This document shows, one piece after another, positions 1 through 64,000 of a DNA stretch of 64,000 nucleotides. The translations under genes were made by a program, and so were the position numbers. Numbering within the stretch: the first letter of the stretch is position 1; each line of letters opens with the position of its first letter. This DNA is from Tardiphaga robiniae (GTDB lineage Bacteria > Pseudomonadota > Alphaproteobacteria > Rhizobiales > Xanthobacteraceae): assembly GCF_013359755.1 (NCBI RefSeq), contig NZ_JABMCJ010000094.1:682001-746000 (forward strand), read 5' to 3'. The notes under the pieces are model-generated. The model did not search any database and had not been told where the DNA came from. It saw nothing but the letters and a program-made list of their open reading frames with translations.

Positions 1-1008
1 ATTCATCGCGGCATCGGCATTGCCACCTTTGTGGAAATCACCAATCCCGGTCCGGCCTTCTATGGTGTCGGCGGTGCGCGCATCTCGTCGCAGGATGGCG
101 CCATCATTAAGATCACGCCGTCGGGGGATGTCCATTGCTCGATTTCAGTGACCGAACTCGGGCAGGGCACCGAGACCATCATCGGGCAGATCGTCGCCGA
201 ACATCTCGGTGTCGATAGCAATCGCATCAAGGTGATGACGGGCGATACGGACACTACACCGCATGGCGGCGCGACCTATGCCTGCCGTGGTGCCGGTATC
301 GGCGGCGAAACGGCGTTGCAGGCGGCCAAAAAGCTGAAGGCGAATGTGCTGGCGGTGGCCGCGGCCATCCTGCAGGACGAACCGGAGAAGCTCGACATTC
401 ATAGTGGCTGGATCGTGGATGTCGCGACCGCCCAGCAGCGTATCGAACTCTCCGAGATCGCGCGCATCGCTTACTTCCGTTCCGATACACTGCCGCCCGG
501 CACCCAGGCGCAGCTGTCCGTCGCGCATCACTATGCGCCGCAGGGCTATCCCTTCGCATTCACCAATGGCGTTCAGGCCTGTCATCTCGAACTCGATGTC
601 GAGACAGGTCTGGTCAAGATACTCAAGCTGTGGGTGGTCGAGGATTGCGGCCGTGTCATCAATCCGCTGCTGGTCGACGAGCAGATCCGCGGCGGCGTCG
701 TGCAGGGGCTTGGCGCGGCGTTCTTCGAGGAATGTGTCTACGGAGACAGTGGCCAGCTCACCAATGGCTCGCTCGCAGACTATCTCGTGCCGATGGCGGT
801 GGAGATGCCGGACATCGAAATCGGACATGTCGAGACGCCGACGCTGGATACCCAACTCGGCGCCAAGGGCGTCGGCGAAGCCGGTACGGCTGCGGCATCG
901 GCAGCAGCGCTCAATGCGATGAATGATGCGATGAAGCCATTTGGACGCACGGTCGCGCAGGTACCAATGACACCGGCGCGAATACTCAAGGCGCTTGGAC
1001 ACATCTGA
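1..1008 (+). CDS. Molybdenum hydroxylase (xanthine/CO dehydrogenase family) large subunit, 3' part
   Basis: Incomplete at the left edge: the reading frame is open from base 1 and 335 codons are visible. The fragment is the C-terminal molybdopterin-binding half of a CoxL/XdhB-type subunit. It shows the VTELGQGTET motif near visible residue 50 and the KGVGEAGT motif, whose Glu (about visible residue 293) is the catalytic base of this family. Known family role: water-derived hydroxylation of carbon in heterocycles, aldehydes or CO, with separate FAD and 2Fe-2S subunits. Those subunits are not in view and may lie upstream. A Liv-type importer and a CoxG homologue follow in the same direction, so a catabolic hydroxylase is likely. 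The substrate cannot be told. Confidence 0.9.
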   Translation: MHRGIGIATFVEITNPGPAFYGVGGARISSQDGAIIKITPSGDVHCSISVTELGQGTETIIGQIVAEHLGVDSNRIKVMTGDTDTTPHGGATYACRGAGIGGETALQAAKKLKANVLAVAAAILQDEPEKLDIHSGWIVDVATAQQRIELSEIARIAYFRSDTLPPGTQAQLSVAHHYAPQGYPFAFTNGVQACHLELDVETGLVKILKLWVVEDCGRVINPLLVDEQIRGGVVQGLGAAFFEECVYGDSGQLTNGSLADYLVPMAVEMPDIEIGHVETPTLDTQLGAKGVGEAGTAAASAAALNAMNDAMKPFGRTVAQVPMTPARILKALGHI

Positions 1009-1037
1009 CCCAAACAAGAAATCAAACGGAGGACATC

Positions 1038-2288
1038 ATGACGAAGGACATTCGAGACACCAAACGCAATCATATCTCGCGCCGCCATGTGCTGGCCGCG
1101 CTCGGCACGGGCGCGAGCGTCGTCGCCATGCCGTGGATCGCACGCGCGGCCGATGACACGATCCGCATCGGCTTTCCGACACCGCTGACCGGCCCGTTCG
1201 CGGCGGAAGCCAAGGATCAGGTTAAGAGCGCAGAGCTCGCCGTCAAGCAGTTCAACGACAAGGGCGGCGTCAACGGTCGCAAGGTCGAACTGCTGGTGCG
1301 CGACGACAAGCTCAATGGCGGCGAGGCGGCAACGCGCACGCTCGAGCTGATCGAAAAGGACAAGGTCCATGCGATCGTCGGATCGCTGTCCAGCGCGGTG
1401 CAGCTCGCGGTCAACGAAGTGACGCGTGCGCGTGGCGTTCTTTATGTCTCGATCAGTCAGTCCGACACTATCAACGAGGTGAAGGACTTCAGCAAATACA
1501 CCTTCCATGAAGCGCTCAACCCGACGATGACCGCAGGCGCGGTGGCGCGTCACGCCTTCAAGAAGGGCACGAAGGTCGCACATCTCGTGGCCGACTATGC
1601 CTATGGCCATGAAATGCTGCGCGGCTTCAAGCGTGCGCAGGCCACAATTGGCGCTGAGACCGTCGGCGAGATCATGCACCCGTTCGGTGCTGCGGATTAC
1701 TCGACCTTCATGCCGCGTCTGCGCTCGATGCGTCCGGATATCCTGTGCATCAGCAATTTCGGCCGCGACCAGGCCAATTCGATCAAGCAGGCGGTGGATT
1801 TCGGCCTCAAGCAGCAGGCCAAGATCGTCGTGCCAGTGTTGCTGCATAACCAGCGGCTGGCGGTGAGCCCGGAAGTGTTCGAAGGGGTCGTTGGCGGCTC
1901 TAACTACTATTGGGGCCTTGAGAGCCAGTTGCCGAGCGCCAAGACGTTCAACGACGCCTATCGCGCGGCCAATGGCGGCGCGATCCCGACCGACTACGGC
2001 GCCTATGGCTATACCGGCGTCTCGTCGCTGCTGCAGGCGATGCAGGTGGCTGGCGGTACCGACACCGACAAGGTGATCGCGGCGCTGGAAAGCTTGAAAT
2101 ACGATGTCGCCAAGGGCCCGCAATATTATCGCAAATGCGATCACCAGTCGGTCCAGTCGGTTCTCGTGCTCGAGTCCAAGAAGAAGGCCGATATGAAGGG
2201 CGACAGCGATCTGTTCAGCATCGTGGCCAATGAGCCGGCTTCGGAAAACGTGCTGCGCAGTTGCACTGAACTCGGCTTCCCGGCCTAA
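1038..2288 (+). CDS. ABC transporter substrate-binding protein, branched-chain amino acid (LivK) type
   Basis: 416 aa periplasmic binding protein of the type-1 fold Leu/Ile/Val family. The N-terminus has a twin-arginine-like signal (SRRHVLAALG followed by an AxA cleavage site, WIARAADD), suggesting Tat export. The mature protein begins with the typical IRIGFPTPLTGPFA strand. A good ribosome site (ggagg, 6 nt spacer) supports the ATG at 1038. It is the first gene after the molybdenum hydroxylase and heads the permease and ATPase genes. Family members bind amino acids but also amides, urea and aromatic acids. Here the hydroxylase and CoxG context favours a non-amino-acid catabolic substrate, which is inference. 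Confidence 0.9.
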   Translation: MTKDIRDTKRNHISRRHVLAALGTGASVVAMPWIARAADDTIRIGFPTPLTGPFAAEAKDQVKSAELAVKQFNDKGGVNGRKVELLVRDDKLNGGEAATRTLELIEKDKVHAIVGSLSSAVQLAVNEVTRARGVLYVSISQSDTINEVKDFSKYTFHEALNPTMTAGAVARHAFKKGTKVAHLVADYAYGHEMLRGFKRAQATIGAETVGEIMHPFGAADYSTFMPRLRSMRPDILCISNFGRDQANSIKQAVDFGLKQQAKIVVPVLLHNQRLAVSPEVFEGVVGGSNYYWGLESQLPSAKTFNDAYRAANGGAIPTDYGAYGYTGVSSLLQAMQVAGGTDTDKVIAALESLKYDVAKGPQYYRKCDHQSVQSVLVLESKKKADMKGDSDLFSIVANEPASENVLRSCTELGFPA

Positions 2289-2297
2289 CGAAAGTCC

Positions 2298-3173
2298 GTG
2301 CCTTCCATGGATACAGAACTCATTCTGATGCAACTCTTCTCTGGAGTTGCCCTCGGTGCGATCCTCGTGATCACCGCGCTCGGCTTGTCGATCATTTTCG
2401 GCATGCTTGGTGTGGTGAACTTCGCGCATGGCGCGCTGTTCATGGTCGGCGCCTATGCCGGGCTATGGGTCGCCTCATTGACCGGCAGTTTCTGGTGGGG
2501 GCTGCTCGTTGCCCCCATCATGATCGGCGTGTTCGGGATGGCGATCGAATATGTCCTGATACGCCCGCTTTACGGCCGTTCGATCGACGATCCGCTGCTG
2601 CTGACCTTCGGTCTCAGTTACGTGCTGGTCGAAGGTGTTCGCATTGTATTTGGCAGTGACGGCATTCCGTTTCCCACGCCGTCGTCACTGACCGGCGTGG
2701 TCGATCTCGGCGTCGGTTTCTTTCCGATCTACCGCATCTTCGTTGTCGGCGTCGTCTTCCTGGTCGTGGTGCTGTTGTGGCTGGGGCTGGAGAAGACCAA
2801 ATTCGGCCTGATCGTGCGCGCCGGCGCGCGCGATCCGACCATGATGAAGGTGCTCGGCGTCGATATCAGCAAGGTCTGGTTGCTGGTGTTCGGGCTCGGT
2901 GTTGGTCTTGCCTCGCTCGGCGGCGTGCTCTCCGGCCCGATGCGGTCAGTTAATCCGGAAATGGGCGCCTTGGTGCTGGCCGAAGCCTTCGTCGTGACTG
3001 TCATCGGCGGCCTCGGCTCGCTGGTCGGCTCGATCATCGCGGGTCTTCTGGTCGGTGTCGTGATCAGCATGACCGCGCTGTTCGCACCGGAAATGGCGAC
3101 CATCGTGATGTTCGCATTGATGGCCATCGTTCTTCTGATCCGGCCGCAGGGCCTGTTCGGCAAACTCGCGTAA
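2298..3173 (+). CDS. Branched-chain amino acid type ABC permease (LivH family)
   Basis: 291 aa, almost entirely hydrophobic, with about eight membrane helices. It carries the LivH signature regions VVNFAHGALFMVGAY near the N-terminus and GGLGSLVGSIIAG near the C-terminus. It pairs with the LivM-type permease downstream to form the channel of the importer. The start is either GTG 2298 or ATG 2307 (MDTELILMQL); neither has a strong Shine-Dalgarno, so the N-terminus is uncertain by three residues. It lies 9 bp after the binding-protein gene, within one operon. Confidence 0.9.
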   Translation: MPSMDTELILMQLFSGVALGAILVITALGLSIIFGMLGVVNFAHGALFMVGAYAGLWVASLTGSFWWGLLVAPIMIGVFGMAIEYVLIRPLYGRSIDDPLLLTFGLSYVLVEGVRIVFGSDGIPFPTPSSLTGVVDLGVGFFPIYRIFVVGVVFLVVVLLWLGLEKTKFGLIVRAGARDPTMMKVLGVDISKVWLLVFGLGVGLASLGGVLSGPMRSVNPEMGALVLAEAFVVTVIGGLGSLVGSIIAGLLVGVVISMTALFAPEMATIVMFALMAIVLLIRPQGLFGKLA

Positions 3174-3184
3174 CGGAGCGGACC

Positions 3185-4177
3185 ATGACATCACCGGCGC
3201 TCACCGTTTCTCCTTCCGCCAGTGCGCGAAAGCCTGCGCGCTTCAAATCGCTCGTGACCAAATATCGCGTCCCGCTGTCGATCCTCGCGCTATGCCTGCT
3301 GCCGTGGCTGCTGCCGTCCAAGGCGCTGGCGGTGAACGTCCTGATCTACGGCACGGTCGCCGTCGGCTATAATCTGCTATTCGGCTATACCGGTTTGCTG
3401 TCGTTCGGCCACGCGGCCTTTGTCGGCACCGGGGCGTACATCACCGGCATCGCCATCGGCCAGTTCGGTGTGCCCTGGTATCTCGCGGTGCTGATGGGTG
3501 TTATTGGCGGTGCGCTGCTGGCCTTCGTCATGGGCGCGCTGTCCACGCGCACGCGCGGCATCTACTTCTCGATGGTGACGCTTGCTCTCGCGCAGCTGGT
3601 CTATTACGTGGCGCTCCAGACACCGTCCTGGACAGGTGGTGAGAACGGACTGCGCGGTTTCACTGTCAACAAGATCAATCTGTTCGGATTCGAGATCAAT
3701 TTTCTCGACCCGGTCAACAAATACTACGTGCTGATGGTATTCGCAGCGCTAGCGCTGTGGCTCGTCTCGCGCATTCTCAACTCGCCATTCGGCGCAGCTA
3801 TCGAGGCGATCCGCGAGAACGAACGTCGTGCGCGGACCTGCGGCTACAATGTCGAGCGCACCAAGCTGTTGTCATTTACCCTGTCAGGCACGATCTGCGC
3901 CCTTGGCGGCACTATGTCGGCGCTGCATCTGGCCTTCGTGCCACTGGATTCGCTGCACTACCTGTCCTCCGGCATGATCGTGATGATGACGCTGCTGGGC
4001 GGCGCCAGCAGCTTCTTCGGCCCGTTCATTGGTGCATTGGTGTTCCTGGTGATGGAAGACGTGTTCTCGCTGTGGACGTCGCACTGGCAGATCATCGTCG
4101 GATCCATCTTCGTGCTGTTCGTGCTGTTCCTGCCCAAGGGCATCTGGGGCACATTTCTCACAAGGGTCATGCGATGA
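3185..4177 (+). CDS. Branched-chain amino acid type ABC permease (LivM family)
   Basis: 330 aa integral membrane permease. After a short cytoplasmic arm, the YNLLFGYTGLLSFGHAAF segment and the later GGASSFFGPFIGALVF segment are typical of LivM. The EAIRENERRARTCGYN cytoplasmic loop, conserved in the family, contacts the ATPases. ATG 3185 follows a ggag ribosome site closely. The stop overlaps the start of the next gene (ATGA), indicating translational coupling in the importer operon. Confidence 0.92.
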   Translation: MTSPALTVSPSASARKPARFKSLVTKYRVPLSILALCLLPWLLPSKALAVNVLIYGTVAVGYNLLFGYTGLLSFGHAAFVGTGAYITGIAIGQFGVPWYLAVLMGVIGGALLAFVMGALSTRTRGIYFSMVTLALAQLVYYVALQTPSWTGGENGLRGFTVNKINLFGFEINFLDPVNKYYVLMVFAALALWLVSRILNSPFGAAIEAIRENERRARTCGYNVERTKLLSFTLSGTICALGGTMSALHLAFVPLDSLHYLSSGMIVMMTLLGGASSFFGPFIGALVFLVMEDVFSLWTSHWQIIVGSIFVLFVLFLPKGIWGTFLTRVMR

Positions 4178-4929
4178 ACGCGCCGCTTCTCGCCGTCAAC
4201 GATATCGGAGTGAGGTTCGGCGGCTTCGTCGCGCTGCAAGGCGTGACGACGGAGTTCCGGCCGGGTCGCGTCACCTCTATCATTGGCCCTAATGGCGCCG
4301 GCAAGAGTACGTTCTTCAATGTGCTGTCCGGCGTGCTTACCCCCTCCAGCGGATCGATCCGCTTCAAGGGGGACGATCTCAAGGGCACGAAGCAGCACGA
4401 ATTCGTGCATCGCGGCATCGCGCGCTCCTATCAGATCACCAACATCTTTCCCGATCTGAGCGTCCACGAGAACGTTCGTGTCGCCGCGCAGGCCAGTCGC
4501 TCGCGCTACAATATCTGGACCAACCGGAACAAGTTCACAGAGCTTGATGCCAAAGCCGATGCGGCGCTGGAGGCTGTCGGTCTGGTCACCAAGCGCGACG
4601 AGACCGCCAAGTTTCTAGCCCATGGCCAGCAGCGTGCGTTGGAGATTGCCATCGCGCTGATCTCCAATCCGGAAGTGCTGTTGCTGGACGAGCCGACCGC
4701 CGGCATGGGTCCGGAAGAGACCAAGGAAATGGTGGCGCTGCTGGAGAAGCTGGCGGCGGAACGCACCATCCTCCTGGTCGAACACAAGATGAAGATGATC
4801 CTCGGCCTCAGCGACCGGATTCTGGTGCTGCACCATGGCCGGCTGATCGCTGATGGCACGCCGCACGACATTCAGACGGACCCCGAGGTTCGTCGCGTCT
4901 ATCTGGGACAGAACGATGGCTATGCTTGA
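4174..4929 (+). CDS. ABC transporter ATP-binding protein (LivG family)
   Basis: 251 aa if started at ATG 4174, which overlaps the livM-type stop (ATGA). The open frame extends far upstream, but that part lies inside the permease gene and is not coding. Walker A is GPNGAGKST. Walker B is VLLLDEPTAGMGPEE. The ABC signature is degenerate (AHGQQRALEIA, where most LivG have SYGQQR). The C-terminus (DGTPHDIQTDPEVRRVYLG) is typical of LivG. It supplies one of the two ATPases that drive the importer. Confidence 0.93.
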   Translation: MNAPLLAVNDIGVRFGGFVALQGVTTEFRPGRVTSIIGPNGAGKSTFFNVLSGVLTPSSGSIRFKGDDLKGTKQHEFVHRGIARSYQITNIFPDLSVHENVRVAAQASRSRYNIWTNRNKFTELDAKADAALEAVGLVTKRDETAKFLAHGQQRALEIAIALISNPEVLLLDEPTAGMGPEETKEMVALLEKLAAERTILLVEHKMKMILGLSDRILVLHHGRLIADGTPHDIQTDPEVRRVYLGQNDGYA

Positions 4930-5626
4930 AACCAAAGACCTGAACGCCTGGTACGGCGCCAGCCATACGCTGCATGGGGTCTCGATCTCCGTGGCGCAGG
5001 GCGAGGTCGTCGCACTGGTCGGCCGCAACGGCGCCGGCAAGACCACCACGATCCGTTCGGTCATGGGGTTGATGTCGAAAACCACGGGCGGCATGACCTT
5101 CGACGGCAACGACCTCACGTCGATGCCCGCCCATGATCGTTTCAGGCTAGGGCTTGCTTATGTGCCTGAGGAGCGCCGGATCATTCCAGGCCTGACGGTG
5201 CGCGAGAACCTGCAACTCGGTCTCGTCGCCAGCCGCGGTCAGATCAACGAGAAAGACGCGATCGAGGAAATCGCGGAGAGCTTTCCACGCCTCAAGGAGC
5301 GCCTCGATCAGGAAGGCGTCACCATGTCCGGCGGCGAGCAGCAGATGCTGGCCATCGCGCGCGCGACCATAGCCAAGCCCAAGATGATCCTGCTCGACGA
5401 GCCCTCCGAAGGCATCATGCCGGTGCTGGTCGAGGAGATGGGCGTGCTGTTCCGCAAGCTGCGTGATCAGGGCGTCACGCTGTTACTGGTCGAGCAAAAT
5501 GTCGAATGGGCGCTGCGCCTTGCTGATCGCGCAATCATCATGGACCAGGGCGAGGTCGTTTACGAGAGCAGCTCGGCGGCATTGCTTGCCGACAAGGAAA
5601 TCCAGGAACGTTATTGCGCGGTCTGA
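4916..5626 (+). CDS. ABC transporter ATP-binding protein (LivF family)
   Basis: 236 aa from ATG 4916; an in-frame ATG at 4922 is equally possible. It overlaps the 3' end of the LivG-type gene by 14 bp, so the two ATPases are translationally coupled. Walker A is GRNGAGKTT, the signature is MSGGEQQMLAIARA and Walker B is MILLDEPSEGIMP, the characteristic LivF version. Together with the preceding gene it forms the heterodimeric motor of the importer. Confidence 0.93.
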   Translation: MAMLETKDLNAWYGASHTLHGVSISVAQGEVVALVGRNGAGKTTTIRSVMGLMSKTTGGMTFDGNDLTSMPAHDRFRLGLAYVPEERRIIPGLTVRENLQLGLVASRGQINEKDAIEEIAESFPRLKERLDQEGVTMSGGEQQMLAIARATIAKPKMILLDEPSEGIMPVLVEEMGVLFRKLRDQGVTLLLVEQNVEWALRLADRAIIMDQGEVVYESSSAALLADKEIQERYCAV

Positions 5627-5654
5627 CGCGCATGCTTGCAGACAGGTCACTCCC

Positions 5655-6101
5655 ATGCAGATGAAAGACAGCCAAACCGTTCCGGCCTCGCGCGACAAGG
5701 TTTGGGCCGCGCTCAACGATCCCGCTGTGCTGAAGCAGTGTATTCCCGGCTGTCAGGTGCTGGATATGACGTCACCGACCGAGATGACGGCAACGGTCGT
5801 GATCAAGGTGGGCCCGGTGAAAGCGACCTTCGGGGGCAAGGTGACGCTGAGTGATCTCGACCCGCCAAACGGCTACAGGATCACGGGTGAAGGCTCCGGC
5901 GGTGTCGCCGGTTTCGCCAAAGGCGGCGCAGCAATCAGGCTGGAGGCGGCCGGCGACAATGAAACGATCCTGCATTATGAGGTGGATTCCCAGATCGGCG
6001 GCAAGCTGGCGCAGCTCGGTGGGCGACTGATCGACTCCACCGCCAAGAAACTGGCCGGCGAGTTCTTCACCAAATTCGGCGCAGTCGTTTCCGCGAGCTG
6101 A
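5655..6101 (+). CDS. CoxG-like SRPBCC family protein
   Basis: 148 aa from ATG 5655 (MQMKDSQTVPASRDKVW). It matches the CO dehydrogenase subunit G family: an N-terminal PASRDKVWAALNDPAVL helix, the IPGC motif around residue 33, and the GSGGVAGFAKGGAAIRL and LAQLGGRLIDSTAKKLA segments. CoxG proteins are small lipid/ligand-binding-fold proteins linked with molybdenum hydroxylase clusters, where they help recruit or assemble the enzyme at the membrane. Being the last gene of an operon that begins with such a hydroxylase fits that role. It is convergent with the LysR gene, 12 bp away. Confidence 0.88.
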   Translation: MQMKDSQTVPASRDKVWAALNDPAVLKQCIPGCQVLDMTSPTEMTATVVIKVGPVKATFGGKVTLSDLDPPNGYRITGEGSGGVAGFAKGGAAIRLEAAGDNETILHYEVDSQIGGKLAQLGGRLIDSTAKKLAGEFFTKFGAVVSAS

Positions 6102-6113
6102 GCGTAACGCCCG

Positions 6114-7001
6114 CTATTGCACGACGAACTGGCTGCGGGCCTCGCGCACCTTGGCGACGATATAGCGCCGTACCTCGCGGACCCGGCTCGTGTCATGCGT
6201 GTCTGGATGCGAGACCAGCCAATAGCTTCGCGTAAAACGACTGGCCGGCAGAATGCGCTTCAACTCGGGATAAAGCTGCGCCGCGTAGTCGTGCAGGATG
6301 CCGACGCCGTGGCCCGCACGAACTGCTTCAAGCTGGCCGACCACGCTGCCGCATTCGAAGCGGCGGGTGATCAGTTCGCTGAAGGTCGATGCATAGTCCA
6401 GCGCGCGGCTGTAGATGATATCGTAGATGTAAGTGATCAGCAGGTGGTCGGCGAGATCGCCGGGCTCGCGGATCGGTGTCGACCGAGCGAGATAATCCTC
6501 CGACGCGTAGACGCTCAGCGTATAGTCGGTGAGCTTGGTGCAGATCAGCTTGCCCTCATCCGGGCGCTCCAGTGTCACCACGATATCGGCCTCACGCTTG
6601 GCAAGCGAAAAGGTGCGCGGCAGCGCTACGAGCTGAACGATAAGATCCGGATTGGCTGCGGCAAAGCTGCCGAGCTTGTCGGCCAGAAAATAATTGCCGA
6701 GTCCGTCCGGCGCGCCGATCCGCACCGTGCCTGCCACCTTATCGGCGGCCGATGTCAGCTGCGATCCCACCTTGAGCAGTTCGGATTCGGCGCGCTCGGC
6801 CGCTGCGAGCAGCGCAACCCCCGATGGCGTCAGTGACGAGCCCGTCGTCTGCCGGTTCAGCAGCTTTGTCTTCAGGTCTTTTTCGAGGGCGGTGAGCTGG
6901 CGCGCGACCGTCGCATGGTTGAGCTTGAGCCGCTTGGCGGCGCCCAGAATCTGGCCGGTACGGGCGACTTCCAGGAAAATCCGAACTTTGTCCCAATCCA
7001 T
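6114..7001 (-). CDS. LysR-family transcriptional regulator
   Basis: 295 aa. The winged helix-turn-helix is at residues 2-60 ([16 protein letters not shown], then [21 protein letters not shown]), followed by a periplasmic-binding-like effector domain ([16 protein letters not shown]). It belongs to the short-linker LysR group that often regulates a divergent neighbour. The only divergent neighbour is the mmsA-type gene starting 98 bp away, so control of that gene is the likely job. Its effector is unknown. Confidence 0.92.
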
Positions 7002-7010
7002 CCCCGGACT

Positions 7011-7040
7011 CTATTTGCTGCACATCGAAGCCGCAATACT
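7011..7040. promoter_or_regulatory. Candidate LysR operator between the regulator and mmsA
   Basis: The 98-bp divergent intergenic region contains TTGC at 7015-7018 and GCAA at 7033-7036, an interrupted dyad with 14 bp between arms that extends imperfectly outward. LysR proteins typically bind interrupted dyads with a T-N11-A core next to their own start codon. This is pattern-based inference from a single locus. Confidence 0.3.
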
Positions 7041-7099
7041 TCGCGTTGTCCGGGCCGGGGAAGCGGCGCAAGACCGCCGGAGCATCAAAGGAGAGTTCG

Positions 7100-8593
7100 A
7101 TGGCTTCGGAAATCAAGCACTATATCGGCGGACAGCAGGTGGCAGGTCGCAGCGGCCGGACGTCGCCGGTTTTCAACCCGGCCACCGGCGAGCAGACGGC
7201 TCAGGTGGGTCTTGCCAGCACGTCCGAAGTGGGCGCCGCGGTTGCTGCCGCAAGCGCGGCCGCCGAAAGCTGGGCCGATACGCCATCGCTGCGTCGTGCC
7301 CGTATTCTCAATAAATTCCTGCGCATCTGTGAAGACCGCATCGACGATCTCGCGGCGGTGATCACCTCGGAGCACGGCAAGACCCTGTCGGACGCCAAGG
7401 GCGAAATCCAGCGTGGCCTCGAAGTTGTCGAATTCGCCGTCGGTGCGCCGCAGTTGCTGAAGGGCGAAGTCAGCGAGAATGTTGGCACGCGTGTCGACAG
7501 CTACGGCGTACGTCAGGCGCTTGGTGTGGTCGCGGGCATCACGCCGTTCAACTTCCCGGTCATGGTGCCGATGTGGATGTTCCCGGTGGCGCTGGCTTGC
7601 GGCAACACCTTCGTGCTGAAGCCCTCGGAGCGTGACCCTTCGGCATCGCTTCTGATTGCTGAATGGCTCGCCGAAGCCGGCCTGCCGGCTGGCGTCTTCA
7701 ACGTCGTGCATGGCGACAAGGAAGCCGTCGATGCGCTGCTGCATCATCCCGATGTTGCAGCGATCAGCTTCGTCGGATCGACCCCGATCGCGCGCTACAT
7801 CTATTCGACCGCGACCAGCACCGGCAAGCGTTGCCAGGCACTCGGCGGCGCCAAGAACCACATGGTTGTAATGCCGGATGCCGACATCGATCAGGCGGTG
7901 GACGCATTGATGGGGGCTGCCTATGGCTCGGCCGGCGAACGCTGCATGGCGATTTCGGTCGCGGTGCCGGTCGGCGAGAAGACGGCGGATGCCTTGATCT
8001 CGAAGCTTGAGCCGAAGATTCGTGCGCTCAAAGTCGGGTCTGGCTTCAACGCCGAGTCCGAAATGGGCCCGCTGGTGACCCAGCAGCATCTCGACAAGGT
8101 GCGCGGCTATGTGGATTCCGGCGTCGAGCAGGGCGCCAAGCTGGTCGTCGATGGGCGGGACTTCCGGTCCAACGAGGGTGGCTACTTCATCGGTGGATCG
8201 CTGTTCGATCACGTGACGCCGGACATGAAGATCTACAAGGAAGAGATCTTCGGACCTGTGCTCGCGGTGGTGCGTACGCCGGACTATGCGACGGCAGCGC
8301 GCATGATCAACGACAACGAATACGGCAACGGCACGGCCATCTTCACGCAAAACGGCGACGTCGCGCGTGAATTCGCTCATCGCATCCGCGTCGGCATGGT
8401 CGGCATCAATGTGCCGATCCCGGTGCCCGTGGCGTTCCATTCCTTCGGTGGATGGAAGGCCTCGCTGTTCGGCGATCACTCGATGCACGGACCGGAAGGC
8501 GTTCGCTTCTATACCCGCCTGAAGACCGTCACCAGCCGCTGGCCAACGAGCATTGCGCAAGGTCCGGAATTCGTGATGCCGACAATGAAGTAA
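7100..8593 (+). CDS. mmsA: CoA-acylating methylmalonate-semialdehyde dehydrogenase
   Basis: 497 aa from ATG 7100, preceded by aaggagag at a good distance; the open frame upstream is not coding. It is an aldehyde dehydrogenase superfamily member. The catalytic Cys is residue 282 in [10 protein letters not shown], the MmsA-specific context. [17 protein letters not shown] and the C-terminal [18 protein letters not shown] also match the MmsA/IolA group. Known reaction: oxidative decarboxylation of (methyl)malonate semialdehyde to propionyl- or acetyl-CoA in valine, inositol or beta-alanine breakdown. The divergent LysR gene is the likely regulator. Confidence 0.93.
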
Positions 8594-8601
8594 AGTCAGA
8601 G

Positions 8602-8632
8602 CGTGGAGCGCGCGACTAACGCGTGCTCCACG
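8602..8632. terminator. Hairpin between convergent mmsA and the beta-propeller gene
   Basis: A 13-bp stem (CGTGGAGCGCGCG at 8602-8614 against CGCGTGCTCCACG at 8620-8632, one G-T pair) with a 5-nt loop ACTAA lies between two convergent stop codons. There is no clear T-run, so it is terminator-like by structure and position only. Confidence 0.6.
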
Positions 8633-8656
8633 AGCCTGCCGGTCTATTCCACGCCC

Positions 8657-9961
8657 TTAGGCCGCAGCCGTCACACGCCAGATGACGTCGCCCACATCGT
8701 CGGCCACCAGCAACGCGCCGTCCGGAGTGAGCGTGACGCCGACAGGGCGTCCATAGGACACCTTCTCGTCGGGTGCGAGGAAACCCGACAGGATATCCCG
8801 CGGCGGGCCGGACGGCTTGCCGTTCACGAACGGGATGAAGACGACCTTGTAGCCGCTGAGCGTGCTGCGATTCCATGAGCCGTGCTGGCCGATGACCATG
8901 CCGTCTGGAAATCCCGGCAGTGTGCCGGCCGGCAGCCAGCACAGTCCGAGCGATGCGGTGTGACCGCCCAGCGCATAGTCGGGGGTGATCGCAGTGGCCA
9001 CCAGTGCCGGATCCTGCGGCACGCGGTCATCCACCGTCTTGCCCCAGTAGCAATAGGGCCAGCCATAAAAGCCGCCGTCGCGCACCGAGGTCAGATAATC
9101 CGGTGGCGTCTCGTCGCCGAGGCCGTCGCGCTCATTGACCACGGTCCATAGCGCGCCGGTCGTCGGCTCCCAAGCGAGGCCGACGGGGTTGCGCAAGCCG
9201 GCGCCGAAGATGCGGCTCTTGCCCGTCGCAATATCGAGCTCATAGACGGCGGCGCGGCCTTCTTCGACCTCCATGCCGCCTTCGGCGATGTTGCTCAGCG
9301 AACCGACGCCGATATACAGCTTGCTGCCATCAGGGCTCGGCAGGATGCTCCGGGTCCAGTGACCGCCGGATTTGAAATTAGTGAGTTTCTTGCCCGGTGC
9401 CGTGATGCTGTCCGCGCCCGCCACATAAGGGAAGGCCACCACGCCATCGACATTGCCGACATAGAACGTGTCGTTCAGCAGCGCCATGCCAAACGGCTGG
9501 TTCAGTCCCTCCATGAAGGTCTGGCTGGTCTCGGCGACGCCATCGCCATCCCGGTCACGCAGCAGCGTGATGCGGTTGGCGCTGACGCCGAGCGCCGCGG
9601 CCCGCCGCATCGTGGCCTGCATCGCATAGCCGAACATGTTGCGCACCGGGCCCGCAACCTGCGTCGCCTCGGCGATGAGGACGTCGCCATTGGGCAGCAC
9701 GTTGATCCAGCGCGGATGTTTCAGGCCGGAGGCAAAGGCATTGACCTTGAGTCCAGGCGCTACAACTGGCTTCTGTCCCGCGGCCCAGCCCTGAGCGGTC
9801 GGCATCTTCAATGTGGGGATGGCGCCTTGCGGCTTCGCCTCCGGCACCACCGGCGCGCTGCCCCAGGCGGGTGCGTATGTGGTGCCCTGCAGGCGGCGCC
9901 ATTGCAGCGCAGCGCCGCCGATCACCGCGACGACGCGCGCAAAAACTCCGGACAAGCTCAT
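8657..9961 (-). CDS. PQQ-dependent sugar (L-sorbosone) dehydrogenase-like beta-propeller protein
   Basis: 434 aa from ATG 9961 (MSLSGVFARVVAVIGGAAL), which gives an N-terminal hydrophobic export or anchor segment; an in-frame ATG 39 bases upstream lacks a better signal. The body is a six-bladed propeller of the glucose/sorbosone dehydrogenase family: LKHPRWINVLPNGDVLIAE, NRITLLRDRDGDGVAE, GLNQPFGMAL, FGAGLRNPVGLAWEP, IGQHGSWNRS and SYGRPVGVTLTPDGALLVAD. Homologues act in the periplasm on sugars with PQQ, though many members are uncharacterised. No PQQ synthesis gene is nearby. It is convergent with mmsA. Confidence 0.8.
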   Translation of the reverse strand: MSLSGVFARVVAVIGGAALQWRRLQGTTYAPAWGSAPVVPEAKPQGAIPTLKMPTAQGWAAGQKPVVAPGLKVNAFASGLKHPRWINVLPNGDVLIAEATQVAGPVRNMFGYAMQATMRRAAALGVSANRITLLRDRDGDGVAETSQTFMEGLNQPFGMALLNDTFYVGNVDGVVAFPYVAGADSITAPGKKLTNFKSGGHWTRSILPSPDGSKLYIGVGSLSNIAEGGMEVEEGRAAVYELDIATGKSRIFGAGLRNPVGLAWEPTTGALWTVVNERDGLGDETPPDYLTSVRDGGFYGWPYCYWGKTVDDRVPQDPALVATAITPDYALGGHTASLGLCWLPAGTLPGFPDGMVIGQHGSWNRSTLSGYKVVFIPFVNGKPSGPPRDILSGFLAPDEKVSYGRPVGVTLTPDGALLVADDVGDVIWRVTAAA

Positions 9962-10097
9962 GTCATTCCCCCATGTAAGTGCGCGCACACTATCCGACAC
10001 GCGCGCGCGTTAAAACCGCCGCGTGACGGCGTGCCGGGCATGCGAGCCCGTCATTCATGGGGGATCGGCGCCATGACGATCAGGGCGGTGCCGGCGG

Positions 10098-10475
10098 CTA
10101 TGGCGCCGCGATGGCCTGGTTGATGCAAGCGGCGAGTTCGTCGACTTCGAACGGCTTGTTGAGGACGCAGGGCGTGCTGCCCAGCCGCGCGCGCACTTTC
10201 TCTTCGGAATTGGCCGTGATGAAAATGACCGGCGTCTGGTTCTTGTCCGAGCGCATGCGCTCATAGAGGTCGATGCCGGTGAGGCCGGGCATTTCGACGT
10301 CGGTCACCACGCATGACGTTCCGCGGACCAAGGGCGAGGTCAGAAACGCTTCGGCGGATTCGAAGCTGAGGACGACAAAGCCCAGCGATCGCAGCAGGCT
10401 TTCAAGCGCGCGGCGAACCGACGAGGAATCGTCGATGATGGCAATGGCATGTTCAGAGTTCAACGCAATCTCCAC
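10098..10475 (-). CDS. Single-domain response regulator (CheY-like receiver)
   Basis: 125 aa consisting only of a receiver domain. The acidic pair is D15/D16 (IAIIDDSSSVRRAL), the phospho-acceptor is D59 (VVTDVEMPG) and the conserved Lys lies in LNKPFEVDEL. The Ser/Thr switch is in FITANSEEK. It lies 87 bp downstream of, and in the same direction as, the FixJ-type regulator and its kinase, so it probably takes phosphate from the same kinase and acts as a phosphate sink or intermediate. There is no output domain. Confidence 0.9.
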   Translation of the reverse strand: MEIALNSEHAIAIIDDSSSVRRALESLLRSLGFVVLSFESAEAFLTSPLVRGTSCVVTDVEMPGLTGIDLYERMRSDKNQTPVIFITANSEEKVRARLGSTPCVLNKPFEVDELAACINQAIAAP

Positions 10476-10562
10476 ACGGCAGCTTTGACAGCGACCCCAG
10501 TGTTGAGCCGTTTCGCCCAGAATATTGCCAAATATCGCCGTGCAGCGAAATCATACTGAGGT

Positions 10563-11204
10563 TTATCGGGAGGTACCCGGGGCTGGTTTCATGCCGATGG
10601 CCTCGGCCATGCGCACCAGAGAGGCGAAGGATTTTGCATCCATCTTCTTCATCATCTTGCCGCGATGGATCTTAACCGTAATTTCGCTGAGGTTCAGCTT
10701 TGCGGCGATCTGTTTGTTCAGCAGCCCAGCGGTGGCAAATTCCATCACCTCGCGTTCCCGCGCACTCAAAGTGCCGAAACGCTCCTTGATATCGGCCAGT
10801 CCATCGCGCTCCTGCCGCGCCTTGCGGTCGCGCTCCACGGCGCCCGCGACGGCATCGAGCATTTCCTGATCGCGAAACGGCTTGGCGAGAAAATCGACGG
10901 CTCCGGCCTTCATGGCACGCACCGTCATCGGCACATCGGCATGGCCGGTCATGAAGACGATGGGCGTATTGCCGCCGAGATCGGCCAGGCGCTTCTGGAA
11001 ATCAAGGCCGCTGACGATCGGCAGCCGAATATCGAGGACAAGGCAGCTGGCCCTGGTGAGAATGTCGCTCTCGAGAAGCTCGACCGCAGAGGAGGCGAAA
11101 CTGACTTCATATCCAACCGAGCGCAGCAGACTGCCAACCGCGGTGCGGATGGCGGCTTCGTCGTCCACGACGACGACCAAAGGTGCTTCTGCGTCGTTAG
11201 GCAA
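10563..11204 (-). CDS. FixJ/NarL-type response regulator, receiver plus LuxR helix-turn-helix
   Basis: 213 aa. The N-terminal receiver has D14/D15, phospho-acceptor D58 (LVLDIRLPIVSG), TGHAD and the Lys in FLAKPF. The C-terminal LuxR-type HTH begins around residue 145 (FGTLSAREREVMEFATAG, then LNKQIAAKLNLSEITVKIHR). The spacing resembles the FixJ/TodT/StyR subgroup. Its ATG overlaps the 3' end of the histidine kinase gene by 8 bp, so the two are a translationally coupled pair. The target genes are unknown; the nearby AraC gene is one candidate. Confidence 0.93.
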   Translation of the reverse strand: MPNDAEAPLVVVVDDEAAIRTAVGSLLRSVGYEVSFASSAVELLESDILTRASCLVLDIRLPIVSGLDFQKRLADLGGNTPIVFMTGHADVPMTVRAMKAGAVDFLAKPFRDQEMLDAVAGAVERDRKARQERDGLADIKERFGTLSAREREVMEFATAGLLNKQIAAKLNLSEITVKIHRGKMMKKMDAKSFASLVRMAEAIGMKPAPGTSR

Positions 11205-12744
11205 GGTTGCCGGGTCCTTCTGCGGTCGCTGTCGGTATCATGAAATGAAAGGTGGTTCCACCACTCTCGTTTCGTTCCGCCCAGATACGCCCGTGATGCG
11301 ACTCGATGATGGATCGGGAGATCGAGAGGCCGATGCCCATTCCCTCGGCCTTTGTCGTGAAGAACGGCGCGAACAGGCGTTGCATATGGTCGTCCGGTAT
11401 ACCCGATCCTGAATCGCGCACCGAGACGAGAATTCCCCTCGTCGCGTCGAATGCCGACCATACCTTCAGCTCTTTCGTCGCGGTCGCCTTCATGGCGTGG
11501 ACGGCGTTGTTGACGAGATTCATCAGTACCTGCTGAAGCTGCACCTCGTCGCCGGCGATGGTGGGCAGATCGGGTGTCAGGTCGAGGACTGCTGAAATCT
11601 GGTGCTGTGTCAGATCGCGCTGAACCATCGCCAGTACCTGCGTGACTATAGCGTTGACGTCGACCGGGCCGCGCGCCAACTCGCCCTTCACGGCGAGCGA
11701 CCTCAGGCGGTGAATGATGTCGCCGGCCCTGCGCCCCTCTTGCACGACTTCCTTAAGACAGGCCGTGGTCTCGCCGAGATCGGGCCGTTCCCGCGACAGC
11801 CAGCGCAAGGCCGCCTCTGCATTGGTCACCACGGCGGCAAGTGGCTGATTGACCTCATGGCCGATCGATGCCGTCAAGGCACCCAAGGTCGCGATGCGCG
11901 ACACGCGGGTGAGTTCTGCAATGCTCTGCTGGAGTGCTTGCTCGGCTGCGATCTTGGCGGTGACATCAAGCGAATTGATCAGGACCGAACGAGATCGATC
12001 GGTGGGAAAGGTTGCCGTGACGATGGTGGTACGCAACTCGCCATTGACGGCACGGATCGCCGCTTCAATCGTGAAAGAGCTTTCTCCCGCAAGGAATGCG
12101 AGCAGGATTTCGCGAAAGGCGACCAAAGTCTCCGGCTCGAGTGCCGCATCCCAGGACTGCTGAACGTTCTTTTGGTCGAGATCGCCGATCAATTGCTTTG
12201 CGGCGTCATTCGCGTCGAGGGTCCGCACCAGAAACAGGCAATGCTTGAGGAAGCCCTCGTTGGCGATGAAGTAATCGCGCAACCGGGGAATGCCTTGTTG
12301 CAGGATCGGCGCGCAGGCATTGGCCGCTTCCGTGAAGTCCTGCTCCCAGATGGCAACACTCGTGCCCTGAAAGATGTTGCGATAGCGCTCTTCGCTCTGC
12401 CGAAGCCTTGCGTCCGACATTCTGATCTGGACGCAGAGCGCGGCGGCGATGGCAATGGCGAGCGCGCTGACGACGCCGCGCAGCATTGCTCCCTCATTGG
12501 GGTCGTTCGCGTGGCCGATCAGATAGCCGAGGATTGTCAGGCCGATGCAGCCGAGGGCGATCAGGATGATGCCCATGACATTGGTGAAACGGAGCGCCAT
12601 CAGCAGCACGACGATATAAAGCGCCGCGACGGCGATCTCGAATGTGCTGAAGGCGTCGAACGCGAAAATACCTGCAGCAAGGATAGCTGTCGCAATGGCC
12701 ATGGGCAGCTGTGAGGGGCGGTGCACCCGATCAGAATTGGTCAT
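11197..12744 (-). CDS. Membrane-bound PAS sensor histidine kinase (FixL/TodS-like core)
   Basis: 515 aa. Four hydrophobic segments within residues 14-107 form a membrane sensor. A PAS-like module follows (RQSEERYRNIFQGTSVAIWEQDF, and SIEAAIRAVNGEL further on). The HisKA box contains the phospho-acceptor H296 (ASIGHEVNQPLAAVV) and the HATPase_c domain has the N box (NLVNNAVHAM), the G1 box (VRDSGSGIPDD) and the G2 region (KAEGMGIGLSISRSI). It autophosphorylates and passes phosphate to the overlapping response regulator. No heme-binding His is evident in the PAS module, so the stimulus is unknown. Confidence 0.93.
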   Translation of the reverse strand: MTNSDRVHRPSQLPMAIATAILAAGIFAFDAFSTFEIAVAALYIVVLLMALRFTNVMGIILIALGCIGLTILGYLIGHANDPNEGAMLRGVVSALAIAIAAALCVQIRMSDARLRQSEERYRNIFQGTSVAIWEQDFTEAANACAPILQQGIPRLRDYFIANEGFLKHCLFLVRTLDANDAAKQLIGDLDQKNVQQSWDAALEPETLVAFREILLAFLAGESSFTIEAAIRAVNGELRTTIVTATFPTDRSRSVLINSLDVTAKIAAEQALQQSIAELTRVSRIATLGALTASIGHEVNQPLAAVVTNAEAALRWLSRERPDLGETTACLKEVVQEGRRAGDIIHRLRSLAVKGELARGPVDVNAIVTQVLAMVQRDLTQHQISAVLDLTPDLPTIAGDEVQLQQVLMNLVNNAVHAMKATATKELKVWSAFDATRGILVSVRDSGSGIPDDHMQRLFAPFFTTKAEGMGIGLSISRSIIESHHGRIWAERNESGGTTFHFMIPTATAEGPGNLA

Positions 12745-12968
12745 TTGAGCCGCAAAATAGGAAGCAGGGCGTGCGTCCTGCAGGGAATGGTGAAGTCATC
12801 CGAAGTCGGTGGCATCTCGCCCGGGATAAACCTTGGTATAGGGCGGGATTACCTTCGTTTCTTGAATCTCTATCCTCGTAGAATGGTTAGCGCGGCCGGA
12901 ATCTCTCATCCTTGGATCGTCGAAGTCATCGCGATGTCGATGTCATTCACCACCCAAAGGAGACCGAT

Positions 12969-13526
12969 ATGCTGCTCGATTCACAGTCCCAGAATTCTGA
13001 CTCGTTTGCCGGTGTATTGTCTGACGCAAGTTCTACGACGGTCGCCCAGCTCCTGCTAGATGCACGGCAGGCGATTGGATCGGATGTCGGTGCGGCTCTT
13101 CGCTGCATCAAGCAGGCTGCATCGCTGCTCGAGGCGCCCTCCCAACCGTCGCCCGTCAGCCCCGCGAGGGGCGGCCTCGCACGCTGGCAGGCGGAGCGGA
13201 TCAAGCGCCACATTGATTCAAATCTGGATGAGGCGATCCAAGTATCGGATCTCGCGAGTCTCGCTCGCCTGAGTTGCGGTTACTTCTCAAATGCGTTCAA
13301 GACCACCTTTGGCCAGTCTCCCCATGCCTATATCGTCTCCCGCCGTCTGACGCGTGCGATGGAGCTGATGACATCCAGCAGCAAGTCACTCTGCGAGATC
13401 GCGATCGATTGTGGCTTCTCCGATCAGGCCCACATGTGCCGCCAGTTTCGCCGCGCGACCGGGGCCAGTCCCAATGCCTGGCGCCGCAACAACATGATGA
13501 TGTCCGCACTCGCAACACAGCAGTGA
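12969..13526 (+). CDS. AraC-family transcriptional regulator (DNA-binding domain only plus short N-terminus)
   Basis: 185 aa from ATG 12969, with a strong aaaggaga ribosome site 6 nt upstream. The last 100 residues are the double HTH of AraC: RIKRHIDSNLDEAIQVSDLA, then SCGYFSNAFKTTFGQSPHAY, and SLCEIAIDCGFSDQAHMCRQ. The N-terminal 80 residues are low-complexity and do not resemble a cupin sensor, so it may lack a ligand pocket. It is divergent from the histidine kinase gene across 224 bp of non-coding DNA and upstream of a small secreted protein gene. The histidine kinase system is a plausible controller. Confidence 0.88.
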   Translation: MLLDSQSQNSDSFAGVLSDASSTTVAQLLLDARQAIGSDVGAALRCIKQAASLLEAPSQPSPVSPARGGLARWQAERIKRHIDSNLDEAIQVSDLASLARLSCGYFSNAFKTTFGQSPHAYIVSRRLTRAMELMTSSSKSLCEIAIDCGFSDQAHMCRQFRRATGASPNAWRRNNMMMSALATQQ

Positions 13527-13657
13527 TGCTCCTCGAGGAGTATCCAGAAGCGGGCCACGGACGCTTGCATGATCGCCCCGCCTTTGACGAATAGTTCGCA
13601 TCGACGCTCCAACCGAAGATGTCTCGCCACCTCAACCACCAAGAAAGGATCGCTCAA

Positions 13658-13972
13658 ATGTCTGCGCGCAATACGATGATGAAATCGGCCCGGAGGTGGC
13701 TCCTGGTGCCCGCGTCCGTGGCTTTCGTGATGTTGACCTCTATGGCGGAGAGCTCGGCGGCGTCAGACAAGGCCTATCGCTGGATCGGAGATCCCCGGCT
13801 CTCCACCGACATCAGCGCAGCCCGCCGTGTACAGCAGCGACGTGTCCATGCTCCCGCCCGCGCGACGGTTCCTTCCGTTGCTCCGCCGGTACGGCCGATG
13901 GATTCCTATGCGAGTGCGCCGACCAGCTATGGCTACGGCATCGGCGACAACTCCCGCAATCAGACGTGGTGA
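13658..13972 (+). CDS. Small exported protein of unknown function
   Basis: 104 aa from ATG 13658 (aaagga ribosome site). Residues 1-35 form a clear Sec signal peptide (basic KSARRW, then LLVPASVAFVMLTSMAE, then SSAAS). The mature part of about 70 residues is Pro/Ala/Arg-rich with no recognisable domain and ends SYGYGIGDNSRNQTW. I do not recognise a family. Its position after the AraC regulator suggests co-expression or regulation by it. Confidence 0.65.
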   Translation: MSARNTMMKSARRWLLVPASVAFVMLTSMAESSAASDKAYRWIGDPRLSTDISAARRVQQRRVHAPARATVPSVAPPVRPMDSYASAPTSYGYGIGDNSRNQTW

Positions 13973-14155
13973 AGCGAGGTGCCGACCTAGGCCCGGTCGA
14001 TCCTCGAAGCATGGTGGTCCGTGCAGCCCGGGTTGCAGAAATGCCCGGTGGTCCCGCGGCCTTGAATGGATAGGTTCCTCCCCGAACATGGTTCAGCGAC
14101 GTTTCGGGGCCTTCCGACGAGCCTGAGACATCGCTGCATCGATGCAAGAGGAAGA

Positions 14156-15181
14156 ATGACGATGTCGTCACAGGTTAAAGTCGCTGCGGTCCATGCTGCG
14201 CCGGTATTTCTCGATCGCGCGGCCACCACGGCGAAGGCGATTTCGATCATTCGCGAGGCTGCGGCCGCGGGTGCGCAGCTGATCGCATTTCCTGAAACCT
14301 ATATCCCGGCGTTTCCGGTCTGGGCGGCGCTGTGGGCGCCGATCGAGAATCACGATCTGTTCGTGACGATGGCCGAACAGTCGGTCTCGATTGCAGGTCC
14401 GGAAATGGCCGCCTTGCGCAACGAGGCGCGGGCGCTTGGCGTGACGGTTTCGATGGGGATCAGCGAGAGCTCGCCGGTCAGCGTCGGCCTGATCTGGAAC
14501 AGCAATGTCCTCATCGGGCCCGACGGCAGCATTCTCAACCATCATCGCAAGCTGGTGCCGACCTTCTATGAGAAGCTGATCTGGGCTGCCGGCGACGGCG
14601 CGGGCCTCCGTGTCGCCGATACGCCCGTGGGTCGTGTCGGCAATCTCATCTGTGGCGAGAATACCAATCCGCTAGCACGCTATACGCTGATGGCGCAGGC
14701 CGAGCAGATCCACATTTCGAGCTGGCCGCCAATGTGGCCGACGCGTAAGCCGAGCAGCGGCGGTAATTTCAACAATGTCGCCGCCAACCGTATTCGCGCC
14801 AGCGCGCATTCCTTCGAGGCCAAGGCCTTCGGCATCGTCACCGCCGGCTATATGGACAAGGCGATGCGCGACTTCCTGATCGCGCGGGATCCCGACGTGG
14901 TCGATGTGATCGATCGCACGCAGCGCGCGGCCAGCTTCTTCGTCGATCCCACCGGCGAAGTGCTTGGCGACATGCTGCAGGACGAGGAGGGCATCGCCTA
15001 TGCCGAATTCGACCTGCGCCGCTGCATCGAGCCGAAGCAGTTCCACGACGTGGTCGGCTATTACAATCGTTTCGACGTGTTCGATCTGACCATCAATCGC
15101 AAGCGCCTGGTGCCGGCAACCTTCGTCGACAAGATCGACGACGAAGAGGTCGCGTTTGAGCCGGCCGAACGCGCGGTCTAG
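14156..15181 (+). CDS. Nitrilase (carbon-nitrogen hydrolase family)
   Basis: 341 aa from ATG 14156; ATG 14162 is an equally good start because the aagagga ribosome site lies 3 and 9 nt upstream respectively. The catalytic triad is visible: E47 (AFPETYIPAFP), K132 (HHRKLVPTFYEKL) and C166 (NLICGENTNPLARY). These contexts match true nitrilases (R-CN to carboxylate plus ammonia) rather than amidases. The stop codon overlaps that of the convergent formamidase gene in a CTAG. With the formamidase and hydrolase operon next door it suggests release of ammonia from nitriles or amides. The substrate is unknown. Confidence 0.92.
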   Translation: MTMSSQVKVAAVHAAPVFLDRAATTAKAISIIREAAAAGAQLIAFPETYIPAFPVWAALWAPIENHDLFVTMAEQSVSIAGPEMAALRNEARALGVTVSMGISESSPVSVGLIWNSNVLIGPDGSILNHHRKLVPTFYEKLIWAAGDGAGLRVADTPVGRVGNLICGENTNPLARYTLMAQAEQIHISSWPPMWPTRKPSSGGNFNNVAANRIRASAHSFEAKAFGIVTAGYMDKAMRDFLIARDPDVVDVIDRTQRAASFFVDPTGEVLGDMLQDEEGIAYAEFDLRRCIEPKQFHDVVGYYNRFDVFDLTINRKRLVPATFVDKIDDEEVAFEPAERAV

Positions 15182-16125
15182 CGCTTCGACTGGTTCAGAA
15201 CCGCATGCGGCATCATGACATGGATGCCCTTGTCGAGATTGACCAGCTGGGTGACGCGGACATCGGCGGCGAGACTGCAGAGCATATAGGCATCGTCGGG
15301 CGTCAGCGTCGTGCGTGCGACGATCATGCTGACCATCCGGCGGAGCGCGATACGCGCGGCTTCGTCGAGATCGGGATCGAAGGCCATCGAGATGAGGTGA
15401 TCCTTCGTCTCGGCATAGGGCGCCTCAAGCTGCGCATTCTTGACAAGGTCGATCTTGAATGTGCCAGTGAGGCCGGTCTCCACGGCGGTGACGCAGACTT
15501 CGCCGTCGCCTTGCACGGCGTGACCGTCGCCGCAGGAGAACAGGCCGCCCTCGGCCCAGACCGGAAGATAGAGAACGCAGCCTGCGCCGAGCTCCTTGTT
15601 GTCGATATTGCCGCCGAAATGCGAGGGCATGGTCGTGCTGACCCGGCCAACCGCAGGTTTCGGCGCGGTGCCCATCACGCCGAAGAACGGCAGCGCCTTT
15701 AGCGTGATGCCCCATGGCGTCTTCACCACGCCATTGGCCCGATCAAGTCCGATATGGACGCGGCGGAAATAGTCGAAGTCGTCGGGCAGCGTGCCCATGC
15801 CGGGCTTGAAGAGTGTATAGCCCCAGTCATCCGCGAGCTGGACATCAAGGATCTCGACACGCAATGCGTCACCCGGTTGGGCGCCGCGGACGGCGACAGG
15901 CCCGGTGAGGATATGCGGCCCGAGTTCTGGCGTGACGGCATCCAGGATGGCGACAAGTTCGGGGCGGATGGTCATGCCCGCTTCTGTCGGGAGGTTCTCG
16001 CGCGTGCCGCTGACGCTTGTGATCGTGACCGTCTCGCCGGGATCGATGGTGGCGATCGGCTTCAGCGTGGCGTCGAAATAACCCCAATGAACGGTCGTCG
16101 GGCTCGGAAGCAGTGTCTGCGTCAT
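15178..16125 (-). CDS. Acetamidase/formamidase family protein
   Basis: 315 aa from ATG 16125, preceded by an agga site; the open frame further upstream lies in the permease gene. It is an FmdA/AmdA family member: VHWGYFDATLKP, the DALRVEILDVQ motif, HFGGNIDNKELGAGC and the metal-associated GGLFSCGDGHAVQGDGEV motif. The family hydrolyses formamide or short amides to ammonia and the acid. It is the last gene of the eight-gene operon and would be the final ammonia-releasing step if a small amide is the end product. That role is inference. Confidence 0.9.
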   Translation of the reverse strand: MTQTLLPSPTTVHWGYFDATLKPIATIDPGETVTITSVSGTRENLPTEAGMTIRPELVAILDAVTPELGPHILTGPVAVRGAQPGDALRVEILDVQLADDWGYTLFKPGMGTLPDDFDYFRRVHIGLDRANGVVKTPWGITLKALPFFGVMGTAPKPAVGRVSTTMPSHFGGNIDNKELGAGCVLYLPVWAEGGLFSCGDGHAVQGDGEVCVTAVETGLTGTFKIDLVKNAQLEAPYAETKDHLISMAFDPDLDEAARIALRRMVSMIVARTTLTPDDAYMLCSLAADVRVTQLVNLDKGIHVMMPHAVLNQSKR

Positions 16126-16139
16126 GGAATGTCCTGTGT

Positions 16140-16916
16140 TCAGCCGCCGGCGGCGAAACTGTCGCTGCGCACGGCCCAGCCGGTGACGCGCGCCTCGATC
16201 AGCGAGAACACAATATACAAACCGACGCCCAATGCAGCCAGAATGAACAGGCCGGCGAACACCAGCGGCACATCGAAGCTGGACGACGCGATCATCATCA
16301 GATTGCCGATGCCGCGATTGGAGGCCACGGTCTCCGAAATCACCGTGCCGACGAAAGCCAGCGTCGCAGCCACCTTCAGGGAGGCGAAGAAGTACGGCAT
16401 GGTGCGCGGCAGGCCCACATTCCACAGAATTTCCAGCTTGGTCGCGCGCAGCGTCTTCATGACGTCCTGCAATTCGGGCTCTGTCGCCGCAAGGCCGGTG
16501 GCGACGTTCACGACGATCGGGAAGATGCACATGATCATCGCGGTGAGGATCGCCGGCACGGTGCCCGCGCCGAACCACAGTACGAAGATCGGCACCACCG
16601 CGACTTTCGGGATCGACGAGAATCCCACCAGCATCGGATAGGCGACGTCATAGGCCAGCTTCGACGAGCCGATCAGCATGCCCAAGAGAATGCCGATCGC
16701 GATGCCGAAGCCGAACCCAACCATGGTTGTGTACAGCGTCTGCAGCGCATGCGGCCAGATCGCGGGGAAGCGCGTCCAGAGCGTCGCAAGCACCTGGCTC
16801 GGCCGCGGCAGCACGATGTCCGAGACATGGAACATCAGGCACAACAATTCCCACAGTACGAAGAAGCCGATGATGCAGGCGGTGGACATGACCTGGCGGC
16901 GGAGGCGTTCGCTCAT
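16140..16916 (-). CDS. ABC transporter permease (SsuC/TauC family)
   Basis: 258 aa with six predicted membrane helices and the binding-protein-dependent permease EAA-type loop (MKTLRATKLEILWNVGLPRTMPY region). The N-terminal IVLPRPSQVLATLW stretch is typical of TauC/SsuC/NrtB permeases. Its ATG overlaps the stop of the ATPase gene (ATGA), so the two are coupled. It works with the two NMT1-like binding proteins of the same operon. Related systems carry taurine, sulfonates, nitrate, pyrimidines or hydantoins; the hydrolase neighbours favour an N-heterocycle or amide. Confidence 0.92.
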   Translation of the reverse strand: MSERLRRQVMSTACIIGFFVLWELLCLMFHVSDIVLPRPSQVLATLWTRFPAIWPHALQTLYTTMVGFGFGIAIGILLGMLIGSSKLAYDVAYPMLVGFSSIPKVAVVPIFVLWFGAGTVPAILTAMIMCIFPIVVNVATGLAATEPELQDVMKTLRATKLEILWNVGLPRTMPYFFASLKVAATLAFVGTVISETVASNRGIGNLMMIASSSFDVPLVFAGLFILAALGVGLYIVFSLIEARVTGWAVRSDSFAAGG

Positions 16917-17755
16917 GACACGATCTCCTGAACGGCGCGAGCCGCGACGATGCGCTGGCGCAGGCGCTGGGTCAGCGTGACGAAATCCGGCTCGAACGAC
17001 ACGTCGATGGTGCGCGGCCGCGCGAACGGCACCGCGCTGTCATCGACGATGCGGCCGGGCCGCGCCTGCATCACGCAGATGCGCGACGCCAGATAGGCGG
17101 CTTCCTTGAGGTCGTGGGTGACCAGCAGCACCGTCGGCCGCTTTTCGATCCAGAGATTTTGCATGATCTCCCATAATTCCTCGCGGGTGAATTGATCGAG
17201 CGCGCCGAATGGCTCGTCGAGCAGCAGCAAGGTCGGATCATGAATCAGCGCCCGGCACAGCGAGGCACGCTGCTGCATGCCGCCGGATAGCTGCCAGGGA
17301 AACTTGTCGCCGAAGCCGCCGAGGCCGACCTGCTTGAGCGATGCCTCGACGCGGTCGCGATATTCGGTCTTGCGCTTGGCGCGGAATGCTTCCTTGAACG
17401 GCGGCACGATCTTCAGTGGCAGCATGACATTGTCGCGGATATTCAGCCACGGCAGCAGCGTGGGGTTCTGGAACGCCATGCCGATGCGCGCTGCACCCGC
17501 GCCGATTTCGCGGCCGGCAACGAACACGTTGCCCTGGGTCGCATTCAGCGTGCCGGCCACCAGTTTCAGAATCGTCGACTTGCCGCAGCCGGACGGACCG
17601 ACCAGGGCGACGAATTCGCCCTTGTCTATGCGTAGCGACGTCTCGGCCAGCGCGGTCACGGCGTTCTTCGCCGTGCCGAAGGTGACGCGCACCTTTTCGA
17701 GCTCGATCACATTGTCCACAGCGCGGGGCTTTGGGTGGGCGAGCGGTGCGTTCAT
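16913..17755 (-). CDS. ABC transporter ATP-binding protein (SsuB/TauB/NrtD family)
   Basis: 280 aa from ATG 17755, 5 bp after the hydantoinase-like gene. Walker A is GPSGCGKST, the signature is LSGGMQQRASLCRAL, Walker B is LLLLDEPFGALD and the switch His is in VTHDLKEAAYLA. The sequence matches the TauB/SsuB/NrtD group. It overlaps the permease gene by 4 bp. Confidence 0.93.
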   Translation of the reverse strand: MNAPLAHPKPRAVDNVIELEKVRVTFGTAKNAVTALAETSLRIDKGEFVALVGPSGCGKSTILKLVAGTLNATQGNVFVAGREIGAGAARIGMAFQNPTLLPWLNIRDNVMLPLKIVPPFKEAFRAKRKTEYRDRVEASLKQVGLGGFGDKFPWQLSGGMQQRASLCRALIHDPTLLLLDEPFGALDQFTREELWEIMQNLWIEKRPTVLLVTHDLKEAAYLASRICVMQARPGRIVDDSAVPFARPRTIDVSFEPDFVTLTQRLRQRIVAARAVQEIVS

Positions 17756-17759
17756 GGGG

Positions 17760-19187
17760 TCAGGCTTTCTGCACGGAGGTGATCGCGGCCATGGTCGAGT
17801 CGGTGTTGGCCGGCATCGCCGGCGGCATCTGCTGGATCGCATGCACCGATTGCCCGGTGCCGCGGGCTTCCTCCTGCAAGATCCGGTCCTTCATCGCGAA
17901 GCGGCCGCGCACGATGGTATGGATCGGCAGTGCCGAGGCCTTGCGGCCATGCCACGGCGAAATCTTCGCGCGCGACTGGATCATCGCGTCGTCGACGGTC
18001 CATTCGCGCTTGAGGTCGACGATGGCGATATCGGCATCGGACCCCACCGTCAGCGTACCCTTGCGTGGATACAGGCCCCAGATTTTGGCGGGGCTCTCGG
18101 CGCTCCAGCGCACGTAGTCGTTGATGGTGGCGCGGCCCTTGTTGATCTCGGTCAGCATCAGCGGCATCTGGGTCTCGACGCCGGGAAAGCCGCAGTCGAC
18201 CGTCCAGATGTCCGGCCGGGTCTTCTCGTCCGGTGCATGTGGCGCATGGTCGGTGGCGATCATGTCGATCGTGCCATCCATCAGCGCGTTCCACAGCGGC
18301 TGCTGGTTGGGCTTCTCGCGCACCGGCGGATTGACGCGCACGACGCCGCCGAATTTTTCGTAATCGGTCTCCGACAGCAGCAGATATTGCGGGCAGGTCT
18401 CGCCGGTAATGTCGACGCCCCGCGCCTTGGCTTCGGCCAGCGGCTGCAATTCGGCAGCGGAGGAAATGTGCAGCACGTGGATGCGCGCACCGGTCCATTC
18501 GGCGAGGATCGCCGCGCGAGCGACGGCCTCGACGGCGACGACGGCGGGCCGTGCTGCCAGATGCGCGATCGGCTCGATGCGTCCGCTGGCACGCAGCCGC
18601 GCTTCGCGGCGCTCCATGATGGAATTGGTCTCGGCATGCAGCGAGATGCGCTTGCCGGTCGGGGCCACCACTTCGAAGGCTTCGAGCATCGCGCCGGTGG
18701 TCGGCGAGGGGATGCGGCCGAAAGTGTTGCCCATATAGAGCTTGAAGCCGATCACGCCGCCATCGATCAGCGCGTCGACATGTTCGATGCTGTCTTCGCC
18801 CAGCACCGCATAGAGCCCGTAGTCGACATAGGCTTTTGAGGAGGCGATCCTGTGCTTGTCGGCCAGTGCTTCCGCATTGTTGATGGTGGGCAGCGTGTTG
18901 GGCATGTCGAACACGGTGGTGACACCGCCAAAGGCCGCCGCGGCAGTGCCGCTGGCAAAGTCTTCCTTCTGCGGATAGCCGGGATCGCGGAAATGCACGT
19001 GCACGTCGATGGCGCCGGGCAGAATATGAAGGCCCGTGGCGTCGAGTATCTGCGTCGCCGGCGGCATCGCCTCCGGCGCGCCGATAGCGTGGATCACGCC
19101 GTCCTTGATGGCGATGCTGGCTTTGTAGCTTGCATCGGGCGATACGATGGTGCCGCCATTGATGACCAGATCGACCTTGTCGCTCAT
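17760..19187 (-). CDS. Dihydroorotase/hydantoinase/allantoinase-family cyclic amidohydrolase
   Basis: 475 aa from ATG 19187 (gaggggg ribosome site); the longer open frame upstream belongs to the SDR gene region. Metal ligands are visible: IDVHVHFRDPG near residue 60, the carboxylated-Lys motif GFKLYMGNTFG, SLHAETN, HVLHISSA, and ATDHAPH near residue 310. The family opens cyclic amide rings (dihydroorotate, hydantoin, dihydropyrimidine, allantoin). A biosynthetic dihydroorotase is unlikely because it sits inside a transporter operon with a SDR and other amidohydrolases. The ring it opens cannot be told from sequence alone. Confidence 0.88.
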   Translation of the reverse strand: MSDKVDLVINGGTIVSPDASYKASIAIKDGVIHAIGAPEAMPPATQILDATGLHILPGAIDVHVHFRDPGYPQKEDFASGTAAAAFGGVTTVFDMPNTLPTINNAEALADKHRIASSKAYVDYGLYAVLGEDSIEHVDALIDGGVIGFKLYMGNTFGRIPSPTTGAMLEAFEVVAPTGKRISLHAETNSIMERREARLRASGRIEPIAHLAARPAVVAVEAVARAAILAEWTGARIHVLHISSAAELQPLAEAKARGVDITGETCPQYLLLSETDYEKFGGVVRVNPPVREKPNQQPLWNALMDGTIDMIATDHAPHAPDEKTRPDIWTVDCGFPGVETQMPLMLTEINKGRATINDYVRWSAESPAKIWGLYPRKGTLTVGSDADIAIVDLKREWTVDDAMIQSRAKISPWHGRKASALPIHTIVRGRFAMKDRILQEEARGTGQSVHAIQQMPPAMPANTDSTMAAITSVQKA

Positions 19188-19201
19188 GTTAGCCCCCTCG
19201 C

Positions 19202-19996
19202 TCACAGCATGGCCCAACCGCCATCGACCGGCAGGTCGACGCCGGTAATCTGGCGCGAGACGTCGCTGGCCAGAAACAGGCAGGCATTGGCGACGTCGGC
19301 ATCGACGGTGACGCGGCGCAGCGCGTAGTCCATGGCGTGGCGCTCGGCGGCTTCTTGTTCGGTGATGCCGAGCTTCAGCGCCATGTCGCGGCAGACCTTG
19401 TCGCGAAAGCGCGGGCCATCGACCATGCCCGGCGCCACACAATTGACGTTGATGTTGTGCGGGCCGACCTCGAGCGCGAAGCTCTTGGTGATGCCGCGCA
19501 GACCCCATTTCGAGGCCGAGTAGGCCATGCGGCCGGCGCGGCCGCGCATGCCGAAGGTGCCGCCAACATTGACGATCTTGCCGTAGCGCTGATCGATCAT
19601 GGTCGGCAGTGCCGCGCGCATGGAGTGGAAGCAACCGTTCATATTGAGCGTGACGATCTCGTCGAACTCCTCCGGCGTGGTTTGCACCCCCGTTTTGCCG
19701 ATCGGGCCGGAGCCGCCGGCGACATTGACAAGAATGTCGATGCGCCCGCCGAACGCCGCCTTGGTCTTCTCCGCCGCGGCCTCGCATTGCTCGGACTTCG
19801 TGAGATCGCAGGGAATGACGATCACCTCGCCGCCCTTGGCTTTCACGTCGGCGGCAACCGGCTCGATCGCCGAGGTATCGCGGCCCAGCAGCGCCAGCTT
19901 GCAGCCTTGTTCGGCAAAGGCGTGGGTGATGGAGGCGCCCATACCCTTGGCGGGGCCTGTGATCATGACGACGCGGTTTTCGAGGGAGAGTTTCAT
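19202..19996 (-). CDS. Short-chain dehydrogenase/reductase
   Basis: 264 aa from ATG 19996. The Rossmann start has a slightly unusual glycine motif, VMITGPAKGMGASI (classic TGxxxGxG with Pro-Ala-Lys inserted in the x positions). NVAGG, Y159 and K163 in AYSASKWGL, and a C-terminal TGVDLPVDGGWAM are as in classical SDRs. It oxidises or reduces a hydroxyl or carbonyl with NAD(P). It lies between the hydantoinase-like gene and a binding-protein gene in the operon and may prepare or complete the ring substrate's degradation. The substrate is unknown. Confidence 0.9.
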   Translation of the reverse strand: MKLSLENRVVMITGPAKGMGASITHAFAEQGCKLALLGRDTSAIEPVAADVKAKGGEVIVIPCDLTKSEQCEAAAEKTKAAFGGRIDILVNVAGGSGPIGKTGVQTTPEEFDEIVTLNMNGCFHSMRAALPTMIDQRYGKIVNVGGTFGMRGRAGRMAYSASKWGLRGITKSFALEVGPHNINVNCVAPGMVDGPRFRDKVCRDMALKLGITEQEAAERHAMDYALRRVTVDADVANACLFLASDVSRQITGVDLPVDGGWAML

Positions 19997-20035
19997 GGTG
20001 TTATCTTTCTTGGGTCGTTTGCTCTGGCCCCTCGA

Positions 20036-20149
20036 CGTGATTGCAAGGAGCGAAGGCGACGCGGCAATCCAGAAGCCACGAACGGAAGAAGACTGGATTG
20101 TTTCGCCCAACGAATTGGCTTCGCCAATTCGCCAGGGCTCGCAATGACG
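20036..20149. repeat. Intergenic inverted-repeat element (gcaatccag type)
   Basis: The outer ends are near-inverted (CGTGATTGC at 20036-20044, GCAATGACG at 20141-20149). Inner arms are CAATCCAG at 20065-20072 and CTGGATTG at 20093-20100, and a perfect 9-bp stem CGAATTGGC/GCCAATTCG sits at 20111-20131. This form resembles dispersed palindromic elements common in Bradyrhizobium and Rhodopseudomonas genomes (from memory, not searched). It lies between the binding-protein and SDR genes of the operon and could form a strong RNA structure there. Confidence 0.7.
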
Positions 20150-20185
20150 GTTGAGAGGTGATGATGCTGAGGGGCCGGTTCGTCG

Positions 20186-21235
20186 TTACATCGCGGCCTT
20201 GATGGCCGTTGGGCGATCGGCCAGCGGCGGCATGAAGCTGCGGTCGAATACGTCGCCGACCTTCGGCGTGCGTGGCAGTTCCTTGGCGCTGACGAGAATA
20301 TCGATCGCCTTGCTCATGCGCTCGTCGCTGATGTCGCCATGGCCGATCTTTGAAATTTCCGGCGAAGTCATTTCGTCGGACAGCGTGGCTTCCAGGCGCG
20401 CGCGTTCGATGTCCGGCTTGATCAGCGGTTCGCGCTTTTGCACCGCCTCGATGGCGGCTTTGGGATCGGCCATGGCATCCTTGACGCCGCGGTTGAGCGC
20501 CTTGAGGAAGCCCTTCACGGCGTCAGGGTTTTCCTTGGCAAACTTGCGCGAGACAATGATGGCGTTGGAATACAGATCCATGCCGTAGTCCCCGAACTTG
20601 ATGAAGCGAATCTCTTTTTCAGGATCGATGCCGATCAGCCTGGCGCTGAAGCGGATGGTGGTGATGTAGCCGAACACGCCATCGACCTGATCCTTCATCA
20701 GCATCTGTTCGCGCAGATTCGGCTGCATGTTGGTAACCTCGACCTTGCTGCAGTCGATCTTGGTCGCCGCGCAGAGCGCCGGGAATAGCTTCAGCGCGCC
20801 GTCGTTGGCCGCACCGCCGAGCTTGCGTCCAACGAAATCGGCGGGGGTCTTGATTGGGCTGTCGGCTTTCACCGCCACCGTGAAGGGCGGGCGGTTGTAC
20901 ATCTGGTAGACGCCGATCGGCGCTTCGTCCGGCTTCCTGGCGGCAAGTTCGATCAGCGCATTGATGTCGCCGAACCCCATGTCATAGGCCCCGTTGGCGA
21001 CCTGCGGCACCGCCGCACCAGAGCCGTTACCCTGGTCGAAACTGACGTCGAGGCCTTCAGCTTTGAAGTAGCCGCGATCCTGCGCCAGGAAGAACATGCC
21101 CTGCGGACCTTCATACTTCCAGTTCAGGACCATCTTGATCTTGGTGTCGGCCTGCGCGGCGACAAACGATCCGGCCGTCACGATCAGTGTCAGGGCAAGC
21201 GTCTGCAATCCACGAAATGCATGGCGTCCGGTCAT
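20186..21235 (-). CDS. ABC transporter substrate-binding protein, NMT1/THI5-like (copy A)
   Basis: 349 aa from ATG 21235 (agga, 9 nt spacer). Residues 1-33 are a Sec signal (LQTLALTLIVTAGSFVAAQA). The mature part starts TKIKMVLNWKYEGPQGMFFLA, typical of the NMT1/SsuA/TauA group that binds pyrimidine-like, thiamine-precursor or sulfonate ligands. It is a clear paralogue of the binding protein at 22899-23951: shared signal peptide layout, SGAYD/NGAYD-GFGDINA, and C-terminal ELPRTPK-DVF. Its leader is duplicated as well. It uses the operon's single permease/ATPase pair. Confidence 0.9.
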   Translation of the reverse strand: MTGRHAFRGLQTLALTLIVTAGSFVAAQADTKIKMVLNWKYEGPQGMFFLAQDRGYFKAEGLDVSFDQGNGSGAAVPQVANGAYDMGFGDINALIELAARKPDEAPIGVYQMYNRPPFTVAVKADSPIKTPADFVGRKLGGAANDGALKLFPALCAATKIDCSKVEVTNMQPNLREQMLMKDQVDGVFGYITTIRFSARLIGIDPEKEIRFIKFGDYGMDLYSNAIIVSRKFAKENPDAVKGFLKALNRGVKDAMADPKAAIEAVQKREPLIKPDIERARLEATLSDEMTSPEISKIGHGDISDERMSKAIDILVSAKELPRTPKVGDVFDRSFMPPLADRPTAIKAAM

Positions 21236-21388
21236 CGGTGTGTTCCTGTTGAGAAGAGTGACACGATCGGCCGGTGGGGTGTCTCTGCCTGCGGCCGCCC
21301 TCAGGAACAAGTTAAGCCTATCCGAGTGCGCTTATCTGCTGCTATCTTTTTGCTTAAGCGGTGCAAAAAAGGCCTCACCGGAATCGTC
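21236..21388. repeat. Duplicated leader, copy A (upstream of binding protein A)
   Basis: This leader aligns over its length with 23952-24105. Shared blocks include ttcctgttg-GAA-GTGACA, CGGTGGG, CCTAT-CGAGTG, a 17-nt identical block ATCTGCTGCTATCTTTT (21334-21350), then CGGTG and AAAAAGGC-TCAC. In copy B the segment beyond this runs into a LysR start codon. In copy A it runs instead into the 3' end of the amidohydrolase gene. Confidence 0.85.
21334..21350. promoter_or_regulatory. Conserved leader block, copy A (candidate promoter/operator)
   Basis: ATCTGCTGCTATCTTTT is identical to the block at 24056-24072 and lies 99 nt before the binding protein A start (105 nt in the other copy). Just beyond it, CGGTG and CACCG around 21359-21380 form an inverted pair. 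Conservation in an otherwise diverged leader suggests a binding site, probably for the LysR regulator at 24118. Confidence 0.5.
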
Positions 21389-21441
21389 CAGATAACGCGT
21401 TGTTCGGGCCGGCGCTTGCAGAACCGCGAGGCGCAGGCACG

Positions 21442-22899
21442 TCAGCAGCATCCGCAAAAGCTTGCGGCAATCACGCCGTCGAGCGCGGCGAGGGCCCCAG
21501 CCAGGTTCTGGCCAGAGGGCAGGCCGGCGCGCATCTGAGCCAGAATCTCCTGCCGCGCGGCCGTGAAGTCGATCCCGGTGACATGCCCATCGCGTACGAT
21601 CGTGTGGCCTGCGACGATCACCTCCCGGATATGGCGCGCGGTTGCCCGCGAGAACAGGAGATTGATCGGGTCGAGATCGCTGCGCAGCGCGTCGTCGTTG
21701 AGGGCGTTCCAGTCCAGCAGCAGCATGTCCGCATCGGCGCGGTCGCGCAGGCCGCCGTCGCTGGCGATATTGGTGACGGCGAAGCGGCCGTTGCTTACGC
21801 TCTCATGCAGCGCCCGGTGGCGGGTCACGACTTGATCGAAACCGCTGCCGGAATGAAGCAGATGTGACAATCGGAGCTCGCGCAGTGCATCGTTGTCGTC
21901 GTCGAACGCTTTGCCGTCGATGCCGAGGGCGATCCGGCATCCGGCGGTCCACATCCGGGTCATGGGAGCCAGGCCCGAATGCAGATGCAGGTTGGAGCTG
22001 GTATTGACCGAAATGACGACGCCCCGTTCGGCCAGGAGTTCGAGTTCATCGGGCCGGGCCCAGACGCAATGTGCAAGCGTCAGCCGTGGGGACAGCAGAC
22101 CGATCTCGTCCAGCATGCGGACTATGCCGCCAGGATAATTGGCGTCACACCACTGGCGTTGATACTTGGTCTCGAGCAGATGCATGTGGACACGGCGGCC
22201 GGTCCGTACCGAGGCTTCGGCGATCGCCTGCAACAGCGCGTCGCTGCACCACTGCACGCCATTGGGACCATATTGCACATCGAATGTCGGGCCATCGGCG
22301 GCGGAGACAATCTCGTCCACTAGCGTCATGTAATCGCGCGGTGACAGCGGCGGACGCGTGAAGCGCTGCGCGATCTCCGCCCGAACGTCCGGCGGCAGCG
22401 CTGCTAGCACAGGTTCCGAGGGACCGTAGACCAAAGGATTGCGATCTCTCATTGCCACGGCGAGGCCGGTGCGCACGCCGACATCGCGTGCCGCGCGCGA
22501 TACCTCGGCCAGTTCGGTCGGCAGATCAGTGAAGCCCTGCACGCGGGTGTAATGGTTCATGACGATACCGGCACCGCCCAGCGCGCTGCTGGCGAACGCG
22601 ACGCAGGCCGCTACATAGGGATCGACCGCAGGAAACAATGCAAGATAGTGGATCCAGGACTCCAGCGGCTTGGCGTCGGCGCCGATGGAGCTGGTGCGGA
22701 CCGCGCGGCCGTGGTCGTGGGCATTGACCAAAGCGGGCAGCGCCATGATCGGCTCTGCTGCTTCAGTTGTCCGCGCGATCGACTGGATCTTGCCGTCGTG
22801 CAGCGCGATCACCTGCGCGCCGGGCATCGGCCCGTCCGGGCCAAGCACATGAGCGCAGGTGATGCGACGCGGCGCGCCGGTGGAGCGAGCCGTTGTCAT
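21442..22899 (-). CDS. Amidohydrolase (cytosine deaminase/AtzA-TrzN-like metallo-hydrolase)
   Basis: 485 aa. Metal-binding motifs: NAHDHG near residue 60, VHMHLLETKYQ, LAHCVWARPDE and LGIDGKAFDDDND, a layout of the aminohydrolase group that deaminates or dechlorinates N-heterocycles. The start codon overlaps the stop of binding protein B in a TAATG, so it is translationally coupled. The C-terminus ends in an unusual Cys-rich tail (SFCGCC). The HxH is present (H-D-H), so the enzyme is probably active. Predicted role: hydrolytic deamination or ring attack on the imported compound. The substrate is unknown. Confidence 0.85.
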   Translation of the reverse strand: MTTARSTGAPRRITCAHVLGPDGPMPGAQVIALHDGKIQSIARTTEAAEPIMALPALVNAHDHGRAVRTSSIGADAKPLESWIHYLALFPAVDPYVAACVAFASSALGGAGIVMNHYTRVQGFTDLPTELAEVSRAARDVGVRTGLAVAMRDRNPLVYGPSEPVLAALPPDVRAEIAQRFTRPPLSPRDYMTLVDEIVSAADGPTFDVQYGPNGVQWCSDALLQAIAEASVRTGRRVHMHLLETKYQRQWCDANYPGGIVRMLDEIGLLSPRLTLAHCVWARPDELELLAERGVVISVNTSSNLHLHSGLAPMTRMWTAGCRIALGIDGKAFDDDNDALRELRLSHLLHSGSGFDQVVTRHRALHESVSNGRFAVTNIASDGGLRDRADADMLLLDWNALNDDALRSDLDPINLLFSRATARHIREVIVAGHTIVRDGHVTGIDFTAARQEILAQMRAGLPSGQNLAGALAALDGVIAASFCGCC

Positions 22900-23951
22900 T
22901 ACGGCGCGATGGTCGGGGGCATCCGGTCGGGCTTGGCCGGCAGGAACGTATCGTTGAACACGTCGTCGGGCTTCGGTGTTCGCGGCAGTTCGAACGAGGT
23001 GACGATGGTGGAGATCGCTGAAGTCAGGCGCTTCTGATCGAGCTCGCCGAGGCCCAGATCCCCGACCTCTGGCGTGTTGATGAAGTTGTTGTAAACGTAG
23101 GTCAGGCGCCGCTTCTCGATATCCTTCTTGATCAGCGGTTCCTCGGTGGCGAGCAGGTCGATGGCGGCGTCCGGTGCCTGGACGGTTTCCTTGATCGAGC
23201 GGTTAATGGCGCGCAGCAGACCTTTCACCGCCTCCGGATGTTCCTTCAGCAGCTTCTGCGACACCATTACGCCGTTGGAATAGAGGTCGAGGCCGGAGTC
23301 AGAATAAAAATTCCAGCGGAAGTCCTTGTCGGGATCGACCTTGAGCGACACCAGGTTGAGATAGCTGGTGGCCGCGAACACCGCGATTGAATCCACTTGG
23401 CCCTGCAGCAGCATTTGTTCCTGCAAGGCCGGCGAAACCTGCAAAATGCTGATCTTGCTGTAATCGATGCCGTTCTGCTTGGCGAGCAGCGGCAGTAATT
23501 TCAGCGACGCACTGCCGGAAGGCGAGGCAAGCTTGGATCCCTCGAGATTCTTGAGAGTTTTGATCGGTCCATCCGCCTTGCTGAGCAGCGCGAACGGCGT
23601 CTTGTTATAGATCATGTAGACCATCACCGGTGCATCGTCCGGCTTGGTGGCGGCGTTCTGAATGATGGCGTTGATATCGCCGAAGCCGGCATCATAAGCG
23701 CCCGACATGATCCGCGTAACGGTCGCCGCCGAGCCTTCGCCCTGATCGATCGTCACGTCGAGATTTTCATCTTTGAAGTACCCTTTGGCCTTCGCCCAGT
23801 AGTACCACGCATGCAGACCCTGGATTTTCCAGTCGAGGGTAAACTTGATCTTGGTTGGCCCGGCAGCCTGGGCAAGAGTGAAGGTTCCTGCGGCTACGCC
23901 CAAGGCTAATACGAGCGTCAGTAATCCACGAAGTGCCCGGCGTTCGGTCAT
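22899..23951 (-). CDS. ABC transporter substrate-binding protein, NMT1/THI5-like (copy B)
   Basis: 350 aa. It has a Sec signal peptide at residues 1-30 (LLTLVLALGVAAGTFTLAQA), then TKIKFTLDWKIQGLHAWYYWA and GAYDAGFGDINAI as in binding protein A. It is the first gene of the operon, transcribed away from the LysR gene, and overlaps the next start by one base. Differences from copy A in the early ligand-contact region (LHAWYYWAKAKG against PQGMFFLAQDRG) suggest a different but related ligand. That is inference. Confidence 0.9.
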   Translation of the reverse strand: MTERRALRGLLTLVLALGVAAGTFTLAQAAGPTKIKFTLDWKIQGLHAWYYWAKAKGYFKDENLDVTIDQGEGSAATVTRIMSGAYDAGFGDINAIIQNAATKPDDAPVMVYMIYNKTPFALLSKADGPIKTLKNLEGSKLASPSGSASLKLLPLLAKQNGIDYSKISILQVSPALQEQMLLQGQVDSIAVFAATSYLNLVSLKVDPDKDFRWNFYSDSGLDLYSNGVMVSQKLLKEHPEAVKGLLRAINRSIKETVQAPDAAIDLLATEEPLIKKDIEKRRLTYVYNNFINTPEVGDLGLGELDQKRLTSAISTIVTSFELPRTPKPDDVFNDTFLPAKPDRMPPTIAP

Positions 23952-24105
23952 CGATGCTTTCCTGTTGCGAAACGTGACATGATTGGTCGGTGGGCGACGT
24001 CGCTCTCGCGACTATCTTCCTGTGTGAATCAGGATAGGCCTATTCGAGTGGTCACATCTGCTGCTATCTTTTCCAGTGACCGGTGTGAAAAAGGCATCAC
24101 TTGAG
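23952..24105. repeat. Duplicated leader, copy B (binding protein B / LysR divergent region)
   Basis: Matches 21236-21388 in order and spacing (see that entry). It contains a 10-bp palindrome ATAGGCCTAT at 24034-24043 that is broken in copy A, the identical 17-nt block at 24056-24072, and CGGTG at about 24081. It holds the divergent promoters of the eight-gene operon and the LysR gene. Confidence 0.85.
24056..24072. promoter_or_regulatory. Conserved leader block, copy B (candidate promoter/operator)
   Basis: ATCTGCTGCTATCTTTT, identical to 21334-21350, lies between the divergent operon and the LysR start codon, which is where a LysR regulator normally binds. Which strand's promoter it serves cannot be decided from sequence alone. 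Confidence 0.5.
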
Positions 24106-24117
24106 AAGCGAGGGGCA

Positions 24118-25026
24118 ATGAGGCATCTGAGGTTGCTGACCCATGTGGTCGAAGTGGCCCGCACCGGCTCGATCCGCCGCGCCGCGGAACTGCTCAACTT
24201 GACGCCTTCCGCGATGAACCGGCGCATTCAGGACCTCGAAGCCGAAATCGGCACGCCTTTGTTCGAGCGCCGGCCGCGGGGCGTGAAGCTGACCACCGCC
24301 GGCGAGATGTTCGTGCGCTACGCGCGCAGCCAGATTGCCGATGCCGAGCGGATGAGATCGCAGGTCGAGGATCTCAGAGGTCTGCGGCGCGGTCCGATCC
24401 AGATCGCCTGCAGCCAGGCGCTGGCGCTGGATTTTCTGGCGCTGCGCGTCGCTGCGTTCCAGAAGAAGCATCCGAAAGTGGTGTTCGACCTCAAGGTGAT
24501 GGATCACGAGCGCGCGCTGGCCGCGCTGGCGGCTTACGACGTCGATCTCGCTCTGGTGCATCGTCCGGCGATGTGGCCGTCACTGCGCGTCATCGCCAGC
24601 CTTCCCCAGCGTCTTGTGGTGATCACCCGCTCGGATCATCCGCTGGCAGCCAAGAAGATGCTGCGCCTCTCCGATTGTGTCGATTATCCCGCAGCCCTGC
24701 CAGATCGGACTTTGAGCGGCCGCCAGATTCTCGATGAGGTCACGACCCGGCGCGATCTGCGCCTCAACATGCTCGCGGAATCAAACTCCTTCGAGATGCT
24801 GCGCGGGCTGGTGTTCCGCTGCAACATGATCTCGTTCCAGATCGAGATCGGAGCCCCCACCGGGAACCTCGGCATGGGGCTGGTCGGCCGCCCGATCGAT
24901 ACCCGCGATGTGCCCACCGCCGATCTAGTGCTGTGCCAGCTGCGCGGTCGCACACTACCGGTAGCCGCGGCGACTTTCGCGGAAATCCTGATGAAGAGCC
25001 TGAGCGAGATGCGGGCAGGCACTTAG
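24118..25026 (+). CDS. LysR-family regulator of the hydrolase/transporter operon
   Basis: 302 aa from ATG 24118 (gagggg ribosome site 4-5 nt upstream); an in-frame GTG at 24076 lies inside the conserved leader and is less likely. The winged HTH is at residues 1-60 (HLRLLTHVVEVARTGSIRRA, then LNLTPSAMNRRIQDLE), followed by a substrate-binding-like effector domain (GPIQIACSQALALDFLALRV). It is divergent from the eight-gene operon, the classic position for its regulator. The effector is probably the imported compound or an intermediate. Confidence 0.92.
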   Translation: MRHLRLLTHVVEVARTGSIRRAAELLNLTPSAMNRRIQDLEAEIGTPLFERRPRGVKLTTAGEMFVRYARSQIADAERMRSQVEDLRGLRRGPIQIACSQALALDFLALRVAAFQKKHPKVVFDLKVMDHERALAALAAYDVDLALVHRPAMWPSLRVIASLPQRLVVITRSDHPLAAKKMLRLSDCVDYPAALPDRTLSGRQILDEVTTRRDLRLNMLAESNSFEMLRGLVFRCNMISFQIEIGAPTGNLGMGLVGRPIDTRDVPTADLVLCQLRGRTLPVAAATFAEILMKSLSEMRAGT

Positions 25027-25115
25027 CTCTTTTGCGGTGCAAAATATCCTTCCTTGGGCGGGCCGGATGCCTTATTGGCAGGCCTCAATCCCTGTCTCGT
25101 GAGCCCGTAGTTCCC

Positions 25116-26741
25116 ATGATCCGCCTCGACAATATCAGCAAGCAGAACGGTCATCAGATCGTCTTCATCGAAGCCGCCGGCGCGCTGCTGAAGGGTGAGA
25201 AGATCGGTCTGGTTGGGCCCAACGGTTCCGGCAAGACGACCCTGTTCCGCATGGTCACCGGCCGCGAACTGCCCGACGAGGGGCAAGTGGTGGTCGAGCG
25301 CGGCGTCACCATCGGCTATTTCAGCCAGGATGTCGGCGAAATGGCGGGCCATAGCGCGGTTGCCGAGGTGATGGAGGGCGCCGGCCCCGTCAGCGTGGTC
25401 GCGACCGAACTGAAGGAACTGGAAACGGCCATGGCCGATCCGGACCAGGCCGACAATATGGACACAATCATCGAGCGCTACGGTGAGGTCCAGGCCCGCT
25501 TCGAGGAACTCGACGGTTATGCGCTGGAAGGCCGCGCCCGCGAAGTACTCGCCGGTCTCTCATTCACGCAGGAAATGATGGACGGCGATGTCGGCAAACT
25601 GTCTGGCGGCTGGAAGATGCGCGTCGCGCTGGCACGCATTCTGTTGATGCGCCCCGACGTGATGCTGCTCGACGAACCCTCGAACCATCTCGACCTCGAA
25701 AGCCTGATCTGGCTCGAAGGGTTCCTGAAGGGCTACGAGGGCGCGCTACTCATGACCTCGCATGACCGCGAATTCATGAACCGCATCGTCACCAAGATCA
25801 TGGAGATCGATGCGGGCTCGCTGACGTCCTATTCCGGCGATTACGAATTCTACGAAGCGCAGCGCGCCATGAACGAGAAGCAGCAGCAGGCGCAATTCGA
25901 GCGCCAGCAGGCGATGCTGGCCAAGGAAATCAAGTTCATCGAACGCTTCAAGGCCCGCGCCTCGCATGCCGCGCAGGTGCAGAGCCGCGTCAAGAAGCTC
26001 GACAAGATCGAGCGCGTCGAGCCGCCGAAGCGCCGCGAGGTCGTGTCATTCGACTTCCTGCCGGCGCCGCGTTCGGGCGAAGACGTCGTCAGCCTGAAGA
26101 ACATCCACAAGGCCTATGGCAGCCGTACCATCTATGAAGGGCTGGACTTCTCGGTGCGTCGTAAAGAACGCTGGGCGGTGATGGGTATCAACGGCGCCGG
26201 CAAGTCGACACTGTTGAAGCTCGTGACCGGCGCGGCCGAGCCGGACAACGGCAACGTCACCATCGGCGGCAGCGTCAAGCTCGGTTACTTCGCGCAGCAC
26301 GCGATGGATCTGCTGGATGGCGAGCGCACGATCTTCCAGAATCTCGAAGACTCATTCCCGCAGGCCGGGCAGGGTACGCTGCGTGCGCTCGCCGGCTGCT
26401 TCGGCTTCTCCGGTGACGATGTCGAGAAGCGCTGCCGCGTGTTGTCAGGCGGCGAGAAGGCGCGTCTGGTGATGGCCAAGATGCTGTTCGATCCGCCGAA
26501 TTTCCTGGTGCTCGACGAGCCGACCAACCATCTGGACATGGCCACCAAGGAAATGCTGATCAAGGCGCTCGGCGATTACGAAGGCACCATGCTGTTCGTG
26601 TCGCATGACCGCCACTTCCTCGCGGCGCTGTCGAACCGCGTGCTCGAACTGACCCCGGACGGCATCCAGCAATATGGCGGCGGCTATACTGAATATGTCG
26701 AACGTACCGGCCAGGAAGCGCCGGGTTTGCATCCGAATTAA
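25116..26741 (+). CDS. ABC-F family ATPase (Uup/YheS-like)
   Basis: 541 aa from ATG 25116. It has two ABC cassettes and no membrane segments: Walker A GPNGSGKTT near residue 37 and GINGAGKST near 355, signatures KLSGGWKMRVALARI and LSGGEKARLVMAK, and Walker B LLDEPSNHLDLE and VLDEPTNHLDMA. The linker between cassettes is charged (around residues 235-310: EKQQQAQFERQQAMLAK). ABC-F proteins act on ribosomes, in translation rescue or antibiotic resistance. The C-terminal extension of Uup is absent. It is not linked functionally to its neighbours. Confidence 0.9.
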   Translation: MIRLDNISKQNGHQIVFIEAAGALLKGEKIGLVGPNGSGKTTLFRMVTGRELPDEGQVVVERGVTIGYFSQDVGEMAGHSAVAEVMEGAGPVSVVATELKELETAMADPDQADNMDTIIERYGEVQARFEELDGYALEGRAREVLAGLSFTQEMMDGDVGKLSGGWKMRVALARILLMRPDVMLLDEPSNHLDLESLIWLEGFLKGYEGALLMTSHDREFMNRIVTKIMEIDAGSLTSYSGDYEFYEAQRAMNEKQQQAQFERQQAMLAKEIKFIERFKARASHAAQVQSRVKKLDKIERVEPPKRREVVSFDFLPAPRSGEDVVSLKNIHKAYGSRTIYEGLDFSVRRKERWAVMGINGAGKSTLLKLVTGAAEPDNGNVTIGGSVKLGYFAQHAMDLLDGERTIFQNLEDSFPQAGQGTLRALAGCFGFSGDDVEKRCRVLSGGEKARLVMAKMLFDPPNFLVLDEPTNHLDMATKEMLIKALGDYEGTMLFVSHDRHFLAALSNRVLELTPDGIQQYGGGYTEYVERTGQEAPGLHPN

Positions 26742-26760
26742 GCGCGCCTGTTTCCTTCGC

Positions 26761-26802
26761 CCCGCCCGGCGAAGCGAAGCTTCGCTAGGCGGGAGAGGTT
26801 AA
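26761..26802. terminator. Palindromic hairpin between convergent ABC-F and lrp genes
   Basis: Outer arms CCCGCC (26761-26766) and GGCGGG (26788-26793) enclose a perfect 14-bp palindrome AGCGAAGCTTCGCT (26773-26786). Sitting between two convergent stops, it can serve as a bidirectional terminator. Read on the minus strand, its flank TTAACCTCTCCCGCC (26802-26788) matches the start of the hairpin at 29867, so it is also a repeat-family member. Confidence 0.6.
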
Positions 26803-26808
26803 GCAAGT

Positions 26809-27285
26809 TCAGCCCGTCAGCGCGGACACCGAGACGCCGCGCTTCACCACGCTGCGCATCGCGAAGCTTGAATGCAGCCGCGCCACGCCGGGCATCCGCG
26901 AGAGGTGCTGCTTGTGGATGCGCTCATAGTCTTCCATGTCGCGCGCCTGCACATGGACGAGATAGTCGTCATTGCCCGACATCAGGTAGCACGACACGAC
27001 ATCCGGGCATTTGGCGATCTCGCGCTCGAAGGCGGACAGCGCATCCTCGCTCTGCTTGTCGAGCGTGATGTGGACGTGGACCGTCATCATGTAGCCGAGC
27101 TCGGATGCGTCGATCTCGGCGGCATAGCCTTTGATCACGCCCTTCTTTTCCAGGGCCGTGAGACGCCGGGTACAGGCGGTGGGTGACAGGCCGACTTTCT
27201 CTGCCAGTGCCATCTGGCTGATCCGGGCATCCCGGACAACCTCGCGAAGGATCTTCCGGTCGGTCGAATCGAGGTCGCTTGCCAT
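26809..27285 (-). CDS. Lrp/AsnC-family transcriptional regulator
   Basis: 158 aa from ATG 27285 (a TTG 12 bases earlier is possible but weaker). The N-terminal HTH is LDSTDRKILREVVRDARIS followed by LAEKVGLSPTACTRRLTALE. The C-terminal RAM/effector domain includes YLMSGNDDYLVHVQARDMEDY. It is divergent from the alanine racemase and D-amino-acid dehydrogenase genes, so it is the probable alanine-responsive regulator of them (as Lrp is for dadAX in enterics). That is inference from position. Confidence 0.93.
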   Translation of the reverse strand: MASDLDSTDRKILREVVRDARISQMALAEKVGLSPTACTRRLTALEKKGVIKGYAAEIDASELGYMMTVHVHITLDKQSEDALSAFEREIAKCPDVVSCYLMSGNDDYLVHVQARDMEDYERIHKQHLSRMPGVARLHSSFAMRSVVKRGVSVSALTG

Positions 27286-27323
27286 GGTTCTCGCCAAAGT
27301 TTTGCAGGATTTCTCTACAGGGA

Positions 27324-27335
27324 CGTAAATTTACG
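27324..27335. promoter_or_regulatory. Perfect 12-bp palindrome, candidate Lrp operator
   Basis: CGTAAATTTACG is a perfect palindrome in the divergent lrp/alr intergenic region, AT-rich in its centre as Lrp/AsnC sites are. It lies 39 bp upstream of the lrp start codon. No second copy is visible in the region. Confidence 0.5.
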
Positions 27336-27438
27336 CCGATAATCACCGTTTATGACCGTAGCAGCGGCCGGAATCGCCGTAAAGCGCCATGCGGAAGGTG
27401 AGATACTGCCGTTGCGATCATTCGTAGCGGGGGATGTG

Positions 27439-28602
27439 ATGCTGGCACCTTGGACAGGCGGAACGGGCACGCGGCATGCGAGCGCGGTGCTGACCATCGA
27501 TCTCGAAGCCATCTCACGCAATTACCGGCTATTGGCCGAGCGGGTCGGCCCCGGCGTCACCTGCGCCGGCGTAGTGAAGGCCGACGCCTATGGCCTCGGC
27601 GCTGATCGTGTCGCGCCGGCACTCTATCGGGCCGGCTGCCGCACCTTCTTCGTGGCGCATCTCGACGAAGGGCTGGATCTCCAGACCCATCTGGCCCGCG
27701 ACGTTACGATCTACGTGCTCAACGGTCTGCCCTCGGGCAGCGAGCGTGACTGCGCGGAAGCCGGCATCATTCCGGTGCTCAATTCGCGCGAACAGCTTGA
27801 GGCCTGGTCGGATCAGGCGCGGCAACGCGGCCGGATTCTGCCCGCGGTCGTTCAGGTCGATAGCGGCATGTCGCGACTGGGCATGTCGCCGCGTGAGGTC
27901 GCCGAACTCTCGGGCAAGGACACCTCAGTTCTCGATATCCAGATGGTGATGAGCCATCTCGCTTGTGCCGACATGCCGGAGCATCCGGCCAATGCGCACC
28001 AGCTCGCCGCGTTTCAGGCGCTCGCGAAACGCTTCCCTGCTGCGCGACAATCTCTGGCCAATTCGTCCGGCATTTTCCTTGGGCGCAACTATCATCATGA
28101 CCTCGTCCGCCCCGGCGCCGCGCTCTACGGGCTCAATCCCCATCCCGCGCAAAGCAATCCGATGCTGCCAGTGGTTCGGCTCACCGCGCAGGTGCTCCAG
28201 ATGCGCGAGGTCGCAGCCGGCGCCCATGTCGGCTATGGCTGGACTTTCCGGGCGACGAAGCCGACGCGGTTGGCGACATTGGCCATTGGTTACGCCGACG
28301 GATTGCAGCGCGCCTTCGGCAATGGCGGCGCGGTCTATTTCCGCGGGCGGAGGCTGGCGGTTGCCGGGCGCGTCTCGATGGACTCGCTGACCGTCGATCT
28401 CGGCGATCTACCACCCGGCATGTTGGCACGGGGCTCGCAAGTGGAGATCATCGGTGGGCATCAGTCGCTCGATGCGCTGGCCGCAACCGCGGGCACGATT
28501 GGCTACGAAATGCTGACCTCGCTGGGTCAGCGCTATGAGAGAATTTACTCGGATGAGATCGATGTGCGGTGGACCGCCCGGTCTGGAGGCACGGTGCGAT
28601 GA
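27439..28602 (+). CDS. alr: Alanine racemase
   Basis: 387 aa from ATG 27439 (ggggga ribosome site). This start puts the PLP lysine at residue 47 ([15 protein letters not shown]), near the usual position; an in-frame ATG at 27352 would add 29 residues and lacks a ribosome site. The second catalytic Tyr lies in [10 protein letters not shown], and IGYADGLQR and [12 protein letters not shown] are family signatures. It interconverts L- and D-alanine. The stop overlaps the D-amino-acid dehydrogenase start (ATGA), so this is the catabolic, dadX-type racemase of the operon rather than a free-standing cell-wall one. Confidence 0.93.
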
Positions 28603-29852
28603 AGGTTCTGGTTCTTGGCGCGGGCGTGATCGGTGTCACCACGTCCTATTATCTGGCCAAGGCAGGCCACGAGGTGACGGTGATCGACCGGCAGCCCGGC
28701 GCCGCGCTGGAGACCTCGTTCGGCAATGCCGGCGAAGTCTCGCCCGGCTACGCCTCGCCCTGGGCTGGCCCTGGCGTGCCGAAGAAGGCGCTCGGCTGGA
28801 TCATGGACAAATACGGCCCACTGGTGGTGCGGCCACAGGCCGATCCGCACCAGTGGCGCTGGATGCTGCAGATGCTGCGCAACTGCACGAGCGCGCGCTA
28901 CGCGCTGAACAAGTCGCGGATGGTCGGCATTGCCGAATACAGCCGCGACCAGCTGCGCGCACTGCGCGCCGAGACCGGCATCACCTATGACGATCGCAGC
29001 CAGGGCACGCTGCAACTGTTTCGCAAGCAGTCGCAGCTCGATGCCACCGGCGGCGATATCGACGTGCTCAAGCAATATGGCGTGCCGTATCAGGTGCTCG
29101 ATCGTGCCGGCTGCGTGAAATATGAGCCCGGCCTCGCCGGCGTGCAGGATCTGTTCGTCGGCGGTTTGCGTCTGCCCGAGGATGAGACCGGTGACTGTCA
29201 TCTGTTCACCCAGCGGCTGGAAAAGCTCGCGGCCGGACTTGGGGTGAAATTCGTCTACGAGACGACCATCAAGTCGGTGGATGTGACGGGTGGCCGCGTC
29301 GCGCAGGTGACGACCGACAAGGGCGTCTTCACCGCAGATAGTTACGTGATGGCGCTTGGCAGCTTCTCGCCGCTGCTGTTGCGACCGCTCGGTATCGATG
29401 CGCCGGTCTATCCGGTAAAGGGTTATTCGCTCACTGTGCCGATCACCGATGAGAGCGTTGCGCCGCAGTCGACGATCATGGACGAAAGCTACAAAGTGGC
29501 AATCACGCGCCTTGGTGACCGCATCCGCGTCGGCGGCACCGCTGAAGTCGGCAATTATCACCCGGTGCCGACCGCCCCGCGCCGTATGCCGCTCGACAAG
29601 TCGGTGACCGATTTGTTTCCGACCGCCGGCGATCTCTCACGCTCGACCTTCTGGAGCGGCTTGCGCCCGATGACACCGGATGGTCCGCCGATCGTCGGCC
29701 CGACGCATCTCGGCAATCTCCATCTCAACACCGGCCACGGCACGCTCGGCTGGACCATGGCCTGCGGCACCGCCCGCGTGCTGTCCGACCAGATCTCCGG
29801 CAAGGCGCCGGAGCTGGACGTCAAGGATCTGGCGATCAGCCGCTATAGCTGA
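28599..29852 (+). CDS. dadA: D-amino-acid dehydrogenase small subunit
   Basis: 417 aa from ATG 28599 (ggagg, 9 nt spacer), overlapping the racemase stop by 4 bp. The N-terminal FAD-binding motif is [19 protein letters not shown]. DadA features are [20 protein letters not shown] near residue 45 and a C-terminal [17 protein letters not shown] followed by [14 protein letters not shown]. It oxidises D-alanine and other D-amino acids to 2-oxo acids plus ammonia, feeding the respiratory chain at the inner membrane. With the racemase it forms the L-alanine catabolic route. Confidence 0.95.
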
Positions 29853-29866
29853 AGCAACGCTCTTTC

Positions 29867-29895
29867 TTAACCTCTCCCCGCATTGCGGGGAGAGG
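29867..29895. terminator. Strong hairpin after dadA
   Basis: A perfect 11-bp stem CCTCTCCCCGC (29871-29881) / GCGGGGAGAGG (29885-29895) with an ATT loop lies just downstream of the dadA stop. There is no U-run, so it is a terminator by position. It belongs to a dispersed GC-rich palindrome type, and its TTAACCTCTCCC flank recurs at 26788-26802. Confidence 0.65.
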
Positions 29896-30026
29896 GAGCT
29901 TACCTAGCGCAGTCTCCCACTTTCGCATTGCGACGATTCTAGCCGCATGCGTGCCATGCTTCCGTCCACGCCCATTTACATCCCCGCCATTTCCGTTTTC
30001 AGTTGCTGAAAACAATTGGGGGAAAC

Positions 30027-31664
30027 ATGAGCGGTCAAACTGCGTCGGTGCATCGCGCGTCGGCTGACGCCATTGAGGCTGATTACATCATCGTCGGCGC
30101 CGGCTCGGCCGGTTGCGTGCTGGCCAATCGCCTCTCGGCCTCGGGCAAATATTCGGTGCTGCTGCTGGAAGCCGGGCCGAAGGATCGCAATATCTGGATT
30201 CACATTCCGCTCGGTTACGGCAAGCTGTTCAAGGAAAAGACCGTCAACTGGATGTACCAGACCGAGCCCGAACCGGGCCTCGATGGACGCTCGGTCTTCC
30301 AACCGCGAGGCAAGGTGCTCGGCGGCTCCAGCTCTATCAACGGTCTGCTCTATGTGCGCGGCCAGCATGAGGACTACGATCGCTGGCGCCAGCTCGGGAA
30401 TACCGGCTGGGGCTATGACGACGTGCTGCCCTATTTCAAGAAGGCGGAAAATCAGACGCGTGGGCCGAGCGAGTATCACGGCGTTGGCGGCCCGCTGCCG
30501 GTGTCGGACTCGCGCTGCCCCGATCCGCTGTCGGAAGCTTTCATCGCTGCAGCTGCCGAGACGGGCATTCCGGTGAATAATGACTTCAACGGCGCGAGGC
30601 AGGAAGGCGCCGGCTGGTTCCAGACCACGACGAAGGGCGGCCGCCGCGCCTCGACAGCGCGGGCCTATCTGCGCCCGGCACAGAAGCAGGGCAAGGTCCG
30701 CGTCGAAACCGAAGCGCTGGCCCAGCGTATCCTGTTCGAAGGCAAGCGCGCGGTGGGCATCGAATTCAAGCAGCATGGCGTGGTGCGCAAGGCGCGCGCC
30801 CGCAAGGAAGTGCTGGTGTCGAGTGGCGCCTATAATTCACCGCAACTGCTGCAGCTCTCCGGCGTCGGTCCCGCCGATCTGCTCAAGGAACACGGCATCG
30901 AGGTCCTTCTTGATGCCCCCGGCGTCGGCAGTGATCTGCAGGATCACATGCAGGTCCGCATGGTGATGGAATGCCCGCAGAAGATCACGCTCAATGACTT
31001 CGTCAATCATCCCGTTCGCCGGGCGATGATGGGTCTGCAGTATGCCGCGTTCCGCACCGGTCCGCTGACCTATGCTGCCGGCACCACCGGGGCCTTCTTC
31101 AAGACCGATCCGCGCATGGCGTCTCCGGATATCCAGATCCACTTCCTGCCGTTCTCCACCGACAAGATGGGCGAGAAACTGCATCCGTTTTCCGGCTTCT
31201 CGGCGTCGGTCTGTCAGCTGCGCCCGGAAAGCCGCGGCTCGCTGCGCATCAAGAGCGCTGATCCCTCGGTGCCGCCGGCGATCCGCATCAACTATCTGGC
31301 GACCGAAACGGATCGTACGGCGAATGTCGAAGGCCTGAAAATCCTGCGTAAGATGCTGAACGCGCCGGCGATGAAGCCATTCGTGACCAAGGAGGTCGAG
31401 CCTGGTCCGGGCACGGTGACCGACGAGCAATGGCTCGCCTATTGCCGCCAGCGCGGCAGCACGGTCTATCATCCGACTTCGACGTGCCGGATGGGCAATG
31501 ATGCGAAAGCGGTGGTCGATCAGCGCCTGCGCGTGCGTGGGCTGGAAGGTCTGCGCGTGATCGATGCATCGATCATGCCGGACCTGATGTCGGGTAACAC
31601 CAACGCGCCGGTGATCATGATCGCCGAGAAGGCGTCGGATATGATCCTAGAGGATGCGCGGTAG
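30027..31664 (+). CDS. GMC-family flavin oxidoreductase (choline/alcohol dehydrogenase-like)
   Basis: 545 aa from ATG 30027 (gggggaaa ribosome site; an upstream TTG at 30003 is weaker). The dinucleotide-binding motif is DYIIVGAGSAGCVLANRLS. GMC signature 1 is GKVLGGSSSINGLLYVRG and signature 2 lies in SSGAYNSPQLLQLSGVGP. The catalytic His is H482 in YHPTSTCRMG, with NTNAPVIMIAEKASDMI at the end. The group oxidises primary or secondary alcohols, including choline, polyethylene glycol and aromatic alcohols. No betaine aldehyde dehydrogenase or BetI is near, so a choline role is not supported. It is convergent with an AraC regulator. Confidence 0.9.
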   Translation: MSGQTASVHRASADAIEADYIIVGAGSAGCVLANRLSASGKYSVLLLEAGPKDRNIWIHIPLGYGKLFKEKTVNWMYQTEPEPGLDGRSVFQPRGKVLGGSSSINGLLYVRGQHEDYDRWRQLGNTGWGYDDVLPYFKKAENQTRGPSEYHGVGGPLPVSDSRCPDPLSEAFIAAAAETGIPVNNDFNGARQEGAGWFQTTTKGGRRASTARAYLRPAQKQGKVRVETEALAQRILFEGKRAVGIEFKQHGVVRKARARKEVLVSSGAYNSPQLLQLSGVGPADLLKEHGIEVLLDAPGVGSDLQDHMQVRMVMECPQKITLNDFVNHPVRRAMMGLQYAAFRTGPLTYAAGTTGAFFKTDPRMASPDIQIHFLPFSTDKMGEKLHPFSGFSASVCQLRPESRGSLRIKSADPSVPPAIRINYLATETDRTANVEGLKILRKMLNAPAMKPFVTKEVEPGPGTVTDEQWLAYCRQRGSTVYHPTSTCRMGNDAKAVVDQRLRVRGLEGLRVIDASIMPDLMSGNTNAPVIMIAEKASDMILEDAR

Positions 31665-31685
31665 CTCCAGTTGCGAGCTCCAGCG

Positions 31686-32642
31686 CTACAGTTCGTCGGA
31701 CATCCGATAGGCGGCTGTCTGGCCGCGGAACTGGCCGGGCGTCATGTTGGTCGCCCGGCGGAAGGCGCGGGTAAAATTGGCTTGAGATGAAAAGCCCGCG
31801 GTATAGGCGACATCGACGATTGGTCGATACAGATCCGCCAGCATTTGTTTCGCCAGTGTCAGCCGCCGTTCGCTGACGAACTGATGCGGTGTGAGACCGG
31901 TTCGGACCTTGAACACCCGCGCGAAATGCGCCGGGCTGAGACAGGCCGTGCGGGCCATATCGGCGACCGCGAATTCGCGCGAGATGTTGGCGTCAACGAA
32001 TTCGATTACCCGCGCCAGCCGCCGTTGATCCAATGGCTTGTCGGATGATGGTGGCGGCTTCAGCGGAATCGCGTTCGCCGCATATTTGTGAACGAGATGT
32101 GCGGACAATGCACTGCTGAGTGTTTCAATCAGCAGTCGGCCGGCGGAGGTCTCCGTATTCAGCTCCTGCAGGATCAGCTCGGCGACCTGTTCGATGAATG
32201 GATCATGATCGACGCTCTCATAGCGCAAGGTCATACGTGATGGATCGATTTCCAGATCCTGCAGAAGCGTGTCCTCAAAGGGCTGGCCGGGAAGATAGAT
32301 ATGCAGGCAGTCCGCGACCGGTTCGGAGACGTTGATATATTCTTCGCGAATGCCGGCGGGGCAGAGCCAGATGGTGCCGCGATGGCCCGACGTCCGTTGC
32401 CGCATACCGCCGCCCTGACGCTCCACGACCGAGTTGCCGCGCAGGAACATGGCAATCTCGGTATCTCGTGGCAGCACCGAGGGTAGATCGCCGGCCCGAT
32501 GGCTCCAGCGCTCCGCGAGCAGATGGGGCCAATTCCGGTCCTGAGACCCATCGATGAGATGTCCGGTGACATACTTTTCCGCGCCGTGGCCTGCAATCGT
32601 CATAGCCAACCCCCACTCGCTGAAATGATCGTCGCTTAACAT
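31686..32642 (-). CDS. AraC-family transcriptional regulator
   Basis: 318 aa from ATG 32642 (agga ribosome site; ATG 32603 also possible). The N-terminal half is a cupin-like sensor (TIWLCPAGIREEYINVSEPVA). The C-terminal 100 residues are the double HTH (RVIEFVDANISREFAVADMA, CLSPAHFARVFKVRTGLTPH, IVDVAYTAGFSSQANFTRAF). It is divergent from the molybdopterin oxidoreductase gene at 32788 and convergent with the GMC oxidoreductase gene, so either could be its target. The effector is unknown. Confidence 0.92.
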   Translation of the reverse strand: MLSDDHFSEWGLAMTIAGHGAEKYVTGHLIDGSQDRNWPHLLAERWSHRAGDLPSVLPRDTEIAMFLRGNSVVERQGGGMRQRTSGHRGTIWLCPAGIREEYINVSEPVADCLHIYLPGQPFEDTLLQDLEIDPSRMTLRYESVDHDPFIEQVAELILQELNTETSAGRLLIETLSSALSAHLVHKYAANAIPLKPPPSSDKPLDQRRLARVIEFVDANISREFAVADMARTACLSPAHFARVFKVRTGLTPHQFVSERRLTLAKQMLADLYRPIVDVAYTAGFSSQANFTRAFRRATNMTPGQFRGQTAAYRMSDEL

Positions 32643-32787
32643 TCAATTCCTGTGCCATGGGCGCGGGGCGGAACCCGCCGCGTGGTCAGCAGGATTTGCA
32701 AACAGAACAGCAGGCTCGGAAAAGCCAACAGCCCGTCAGCTCAGCATGCTCGGCATCGACCCAGATCGGTAGCCAGCGGAGGCCAGC

Positions 32788-34911
32788 TTGACCCAGATAA
32801 CCGTAATTGGTGCATGCCCCCATGATTGCCCCGACACCTGCTCCATGATCACGACGGTCGAAGATGGCCGTGCCGTGTCCGTGCGGGGCAATCCGGATCA
32901 CCCGTTCACGCAAGGTCGGCTCTGCGTGAAGGTCAACGATTATCAGGAGCGCGTCTATAGCGACCAGCGCATTCTCTATCCGATGCGGCGCTCGGGGCCG
33001 AAGGGCAGTGGCCAGTTTACGCGCATCTCATGGGGTGCCGCGCTGTCCGAGATCGCCGGCAAATGGAAGACGATCATCGCTGAGGACGGCGCCAAGGCGA
33101 TCCTGCCGTGCAGCTATCTTGGCACCCAGGGCATCATCAACGGCCTCAATGTCGGCGATCCCCTGTTCAACAAGCTCGGCGCCACGGTGGCCGAACGTAC
33201 GTTCTGCGATTCCGGCGCCTGTACTGCCTATCTGATGACGATAGGCCATACGCCGGGTACCGATCCGGAGAGCTTCGTCCATTCCAAATACATCATCCTC
33301 TGGGCCTGCAACACGCTCAGCACCAACTCGCATCACTGGCCTTATATCAAGCAGGCGATGAAGAACGGCGCCAAGCTTGTGGTCATCGATCCCGTGCGGA
33401 CGCGGACCGCGCAGCAGGCGGACTGGCACATCGCTATAAGGCCGGGGACAGACGCGGCGCTGGCGCTGGGCCTCATCCACGTCATCACCACCGAGGGGCT
33501 GATCGATCGCGATTACGTCGACAACTATTCGATCGGCTATGACGAGCTGGCCGAACGTGCCGCGATTTACACGCCCGACTACGTGTCTGGAATCACCGGG
33601 ATCGCGGCGGACGACATCCGCACGCTGGCGCGTGAATATGCCACCACGCCGCCCGCGGTAATCCGCATCGGCGTCGCCGTCGAGCGACATGCCGGCGGAG
33701 GCCAGACCGTGCGCGCGATCTCATGTCTGCCCGCGCTGATCGGTGCCTGGCGTCACGTCGGCGGCGGTCTGCTGCAGCTGCCGATCTGGGCGTTTCCGGT
33801 GAAATGGGACGTGCTGATGCGCCCGGACCTACAAGGAGAGGATCTGCGCATCGTGAATCTGTGGCAACTCGGCCCGGTGCTCACCGGCGAGCTTGGTTTC
33901 GATCCACCGATCAAGTCGCTGTGCGTCTACAATGCCAATCCGATGGCCATGGTCACAGAGCAGGGCAAGATCGAGGCTGGCCTGGCGCGTGAGGATCTGT
34001 TTACCGTCGTCAGCGAACACTTCATGACCGACACCGCGCGCTTTGCCGATATCGTGTTGCCGGCGACGACGCAGCTCGAACAGAAGGATCTGATGTTCTC
34101 CTGGGGGCATCTTTATCTGTCCTACAACAACCAGGCGATCGAACCCCTCGGTGAAGCCGTATCGAACACCGAGCTGTTTCGCAGGCTCGCCGCCGCCATG
34201 GGCATCGACGATCCGTCGTTCTTCCGCAGCGATGACGAGATGATTGCGGATTCGATGGACTGGACCAGTCCCGTGCTGGAAAACATCACCATCGAGCAAC
34301 TGAAGCAAACCGGCTATGCGCGCTTGAAAGTCGAGGGATCCGATACATACGCGCCACATCGCGAAGGCAATTTTTTCACGCCGTCAGGCAAATGCGAATT
34401 CAAGTCCTCGATTGCCGCCGGCGGAAATTTCGTCGTGCCGCTGTTCAGGCAGGGCTATGGTGGCCAACAGTCCGGCGAGCCGGTCGATCCGTTGCCGTCC
34501 TATATTCCACCACGAGAATCGCCGCAGACCAATCCCGAGCTGGCGAAGAGATATCCGCTCAGCCTGATCTCGCCGAAGAGCCACGCATTCTTGAATTCCA
34601 ATTTCGGCAATATGCCGAAGCAGCTCCATCATGCCGGCGAGCAGGCCGTACTGCTGCATCCCGACGATGCTGCAGTACGTGGCATCGAAGCGGGCGCGCC
34701 GATCCGTGTCTATAACGATCGCGGCTCGTTCGAGGCGCTCGTCACCATCTCGGCGGATGTGAAGCCCGGCGTGGTGGTGGCACCGAGCGGCTATTGGCAA
34801 CGCTCGACCCGCAAGAGTGCAACGGTGCATGCGCTGACTTCGCCGGCGATGGCCGATCTCGGACGTGCGCCGACCTTCTCCGACATCCTGGTGCAGGTAT
34901 CGACGGCGTAA
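32788..34911 (+). CDS. Molybdopterin oxidoreductase, DMSO reductase superfamily, single subunit (A)
   Basis: 707 aa from an unusual TTG start at 32788, supported by a ggagg site 5 nt upstream. The N-terminal 4Fe-4S motif is ACPHDCPDTCSM with the fourth Cys in GRLCVKVNDY. It has the usual four molybdopterin domains: PMRRSGPKGSGQFTRISW, DPVRTRTAQQADWHIAIRPGTDAALALG, and a C-terminal dinucleotide-binding part ending around 34900. No partner 4Fe-4S or membrane subunit is present. The reaction cannot be assigned from sequence alone. It is convergent with, and homologous to, the next gene; the two end in a shared hairpin. Confidence 0.87.
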   Translation: MTQITVIGACPHDCPDTCSMITTVEDGRAVSVRGNPDHPFTQGRLCVKVNDYQERVYSDQRILYPMRRSGPKGSGQFTRISWGAALSEIAGKWKTIIAEDGAKAILPCSYLGTQGIINGLNVGDPLFNKLGATVAERTFCDSGACTAYLMTIGHTPGTDPESFVHSKYIILWACNTLSTNSHHWPYIKQAMKNGAKLVVIDPVRTRTAQQADWHIAIRPGTDAALALGLIHVITTEGLIDRDYVDNYSIGYDELAERAAIYTPDYVSGITGIAADDIRTLAREYATTPPAVIRIGVAVERHAGGGQTVRAISCLPALIGAWRHVGGGLLQLPIWAFPVKWDVLMRPDLQGEDLRIVNLWQLGPVLTGELGFDPPIKSLCVYNANPMAMVTEQGKIEAGLAREDLFTVVSEHFMTDTARFADIVLPATTQLEQKDLMFSWGHLYLSYNNQAIEPLGEAVSNTELFRRLAAAMGIDDPSFFRSDDEMIADSMDWTSPVLENITIEQLKQTGYARLKVEGSDTYAPHREGNFFTPSGKCEFKSSIAAGGNFVVPLFRQGYGGQQSGEPVDPLPSYIPPRESPQTNPELAKRYPLSLISPKSHAFLNSNFGNMPKQLHHAGEQAVLLHPDDAAVRGIEAGAPIRVYNDRGSFEALVTISADVKPGVVVAPSGYWQRSTRKSATVHALTSPAMADLGRAPTFSDILVQVSTA

Positions 34912-34935
34912 GAAGGCGGGCTACCCCGCCTTCTT
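34910..34935. terminator. Bidirectional hairpin overlapping both stop codons
   Basis: A perfect 11-bp stem AAGAAGGCGGG (34910-34920) / CCCGCCTTCTT (34925-34935) with a 4-nt loop CTAC. The TAA of gene A ends at 34911, and the TAG of gene B is at 34921-34923. The hairpin therefore includes part of both coding ends, which makes it a compact shared transcription end for two convergent genes. Confidence 0.8.
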
Positions 34936-37011
34936 CACCCACACTTTGTTATCGTGAAACGCAGCCCCACCGTAAGGCGCCACGGCTTCGCCGCCGGTCA
35001 GCATATTGATGCCATGGCCGCCGATATGCGCCTTGTTGGGGTGCACCGATTCCGCAATCAACACACCGCGCCGCAGGCCCTCGAAGATACGCGCGGTCAG
35101 TGTCGTCTCGCCGCGCATGTTGCCGAGTGTCACGGCATCGCCATCGGCAATGCCGAGCCTCGCCGCGTCGACGGGGTGCATCATCACACTGGGTGCACCC
35201 TCGCGGGCCTGCGATGATGGCGTCTCGTTGAACGAGGTGTTGAGGAATGAGCGCGACGGGCTGGTGGCCAGACGAAACGGATGCGCCTCATCGACCTGTT
35301 CGATCGCCGCCCAGTGGTCGGGGAATGACGGCATCTCGTCCCACGCCCCCATCAGGCCGGCATTGGGCATCGGCACTTTCGACCAGTCGGCCTTGAAGTG
35401 GAATTTGCCGTCGGCATGGGCGAAACCGTCGAGATAATGCGAGGTGCGGAAATCCGGCTGGATATCGCGCCATTTGTCGGCCTCCAGCCCTTCGATGCCA
35501 CCGCGGCCGCTGACTTGCAGCGTCTCGTCGATGATGTCGCGCGGATGCATATCGAACGCGCGGTGTTTCGCGCCGAGGCGGGTGGCGATGCCCTGCAGAG
35601 CGTCGTGGTTCGAGCGGCATTCTTCCGGCGCATCGATCAGCTTGGCTCCGACCGAGATGTGCTGGTTGCCGCCGGCGTAATAGAGATCGTCGTGCTCCAT
35701 GAACATGGTCGCCGGTAGCACGATGTCGGCCATCATGGCGGTCTCGGTCATGAACTGCTCATGCACCGCGACGAACAGGTCCTCGCGGGTAAAGCCCTGC
35801 CGCACCAAGGCCTGTTCCGGCGCCACCGTCATCGGATTGGTGTTCTGGATCAGCATCGCCTTGACCGGCGGGCCGTTGTGCAAGGCCTCCGCATCGCCGG
35901 TGAGGATGCGGCCGATCTTCGATTGATCAAGACGCCGAACGCTCTCGTCGAGCAAGTCGAGGCCCTCGATCAGCGTCTTGTCGAATTTCCAGATCGCGGC
36001 ATTGTTGAAGAAAGCGCCGCCACCTTCATATTGCCAGGCGCCGATAACGGTGGGCACGCACAGCGCTGCATGCATCTGCGCGGCTCCGTTGCGGCTGCGG
36101 GTGAAGCCGTAGCCGAGGCGGAAATAGCTGCGCTTGTTTTCGCCGACGAGATGCGCGAAGGCTTCGATTTCCGCAGCCGGCACGCCACAAATGGTGGAGG
36201 CCCATTGCGGCGTGCGCGCCGCCAGATGCGCCTCGAACTCGGGCGAGTGGTCGGTATATTTGGCGAGATAGTCGCGATCAGTCAGGCCGTCGCGGAACAG
36301 CACATGCATCACGCCGGCGGCGAAGGCGCCGTCTGTACCTGGCCGCAGTAGGATCTTGATGTCGGCCTGCTTCATGGTGTCGTTATCGTAGATATCGACG
36401 ACGGCAAGCTTGGTGCCGCGCTCTTTCCGGGCGCGGGAGACGTGGGTCATCACATTGACCTGCGTCGAGACGGGGTTGGTACCCCAGATCACGATCAGGT
36501 CCGACTTCGCCATCTCGCGCGGATCGACGCCGGCGACCTTGCCGGTGCCGGCGGCAAAGCCAGCCCAGGCAATGGTTGCGCAGATCGTCGAGTAAAAGCG
36601 CGAATATTTCTTTACATTGGCGAGGCGGTTGATGCCGTCGCGCATCACCAGACCCATGGTGCCGGCATAGTAATAGGGAAACACGGACTCCGCGCCAAAG
36701 TCGCGCTCGGCCTCGTTGAACCTCAAAGCGATCTCGTCGAGCGCCTCGTCCCAGCTGATGCGGGTGAAATGGCCGGAGCCCTTCGGGCCGGTGCGGCGCA
36801 TCGGATACATCAGCCGCTCGGGATGATGGATGCGCTCGGCATAGCGCGCGACCTTCGCGCAGACCACGCCGGCGGTATAGCTTTGCTCCTTGGAGCCGCG
36901 GACCCGGCCGATGGTGTTCCCGCCGATCACCTCGATATCGAGGGCGCAGGCGGAGGGGCAATCATGCGGACAAGTGGAGTGCTTGATGTCGATCTTGGCT
37001 TGAACGTTCAT
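34921..37011 (-). CDS. Molybdopterin oxidoreductase, DMSO reductase superfamily, single subunit (B)
   Basis: 696 aa from ATG 37011. The N-terminal 4Fe-4S motif is STCPHDCPSACALDIE with the fourth Cys in VVCAKVARYAE. PMRRTGPKGSGHFTRISWDEAL aligns closely with gene A. The likely Mo-ligand region is YSTICATIAWAGFA. The C-terminal MGD-binding domain includes SPSRSFLNTSFNETP and VMMHPVDAARLGIADGDAV. It has no small subunit and no Tat signal, so it is probably cytoplasmic. The substrate is unknown. It is a diverged homologue of gene A in inverted orientation. Confidence 0.87.
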   Translation of the reverse strand: MNVQAKIDIKHSTCPHDCPSACALDIEVIGGNTIGRVRGSKEQSYTAGVVCAKVARYAERIHHPERLMYPMRRTGPKGSGHFTRISWDEALDEIALRFNEAERDFGAESVFPYYYAGTMGLVMRDGINRLANVKKYSRFYSTICATIAWAGFAAGTGKVAGVDPREMAKSDLIVIWGTNPVSTQVNVMTHVSRARKERGTKLAVVDIYDNDTMKQADIKILLRPGTDGAFAAGVMHVLFRDGLTDRDYLAKYTDHSPEFEAHLAARTPQWASTICGVPAAEIEAFAHLVGENKRSYFRLGYGFTRSRNGAAQMHAALCVPTVIGAWQYEGGGAFFNNAAIWKFDKTLIEGLDLLDESVRRLDQSKIGRILTGDAEALHNGPPVKAMLIQNTNPMTVAPEQALVRQGFTREDLFVAVHEQFMTETAMMADIVLPATMFMEHDDLYYAGGNQHISVGAKLIDAPEECRSNHDALQGIATRLGAKHRAFDMHPRDIIDETLQVSGRGGIEGLEADKWRDIQPDFRTSHYLDGFAHADGKFHFKADWSKVPMPNAGLMGAWDEMPSFPDHWAAIEQVDEAHPFRLATSPSRSFLNTSFNETPSSQAREGAPSVMMHPVDAARLGIADGDAVTLGNMRGETTLTARIFEGLRRGVLIAESVHPNKAHIGGHGINMLTGGEAVAPYGGAAFHDNKVWVKKAG

Positions 37012-37107
37012 GCAGCCAAGCTAGCCAAAAGTTTACTGGAGGAAAAGCCGTGGTTTTACGCATCCCGCCCGACAACCGGGCAGGCCTCCAGTCCGTAGTC
37101 CTCTCGG

Positions 37108-37299
37108 CTATTTGCCCAGGGCGTCGCGTTGGGCGATCAGCCGGTCCAGCTCCTCATTCTGCTGAGCGAGCCGATCCGCGGTGCGCTCCTCGTTGCTCTC
37201 ACCGGAAGCCGCGGTGGCCTGCTCGATCAACTGCCGGATATTGTCGCGAAGGATGGCGATGCGATCGTCGAGCTCGGCGGCTGAGAGGGTGGAATCCAT
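37108..37299 (-). CDS. Small charged, probably coiled-coil protein
   Basis: 63 aa from ATG 37299. It is strongly helical and charged with heptad-like spacing (LDDRIAILRDNIRQLIEQA, and RLAQQNEELDRLIAQRDAL). No membrane segment or signal is visible. Its amino-acid composition is coding-like. I do not recognise a named family. It stands alone between the molybdopterin oxidoreductase B and the Old Yellow Enzyme gene. Confidence 0.6.
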   Translation of the reverse strand: MDSTLSAAELDDRIAILRDNIRQLIEQATAASGESNEERTADRLAQQNEELDRLIAQRDALGK

Positions 37300-37379
37300 G
37301 GGGCGATACTCCTGACCCGCTACGGGCCATACACAGCCTATAGCGCGCCAGAAGTGCTTTCTATTGAATAATCCGCAGA

Positions 37380-38492
37380 CTAGCCAGCGCCCAGCACCGG
37401 GTAGTCGGTGTAGCCAGCCACATCGCCGCCGTAAAACGTCGCCCGGCTATAAGGTGTAAAGGGCGCCTTGCGCTTGATACGCTCCGGCAGGTCCGGATTG
37501 GCAATGAACGGGCGGCCAAAGGCGATGATATCGACATTACCGGAAGCGACGGCCTCCTCGGCGGAGGTGCCGTCGAAGCCGCCGGCCGTGACCAGCACGC
37601 CGTTCCACATCGGCCGGAACAGCTCGTAGGCTTTAGGCACATTGTTATGAAACACTTCCGCGCGGCCGACGCCGCTGGTGCGCGGCTCGACGAAATGGAG
37701 GTAGGCGAGGCCGAGCTTGTCGAGCTCACAGACCACATAGCTGTAGAGCGGCATCGGATCGGCTTCGCCGGAGTCATTCGAGACACCATAAGGCGACAGG
37801 CGGACGGCGACACGATCCGCGCTCCAGGCGTCGATGACGGCATTGGTCACTTCGAGCAGCAGGCGGGCGCGGTTCTCGATGGAGCCACCATATTGGTCGG
37901 TGCGCCGATTGCTGCGGGTCTGCAGAAATTGTTCGAGCAGATAGCCGTTGGCGCCGTGCACCTCGACGCCGTCGAAGCCGGCTTCCCTGGCATTGCGCGT
38001 GGCCTGCCGGTAGGCGTCGATAATGCCCGGAATCTCGCTGGTCTCCAGGGCGCGGGGCGTTTCGTAAGATACCGTCTCGCCTGAAGCCGTCCGCGTGGTA
38101 GCGTCGATCGCAATGGCTGACGGCGCGACCGGAAGCCCGCCGCCGGGCTGGAACGAGGAATGTGAGGCACGGCCGACATGCCATAGCTGCAGGAAGATGA
38201 TGCCGCCTTTGGCATGCACGGCGTCAGTGACCTGACGCCAGCCGGCGATCTGCTCTTTCGAATAGATGCCCGGTGTGTTCGGGTTGCCCTGGCCTTCCTG
38301 CATCACCTGCGAGGCCTCGGCGATGATCAGTCCGCCTTCGGTCGCGCGCTGCGCGTAATATTCGGCATTGAGCGTCCATGCAGCGAGAGATGTCTTCTCG
38401 GCGCGCATGCGCGTCAGCGGCGCCATCGCGACGCGGTGGCTCAATCGATACGGGCCGACTTGCAGCGGCTGGAACAGGGAAGAGGACGTCAT
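37380..38492 (-). CDS. Old Yellow Enzyme family alkene reductase (NADH:flavin oxidoreductase)
   Basis: 370 aa from ATG 38492 (ggagcg ribosome site); the open frame extends upstream but the first ATG-led homology begins at SSLFQPLQVGPYRLSHRVAMAPLTRMRA. A TIM-barrel FMN enzyme with FLQLWHVGRASH, the FMN/substrate motif VEVHGANGYLLEQFLQ, RTDQYGGSIENRARLLLEV and the phosphate-binding C-terminus (IIAFGRPFIANPDL). It matches the NemA/XenB-like group that reduces activated alkenes, nitro compounds and N-ethylmaleimide with NAD(P)H. Often TetR-regulated in other genomes; no such gene is adjacent here. Confidence 0.92.
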   Translation of the reverse strand: MTSSSLFQPLQVGPYRLSHRVAMAPLTRMRAEKTSLAAWTLNAEYYAQRATEGGLIIAEASQVMQEGQGNPNTPGIYSKEQIAGWRQVTDAVHAKGGIIFLQLWHVGRASHSSFQPGGGLPVAPSAIAIDATTRTASGETVSYETPRALETSEIPGIIDAYRQATRNAREAGFDGVEVHGANGYLLEQFLQTRSNRRTDQYGGSIENRARLLLEVTNAVIDAWSADRVAVRLSPYGVSNDSGEADPMPLYSYVVCELDKLGLAYLHFVEPRTSGVGRAEVFHNNVPKAYELFRPMWNGVLVTAGGFDGTSAEEAVASGNVDIIAFGRPFIANPDLPERIKRKAPFTPYSRATFYGGDVAGYTDYPVLGAG

Positions 38493-38685
38493 TGGCGCTC
38501 CATTCAAAATATCAATCGGGCGATAGCCTTGGTGAACAGGTGTCGCGGCATTCGTATCGTTCAATACAGCGCAGGTCCTGGTCAATCAAAGTTGATGGCA
38601 TCTATTCGCTGCATTACAGCCTTTAATGCTACGAGGCGGAATTAGGTTGGGCCATATGGGCCCTGACGACGAAGGACGGATCGCG

Positions 38686-40968
38686 ATGGCGAAGAAGCAG
38701 GTTCAGGGCGTCGAAGACTATAAAGGTGCCGCCGCAGGTTGGGGCGCGTTGAAAGCAGTGGCCGACGCGGTGCGCGGACAGATGGCGGTCGTCAATGAGA
38801 CCCATGGCCTTCTGACGATGAACCAGCCGCATGGCTTTGATTGCCCGGGCTGCGCCTGGCCCGATCCAAAGCATACGTCATCATTCGAGTTCTGCGAGAA
38901 CGGCGCCAAGGCGGTGTCGTGGGAAGCAACGGCCAAGCGCACGACGCCGGAATTCTTTGCGGCCCATACGGTGAGTGAACTCTGGGACTGGCATGATCAC
39001 GACCTAGAAAACGAGGGACGTCTCACCCATCCGATGGCTTATGATCAGGCCAGCGACAAGTATCTTCCGATCTCGTGGGAAGATGCGATGGCGCGGATCG
39101 GTGCCGGCTTGCGCGCTTTGCCCGATCCGAACATGGCCGAGTTCTACACATCGGGGCGCTGCTCTAACGAAGCAGCCTTCATGTACCAGTTGTTCGTGCG
39201 CGAATTCGGCACCAACAATTTCCCCGATTGCTCCAACATGTGCCACGAGGCCACGAGCATCGGCCTTCCGGAATCCATCGGCGTCGGCAAGGGCACGGTG
39301 ACGCTGGAGGATTTCGATCATGCGGATGCCGTGTTCTGCATCGGGCACAATCCCGGCACCAATCATCCGCGCATGCTGACGACCCTGCGCGAATGCTCCA
39401 AGCGCGGTGCTGCCATCGTTTCAATCAATCCGCTGCGCGAGCGCGGGCTGGAACGATTCACATCCCCGCAGCATCCAGCGGAAATGCTGACGTTGAGCTC
39501 TACGCAGATTTCGTCGACCTATTACCAGGTCAAGGTCGGTGGCGACATTGCCGTGCTGAAGGGCATGATGAAGACCGTCGTGGCGCTCGATGCCGCGAGC
39601 CTGGCCCAGGGCGGTCCCGGCGTGCTCGACCGCGCCTTCATCGCCGAACAAACCAACGGCATTGATGCACTGCTCGCCGATCTCGACGCGACCTCATGGG
39701 AGGCGATCGAGAAATCGTCGGGCCTGCCGCGCGCCGATATCGAAAACCTCGGCAACATCTACGCCGGGGCCAAGAGCGTGATCATCAATTACGGCATGGG
39801 TATTACCCAGCATCGCCACGGCACCGGTAACGTGCAGCAGATCGCCAATCTCCTGATGCTGCGCGGAAACATCGGCCGTCCCGGCGCCGGCATCTCGCCG
39901 TTACGCGGGCACTCCAACGTGCAGGGCGACCGCACCGTGGGGATCACCGAAGTACCCAACGCCGCACTGCTCGCCGGTATCGAACGCACGTTCAACTTCA
40001 AGCCGCCGAGCGCGCATGGTCACGATGCCGTCGCGTCGGTGAAGGCGATCCGCGATGGCCGTTCGAAGGCGTTGATCTGTCTTGGCGGCAATCTCGCTGT
40101 CGCGATGTCAGATCCTGAGGCGACCTATCCGGCGATGCGTAGCCTCGATCTCGTGGTGCATATCGCCACCAAGCTCAATCGCTCGCATCTTCTGATCGCG
40201 AAAGAGTCGATCATCCTGCCATGCCTTGGCCGCACCGAGATCGACGTGCAGGCGACGGGTCCGCAACTGGTGACGGTGGAAGATTCGATGTCGATGGTGC
40301 ACGCCTCGCGCGGCGGCTTGAAGCCGGCGTCTGAGCATCTGAAGTCCGAGACTGCGATCGTTGTCGATATGGCCATTGCGACTTTGCCGAATACAAAGGT
40401 GAAGTGGCTCGACTACGTCGCCGACTACAGCAAGATCCGCGACGCCATCGAGTCGGTCTTTCCGGCCTTCGAGGATTACAATGCACGGATCAAGAAGCCC
40501 GGTGGCTTCCGGCTGCGCAACGCCGCCTCGGAACGGGAATGGCTGACGCCGAGCAAGAAGGCGCAATTTCTGGTTTTCTCCGGCCTCTATGAGGACGGCC
40601 CCGCCGAGACCGCGTTGACGCTGACCACGCTGCGCAGCCACGATCAGTACAACACCACGATTTACGGCATGAACGATCGCTATCGCGGCATCACAGGGCG
40701 GCGCGATGTGGTGTTCGTGAACGAGCAGGACCTCGCCCGCCGCGGGCTGAGCCACGGTGATCTGATCGACATCGTGCTGGATCGTCCGGACAGCGCGCCG
40801 CGCGCGCTGCGTCGGGTGACGGCGGTGGCTTACAACATCCCACAAGGATCGGTGGCGGCCTATTATCCTGAGGCCAATGTGCTCGTGTCACTCGACCAGC
40901 ATGATGCGAAGTCGGGAACGCCGGCTTACAAATCGATCCCGATCCGGATCGAGGCATCGGTCGCCTAA
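38686..40968 (+). CDS. FdhF/YdeP-family molybdopterin oxidoreductase
   Basis: 760 aa from ATG 38686 (aaggacgga, about 7-10 nt spacer), matching the usual ~760 aa of YdeP; ATGs at 38626 and 38656 are less likely. N-terminal cysteines are spaced FDCPGCAWPDP as in YdeP. AEFYTSGRCSNEAAFMYQLF and PDCSNMCHEATS follow, with IINYGMGITQHRHGTGNVQQI and SPLRGHSNVQGDRTVG later. The family resembles formate dehydrogenase H but lacks selenocysteine; E. coli YdeP is linked to acid resistance and its reaction is not established. It is probably cytoplasmic and single-subunit. Confidence 0.9.
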   Translation: MAKKQVQGVEDYKGAAAGWGALKAVADAVRGQMAVVNETHGLLTMNQPHGFDCPGCAWPDPKHTSSFEFCENGAKAVSWEATAKRTTPEFFAAHTVSELWDWHDHDLENEGRLTHPMAYDQASDKYLPISWEDAMARIGAGLRALPDPNMAEFYTSGRCSNEAAFMYQLFVREFGTNNFPDCSNMCHEATSIGLPESIGVGKGTVTLEDFDHADAVFCIGHNPGTNHPRMLTTLRECSKRGAAIVSINPLRERGLERFTSPQHPAEMLTLSSTQISSTYYQVKVGGDIAVLKGMMKTVVALDAASLAQGGPGVLDRAFIAEQTNGIDALLADLDATSWEAIEKSSGLPRADIENLGNIYAGAKSVIINYGMGITQHRHGTGNVQQIANLLMLRGNIGRPGAGISPLRGHSNVQGDRTVGITEVPNAALLAGIERTFNFKPPSAHGHDAVASVKAIRDGRSKALICLGGNLAVAMSDPEATYPAMRSLDLVVHIATKLNRSHLLIAKESIILPCLGRTEIDVQATGPQLVTVEDSMSMVHASRGGLKPASEHLKSETAIVVDMAIATLPNTKVKWLDYVADYSKIRDAIESVFPAFEDYNARIKKPGGFRLRNAASEREWLTPSKKAQFLVFSGLYEDGPAETALTLTTLRSHDQYNTTIYGMNDRYRGITGRRDVVFVNEQDLARRGLSHGDLIDIVLDRPDSAPRALRRVTAVAYNIPQGSVAAYYPEANVLVSLDQHDAKSGTPAYKSIPIRIEASVA

Positions 40969-40995
40969 GCTGCACCGCAGCATTGAGAGAGCATG

Positions 40996-41018
40996 ACCGC
41001 CACGGCTTTCGTGGCGGT
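40996..41018. terminator. Hairpin after the YdeP-type gene
   Basis: A perfect 9-bp stem ACCGCCACG (40996-41004) / CGTGGCGGT (41010-41018) with loop GCTTT lies between two same-direction genes, 27 bp after the first stop. There is no T-run. It may end or attenuate transcription before the MFS gene. Confidence 0.55.
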
Positions 41019-41052
41019 TGATGCGCGCCGTGTTTCCGCGTAGGCGAGCGCC

Positions 41053-42333
41053 ATGACCAGTGCTGCCGACTCTTCTGCCTTCAAGCCCGTTGCCATCGAT
41101 CCGCCCGTGAGCGTAGCGCTCGTGGCCGCGATGCTCATTCTGACCTGCGGGCATGTACTGTCCAACATGCTGCGCACCACGCCTGCGGTCGCGATCGATG
41201 TGATGTCGACCGATCTCGGCGTCACGCCGCAGACGCTGGCCGCGCTGACTTCCGCCTATCATTTTTTCTTCGCGCTCCTGCAGATTCCGGTCGGCGTTGC
41301 GCTGGATCGCTACAGCATCCGTACGGTGTCGCTCGTGCTGTTCGCCGGTACGGTCTGCGGCGCGGCGATTGCGGCGCTGTCGACCGGGCCGCTCTCGTTC
41401 TTCGCGTCGCAGGCAACGATCGGCATGGCGACGTCGGGCATGCTGATGTGCCCGATGACGCTCGCGGCCAAGCGGCTGACACCAGCGCAGTTCGGTCTGT
41501 GGTCCGGCATCATTCTGTCATTCGGCAATGCGGGGCTGCTATTGTCGGCCAGTCCGCTTGCTTACGTCGTCGAGCACTGGGGCTGGCGCGCCGGTTTCTG
41601 GATTGCGGCGGCCGCGGCTATTGTCGTGGCCATGCTGATCGCGGTTATCGTTCCGTCGTCGCGTCCCGAAGGCCAGCCGCGCGCGCTTCTGGGTGAGATG
41701 GTTTCGGTTCTGCAACTCGGTGTCTCCCGCGCAGTGCGCGGTATCGTGATCCTCGCTTTCGTGTCACTTGCGGTTCAGCTTGTGTTGCGTGGGCTTTGGG
41801 CAGGTCCCTGGCTGATGAATATCAAGGGACTGTCGCGGATAGAGGCCGGCAATGTGCTGGCGTTGTTTACGGTGGCGCTGGTGATTGGGCCGGCGCTGTC
41901 GGGCCTGCTCGATCGCAAGCTGGGTCATCGCCGCATGCTGCTGTTTGCGGTCCATTTGTGCGCCGCCGCGCTGCTGCTCGTGATGGCGCTCGGTGCGCCG
42001 GGCTATCCGTTGGCCACGCTTTTCGGCCTGTCTGTGATGCCCGTGGCAGTCGATACCGGCCTGCTTGTGGTCATCGGCCTTCTCGTCGCGATGCAGCCGC
42101 TCGTCTATGCGATGATCCGCCAGGTCGTTGCTGCCGAGAATATTGGCAAAGCGCTCTCTGCGGCAAACCTGTCATTCTTCCTCGGCACCGCCGTGATGCA
42201 ATCGGCTACCAGTCCGATTGCCGCCGCCTGGGGATTGCCCGCAGTTTTAATCTCAATGGCGGTATTCCTGACCGTATGCACCCTCGTCTTCTTCGTGTTG
42301 ACGCGTCCCGCAGCGCAGCGCGGGGCTGCATAA
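41053..42333 (+). CDS. MFS transporter
   Basis: 426 aa with about 12 hydrophobic segments. Helix 1 contains LVAAMLILTCGHVLSNML and the TM2-3 loop carries a basic motif (VALDRYSIRTVSL). A second half with AGNVLALFTVALVIGPALSGLLDRKLGHRRML shows the usual pseudo-twofold repeat. It follows the YdeP-type gene in the same direction but is separated by a hairpin. The substrate is unknown; no regulator is adjacent. Confidence 0.85.
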   Translation: MTSAADSSAFKPVAIDPPVSVALVAAMLILTCGHVLSNMLRTTPAVAIDVMSTDLGVTPQTLAALTSAYHFFFALLQIPVGVALDRYSIRTVSLVLFAGTVCGAAIAALSTGPLSFFASQATIGMATSGMLMCPMTLAAKRLTPAQFGLWSGIILSFGNAGLLLSASPLAYVVEHWGWRAGFWIAAAAAIVVAMLIAVIVPSSRPEGQPRALLGEMVSVLQLGVSRAVRGIVILAFVSLAVQLVLRGLWAGPWLMNIKGLSRIEAGNVLALFTVALVIGPALSGLLDRKLGHRRMLLFAVHLCAAALLLVMALGAPGYPLATLFGLSVMPVAVDTGLLVVIGLLVAMQPLVYAMIRQVVAAENIGKALSAANLSFFLGTAVMQSATSPIAAAWGLPAVLISMAVFLTVCTLVFFVLTRPAAQRGAA

Positions 42334-42466
42334 CAGGTCCATGACGATTGCGACGGCAAGTTGCTGGAATTGCCGTGAGTCCTGTGGTCTGATGCGCAGA
42401 GTGACGCGATCAAGACGTCGCGCGCGGTCTCGCATTGCGGGGCGCCTCACACAGGGAGGACGTGAC

Positions 42467-42676
42467 TTGCCGTTTTTCGTCAGGGGAACCGATACGTCAG
42501 GGACTGTTTCACTCCGCCGCGACAACGCGGCCGGAGCTGTCAAGAAGGCCAGGGAGCTGCTCGATGACGGCAGCTGGGATGTTGAAATCACCGGCCCGGA
42601 TGGACTTCCGCATCCGATTGCCGAATTCGAGGCGATGTATTCCGCCGGTGCGACGACGGCGGTGCATGCGACATAG
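42467..42676 (+). CDS. Small hypothetical protein (TTG start)
   Basis: 69 aa. The preferred start is TTG 42467, preceded by a gggagga site 6 nt upstream; the open frame extends to an ATG at 42341, but that part has no ribosome site and is Arg/Ser-rich, unlike coding sequence here. The product (FFVRGTDTSGTVSLRRDNAA, then LLDDGSWDVEITGPDGLPH) is short, soluble and not recognised. It has the look of a small conserved alphaproteobacterial protein with a DNA-independent beta fold, but no family can be named. The next gene (GST) starts 19 bp later. Confidence 0.6.
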   Translation: MPFFVRGTDTSGTVSLRRDNAAGAVKKARELLDDGSWDVEITGPDGLPHPIAEFEAMYSAGATTAVHAT

Positions 42677-42695
42677 CTGACGGGCAAGGGATGCA

Positions 42696-43640
42696 GTGAC
42701 GGCGACCGATCTTGTTCTGCATCACTATCCGCGTTCGCCGTTTGCCGAGAAAGTGCGCGTCGCCTTCGGATTGAAGGGCCTGCATTGGCAGTCAGTGATC
42801 CAGCCGCGGATCGCGCCGAAGCCACAGCTCGTGGCGCTCACCGGAGGCTATCGCCGCGTTCCGGTGCTGCAGATCGGCGCAGACGTCTATTGCGATACGC
42901 GCCGCATTCTCGCGGAGCTTGAGCGGCGTTTTCCCGAGACGACGCTTTATCCGACGGGCACGCGCGGTCAGGCCGATATCATCGCGGCCTGGGCCGATCG
43001 CGCGCTCTTTGCCAATGCTCTTGGACTGGTCTTCGGCCTGAACGGCGATCGTTTTCCGCCAGAACTGCATGCCGATCGCGCGAGTTTCACGTCAGGCAAG
43101 TTCGATGGTTGGGACAGCGTGAAGATGCGTGAGCAGATTCCTGCGCTCCGCAACCGGTTTCGCATTCATCTAGCCTGGCTCAGCGATTGGCTTGCGCGTG
43201 GCGACGCGTTCCTGCTTGGCCAGGCGCCGTCACTTGCCGATCTCACCGTCTATCACCCGCTCTGGTACGCGCGCGGCAATCTCGGTGAGAGCGAAGGTCT
43301 TGCCGAGCATCCGCGCGTTCTCGCTTGGATGGACCGGGTTGCTGCGCTGGGGCACGGAACGGTTGAGGAGCTGTCGCCCGAGCAGGCGCTGGACATAGCG
43401 CGGCTCTGTCAGCCTATGGCGACATCTGCTTCTCATAACGATATTGCAGATGATCAAGGTCTGCCGTTTAAGGAAGGCGTAATGGTATCGGTCATGCCGA
43501 CCGATTGGGGTTTCGATCCCGTCATCGGTGCGTTTGTTTCTGCGGGTCATGACAGCACCGCTTTGCGGCGTGAGGATCCCGATGTCGGCGCGACGGTTGT
43601 GCACTTCCCGCGTGCAGGCTTTGCGATTGCGCGACTGTGA
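42696..43640 (+). CDS. Glutathione S-transferase family protein with C-terminal extension
   Basis: 314 aa from GTG 42696 (aaggga ribosome site). The N-terminal thioredoxin-like domain is LVLHHYPRSPFAEKVRVAFG with the SPF motif and VPVLQIGADVYCDTRRILAELE (residues about 55-75). The helical C-terminal domain follows (residues 85-230, ending GTVEELSPEQALDIARLCQ). About 80 extra residues (positions 235-314, EGVMVSVMPTDWGFDPVIGA) go beyond a normal ~220 aa GST. This extended layout may bind another small molecule; its function is unknown. Confidence 0.83.
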   Translation: MTATDLVLHHYPRSPFAEKVRVAFGLKGLHWQSVIQPRIAPKPQLVALTGGYRRVPVLQIGADVYCDTRRILAELERRFPETTLYPTGTRGQADIIAAWADRALFANALGLVFGLNGDRFPPELHADRASFTSGKFDGWDSVKMREQIPALRNRFRIHLAWLSDWLARGDAFLLGQAPSLADLTVYHPLWYARGNLGESEGLAEHPRVLAWMDRVAALGHGTVEELSPEQALDIARLCQPMATSASHNDIADDQGLPFKEGVMVSVMPTDWGFDPVIGAFVSAGHDSTALRREDPDVGATVVHFPRAGFAIARL

Positions 43641-43848
43641 AAGCCCCGTCACGGATGCATGGCCCTCATTCGCGATTTCCATGCGCCGCAATTTGACGCA
43701 GCTGCGCAAACGCGGCTAAGTCCGAAAACGCTGCCCGACTGCGATATGCAGACTCCCAATCTGCAACGCGGTGTTCGACACTCCAGCGCCCAGTAACAGA
43801 ACAAGAAAGCGCGCCGCTTCAGCGACGTTGCGCATCGGAGGATATGAC

Positions 43849-45093
43849 ATGACCATGACCCGCCGCACGTTTGGACTTGGTGCCTCTGCCGTTCTGGCGG
43901 GGCCGATCGCCGCGCCTTTCGTTCGTAGCGCAGGCGCCGCCGAGCCGGCGATCCGCATCGGCATGGTCAATTCGATGAGCGGCGGTCTTGCGGCTTACGC
44001 GCAGGAAGGCCAGCCGGCTTTCGAATACATCATCAAGAAGATCAATGCCGAAGGCGGCATCAAGAGCAAGGGCGGCGCCAGGATCGAGCTGGTGCTGGCG
44101 GACGATACCAGCCAGCCGGCGCGCACCGCCGCCGAAGCGCGGCGCCTGATCACCGAGGAAAAGGTGCAGCTTCTGACTGGCACCATTCTCAGCGCACAGA
44201 TGCTGGCGCTGACGCCGGTGGTCGACGAAGCCAAGATTCCGACGCTGTCGGTCTGGGCTGGTGGGTCGCAGTCGAACTATATGTTCACGCTGGGTTATCC
44301 CTATGATCGCGGCTATGCGCAGACCATGCATGACTTCGTCATCTCATTGCGCGATGATTTCAAATTTCCGATCAAGACCGCCGTCATGGCCTATTCGAAT
44401 TACGAGGCCGGCCAGCAGTCGAACAAATTCCTGGTCGAGAAGCTGAAGGCGAGCGGCATCCAGATCATCGGCGAAGCCGCGCTCGATATTCGTGCGCAGG
44501 ACCAGACGGCAGCCATGGTCCGTATTCGCTCGCTCAAGCCGGACGTCGTCGTTGGCCTCGTGACGCCGCGCGATGGCATCCTGCTGCATCAGGCGCGTTA
44601 CAATCTGAACTATCACGGCAGCATCTTCTGCGGCGGCACCGGCGGCTATTCGGATCTGTCGCTCTGGAAGGATCTCGGCCCCGAGATCGGCAAGGCCGTG
44701 CTGACGAAGAACCTGTTCGGTATGACCGGCTTCAGCGCCGGCGCCAAGATTGAATCAATGCAGAAGATCGTCGCGGAACTGCGCGATGTCGCCAAGCTCG
44801 ACAAAATCGGCCAGGGCGCGGTGCAATATGCCCAGGCGGCGCGCGTGCTGCAGCAGGTGCTCGAGAATGCCAAGTCGCTGCAGAGCGATGCATTGCTCGA
44901 GGCGCTGAAGAACGTCAACATTCCGGCAGGCGATCCGAATCTCTACATTGCCAAGCCGAAGGGCCTCCAATTCGCGGAAGACCGTCTGCTCAAGGACGGT
45001 TCTGCGATGTTCATCCAGTGGACTCCCGAGCAGGATCAGCAAGTCGTATTCCCGAAGGAATTTGCCCAAGTGCCGCCGCGGCCGAAGTCCTGA
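43849..45093 (+). CDS. ABC transporter substrate-binding protein, branched-chain amino acid type
   Basis: 414 aa from ATG 43849 (ggagg, 8 nt spacer). The signal is twin-arginine-like (TRRTFGLGASAVLAGPIAAP) and the mature protein starts EPAIRIGMVNSMSGGLAAYA. It is a LivK/AmiC-like type-1 binding protein, about 25 residues longer in N-terminal loops than E. coli LivK. It heads a separate, complete importer operon (LivG, LivF, LivH, LivM order). It is a different branch from the binding protein at 1038. The ligand is unknown. Confidence 0.9.
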   Translation: MTMTRRTFGLGASAVLAGPIAAPFVRSAGAAEPAIRIGMVNSMSGGLAAYAQEGQPAFEYIIKKINAEGGIKSKGGARIELVLADDTSQPARTAAEARRLITEEKVQLLTGTILSAQMLALTPVVDEAKIPTLSVWAGGSQSNYMFTLGYPYDRGYAQTMHDFVISLRDDFKFPIKTAVMAYSNYEAGQQSNKFLVEKLKASGIQIIGEAALDIRAQDQTAAMVRIRSLKPDVVVGLVTPRDGILLHQARYNLNYHGSIFCGGTGGYSDLSLWKDLGPEIGKAVLTKNLFGMTGFSAGAKIESMQKIVAELRDVAKLDKIGQGAVQYAQAARVLQQVLENAKSLQSDALLEALKNVNIPAGDPNLYIAKPKGLQFAEDRLLKDGSAMFIQWTPEQDQQVVFPKEFAQVPPRPKS

Positions 45094-45138
45094 TCGGCGC
45101 TGTAGTAAGACTGAGCGCAACATAAAGAGTGGACGGCT

Positions 45139-45858
45139 GTGGCATTTCTGGAAGTCTCCAACATCACCAGGCGGTTTGGCGGGCTGGTCGCGCTGAACGC
45201 GGTGAGCTTCGACGTCGAGAAAGGCGAAATTCTCGGCATCATTGGCCCGAACGGTGCCGGCAAGACCACTTTGTTCGGTGTGATCTCCGGCTTCATTCCG
45301 CCGAGTGCGGGCGACGTCGTTTATGACGGTGAAAGCATTATCGGGGTGTCGCCGGATCGGCTGGTGCGCCGTGGATTGATGCGCTCCTTCCAGATCGTCC
45401 AGTCCTTTGCCGACATGACGGCGCTCGACGTCGTCACGACCGCAGCGTTGACGCGCCGGCCGATGCGCGAGGCGATCGACTATGCGGCGCATGCGCTGCT
45501 GCGTGTCGGCCTTGGCGGCAAGGAACACAAGACGCCGGCGACACTGTCGCTGCAGGACAAGAAGCTGCTGGAACTGGCGAAGTGCATCGCTACCGATCCG
45601 CGCTGCATCCTGCTCGACGAAGTGATGGCTGGTCTGACCATGGCCGAGACCGCCGCGCCGATCGCGATTATCGAGGAGCTCAACAAGCAGGGCGTCACCA
45701 TCGTGATGGTCGAGCATGTGATGCCGGTCATCATGCGGCTGGCGCAGCGTATGGTGGTGATCAATTTCGGCGAGAAGATCGCGCAGGGCACGCCCGACGA
45801 GATACTCAAGGATCAGCGCGTCGTCGATGCCTATTTCGGAGATCATCTCGATGCTTGA
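45139..45858 (+). CDS. ABC transporter ATP-binding protein (LivG family)
   Basis: 239 aa from GTG 45139. Walker A is GPNGAGKTT, Walker B is CILLDEVMAGLT (EVM replaces the usual EPT), and the signature region (LSLQDKKLLELAKC) is degenerate compared with the canonical one of most LivG proteins. The Q-loop side is SFQIVQSFADMT. It is 8 bp overlapped by the next gene. The degenerate signature is typical of a non-catalytic-side ATPase subunit, so the partner LivF may carry most activity. Confidence 0.9.
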   Translation: MAFLEVSNITRRFGGLVALNAVSFDVEKGEILGIIGPNGAGKTTLFGVISGFIPPSAGDVVYDGESIIGVSPDRLVRRGLMRSFQIVQSFADMTALDVVTTAALTRRPMREAIDYAAHALLRVGLGGKEHKTPATLSLQDKKLLELAKCIATDPRCILLDEVMAGLTMAETAAPIAIIEELNKQGVTIVMVEHVMPVIMRLAQRMVVINFGEKIAQGTPDEILKDQRVVDAYFGDHLDA

Positions 45859-46555
45859 GATCGATAACCTGGTTGCAGGCTATGGTGGCGTGCCGGTGCT
45901 GCGCGACATCAATGCCAAGATGGCTGCGGGTGAGATCGTTGGCCTGCTCGGCGCCAACAACGCCGGCAAGACCACGCTGATCAATGCGCTGTCCGGAATG
46001 GTCAAGCCGATATCCGGCCGTATCTTGTTTCTGGGTGAGGACATCAGCAAATTGACGCCGCAGGCTCGTGTCGAGCTCGGCATCGTGCAGGTGCCGGAAG
46101 GCCGTCTGGTGTTTCCGGAAATGAGCATCCGCGAAAATCTTCTGCTTGGCGGCATCAATGCGCATGCGCGCAAGCATCGTCCGCAGCAGATGGAAAAAGT
46201 CATCGGTTTGTTTCCGCGGCTTGGCGAGCGGCTGACCCAGAGTGCCGGTTCACTATCAGGCGGCGAGCAACAGATGCTTGCGATCGGCCGCGGGCTGATG
46301 GCGGAAGCCAAGCTCTTGATGCTCGATGAGCCCTCGCTCGGTCTGTCGCCGCTGTTCGTGCAGTATATTTTCGAGATCATCGACAAACTACATGCCGACG
46401 GTCTGACCATCCTGCTGGTGGAGCAGAATCTGAATTTGACGTTGCGCCACGCCAAGCGCTGCTACGTGCTGGAGCGCGGGCAGGTGGCGGTCGAGGGTGA
46501 TGCGGAGACCGTGAAAAACGATCCGCGCACCCGCAGCGCCTATCTTGGTCTGTGA
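45851..46555 (+). CDS. ABC transporter ATP-binding protein (LivF family)
   Basis: 234 aa from ATG 45851, overlapping the previous gene by 8 bp. Walker A is GANNAGKTT (an Asn replaces Gly of the usual GxNGAGKTT). The signature is LSGGEQQMLAIGRG and Walker B is LLMLDEPSLGLSP. The altered P-loop is an oddity, but the invariant Lys and Thr are present. It pairs with the LivG-type ATPase before it. Confidence 0.92.
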   Translation: MLEIDNLVAGYGGVPVLRDINAKMAAGEIVGLLGANNAGKTTLINALSGMVKPISGRILFLGEDISKLTPQARVELGIVQVPEGRLVFPEMSIRENLLLGGINAHARKHRPQQMEKVIGLFPRLGERLTQSAGSLSGGEQQMLAIGRGLMAEAKLLMLDEPSLGLSPLFVQYIFEIIDKLHADGLTILLVEQNLNLTLRHAKRCYVLERGQVAVEGDAETVKNDPRTRSAYLGL

Positions 46556-46567
46556 TCGGAGAGTGAT

Positions 46568-47434
46568 GTGACCGAACTTTATCAGGCTCTCGCCCAAGGC
46601 CTTCTGATCGGCGCTACCTATGGCTTGCTGGCGCTGGGCATGGGGCTCGTCTACGGCGTCTCGGGTGTCGTCAACTTCTCCCATGGCGATTTCATCTCGC
46701 TCGGCATGTTCATGTGCCTCGCGCTGTATTCGGCTTTCGCCATGGACCCCTATGTGTCGATCATCATCACGGTGCCGCTGATGATCGCCATCGGTGCGCT
46801 GGTCTACATCTTCCTGATACGGCCGATGGTCGGGCATCAGTTCCTGATGGTGGTGCAGCTTACGCTCGGTCTCAGCCTGGTGCTGCAGAACGGCATCCTG
46901 ATGGTGTTCGGCGGCGAGCCGGCGCGGACGCCCTCCTTCGTCGAATCCAAGCTGATCATTCTCGGTGACGTGGTGCTGCGAGTGCCGCACATCGTCGCCT
47001 TCGTCGTTTCCTTTGCGCTCGCCATCGGCCTCTACATCATGCTGCGCTCGACCGACTTCGGCCGCTCGATCCGCGCCGTGCACCAGAATGCCCATGCCGC
47101 CGCGCTGATGGGCATCAATGTCGGCCGCGTCCAGGTGCTGACCTTCGCGCTCGGCATCGGTATTCTCGCGCTGGCCGCCGCGCTGCTGCTGCCGGGCACT
47201 CCGATCCAGCCGACCCAAGGCCTGCGCTACACCGTGATCACGCTGCTGGTCGTGGTGCTCGGCGGCATGACCAATTTCGTCGGCATCATGCTCGGCGGCC
47301 TGATTATCGGCATCGCCGAAGCCTTCGGCACGATCTATCTCGACGGCCCGATCGGCTTGCTGCTGCCATACATCATCTTCGTGGCGATCATGCTGTTTCT
47401 CCCGAAGGGCCTGACCTGGAGCTCGGCACGATGA
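46568..47434 (+). CDS. Branched-chain amino acid type ABC permease (LivH family)
   Basis: 288 aa from GTG 46568 (ggaga ribosome site). It is hydrophobic with LivH motifs VVNFSHGDFISLGMFM, the HQNAHAAALMGINVGRVQVL cytoplasmic loop and VVVLGGMTNFVGIMLGG near the end. The stop overlaps the next start (ATGA). Confidence 0.92.
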   Translation: MTELYQALAQGLLIGATYGLLALGMGLVYGVSGVVNFSHGDFISLGMFMCLALYSAFAMDPYVSIIITVPLMIAIGALVYIFLIRPMVGHQFLMVVQLTLGLSLVLQNGILMVFGGEPARTPSFVESKLIILGDVVLRVPHIVAFVVSFALAIGLYIMLRSTDFGRSIRAVHQNAHAAALMGINVGRVQVLTFALGIGILALAAALLLPGTPIQPTQGLRYTVITLLVVVLGGMTNFVGIMLGGLIIGIAEAFGTIYLDGPIGLLLPYIIFVAIMLFLPKGLTWSSAR

Positions 47435-48426
47435 GAGACGAATTCTACAAGACGCTCGCATCGCCGATCTGGTGGGGCGCGCTGGTCATCGCCGCCATCA
47501 TGCCGTTCGTGCTGTCGAGCTATTACGTCCACATTCTCACGCTGGCGCTGGTCTATGTGGCACTGGCTTCGTCGTGGAACATCGTCGGCGGCATGGCCGG
47601 GCAGATCTCGCTGGCGCACAGCCTGTTTATCGGCATCGGATCGATGTTCTCGGCCGCGCTGTTGCTCAAGCTCGGCATCAATATGTGGCTGGGTCTCGTG
47701 ATCTCGGCGGTGATCTCCGGAATCCTCGGCGCCGTCATCGCCTGGATCGACTTCCGCTTTCAGCTCGGCCATCTCTCTTTCGTACTCATCACGCTCGCCT
47801 TCGCCGAAATGGGCAGCATCGTTGTCGAGGGCTGGGACTTCCTCGGCGGTGCATCCGGGCTGCTGCTGCCGAAGGACACGGGTAATTTCCTGGCGTTCCA
47901 GTTTGGCGGCGGTCACGGTGCGTTCTGGATGATGCTGGCATTGGCGGCGATCTGCGTGCTGGTCAATGTCGCGATTCTCAATTCGCCGCTCGGCTATTAT
48001 CTGCGCACCATCCGCGACAACGAGAAGGCGGCGCAGGCGATTGGCGTCAACATCCTGCGCTACAAGATCACCGCCATGGTGATCTCGGCGATGCTCGCCT
48101 CCGTCGTCGGTACTGCCTATGTGCGCTATCTCACCTTTGCCGATCCCTATCTGCTGATCTCGCCTGTGATCACCATCGAGATCGTGCTGTTTGCAACCGT
48201 CGGCGGGCTCGGCCGCGCCTATGGCCCCGCGCTTGGCGCATTGCTGCTGGTGCCACTTGGTGAAATCCTGCGCGGCAAGCTCGGCAGCACGCTGCCCGGC
48301 CTGCATTATTTCATCTACGGCATCGTGGTGATCTCGGTGATTTTGGTGACGCCGCGTGGGCTGTTGCCGCTGTTTGAACGGCTCTGGGCGCGCTGGCGCG
48401 GCCCTGCGGTTGCCGGCAAGCCCTAA
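47431..48426 (+). CDS. Branched-chain amino acid type ABC permease (LivM family)
   Basis: 331 aa, ATGA overlap with the LivH-type gene. Motifs SSWNIVGGMAGQISLAHS, LRTIRDNEKAAQAIGVN and GGLGRAYGPALGALLL are those of LivM. It completes the second importer. A hairpin-forming region follows before the flavoprotein gene. Confidence 0.92.
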   Translation: MRDEFYKTLASPIWWGALVIAAIMPFVLSSYYVHILTLALVYVALASSWNIVGGMAGQISLAHSLFIGIGSMFSAALLLKLGINMWLGLVISAVISGILGAVIAWIDFRFQLGHLSFVLITLAFAEMGSIVVEGWDFLGGASGLLLPKDTGNFLAFQFGGGHGAFWMMLALAAICVLVNVAILNSPLGYYLRTIRDNEKAAQAIGVNILRYKITAMVISAMLASVVGTAYVRYLTFADPYLLISPVITIEIVLFATVGGLGRAYGPALGALLLVPLGEILRGKLGSTLPGLHYFIYGIVVISVILVTPRGLLPLFERLWARWRGPAVAGKP

Positions 48427-48445
48427 GCGGCTCGGGAATTGCCGA

Positions 48446-48488
48446 CGTTGGAACTTCCGTCATCCGTTGGCTGATGCCGTTTCCAACG
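48446..48488. other. Potential stem-loop between livM-type gene and flavoprotein gene
   Basis: CGTTGGAA (48446-48453) and TTCCAACG (48481-48488) form an 8-bp stem; inner CATC (48461-48464) and GATG (48473-48476) can pair too. It lies in the 114-bp gap between two co-oriented genes. It could be a terminator, attenuator or operator; I cannot decide. Confidence 0.4.
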
Positions 48489-48540
48489 ATAGTCTCTTGC
48501 CGCGGCGGAACGTTGGCTCCGCCGGTTGGGAGCTGAAATC

Positions 48541-49905
48541 ATGCGCTTCGACGCGATCATCATCGGCGCCGGCCAGGCGGGGCCTTCGCTCGCGGGTCGG
48601 CTTACGTCCGCCGGCATGTCGGTTGCGATCATTGAGCGCCATCTGTTTGGTGGCACCTGCGTCAATACCGGCTGCAAGCCGACCAAGACGCTGGTCGCCT
48701 CCGCCTATGCCGCGCATCTTGCGCGCCGCGGCAGCGACTATGGCGTGATGATTGACGCGCCGGTGCGGATCGATATGGCTCGCGTGAAGGCGCGGGCAGA
48801 CAAGGTGATCCACGACTCGCGCAATGGCGTCGAAAGCTGGTTGCGCGGCATGGACAAATGCACGGTCATCGACGGCCATGCGCGGTTCGAATCTGCGGAT
48901 ACGATCCGCGTGGGCGATGAGTTGCTGACGGCGCCAAAGATTTTCCTGAATGTCGGTGGGCGGGCTGTCGTGCCGGATATGCCGGGGATCAACGACGTCA
49001 CCTATCTGACCAATACGGGAATCCTGCAGCTGGATCGCGTGCCGAAACATCTGGTGGTGATCGGCGGCAGCTATATCGGGCTCGAATTTGCGCAGATGTA
49101 TCGCCGCTTCGGCGCCGAAGTGACGGTGGTCGAGAAGGGCGCGCATCTGGTCTCGCGCGAGGATGCGGAGATCTCCGAAGCGATCCGCGATATCCTGCTC
49201 GCCGAAGGCATCCATATCCGAACCAATGCCGAATGCATCACCTTCAAGCCACATCCCGATGGCGTGGCTGTCGGTGTCGACTGCACCGAAGGCGCGCCGG
49301 AGATCATCGGCAGTGATGTTTTGCTTGCGGTGGGACGCCGTCCGAATACCGACGATCTCGGTCTCGACAAGGCTGGCATCGCTGTGGATGACCGCGGCTA
49401 CATCAAGGTCGATGACGGTCTCGCTACCAATGTGCCGGGCATTTTTGCCATGGGCGATTGCAACGGCCGCGGCGCCTTCACGCATACGGCTTACAACGAC
49501 TTCGAGATCATTGCCGCGAACCTGCTCGATAGCGCAAGCCGCCGCGTCAGCGATCGGCTTCCCGGCTATGCGCTGTTCATCGACCCGCCGCTTGGCCGCG
49601 TCGGCATGACGCTGACTCAGGCAAAGGCCACAGGCAGGAAATTGCTGATCGGCAACCGGCCGATGACCCATGTGGGCCGCGCCGTCGAGAAGGGCGAGAC
49701 GGCGGGCATGATGCAGGTTGTGGTCGATGCTGAAACGAAGAAGATTTTGGGAGCCGCCATCCTCGGTACCGGAGGCGACGAGGCGATCCATGGCATTCTC
49801 GACATCATGAATGCCGGCGCCGATTATACCCAGTTGCAATGGGCGGTGCCGATCCATCCGACGGTGTCGGAACTGATCCCGACGCTGCTCAACGAGATGA
49901 AGTGA
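48541..49905 (+). CDS. FAD-dependent pyridine nucleotide-disulfide oxidoreductase (mercuric reductase/lipoamide dehydrogenase-like)
   Basis: 454 aa from ATG 48541 (gggag ribosome site 8 nt upstream). The FAD motif is DAIIIGAGQAGPSLAGRL, the redox disulfide is C40/C45 in GGTCVNTGCKPTKTL, the NAD(P)H motif is VVIGGSYIGLEFAQMYRRFG and the second FAD motif is GIFAMGDCNGRGAFTHTA. The C-terminal dimerisation domain includes IHPTVSELIP with the catalytic-base His. There is no N-terminal heavy-metal-binding domain and no C-terminal Cys pair as in MerA. It is therefore a class I flavoprotein of unknown electron acceptor. It follows the importer operon but is separated by a stem-loop. Confidence 0.9.
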   Translation: MRFDAIIIGAGQAGPSLAGRLTSAGMSVAIIERHLFGGTCVNTGCKPTKTLVASAYAAHLARRGSDYGVMIDAPVRIDMARVKARADKVIHDSRNGVESWLRGMDKCTVIDGHARFESADTIRVGDELLTAPKIFLNVGGRAVVPDMPGINDVTYLTNTGILQLDRVPKHLVVIGGSYIGLEFAQMYRRFGAEVTVVEKGAHLVSREDAEISEAIRDILLAEGIHIRTNAECITFKPHPDGVAVGVDCTEGAPEIIGSDVLLAVGRRPNTDDLGLDKAGIAVDDRGYIKVDDGLATNVPGIFAMGDCNGRGAFTHTAYNDFEIIAANLLDSASRRVSDRLPGYALFIDPPLGRVGMTLTQAKATGRKLLIGNRPMTHVGRAVEKGETAGMMQVVVDAETKKILGAAILGTGGDEAIHGILDIMNAGADYTQLQWAVPIHPTVSELIPTLLNEMK

Positions 49906-49912
49906 TCGTCGC

Positions 49913-50092
49913 TCAGGCAGTCTGGAACTTGAGCACGGCCATCAGCGTCAACAAGGTGGTTGCGCAGGATGCGGACACAATCGCCATATTGACAAGGCTG
50001 CGGACTGCAACGGCCGCGACTGCAGAAATCGGATGAACAGCGTCCGATGCACTGGCTTTCTTGCGCGGAGCCGGTTTCTTCTTTGCTGCCAT
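49913..50092 (-). CDS. Small single-helix membrane protein
   Basis: 59 aa from ATG 50092. A lysine-rich N-terminus (MAAKKKPAPRKKA) is followed by a hydrophobic helix at residues 24-56 (ISAVAAVAVRSLVNMAIVS, then TLLTLMAVL). The charge pattern suggests the N-terminus stays in the cytoplasm. I do not recognise a family. Its stop lies 7 bp from that of the flavoprotein gene. Confidence 0.55.
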   Translation of the reverse strand: MAAKKKPAPRKKASASDAVHPISAVAAVAVRSLVNMAIVSASCATTLLTLMAVLKFQTA

Positions 50093-50110
50093 GACGATCC
50101 CCAAAGAGAG

Positions 50111-50137
50111 GGGTCAGACCGTTGACCGGCCTGACCC
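50111..50137. terminator. Hairpin between the SDR and the small membrane protein gene
   Basis: A 7-bp stem GGGTCAG (50111-50117) / CTGACCC (50131-50137) with an inner CCG/CGG pairing lies between two minus-strand genes, upstream of the small membrane protein start and downstream of the SDR. There is no T-run, so its role is uncertain. Confidence 0.45.
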
Positions 50138-50265
50138 TGACGCCTTCCCTGCCGAGGTGTGTCCCTCGATCATGACGCGACCATCGCATGAATGGCCGGT
50201 GAACTGCTTAACGCGCGTGGTGAATCGAATCTGACCAGATTCGATGGTTTATGAATTTCCTCGTT

Positions 50266-51015
50266 CTAGATTGTTCGCCCGCCATCGACTGGGAGGATCA
50301 CGCCGGTGAGGAACTCGGATTCCTCGCCCGCCAGATAAACGCAGGCATTGGCGATATCCGAGGGGCGCGACATGCGGCCGAGCGGGATCGTCCCGATAAA
50401 TTTGGCGCGGTTCTCTGGCGTATCCGGCACGCCCATGAAGGATTCCAGTAGTGCGGTTTCGCCGATCACCGGTGCGATGCAATTGACGCGGATGCCATCG
50501 GGCGCCAGTTCCACGGCCATCGATTTCGACATCAGGTTCACCGCGCCTTTGGTGGCGTTGTACCAGGTCAGCCCTGGACGCGGCCGGACACCGGCGGTGG
50601 ACCCGATATTGATGATGCGGCCGCTCTTCTGCTTCTTCATCACCGGCACGCACGCATTGGTCATCAGAAAGATCGATTTCACATTGATGTCGAATGCCTT
50701 GTCGAATTCTTCTTCGGTCACTTCGAGCAAGGGCTTGTTGCGAAAGGTCCAGCCGGCATTGTTGACGACGACGTCGAGCTTGCCGAATTTCTCGACCGCG
50801 AGCTTCACCGAGGCATCAACATCGGCCTTGCTGGTGACGCTGCCGCCGAGGGCGATTGCGCTGTCGCCAATCTCGGCCGCAACCTTCTTCGCGCCATCGG
50901 CATCCAGATCGAGGATGACGACCTTGGCGCCTTCGCGCGCGTAAGACCGTGCGATCTCGGCACCGAAACCCGATGCGCCGCCGGTGACGATAGTGGATAG
51001 GCCTTGAAGTCGCAT
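50266..51015 (-). CDS. Short-chain dehydrogenase/reductase (3-ketoacyl-ACP reductase/glucose dehydrogenase-like)
   Basis: 249 aa from ATG 51015 (gggag ribosome site). The cofactor motif is TIVTGGASGFGAEIARSY, the NNAGW motif is present and the catalytic pair is in TWYNATKGAVNL (Tyr-x3-Lys). The C-terminus is TGVILPVDGGRTI. D at LDLDADGAKK after beta-2 favours NAD over NADP. It is 100 bp from the antiporter gene and in the same direction. The substrate is unknown. Confidence 0.9.
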   Translation of the reverse strand: MRLQGLSTIVTGGASGFGAEIARSYAREGAKVVILDLDADGAKKVAAEIGDSAIALGGSVTSKADVDASVKLAVEKFGKLDVVVNNAGWTFRNKPLLEVTEEEFDKAFDINVKSIFLMTNACVPVMKKQKSGRIINIGSTAGVRPRPGLTWYNATKGAVNLMSKSMAVELAPDGIRVNCIAPVIGETALLESFMGVPDTPENRAKFIGTIPLGRMSRPSDIANACVYLAGEESEFLTGVILPVDGGRTI

Positions 51016-51128
51016 GTTGTTTTCTCCCGGATTTTGCGCCTTGTCTGGCGCTTGACGATCAAGGTTAGAGCCGATGGTGGCGGCTGTGAAGGCGCCACGG
51101 CGAATGGCTGCTAAAGGAAGCGTGGCCT

Positions 51129-52712
51129 TTACAGAAAACGTCTTGCGTTGACTTCTTCGAGATCGAGCCCTTCCTCGATCGCATGCAGCACACTGTCGTG
51201 GATTTCGCCCTCACGGTGCATCTTCAGAAGCTCTGCACGGCCGGCTTCGATGGCGGCCAGCACGGTCGTGTAATGGTCGATGCGGTGCGGCGATAGTGCC
51301 TCAGCCTCTTCGGCATAGCGCGCCGCGGCGCCCTTGCGATAGGTATATTGCTCGAACAGGCGCGGATGGCGATGTGTGCCGTCATCATTGCGTGACGCCT
51401 TTTCGACGGCAGAAAATTGCGCGGTTGCAACCCGCGCGCGCGCCTGCGCCTCGCTCAGTTTGGAGTGATGCGGTGTGCGGACATTGTCGGTTTTGATCAG
51501 ACGGCGCACGATCGGTGCCAGCGTCGAGCCCTGGACAAGAACAGTCACCAGGATCACTGCGAAGGTGATTGCCAGGATGACGTCACGGCCGGGAAATTGC
51601 TCCGGCAGTGACAGCGCGGCAGCGAGACTGACCACGCCGCGCAAACCGGCCCAGCTCATGATGAACGGTACCGTCCATGGCGGGGCGGGGTCGCGGGCGC
51701 GCAACTTCGGCATCAGCATGCGCGGCAGATAGGTGCCGGGAAACATCCAGGCAAAGCGGGCGAGGATCACCGCGGCGATGATTGCGCCTGTCGCCGGCAA
51801 CAGTGCCACCAGCGCGTCATAGCCGCCGAGACGATACAGCACGCCGCGCAGCGACAGGCCAATCAGGATAAACACCAGAGATTCCAGGACGAACACGACG
51901 ACGCTCCACGCTGCGGTGGCGCGGGTGCGCGTCGCAGCGCCGAAGAACTCGTGCTGCTTCCATCCCAGGATCATGCCGCAGGCGACGGTGGACAGCACGC
52001 CGGAGACGTGGAGCTTTTCCGCGGCGATATAGGAGATCCAGGCGACCAGGAAGGTCCATGCAATGGCGAGGTCGATTTCCTTGATGCGCTTGATCACCAG
52101 GATAGCGGCGAAGGCGAATGCGATGCCGACAAGCAGGCCGCCGATCGCAACCGAGAAGAAACTCACGGTGGCCGCAGTGGCGCTGAACGAGCCGGTCAGC
52201 GCTGCCGCGATAGCGAAGCGCAGCAGCACCAGGCCCGATGCGTCGTTGACGAGGCTCTCGCCCTCCAGCAGCACGATAATGCGCGGTGGGAGCGGCACGC
52301 TCTGGAGCACGGCCTTGGCCGCCACCGAATCCGGCGGCGAGACAATGGCGCCGAGCGCAAAACAGGCGGCCCAGGGCAGCGACGGCATCACCAGATGCGC
52401 GACGACGCCGACCACGAGGGTGGTGAAGAAGACAGCGCCAACGGCGAGCTGCAATATGATGCGAAGATCGGCGCGGAAATCCCGCCAGGAGGTGAACCAG
52501 GCGCTCGACATCAGCAGCGGCGGCAGAAACAACACGAGCACCAGCTCGGGGTCGATCTCGACATCCGGGGTGCCCGGGATCAGTGCGAAGCCGATGCCGC
52601 CGAGGATCAGTGCAGCCGCGCGCGGTAGCTGAAAACGCCGCGCGATCATGTCGAGCAAAACGATGACAGCCATCAGCAGCAGGATAATTTCGAAGCGGGA
52701 AACGGCGGTCAT
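51129..52712 (-). CDS. Na+/H+ antiporter, CPA1 family
   Basis: 527 aa. About 12 membrane helices (residues 5-400) are followed by a hydrophilic tail of roughly 125 residues (SKLSEAQARARVATAQFSAV and onward). The ion-binding motif around FALGAIVSPPDSVAAKAV is in the usual position. VLLEGESLVNDASGLVLLRF and FIMSWAGLRGVVSLAAALSL are NhaP/CPA1 signatures. It exchanges Na+ or K+ for H+ across the inner membrane. It is probably a single-gene unit. Confidence 0.92.
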   Translation of the reverse strand: MTAVSRFEIILLLMAVIVLLDMIARRFQLPRAAALILGGIGFALIPGTPDVEIDPELVLVLFLPPLLMSSAWFTSWRDFRADLRIILQLAVGAVFFTTLVVGVVAHLVMPSLPWAACFALGAIVSPPDSVAAKAVLQSVPLPPRIIVLLEGESLVNDASGLVLLRFAIAAALTGSFSATAATVSFFSVAIGGLLVGIAFAFAAILVIKRIKEIDLAIAWTFLVAWISYIAAEKLHVSGVLSTVACGMILGWKQHEFFGAATRTRATAAWSVVVFVLESLVFILIGLSLRGVLYRLGGYDALVALLPATGAIIAAVILARFAWMFPGTYLPRMLMPKLRARDPAPPWTVPFIMSWAGLRGVVSLAAALSLPEQFPGRDVILAITFAVILVTVLVQGSTLAPIVRRLIKTDNVRTPHHSKLSEAQARARVATAQFSAVEKASRNDDGTHRHPRLFEQYTYRKGAAARYAEEAEALSPHRIDHYTTVLAAIEAGRAELLKMHREGEIHDSVLHAIEEGLDLEEVNARRFL

Positions 52713-52847
52713 GAGGGCCTGTCGAGATGCGAGAAAAACGGTCGGACGTCGATTCGGGCCAATGCCGTGATCTGATGTCTGTCATCTATCTTGCAAATGT
52801 CGCACGGGCTGTACAGCGGGCCAGTGCTTTTGCAGCAGGCCAGCACG

Positions 52848-52876
52848 AAAAAAGGGCGACCCGACGGGCCGCCCTT
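52848..52876 (-). terminator. Rho-independent terminator of the GT4 gene
   Basis: Read on the minus strand: AAGGGCG, then GCCCGTCGGGT, then CGCCCTT, followed directly by a run of six T (A6 at 52848-52853 on the plus strand). The 7-bp closing stem plus a 3-bp inner stem and the T-run are a textbook intrinsic terminator, ending the glycosyltransferase transcript. Confidence 0.85.
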
Positions 52877-52901
52877 CGATGCCTTAATTATGCGCTTCAG
52901 A

Positions 52902-53966
52902 CTACTCTGCGCTGCTGACTAGTCGCAGCGACACCCTATGCTCCATCATGCTGCGATAGGTGGCCACATAATCGAGGGCCATGCGCCGGGCGGTGAAGCG
53001 GGTTTCGAATTGCTTGCGGATCGCTGTACGGTCCATGCCGGCGAGACGACTCACCGCGGCAACTGCACTGGTCTCGTCCTCGACGATGAAGCCGGTGAGG
53101 GCCTCGTCGATGATCTCCGGCACCGAGCCGCGATTATAGGCGATGACCGGCGTGCCGCAGGCCATGGATTCGATCATCACCAGGCCAAACGGCTCGGGCC
53201 AGTCGATCGGCAGCAACAGACCATAGGCGCCGCTGAGGAATTCCGGCTTCTCCCGGTCGCTGATCTCGCCGATATATTCGACCAGCGGATGATCCATCAG
53301 TGGGCGAACGACCTGCTCGTAATAGTCCTCATCCGCGCGGTCGATCTTGGCCGCGATTTTCAGCGGGATGCCGGCGCGGATGGCGATCTTGATCGCGCGG
53401 TCGACGCCCTTCTCGGGCGCAATACGCCCGAGCAAGGCGAGGTAGCTCGGCGTGATCGGTTGCGGCGTCAGCAATTTCTCGGGAAGGCCGTGATAGATCG
53501 TGCGCACGAAATTCGCCTGCGGTACCGGGCGCCGCTGCGCGTTCGAAATCGAAACAACGGGAATCTTGGAGAAAGTCGTGAAGGTCGGCTGATGTTCCGG
53601 CAGATCCAGACGGCCGTGCAGCGTCGTGAGAAATGGTGTGGGTTGGCGGGAGAATAGCGAGAACGGATAGTAATCGAGATGGAAATGCAGAACGTCGAAT
53701 TCGTCGTCGTCACATTTCTGTCTTACGCGCTCGAGCATTTCCATATGGAGGGCGTTGGGATCGCGGACAGAGCCATCGAGCCGTAGCGCCTTCGGCCATC
53801 CGGCGTCGAGCTTGCCTGACGTTTGAGAGTCGCCGCTGGCGAACAGCGTAACATCATGCCCCTGCGCCACCAGCTCTTCGGTCAACCAGTGGACGACGCG
53901 TTCCGTGCCTCCATAGAGCTTCGGCGGAACGGCTTCTGTCAGCGGAGCAACTTGCGCGATGCGCAT
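52902..53966 (-). CDS. Glycosyltransferase, family 4
   Basis: 354 aa from ATG 53966. It starts MRIAQVAPLTEAVPPKLYGG, the acceptor domain of GT4 enzymes, with YGGTERVVHWLTEELVAQGHDV. The donor-binding domain has LLPIDWPEPFGLVMIESMAC, the EX7E region of retaining GT-B glycosyltransferases, and GTPVIAYNRGSVPEIIDE. It is soluble and probably makes a glycan or trehalose/glycogen-like polymer. It is divergent from the ABC exporter gene, with a glycan debranching enzyme three genes away, so a carbohydrate-storage or surface-glycan theme is likely. Confidence 0.9.
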   Translation of the reverse strand: MRIAQVAPLTEAVPPKLYGGTERVVHWLTEELVAQGHDVTLFASGDSQTSGKLDAGWPKALRLDGSVRDPNALHMEMLERVRQKCDDDEFDVLHFHLDYYPFSLFSRQPTPFLTTLHGRLDLPEHQPTFTTFSKIPVVSISNAQRRPVPQANFVRTIYHGLPEKLLTPQPITPSYLALLGRIAPEKGVDRAIKIAIRAGIPLKIAAKIDRADEDYYEQVVRPLMDHPLVEYIGEISDREKPEFLSGAYGLLLPIDWPEPFGLVMIESMACGTPVIAYNRGSVPEIIDEALTGFIVEDETSAVAAVSRLAGMDRTAIRKQFETRFTARRMALDYVATYRSMMEHRVSLRLVSSAE

Positions 53967-54269
53967 TTTACATATCTCCCATGTTGGAAGTGATGAACAA
54001 CTTCAGCGACGACGTGTCGGTACCGGTATGCCTGAAGCTGGAACGTTCTCGCATCTGCGAGGTTCCTATGTGATCTGCGTAGTTCGTCCACACTGTGGTC
54101 TTGCTGATGCCATCACGTTCAACCACGGTTTCCGGAGTGTTAATGCTACCCGAATGTTGCGCCGAGATGGCGAGAGCGTGGGAAATTCGGGATGGCATCA
54201 TCTCCATCAGCGGGCGGGGACGCTGTCCGTCGAGATTCTTGTTCTTATTCAACGGGTTTTGACAATCAC
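53967..54269. other. Divergent intergenic region between GT4 and ABC exporter genes
   Basis: About 300 bp, AT-richer than its surroundings. It must hold the promoters of the leftward glycosyltransferase and the rightward exporter gene. Short open frames here have no ribosome site and non-coding-like composition, so I annotate none. No clear operator dyad was seen. If the exporter starts at ATG 54192 instead of 54270, the last 78 bases are coding. Confidence 0.5.
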
Positions 54270-56036
54270 ATGGACAGTCTTTCCGGATATGCGTATCGCC
54301 CTTTCGCTTTCGTGATGCGCTACATCAGGATGCGTTCTGCATCGCATCTGATCATCCTGATATCCGTGCTTGCAGCCGTCGCCTGTTCGGTGGGCACGCA
54401 GTACGGAATTAAATTTTTAGTCGATGGCCTCTCATCTGGACCTTCGGGAGCCGGTAATACCGTCTGGATCGCATTTGGCGTTCTGATCTCGCTGATCACG
54501 GCAGACATGTTCCTGTGGCGCGTGGCCAGCTGGACCGCGAGCTACACATTCGTTGGTGTCACGGGCGATCTCAGGCGCGATATCTTTCGCCATCTGACCG
54601 GACACGCACCGAGCTACTTCTCGGATCGGCTGCCCGGCATGCTGACCAGCCGTATCACGGCAACATCCAACGCGGTCTTCACGGTCGAAAACATGTTTGT
54701 CTGGAACGTGTTGCCGCCCTGCGTCGCGACATTCGCGGCGATCCTGCTGATTGGAACCGTCAGCCTGCCGATGGCGGCGGGACTGACGGTCGTGGCGGGC
54801 GCGGTCGTCGTGATGATGTTCAAGATGGCCGCGGCCGGCAAGAAACTGCATGATGACTTCGCCAGCAAGGCGGCCGCAGTCGATGGCGAAATGGTCGATG
54901 TCATCAACAATATGCCGCTGGTCCGCGCATTCTGCGGATTGAGCTTCGAGCATGACCGCTTCGATGAAACGGTCGATCGCGAGCTGAACGCCCGTGGTCG
55001 CAGCCTGCGCTATCTTGAGCGCCTGCGCCTGACGCATGCGGCCATCACGGTCGCGCTCACGATCGGGCTGCTCGCCTGGGCGATCATGCTGTGGCAACGC
55101 GGCGGCGCCAGCACCGGCGACGTCGTTCTGATCTGTACGCTCGGTCTCTCGATCCTGCATGCGACGCGAGATCTTGCGGTAGCGCTCGTGGATGTCACGC
55201 AACATGTTGCGCGACTGTCCGAGGCGCTGTCCACATTGCTGGTGCCCCATGAACTCAGCGACCATCCCGAGGCCGAGCCGCTGGTGAAGTCCGGTGCAGC
55301 GATCGCCTTCAACAATATCTCGTTCCGTTACCCCGGCGGTCTGCAGGTGTTCGATAAGTTCACGTTGCGGCTCAATGCCGGGCAGCGCGTCGGGCTCGTC
55401 GGCCAATCCGGCGGCGGCAAGTCGAGCCTGTTCGTGCTGTTGCAGCGCTTCTATGACGTCCAGGATGGCAGCATCACCATCGATGGCCAGGATATTTCAC
55501 GCGTGACCCAGCACAGCCTGCGTCACGCAATCTCCGTGGTACCGCAGGACATCTCATTGTTCCATCGCTCCATCATGGAGAACATCCGGTATGGACGTCC
55601 CGAGGCGACGGATGACGAGGTATTGCGTGCAGCCATTTCGGCGCGTTGCGACTTCGTCGAGACGCTGCCGGAAGGTCTTCACACCATGGTCGGGGACCGC
55701 GGCGTCAAACTGTCCGGCGGGCAGCGCCAGCGCATCGCCATTGCACGCGCCTTCCTGAAGGACGCGCCCATTCTGCTGCTGGATGAGGCGACGGCTGCCC
55801 TCGACAGTGAATCGGAAGAGGCGATCCGTGAGGCGCTGGCGCGTCTGATGCGTGGTCGCACGGTGATCGCGATCGCGCATCGCCTCGCGACGCTGCGCAA
55901 TTTCGATCGCGTGGTCATGCTGCAGAGCGGCAAGATCATTGAGGACGGCAAACCTGATCATCTGATGCAGGGCGAGGGGCCGTATCGGGAACTCGTCACA
56001 CAGGAAATGAGCCGTCTCGCGCAGCACGCAGCCTGA
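54270..56036 (+). CDS. ABC transporter, fused permease and ATP-binding domains (exporter type)
   Basis: 588 aa from ATG 54270 (MDSLSGYAYRPFAFVMRYIR); an in-frame ATG at 54192 would add 26 residues and neither has a clear ribosome site. It is a half-size exporter: six membrane helices in residues 20-300, then an ABC domain with Walker A GQSGGGKSS, signature KLSGGQRQRIAIARAF, Walker B ILLLDEATAALDSE and H-loop IAIAHRLATL. It resembles the MsbA/lipid-glycan exporter type and acts as a homodimer. Adjacent glycan enzymes suggest export of a lipid or glycan, which is inference. Confidence 0.88.
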   Translation: MDSLSGYAYRPFAFVMRYIRMRSASHLIILISVLAAVACSVGTQYGIKFLVDGLSSGPSGAGNTVWIAFGVLISLITADMFLWRVASWTASYTFVGVTGDLRRDIFRHLTGHAPSYFSDRLPGMLTSRITATSNAVFTVENMFVWNVLPPCVATFAAILLIGTVSLPMAAGLTVVAGAVVVMMFKMAAAGKKLHDDFASKAAAVDGEMVDVINNMPLVRAFCGLSFEHDRFDETVDRELNARGRSLRYLERLRLTHAAITVALTIGLLAWAIMLWQRGGASTGDVVLICTLGLSILHATRDLAVALVDVTQHVARLSEALSTLLVPHELSDHPEAEPLVKSGAAIAFNNISFRYPGGLQVFDKFTLRLNAGQRVGLVGQSGGGKSSLFVLLQRFYDVQDGSITIDGQDISRVTQHSLRHAISVVPQDISLFHRSIMENIRYGRPEATDDEVLRAAISARCDFVETLPEGLHTMVGDRGVKLSGGQRQRIAIARAFLKDAPILLLDEATAALDSESEEAIREALARLMRGRTVIAIAHRLATLRNFDRVVMLQSGKIIEDGKPDHLMQGEGPYRELVTQEMSRLAQHAA

Positions 56037-56111
56037 CGACTCAGTTATCCTCTCCAGGCGCTGCGTTTATCTTCGTGCCTGTCTTCACCCTACAACCGGC
56101 CGAGGTCATCC

Positions 56112-58313
56112 ATGCCCATCGAAGCCGCCGCGACCAAGTTGAACGCTATCGCCGATCAGAAGGCGGTCGAGTCGCCGTTCTACATTCCGATGACGGGTCC
56201 TGCGTCGCGCCCGAGGCGTGCGCTCAAGCACGACGATACGTTCGTGGTGCTCGACAGCCATGGTGACATTGGCGCGTCCGCGGGCGGCCCGGATGGCCTG
56301 TTCAATGCCGATACGCGTTATCTCGCGCGGCTGGAGCTGGCGCTGAACGACGTGCAGCCGTTGTTGCTCGGTTCGAATCTGCGCGATGACAACTCGTCGC
56401 TGACCGTCGATCTGACTAATCCGGATATCTATCGCAACGGCCGCCTCGTGCTGCAGAAGGATATGCTGCACATCGTGCGCACGTTCTTCCTGTGGCGTGG
56501 TGCGGCTTATCAGCGGATCGGTCTGCAAAATCATGGCGAACACCGTGCCAGTTTCGATCTGACGCTGTCATTCGACAATGACTTTGCCGATCTGTTCGAG
56601 GTGCGCGGCGAAAAACGCAAGCATCGCGGCATCGCCACCAGCCGCCTGGTCGGGCCCAGTGACGTTGCGCTGGAATATACCGGCCTCGACGGCAAGCCGC
56701 TCAGCACGATGGTGCATTTCGATCCGCGCCCGACGCGGCTGGCAGCCAACACCGCGACTTACCACTTCGAGCTGAAGCCGCAGCAAACGACGTCACTGTT
56801 CGTTGCTGTCAGTTGCAATGCCGAGGTCGGCCACAAGCCTGTACCGTTCTTTCGTGGGCTGCTCGCGCACCGCCGCGAGATGCGCAATTTCAGCAAGGGT
56901 GCGGCGACGGTCGAGACCTCGAATGATATTTTCAACGAGGTGCTTTGCCAGGCGATGGCCGATCTCAGTATCCTGATGACGAATACGCCGCAGGGGCGAT
57001 ATCCCTATGCTGGTATTCCCTGGTACTCGACGACATTCGGTCGCGATGGCCTGATCACGGCGCTGCAACTGTTGTGGATCGATCCGCGCGTAGCGCGCGG
57101 CGTGCTGAAACGGCTTGCGGCATTTCAGGCGAAGTCGGTCGATCCGCTTGCGGATGCCGAGCCCGGCAAGATCCTGCACGAAATGCGCGGCGGCGAGATG
57201 GCTGCGCTCCGCGAAGTCCCGTTCGCGCAATATTACGGCAGCGTCGACTCCACGCCGCTCTTTGTGATGCTCGCTGGGATGTATGTCGAGCGCACCGGCG
57301 ATGATGAAACCCTGCGCGAGCTGTGGCCGGCCGTTGAGGCGGCCCTCGGATGGATCGATGGTCCGGGCGATCCCGACAGGGATGGCTTTGTCGAATATCA
57401 GCGCGCGACCGAACAAGGATTGCAGAACCAGGGCTGGAAAGATTCGTATGACGCCATCTTCCATGCCGATGGAAAGCTCGCTGAGGGCAATATCGCACTG
57501 GCGGAGGTGCAAGGCTATGTCTTCGCCGCCAAGCATCTGGCGTCGCGTCTCGCATTGCGCATAGGCCTGCCCGACAAGGCCCGGCAGCTTGAGGCCGAAG
57601 CGGAGCAACTTGCTGCGCGGTTCGAGGAAGCATTCTGGTGCGAGGAACTCGGCACCTATGCGCTTGCGCTCGACGGCAAGAAGATGCCTTGCGCGGTTCG
57701 TGCCTCCAATGCGGGCCAGTTGCTGTTCACAGGCATCGTCCGCGAAGACCGTGCGCGCATGGTCGCCGCCGACCTGATGCGTCCGCATTTCTTCACCGGC
57801 TGGGGCATTCGTACCATCGCGCGCGGCGAGGCGCGCTACAATCCCATGTCCTATCATGACGGCTCGATCTGGCCGCACGACAATGCGCTGATCACACTCG
57901 GTCTGGCGCGCTATGGCCTGAAGCATTCGGTCGAGGCTGTATTCAAGGGCCTGTTCGATACCGCGGCCTATATGGACTTGCGACGATTGCCGGAATTGTT
58001 CTGCGGCTTCCAGCGCGAAAAACGCCGTGGCCCGACCTTGTATCCGGTGGCTTGCGCGCCGCAGGCCTGGGCCAGCGCAACGCCGTATACCCTGCTCGAG
58101 GCAGCGCTAGGAATCGAATTCGATGTCGCGCGCGGCGAGATTCGTTTCCGCAATCCGCGGCTGCCCGCTTTCCTGCAATACGTCATTCTGCGTGATCTTC
58201 GGCTCGGCGAATCCAGCGTCGATCTCTGCCTGCGCAAACACGAGAACGATGTGTCGCTGGAAGTGCTGCGAACCCGCGGTCAGATCCAGGTCTCGATCGT
58301 ATTGACGCATTGA
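56112..58313 (+). CDS. Amylo-alpha-1,6-glucosidase (glycogen debranching-type)
   Basis: 733 aa from ATG 56112. It has an N-terminal bis-domain (residues about 30-250, e.g. TFVVLDSHGDIGASAGGPDG and GLFNADTRYLARLELAL) of the debranching-enzyme family, then an (alpha/alpha)6 barrel: STTFGRDGLITALQLL, YGSVDSTPLFVMLAG, the acid-bearing stretch QGWKDSYDAIFHADG and SYHDGSIWPHDNALITLGL. It is predicted to release glucose from alpha-1,6 branches. It follows the exporter gene and is convergent with nothing; a role in glycogen or a glycogen-like storage glycan is likely. Confidence 0.9.
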   Translation: MPIEAAATKLNAIADQKAVESPFYIPMTGPASRPRRALKHDDTFVVLDSHGDIGASAGGPDGLFNADTRYLARLELALNDVQPLLLGSNLRDDNSSLTVDLTNPDIYRNGRLVLQKDMLHIVRTFFLWRGAAYQRIGLQNHGEHRASFDLTLSFDNDFADLFEVRGEKRKHRGIATSRLVGPSDVALEYTGLDGKPLSTMVHFDPRPTRLAANTATYHFELKPQQTTSLFVAVSCNAEVGHKPVPFFRGLLAHRREMRNFSKGAATVETSNDIFNEVLCQAMADLSILMTNTPQGRYPYAGIPWYSTTFGRDGLITALQLLWIDPRVARGVLKRLAAFQAKSVDPLADAEPGKILHEMRGGEMAALREVPFAQYYGSVDSTPLFVMLAGMYVERTGDDETLRELWPAVEAALGWIDGPGDPDRDGFVEYQRATEQGLQNQGWKDSYDAIFHADGKLAEGNIALAEVQGYVFAAKHLASRLALRIGLPDKARQLEAEAEQLAARFEEAFWCEELGTYALALDGKKMPCAVRASNAGQLLFTGIVREDRARMVAADLMRPHFFTGWGIRTIARGEARYNPMSYHDGSIWPHDNALITLGLARYGLKHSVEAVFKGLFDTAAYMDLRRLPELFCGFQREKRRGPTLYPVACAPQAWASATPYTLLEAALGIEFDVARGEIRFRNPRLPAFLQYVILRDLRLGESSVDLCLRKHENDVSLEVLRTRGQIQVSIVLTH

Positions 58314-58372
58314 CGCGTCGCCTGGCGCTGGGGTCGTGCCCATCAGCGAAACGCGTGAGTGAGGGAGTTTCC

Positions 58373-58960
58373 ATGCCTGCAATTCGCATCGTTGCCGGAT
58401 TGGCTGTAGCGTTGGCGTTGAACGCCGTGGCCGTGTGCCAGGCGGCGGATGCGCCTGTGCCTCCGCCCGCGTCGTCAGAGAAATCCACCCCTGAAGCGCA
58501 GCCGTCCGTGCCGTCGCCCGCACCGGATGCGGCTGCCGTGCAGCCGGCAGCGCCACCGGTCGCGTCCGCGCCTCCTGCGCCTGTCGCCAAGCCGCCATCG
58601 GTTACGGTGATCGATGCTTTCGATGCCAAGGGCATTCTCGGCCGCGACGTGCGCAGTCCCGCAAGCGAGAATATGGGACGCATCGCCGACGTGATCGTCG
58701 ATCGCGCGGGGCAAGTGCGCGGCGCGGTCATCGACTTCGGCGGATTCCTCGGGGTCGGCTCGCGCAAGATCGTGGTCGATTGGGGTGCGCTGCATTTCTG
58801 GAACGTGGCCGACAAGACCGCCAGCATCACGCTCGATCTCACACGCGAGCAGGTGCGTGCTGCGCCGGAATACAAGGACGACCAGCCCATCGTCGTGCTC
58901 GGCGCGTCCGGCACGCTGACGCCGCTGAGGTTTCCGCCTCTCACCATGCAGGAGCGCTAA
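58373..58960 (+). CDS. Exported PRC-barrel domain protein
   Basis: 195 aa from ATG 58373 (gaggga site 6 nt upstream). Residues 1-24 are a Sec signal (IVAGLAVALALNAVAVCQAA). A Pro/Ala-rich linker (residues 25-80) leads into a PRC-barrel domain (residues 85-190: ILGRDVRSPASENMGRIADV, GAVIDFGGFLGVGSRKIVVD). PRC-barrels bind partner proteins or RNA/ligands; this one is periplasmic. It ends one base before the MFS gene start codon region and is translationally linked to it. Confidence 0.85.
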   Translation: MPAIRIVAGLAVALALNAVAVCQAADAPVPPPASSEKSTPEAQPSVPSPAPDAAAVQPAAPPVASAPPAPVAKPPSVTVIDAFDAKGILGRDVRSPASENMGRIADVIVDRAGQVRGAVIDFGGFLGVGSRKIVVDWGALHFWNVADKTASITLDLTREQVRAAPEYKDDQPIVVLGASGTLTPLRFPPLTMQER

Positions 58961-60313
58961 TTGGCGGTTCACGCGACCACTCGTGCAGCCGATCTCTCCC
59001 GCCGCGACGATGTCGCGGCGGTGCCCGAGGTCGCCTGTGCGCCGGGGATTGCGCCGGAGTCCGAGCTGGGCCCGCAGGAGCCGCAGCGGAGTCCTGAGCC
59101 ATCGAAGCAGAGCCTGCGCGGGCTCGACTGGTTCATCTTCTTTCTCGCCGACGTGCAGACAGGATTCGGCCCGTTCGTTGCGGTCTATCTCACCACACAG
59201 AAATGGACCCAGGTCGAGATCGGCTTCGTGCTGTCAATCGGGGGCATCGTCGCGCTGCTCGGCCAAATTCCGGGTGGCGCGATTATCGATGCGGCGCGCT
59301 CGACGCGGCTGGTCGCCGGCGCCGCGGTCGCGACCATCGGCGGCTGTGCGCTAGCCTACGCGGCGCTGCCGGTGTTTCCCGTCATTGTCGCGGCAGCGAC
59401 GTTGCATGCGATGGCGAGCTGTGTGCTCGGCCCTGCGATCGCCGCCATCAGCCTCGGGCTGGTCGGGCCGCTGCGGATCGGCGAACGGCTGGGGCGCAAT
59501 GCGCGCTTCGCCTCGCTCGGCAATGGCGTCGCTGCCGCCGTCATGGGTACTTGCGGCTATCTGCTGTCCAGCCGGTCGGTGTTCATCGTCACCTTCTTGC
59601 TGGCGCTGCCGGTGCTCTACGCGCTGTCGCGGATTCGGCCTCAGGAGATCAATTCCGCGCAGGCCCATGGCGCCAGCACCAAAGAAGCCGAGAACAATAA
59701 GCCGATCCGTTTTCGCGATCTGGTGCGCCAGAAGCCGCTGTTGATTTTCGCCTGTGCTGTGCTGCTACTGCAACTCGCCAATGCCGCGATGCTGCCTTTG
59801 ATGGCGGGCGTCGTCACGACGCGCTCGGCCGACTGGGCACCGGCGCTGATCGCCTTCTGCATCGTGGTCCCGCAGGCCATCGTCGCGGCGACCTCACCGA
59901 CGGTCGGCCGAAAGGCGCAGCAATGGGGCCGTCGGCCACTGCTGCTGATCGCCTTCGCCGCGCTCGTGATCCGCGGATTGCTATTCGCCGTGGTCACCGA
60001 CCCGTTTGCGCTGGTCGCCGTGCAGATCTTCGACGGCGTCACTGCTGCCGTGTTCAGCGTGATGATCCCGCTGATCGTCGCCGACATCGCTTTTGGCAGC
60101 GGTCGCTTCAGCCTTGCGCAAGGCATTGTCGGAACAGCCACCGGCATCGGTGCGTCGCTCAGTACGGTGACCGCCGGCTTCGTCGCCGACAAGCTCGGCG
60201 CGCCGGTTGCCTTTGTCGGTCTGGCCTGCGTCGCCGGGCTTGGCTTGTTGCTGATCTGGCTGGTGATGCCGGAAACTCGCCGCGACCACGGCGAGGTTGA
60301 GAACGGACCTTAG
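58961..60313 (+). CDS. MFS transporter (TTG start)
   Basis: 450 aa from TTG 58961, placed immediately after the PRC-barrel stop; the aggag ribosome site is inside the end of that gene (6 nt spacer), supporting the TTG. An N-terminal hydrophilic arm of 45 residues precedes 12 membrane helices (GLDWFIFFLADVQTGFGPFV, VEIGFVLSIGGIVALLGQIP, and so on). The fused-looking arrangement with a PRC-barrel protein is an operon of two genes. The substrate is unknown. The stop overlaps the convergent aminotransferase stop by 4 bp. Confidence 0.85.
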   Translation: MAVHATTRAADLSRRDDVAAVPEVACAPGIAPESELGPQEPQRSPEPSKQSLRGLDWFIFFLADVQTGFGPFVAVYLTTQKWTQVEIGFVLSIGGIVALLGQIPGGAIIDAARSTRLVAGAAVATIGGCALAYAALPVFPVIVAAATLHAMASCVLGPAIAAISLGLVGPLRIGERLGRNARFASLGNGVAAAVMGTCGYLLSSRSVFIVTFLLALPVLYALSRIRPQEINSAQAHGASTKEAENNKPIRFRDLVRQKPLLIFACAVLLLQLANAAMLPLMAGVVTTRSADWAPALIAFCIVVPQAIVAATSPTVGRKAQQWGRRPLLLIAFAALVIRGLLFAVVTDPFALVAVQIFDGVTAAVFSVMIPLIVADIAFGSGRFSLAQGIVGTATGIGASLSTVTAGFVADKLGAPVAFVGLACVAGLGLLLIWLVMPETRRDHGEVENGP

Positions 60314-61488
60314 GGCGCGACGCTCTCACCGAGGAAGTTGACCGCGGCCGTGACACCACCCTTGCCGTGCGGAATGCCGAGCGCCTGCAATCCCATCTCG
60401 ATCACGCCGAGCGTTCCGAGAATCATGGGCGCGTTGACATGGCCCATATGAGCGATGCGGAATGCTTTTCCGTGCAGGTCGCCGATGCCGACGCCGAGAA
60501 TGACGCCGCATTTGTCGCGGCAGTAATCGAGCAGCGGCGTCGGGTTGTCCATCCGCACCGTCGTGACCGTGTTGCCGCGTTCTTTCGGCTCGATGATATT
60601 GAAGCTCAGCACGCCGCCATCGGCCCATACGGCAACGCCGCGGCGCACGGCTTCCGCCAGCAATCGATGGCGTTGGAATACGTTGACCAGCGTCTCGTCG
60701 AACAGCATGTCGATGGCCTGACGCTGCGCGAACATCAGGTGCACCGGCGCGGTGCCCGAATGTTTCCGGTAGTGCTCGTCGCCGTCGCGCTCGGTCCAAT
60801 CCCAATAGGGTGTGCGCAGATTGGCAGTCTTGTGCACTTCGCGCGCGCGGTCATTCGCGGCGACATAGCCGAGGCCGGGCGGTGTCATCAGGCCTTTCTG
60901 CGAGCCGGACATGGCGACATCGATGCCCCATGCATCCATCTCGAACGGCATGCAGCCGAGCGAAGCCACGGTGTCGACCATGAACAATGCGGGATGACCG
61001 GCGGCCTTGATCGCCTTGCCGATGGCTTCAATGTCGTTGAACGCGCCTGACGCCGTGTCGATCTGCACTGCAAGCACAGCCTTGATCTCGTGCTTGGCGT
61101 CTTGTCGCAACGTTGCTTCAACCTCGGCAGGACGAATGGCGCGATTCCAGTCGCCCTTCAGGCTCTGCACGTCGACGCCCATGGCGCGCGCAGCATGGCC
61201 CCAGCCGACCGCGAAACGCCCGCTTTCCAGCACCAGGATCTTGTCGCCGCGCGACAGCACATTGGTGAGCGTCGCTTCCCATGCACCGTGCCCGTTGGCG
61301 ATATACATATAGGTGTTGCCCTTGGTGGCGAACAACGTGCCGATATCGCGCAGCAGCCCGAATGTGAGCTGCACCATTTCCTTGGAGTAGATATCCAGCG
61401 GCGGACGATGCATCGCCCGCAATACTTCGTCTGGCATCGTGGTGGGGCCGGGGATGGCGAGAAATTCACGACCTGCACGAACGACCAT
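60310..61488 (-). CDS. Alanine-glyoxylate/serine-glyoxylate aminotransferase-like PLP enzyme
   Basis: 392 aa from ATG 61488 (aagga site 6 nt upstream; a TTG two codons earlier is possible). The class V aminotransferase fold is visible: FLAIPGPTTMPDEVLRAMHR, GHGAWEATLTNVLSRGDKIL, VDTVASLGCMPFEMDAWGID and the PLP Lys K198 in GSQKGLMTPPGLGYV. IIEPKERGNTVTTVRM and GVGIGDLHGKAFRIAHMGH are near the C-terminus. This group transfers amino groups from serine or alanine to glyoxylate. It is convergent with the MFS gene. Confidence 0.9.
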   Translation of the reverse strand: MVVRAGREFLAIPGPTTMPDEVLRAMHRPPLDIYSKEMVQLTFGLLRDIGTLFATKGNTYMYIANGHGAWEATLTNVLSRGDKILVLESGRFAVGWGHAARAMGVDVQSLKGDWNRAIRPAEVEATLRQDAKHEIKAVLAVQIDTASGAFNDIEAIGKAIKAAGHPALFMVDTVASLGCMPFEMDAWGIDVAMSGSQKGLMTPPGLGYVAANDRAREVHKTANLRTPYWDWTERDGDEHYRKHSGTAPVHLMFAQRQAIDMLFDETLVNVFQRHRLLAEAVRRGVAVWADGGVLSFNIIEPKERGNTVTTVRMDNPTPLLDYCRDKCGVILGVGIGDLHGKAFRIAHMGHVNAPMILGTLGVIEMGLQALGIPHGKGGVTAAVNFLGESVAP

Positions 61489-61574
61489 TTTCAATCCTTG
61501 TTGGTATTTTCGGCCATGGTGCCATGGCGCAGCGCGAAATCAAAGCGCGTGTGAGGTGGTTTGAATTTGACCGC

Positions 61575-62426
61575 TTAGTGAGTCAGCGCATCACGCCCGA
61601 TCACATTCGCGATGGCCTGGAAGATCTGGTCCTTGATCTCGGTCGCCGCCGGGCTCGGGATCGTCTCGGGAGGGCCGTCGTGTTTGGCGCAAGCCACCAC
61701 CAGCCGCAGGATCCAGACTTCGCCATCGGTGTAGTACAGGTCGCCGCCGCCATTGTGACCGGCGACGGTTGGGCCGATTCCGGTGACCTGATATTTGGCC
61801 TCGACCATGCCGGCCTTTTCGAGGTCGCCTGCGAGCACCGCGCGCTCCGCGTCGATATCGGCAGCGATATGATGCGTGATCGCGCCGGTGTATTTGCTGA
61901 TCCCGACGCTGCGATCGAAAGTCGCGTCGCCGAGCCAGACCGGGCGATCTTCCTGTCCCTTGTCGAGGACCTTCCAGAGCCGGATGTGGTGGCGATGATC
62001 AGCGCTGTTGCCGACCGGCTTCTCGAAAGCGAGATCCTCGCGGCGGCCGAGATAAACCAGCGGGCTCACCGGTGCTTCGCGATAGGGTCGGTCGAGCAAG
62101 ACGCTGCCGACAATCTCGAGGGACGAGCGCAAGGTTACGGGATCGGCGGGATACCAGCCGGCAGCATGCATCGCGCACAGCACGTCCTTCTTGTCGCCGA
62201 TCAGGCCGACATTGATGGGATCGCCGGGAATGCCTTGCGCGGTCATCGTCGTCATCGGCAATCCGGCAAGGCTCTTCTGGTGCTCGTAATGGGTCCAGAG
62301 TTCCGGGAGCAACAGATAGGCGATGCCGCCATAGATGACCAAAGCGAGCAGCGTCAGCCGCGCCGCCCGGAATGTCCGGCTGCGGCGTTGTTTTTGCGCA
62401 ATGACATCCGTCTGCAGGTCAGCCAC
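61575..62426 (-). CDS. LssY C-terminal domain-like protein
   Basis: 283 aa from ATG 62426. One membrane helix at residues 22-42 (LTLLALVIYGGIAYLLL) anchors an otherwise soluble protein. INVGLIGDKKDVLCAMHAAG, WYPADPVTLRSSLEIVGS, APVSPLVYLGRREDLAF and SADHRHHIRLWKV match the LssY C-terminal domain family (often fused to phosphatase or DedA domains). It stands alone here. The function is not established. The gene runs parallel to the nuclease gene and 86 bp from the aminotransferase. Confidence 0.8.
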   Translation of the reverse strand: MADLQTDVIAQKQRRSRTFRAARLTLLALVIYGGIAYLLLPELWTHYEHQKSLAGLPMTTMTAQGIPGDPINVGLIGDKKDVLCAMHAAGWYPADPVTLRSSLEIVGSVLLDRPYREAPVSPLVYLGRREDLAFEKPVGNSADHRHHIRLWKVLDKGQEDRPVWLGDATFDRSVGISKYTGAITHHIAADIDAERAVLAGDLEKAGMVEAKYQVTGIGPTVAGHNGGGDLYYTDGEVWILRLVVACAKHDGPPETIPSPAATEIKDQIFQAIANVIGRDALTH

Positions 62427-62479
62427 GGTTCCGCTCGATCGAATCTGAGCGGGGAACCTGCCACGTCAGCGCCACGATG

Positions 62480-63205
62480 TCATCGTCGGGTCTCGCGGCA
62501 GCCGGCGGCTTCGGCCTCTTCTTTAGAGCAAAACCAGCGTGTTCCCTTGCTGATCCGCATGCTGATCTTGGCATACCAGCGGCTTTCGGGCGTGTGGTAG
62601 ATGCAGACGCCGGCCCGGTTGACGTTGCCCTTGATCCGGCAGGCTGGAGACGGCGCCACGTGGCCGGATGCCGAGGCCAGCAGGATCGGCAAGGCATCCT
62701 CCGGAGGCTTGATCGAGCCAAGAATGGTGGTTTTCTTGTTGCGTACGCGCCAGTCCCAGGGCGCAAAGAACGCGCCGGCCCAAAGTCCGGCCTTGGCCTC
62801 ACGTGCGGCTTTCTCGTCGGCATCATAGGCATGCGAGAAGCGCACATAGGAAAGCGCCCAGCCGCTCTTCACCATCCATTGGCTGATGTCCTCGCCGTCC
62901 ACCTCGCATTTGGCGACCGAGCGACCGAAGCGATCGGTCCGTAGCACGTGGCAGGTCCAGCTCTTGTCGCCGACATGTTCAACAAGCGCTTCATGCGCTG
63001 CGACACCGCAGGTCCAGCGCTCGCCGGCGGCATTCAGGCACAACTGATCGAGGCCGGGCGAGTCCATGCCGGCGAGCCGGATGCGGGTCGCGCCAATGGT
63101 CATCTGGTCGCCATCGCGAATCTTCGGCACCCCGGTCACGTCGGCGGCCTGCGCCAGTGCGGGAATGCAAAGCATCGCGATAAAAAGTGAGAAGGTGCGG
63201 AACAT
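62480..63205 (-). CDS. Exported thermonuclease (SNase) family protein
   Basis: 241 aa from ATG 63205; an in-frame ATG at 63235 would add 10 residues. The N-terminal signal (FRTFSLFIAMLCIPALAQA) exports it. The SNase OB-fold is visible: VPKIRDGDQMTIGATRIRLA, GMDSPGLDQLC, and HVLRTDRFGRSVAKCEVDG with the catalytic Arg region. A C-terminal Cys-containing part of about 90 residues (residues 150-240) goes beyond the core. It probably cuts DNA/RNA in the periplasm; the extension is of unknown function. Confidence 0.85.
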   Translation of the reverse strand: MFRTFSLFIAMLCIPALAQAADVTGVPKIRDGDQMTIGATRIRLAGMDSPGLDQLCLNAAGERWTCGVAAHEALVEHVGDKSWTCHVLRTDRFGRSVAKCEVDGEDISQWMVKSGWALSYVRFSHAYDADEKAAREAKAGLWAGAFFAPWDWRVRNKKTTILGSIKPPEDALPILLASASGHVAPSPACRIKGNVNRAGVCIYHTPESRWYAKISMRISKGTRWFCSKEEAEAAGCRETRR

Positions 63206-63319
63206 GCGCTTCGAACCGTTTGATTGCAAAATCATGACGACAATCCGGAGACAGTGCGGGCATTTCGCCGCCCATGCCAGCGCGGTCGCTCCTTCATACC
63301 TTCAACTTCGCGCGATGAC

Positions 63320-64000
63320 CTATGCCGCGTGGCCATTCATCATTCTCCGCCGCGCCAGCGCGAGACCCATCAGCACGAAGGCTGAGGTCACTTCGGGACC
63401 GCCGACGAGAATCCGTGTCGGCGTTTTCATCTTGTTCCATTCATAGGCCTTGAACGGACCCTTGCGGCCACCTTCGCCTGTTGCCGTGATGATGCAGCGC
63501 AGCGCAGGTGCGAAATGCGCGAGCTCACCGCCGAGATGTCCGAGCGCGATCAGTGCGAGTGCCGCATCGAAAGTATTCATCTCGCGCGCAATCAACTCAT
63601 CCTGCACATAAGCGAGAACACGCAGGCGAATGAAGTCGAACGTGCCGTCGGTGTCTATGGCCTGTTGTGTTGCGGCTGGCAGCTCACGGAAGGCCGCATA
63701 GCAGCGGCCGAAATAGGCGCTGTAGAGCTCTGGCAGATAGTAGATGTGCGATTTCGGATCGGCGAAGGCGCCGGATGCCACAAGGCGGCGCTGGAAGCCG
63801 ATGATCCGCTGCATCGTTTCCAGACGTGTCGGTGTTTCCATCACCTTCCAGCGGACGAGATTCCGGAACGAGACTTCGAGCACGTCGAGATTAAGTGTCG
63901 GATCGAGATCGTTGCCGTAGGGCCGCTCGCCCGCGAGATTGTCGATCCAGGTGACGATGGCGCCGTCATAGTCGATATGGTCGTTGAGCGGCACGGTGAC
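63320..64000 (-). CDS. Unrecognised, helix-rich protein, 5' end beyond the window
   Basis: At least 227 codons, open to the right edge; a GTG at 63994 is an in-frame start but the frame continues, so the true start is probably outside. The visible product is soluble and mainly helical (VLEVSFRNLVRWKVMETPTR, LPELYSAYFGRCYAAF, AALALIALGHLGGELAHFA). I do not recognise the family. It runs in the same direction as the nuclease and LssY_C genes, separated by 114 bp from the nuclease. Confidence 0.65.
   Translation of the reverse strand, partial: VTVPLNDHIDYDGAIVTWIDNLAGERPYGNDLDPTLNLDVLEVSFRNLVRWKVMETPTRLETMQRIIGFQRRLVASGAFADPKSHIYYLPELYSAYFGRCYAAFRELPAATQQAIDTDGTFDFIRLRVLAYVQDELIAREMNTFDAALALIALGHLGGELAHFAPALRCIITATGEGGRKGPFKAYEWNKMKTPTRILVGGPEVTSAFVLMGLALARRRMMNGHAA

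Follow-up and report, generated by a model that had tools for sequence, protein, structure and literature searches.

Divergent promoter-operators of LysR-type regulators (LTTRs) span 50-60 bp and combine a T-N11-A dyad near -65, an ABS reaching to the -35 region and a divergent regulator gene (PMC8407307; for the arrangement of LysR-type sites see also PMC11739112). Spontaneous tandem duplication is reported to activate transferred genes in bacteria (PMC11111574). The gene cluster described here lies in a window of 64,000 nucleotides of Tardiphaga robiniae DNA, the whole stretch that was analysed. Its regulatory element resembles LTTR promoter-operators in having a predicted dyad near -65, a block near -35 and a divergent lysR gene; unlike in the usual arrangement, the cluster has this element twice, once at an internal promoter without an adjacent lysR. 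As in activation by tandem duplication or promoter capture, a gene (SBP-B) has been joined to a copy of another promoter; here, however, the captured piece includes a signal peptide, joined near the cleavage site, and the paralogue would stay under the regulator already controlling its operon. The cluster is also similar to NMT1/THI5-like (SsuA-type) ABC uptake operons with amidohydrolases, where binding protein, permease, ATPase and hydrolases are encoded beside one LysR gene, but it differs from these in having two old binding-protein paralogues, which appear to share a single permease/ATPase pair. A literature search found no paper on this operon. The cluster consists of the following parts:

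24118..25026, + strand: LysR-type regulator gene, the presumed controller (Pfam HTH_1 and LysR_substrate; ATG at 24118)
22899..23951, - strand: SBP-B gene, NMT1/THI5-like binding protein with an A-type signal peptide (about codons 1-29) and a B-type mature part
21442..22899, - strand: TRZ/ATZ-like amidohydrolase gene, relocated with SBP-B (relatives have the SBP-B/amidohydrolase pair at the 3' end of the operon)
20186..21235, - strand: SBP-A gene, NMT1/THI5-like binding protein (Pfam NMT1, 9e-43)
16140..19996, - strand: remainder of the operon, encoding an SDR, an allantoinase/dihydroorotase-like hydrolase, an ABC ATPase and an ABC permease (gene order conserved)

The regulator is identified as LysR-type by its domains (PF00126, 5.2e-21; PF03466, 3.4e-32), and its orthologues show 84-100% identity in most Tardiphaga/Bradyrhizobium loci, against about 55-62% elsewhere in the Hyphomicrobiales. 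Both binding proteins are NMT1/THI5-like, with PF09084 scores of 147.1 and 121.5 bits against a gathering score of 20.5. A formamidase-like gene is also found among the neighbours of the cluster. The allantoinase-type hydrolase lies above the NCBIfam AllB cut-off (362.6 versus 357.85 bits) and, going by this enzyme alone, the ligand of LysR is probably a cyclic ureide or a similar N-heterocycle.

The closest genomes are those of Tardiphaga robiniae Vaf-07, Bradyrhizobium sp. NFR13 and Tardiphaga sp. P9-11. Most other Hyphomicrobiales loci with both binding-protein genes show the order LysR <-> (isochorismatase) - SBP-A - SDR - cyclic amidohydrolase - ATPase - permease - SBP-B - amidohydrolase. 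The Tardiphaga relatives G011, G014 and G006 keep this usual order, with a formamidase-like gene before SBP-B, and in G008 the two halves of the operon are on separate contigs. SBP-B and the amidohydrolase gene were found between LysR and SBP-A only in the window and in G001, G002, G005 and G016. Because the rearranged order is confined to this clade of five genomes, the LysR-facing SBP-B is the derived state and SBP-A formerly faced LysR. The comparison shows an ancestral arrangement in which LysR was divergent from SBP-A / SDR / cyclic amidohydrolase / ABC ATPase / permease / (formamidase-like) / SBP-B / amidohydrolase, with the operator in the gap between LysR and SBP-A. In the Tardiphaga relative G017 (L060 13198-13553, 8842-13107), lysR is in fragments, SBP-A, SDR, cyclic amidohydrolase, ATPase and permease are absent beside it, and the formamidase-like gene, SBP-B and the amidohydrolase gene are retained with a weak, partial operator. 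The gap between SBP-A and SDR (window 19997-20185) looks repeat-like and varies in length among the five clade genomes.

Mature SBP-A and SBP-B sequences formed separate, fully supported clades, each with several genera. The two window proteins grouped with these multi-genus clades and not with each other, SBP-B falling within the B-type. SBP-A and SBP-B are ancient paralogues; in other genera, one of them stands at each end of the same operon. A distant genus as the source of SBP-B was considered and rejected: among 392 family genomes, the closest sequences outside the clade were Tardiphaga B-type proteins (up to 79%), the best match from another genus reached 73%, and no donor was seen. Between G011 and G008 (L055, L058/L059), the SBP-A leaders are 94%, the SBP-B proteins 98% and the mature SBP-A proteins only 82% identical, a pattern that suggests recombination within SBP-A.

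Alignment of leader A (intergenic region 21236-21441) with leader B (intergenic region 23952-24117), read on the operon strand, gave 111/155 identities (72%) for 21236-21390 and 23952-24117. The local alignment score of 132.5 lies far above those of 2000 dinucleotide shuffles (mean 27.5, maximum 48) and of other pieces of the window (maximum 52). The alignment of about 150 bp proposed in the initial annotation is thus borne out, and so are the details given with it: an identical 17-nt block, ATCTGCTGCTATCTTTT, at 21334-21350 in copy A and 24056-24072 in copy B, 99 nt from the start-codon base at 21235 and 105 nt from that at 23951, respectively; a copy B that faces the LysR gene; and a copy A that abuts the end of the amidohydrolase gene at 21442. 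A repeat (21165-21278 / 23881-23994, 73%) extends about 70 nt into both coding regions, over the signal peptides. The genes themselves are 60% identical at the nt level and 46% at the aa level, with an NG86 dS of about 1.

The signal peptide of the window SBP-B, MTERRALRGLLTLVLALGVAAG, is like the A-type MTGHHAFRGLRTLALALAVTAG of G011 and unlike the B-type MRRLLTSLVLASSLAIPFAARA. It scores 45-62 against A-type and no more than 10 against B-type signal peptides, and its leader scores 80-123 against A-type and no more than 0 against B-type leaders. From codon 31 onward, the window SBP-B matches the B-type protein of G011 at 8-10/10 residues per block, and its mature part shares 76-82% identity with Tardiphaga B-type proteins, compared with 43-45% for A-type. 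These comparisons show that the window SBP-B is a chimaera, in which the old mature part of SBP-B follows a leader and signal peptide copied from SBP-A, with the junction near the cleavage site. A maximum-likelihood tree of the leaders joined copy B, on a long branch, to copy A of the same clade (bootstrap 93), and FastTree placed it outside the Tardiphaga A leaders. Given its long branch, we have moderate confidence in the placement of copy B among the A leaders; since the two methods disagree, it is less certain when the copying took place than where the copy came from. Copy B was more distant than copy A from nearly every outgroup in all regions, so copy B has evolved faster.

In dozens of Hyphomicrobiales genomes, an independent search next to the orthologous LysR gene recovered a conserved promoter-operator of ~75 nt. 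Its consensus upstream of LysR orthologues from many genera is GAGTGATGCC-TTTTC-GGCACCACTCTAGCAAAAAATCAGCGGCAGATGGCA; the dyad includes TGCC-N5-GGCA, which corresponds to a T-N11-A box, and the AGCAGCAG/CAGCGGCAG block is conserved among the orthologous sites. The layout is that of LysR-type sites, with a GTGATGCC-N5-GGCA dyad near -65, a AGCAGCAGAT block near -35 and a -10-like TAnnnT at a fixed distance. TAnnnT begins 53-54 nt from the dyad centre in 44/55 sites and occurs within the tested offsets in 45/55, compared with a mean of 2.8 and a maximum of 9 in the shuffled control. This constant distance predicts the start site, and hence a dyad centre at about -65 and a AGCAGCAGAT block at about -35. 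Relative to the predicted start, the element has an RBS near -65 and an ABS reaching -35, as expected of an LTTR operator. An adjacent, divergent regulator gene accompanies copy B and the orthologous sites, but not copy A, which is internal.

An operator profile built from 24 orthologous sites, none of them from the window's clade, matched the two leaders and no other site in the window. With the Tardiphaga/Bradyrhizobium seeds left out, copy A scored 32.9, copy B 29.5 and the next match in the window 5.9 bits. In the 6.3-Mb genome, the top two matches scored 48.4 and 37.0 bits and the third 12.9 bits; the two leaders are its only confident sites, and no further convincing operator was found there. 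A TGCC-N5-GGCA palindrome at 25068-25080, between the LysR stop codon and an ABC-F gene, is kept in L066-L068 and scores 4.0 bits with the profile. The features of the two copies are:

21318..21380, - strand: operator copy A, before SBP-A and after the amidohydrolase gene (48.4 bits, E 8.6e-13)
21359..21378, - strand: RBS-like half of copy A, GTGAGGCC-TTTTT-TGCACCG (by comparison with the orthologous consensus)
21334..21350, - strand: 17-nt block of copy A, ABS/-35 region, exact match to copy B
21309..21314, - strand: predicted -10, TAACTT, of the internal SBP-A promoter (TAnnnT at the fixed offset)
24040..24102, - strand: operator copy B, between SBP-B and LysR (37.4 bits, E 2.3e-9)
24081..24100, - strand: RBS-like half of copy B, GTGATGCC-TTTTT-CACACCG, with the left arm intact and the right arm decayed relative to the orthologous consensus
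24056..24072, - strand: 17-nt block of copy B, ABS/-35 region, exact match to copy A; the block is conserved in the orthologous sites
24031..24036, - strand: predicted -10, TATCCT, of the SBP-B promoter (TAnnnT at the fixed offset)

In both copies, the block, spacing and -10 are preserved, as is the dyad's left arm or a close variant of it; transcription starts are predicted near 21302 for SBP-A and 24024 for SBP-B. The dyad is perfect in neither, and copy B is without most of the right arm. Formally, copy B has a T-N11-A box, T-GCCTTTTTCAC-A; in copy A, G takes the place of the strict T at the first position of the consensus register.

A site was detected in 48 of the 392 family genomes by a model-based scan with stricter filters, in which weak sites can be lost. 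All 30 family sites inspected adjoin a LysR orthologue, and the gene on the other side is nearly always SBP-A or the isochorismatase gene. Two sites each were present in seven of the 48 genomes, namely the five genomes of the window's clade, G011 and G008; the second site of the latter two is a B-type element before a distant SBP-B (27.0 and 29.5 bits, respectively). In Pigmentiphaga (L140 13340, L142 13352), SBP-B flanks LysR on the opposite side, and a separate CCGTTGCC-N5-GGCAACGG palindrome precedes it by 258-260 bp; in L142, a further palindrome precedes the isochorismatase gene. A LysR homologue of Polaromonas (50%; L127 9965 and 10948) has a matching palindrome on either side of the gene, and the rest of the operon is not nearby.

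We consider it probable that the two leaders represent two copies of one LysR-dependent promoter-operator, that the relocated SBP-B obtained the leader and signal peptide of SBP-A and that LysR would activate both promoters. The comparison of gene orders shows that SBP-B and the amidohydrolase gene ended up between LysR and SBP-A in the common ancestor of the five-genome Tardiphaga clade. The likeliest route would be that the operon was duplicated in tandem and then underwent two deletions; no intermediate of the rearrangement was found, and comparison of the 3' flanks failed to locate the breakpoint after the amidohydrolase gene. An identical end product would arise by gene conversion, or by insertion with target duplication, if SBP-B had moved with its own leader and the A copy had later overwritten leader and signal peptide. 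A site available for overwriting is plausible, since the SBP-B of G011 and G008 has the B-type operator described above, but this route requires one extra event and lacks an intermediate as well, and we regard it as conceivable, though unlikely.

Control of both promoters by LysR is well supported by the comparative sequence data and is the best reading because the leaders are copies of one cross-genus element and the internal SBP-A promoter retains a full operator; the earlier suggestion that this internal promoter may remain under LysR control is supported. Judged from the architecture, LysR with its ligand would activate both promoters by binding the dyad (near -65) and the block (near -35); SBP-B/amidohydrolase would then be transcribed from one start and SBP-A with the remaining operon genes from another, both under the same regulation. 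The distance from copy B to the start codon of lysR is about 15 nt, and binding there would let the protein repress its own gene as well. Alternatively, copy B could be a decaying relic, with LysR controlling only the internal SBP-A promoter and SBP-B expressed from another start. The lower score of copy B (37 versus 48 bits) and the loss of its right dyad arm agree with decay, but its left arm, 17-nt block, spacing and -10 are kept in 5/5 clade genomes and it is the only copy adjacent to LysR, which makes a relic improbable. As LysR binding to the element is predicted from sequence only, the element could also serve a different regulator or work in an RNA leader instead of as a LysR site; this is very improbable, considering its LysR-type architecture, the presence of an orthologue of this LysR next to it at every inspected locus and its location upstream of the predicted transcription start. 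Duplication of the whole unit, as claimed in the initial annotation, with leader and binding-protein gene copied together in this lineage and the proteins diverging afterwards, would fit the common Pfam family and the matching leaders and signal peptides but is hardly tenable and was rejected on gene order and trees, as both paralogues, in two old clades, already occupy opposite operon ends in other genera and the mature SBP-B of the window is so much closer to Tardiphaga B-type than to A-type proteins.

The initial annotation had also proposed selection on the site. The leaders are more similar than the proteins partly because the leader copy is younger, made long after the proteins had split; the argument from non-coding sequence kept after protein divergence is confounded for this reason and does not hold as stated. 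Copies A and B are identical at 53/70 positions of the element and 92/151 of the rest (p 0.02), so that the leader pair by itself points weakly to selection, and within the five clade species the element was no less variable than the rest of the leader, adding no further evidence. Selection on the site as such is supported independently by the conservation of the element sequence across genera.

We tentatively suggest that SBP-B repeatedly leaves the operon and that a separate LysR operator of the same kind goes with it each time, as seen in the leader copying of the window's clade, the separate B-type operator of G011 and G008 and, apparently, Pigmentiphaga.

The locus clearly exemplifies the capture of a promoter and a signal peptide under a regulator of a known kind. 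It offers a well-bounded case, with the prior order shown by outgroups, in which an old paralogue acquired a copied promoter and signal peptide together while its operon was rearranged, and it illustrates that leaders more similar than their genes are not in themselves evidence of selection. Comparing genomes has also defined the LysR operator, including a predicted -10 and start, so that control of both promoters by LysR can be tested directly. If the departures of SBP-B are true, selection would keep the second binding protein in the regulon wherever it is placed, and these loci would form a natural series for regulator-driven operon rearrangement.
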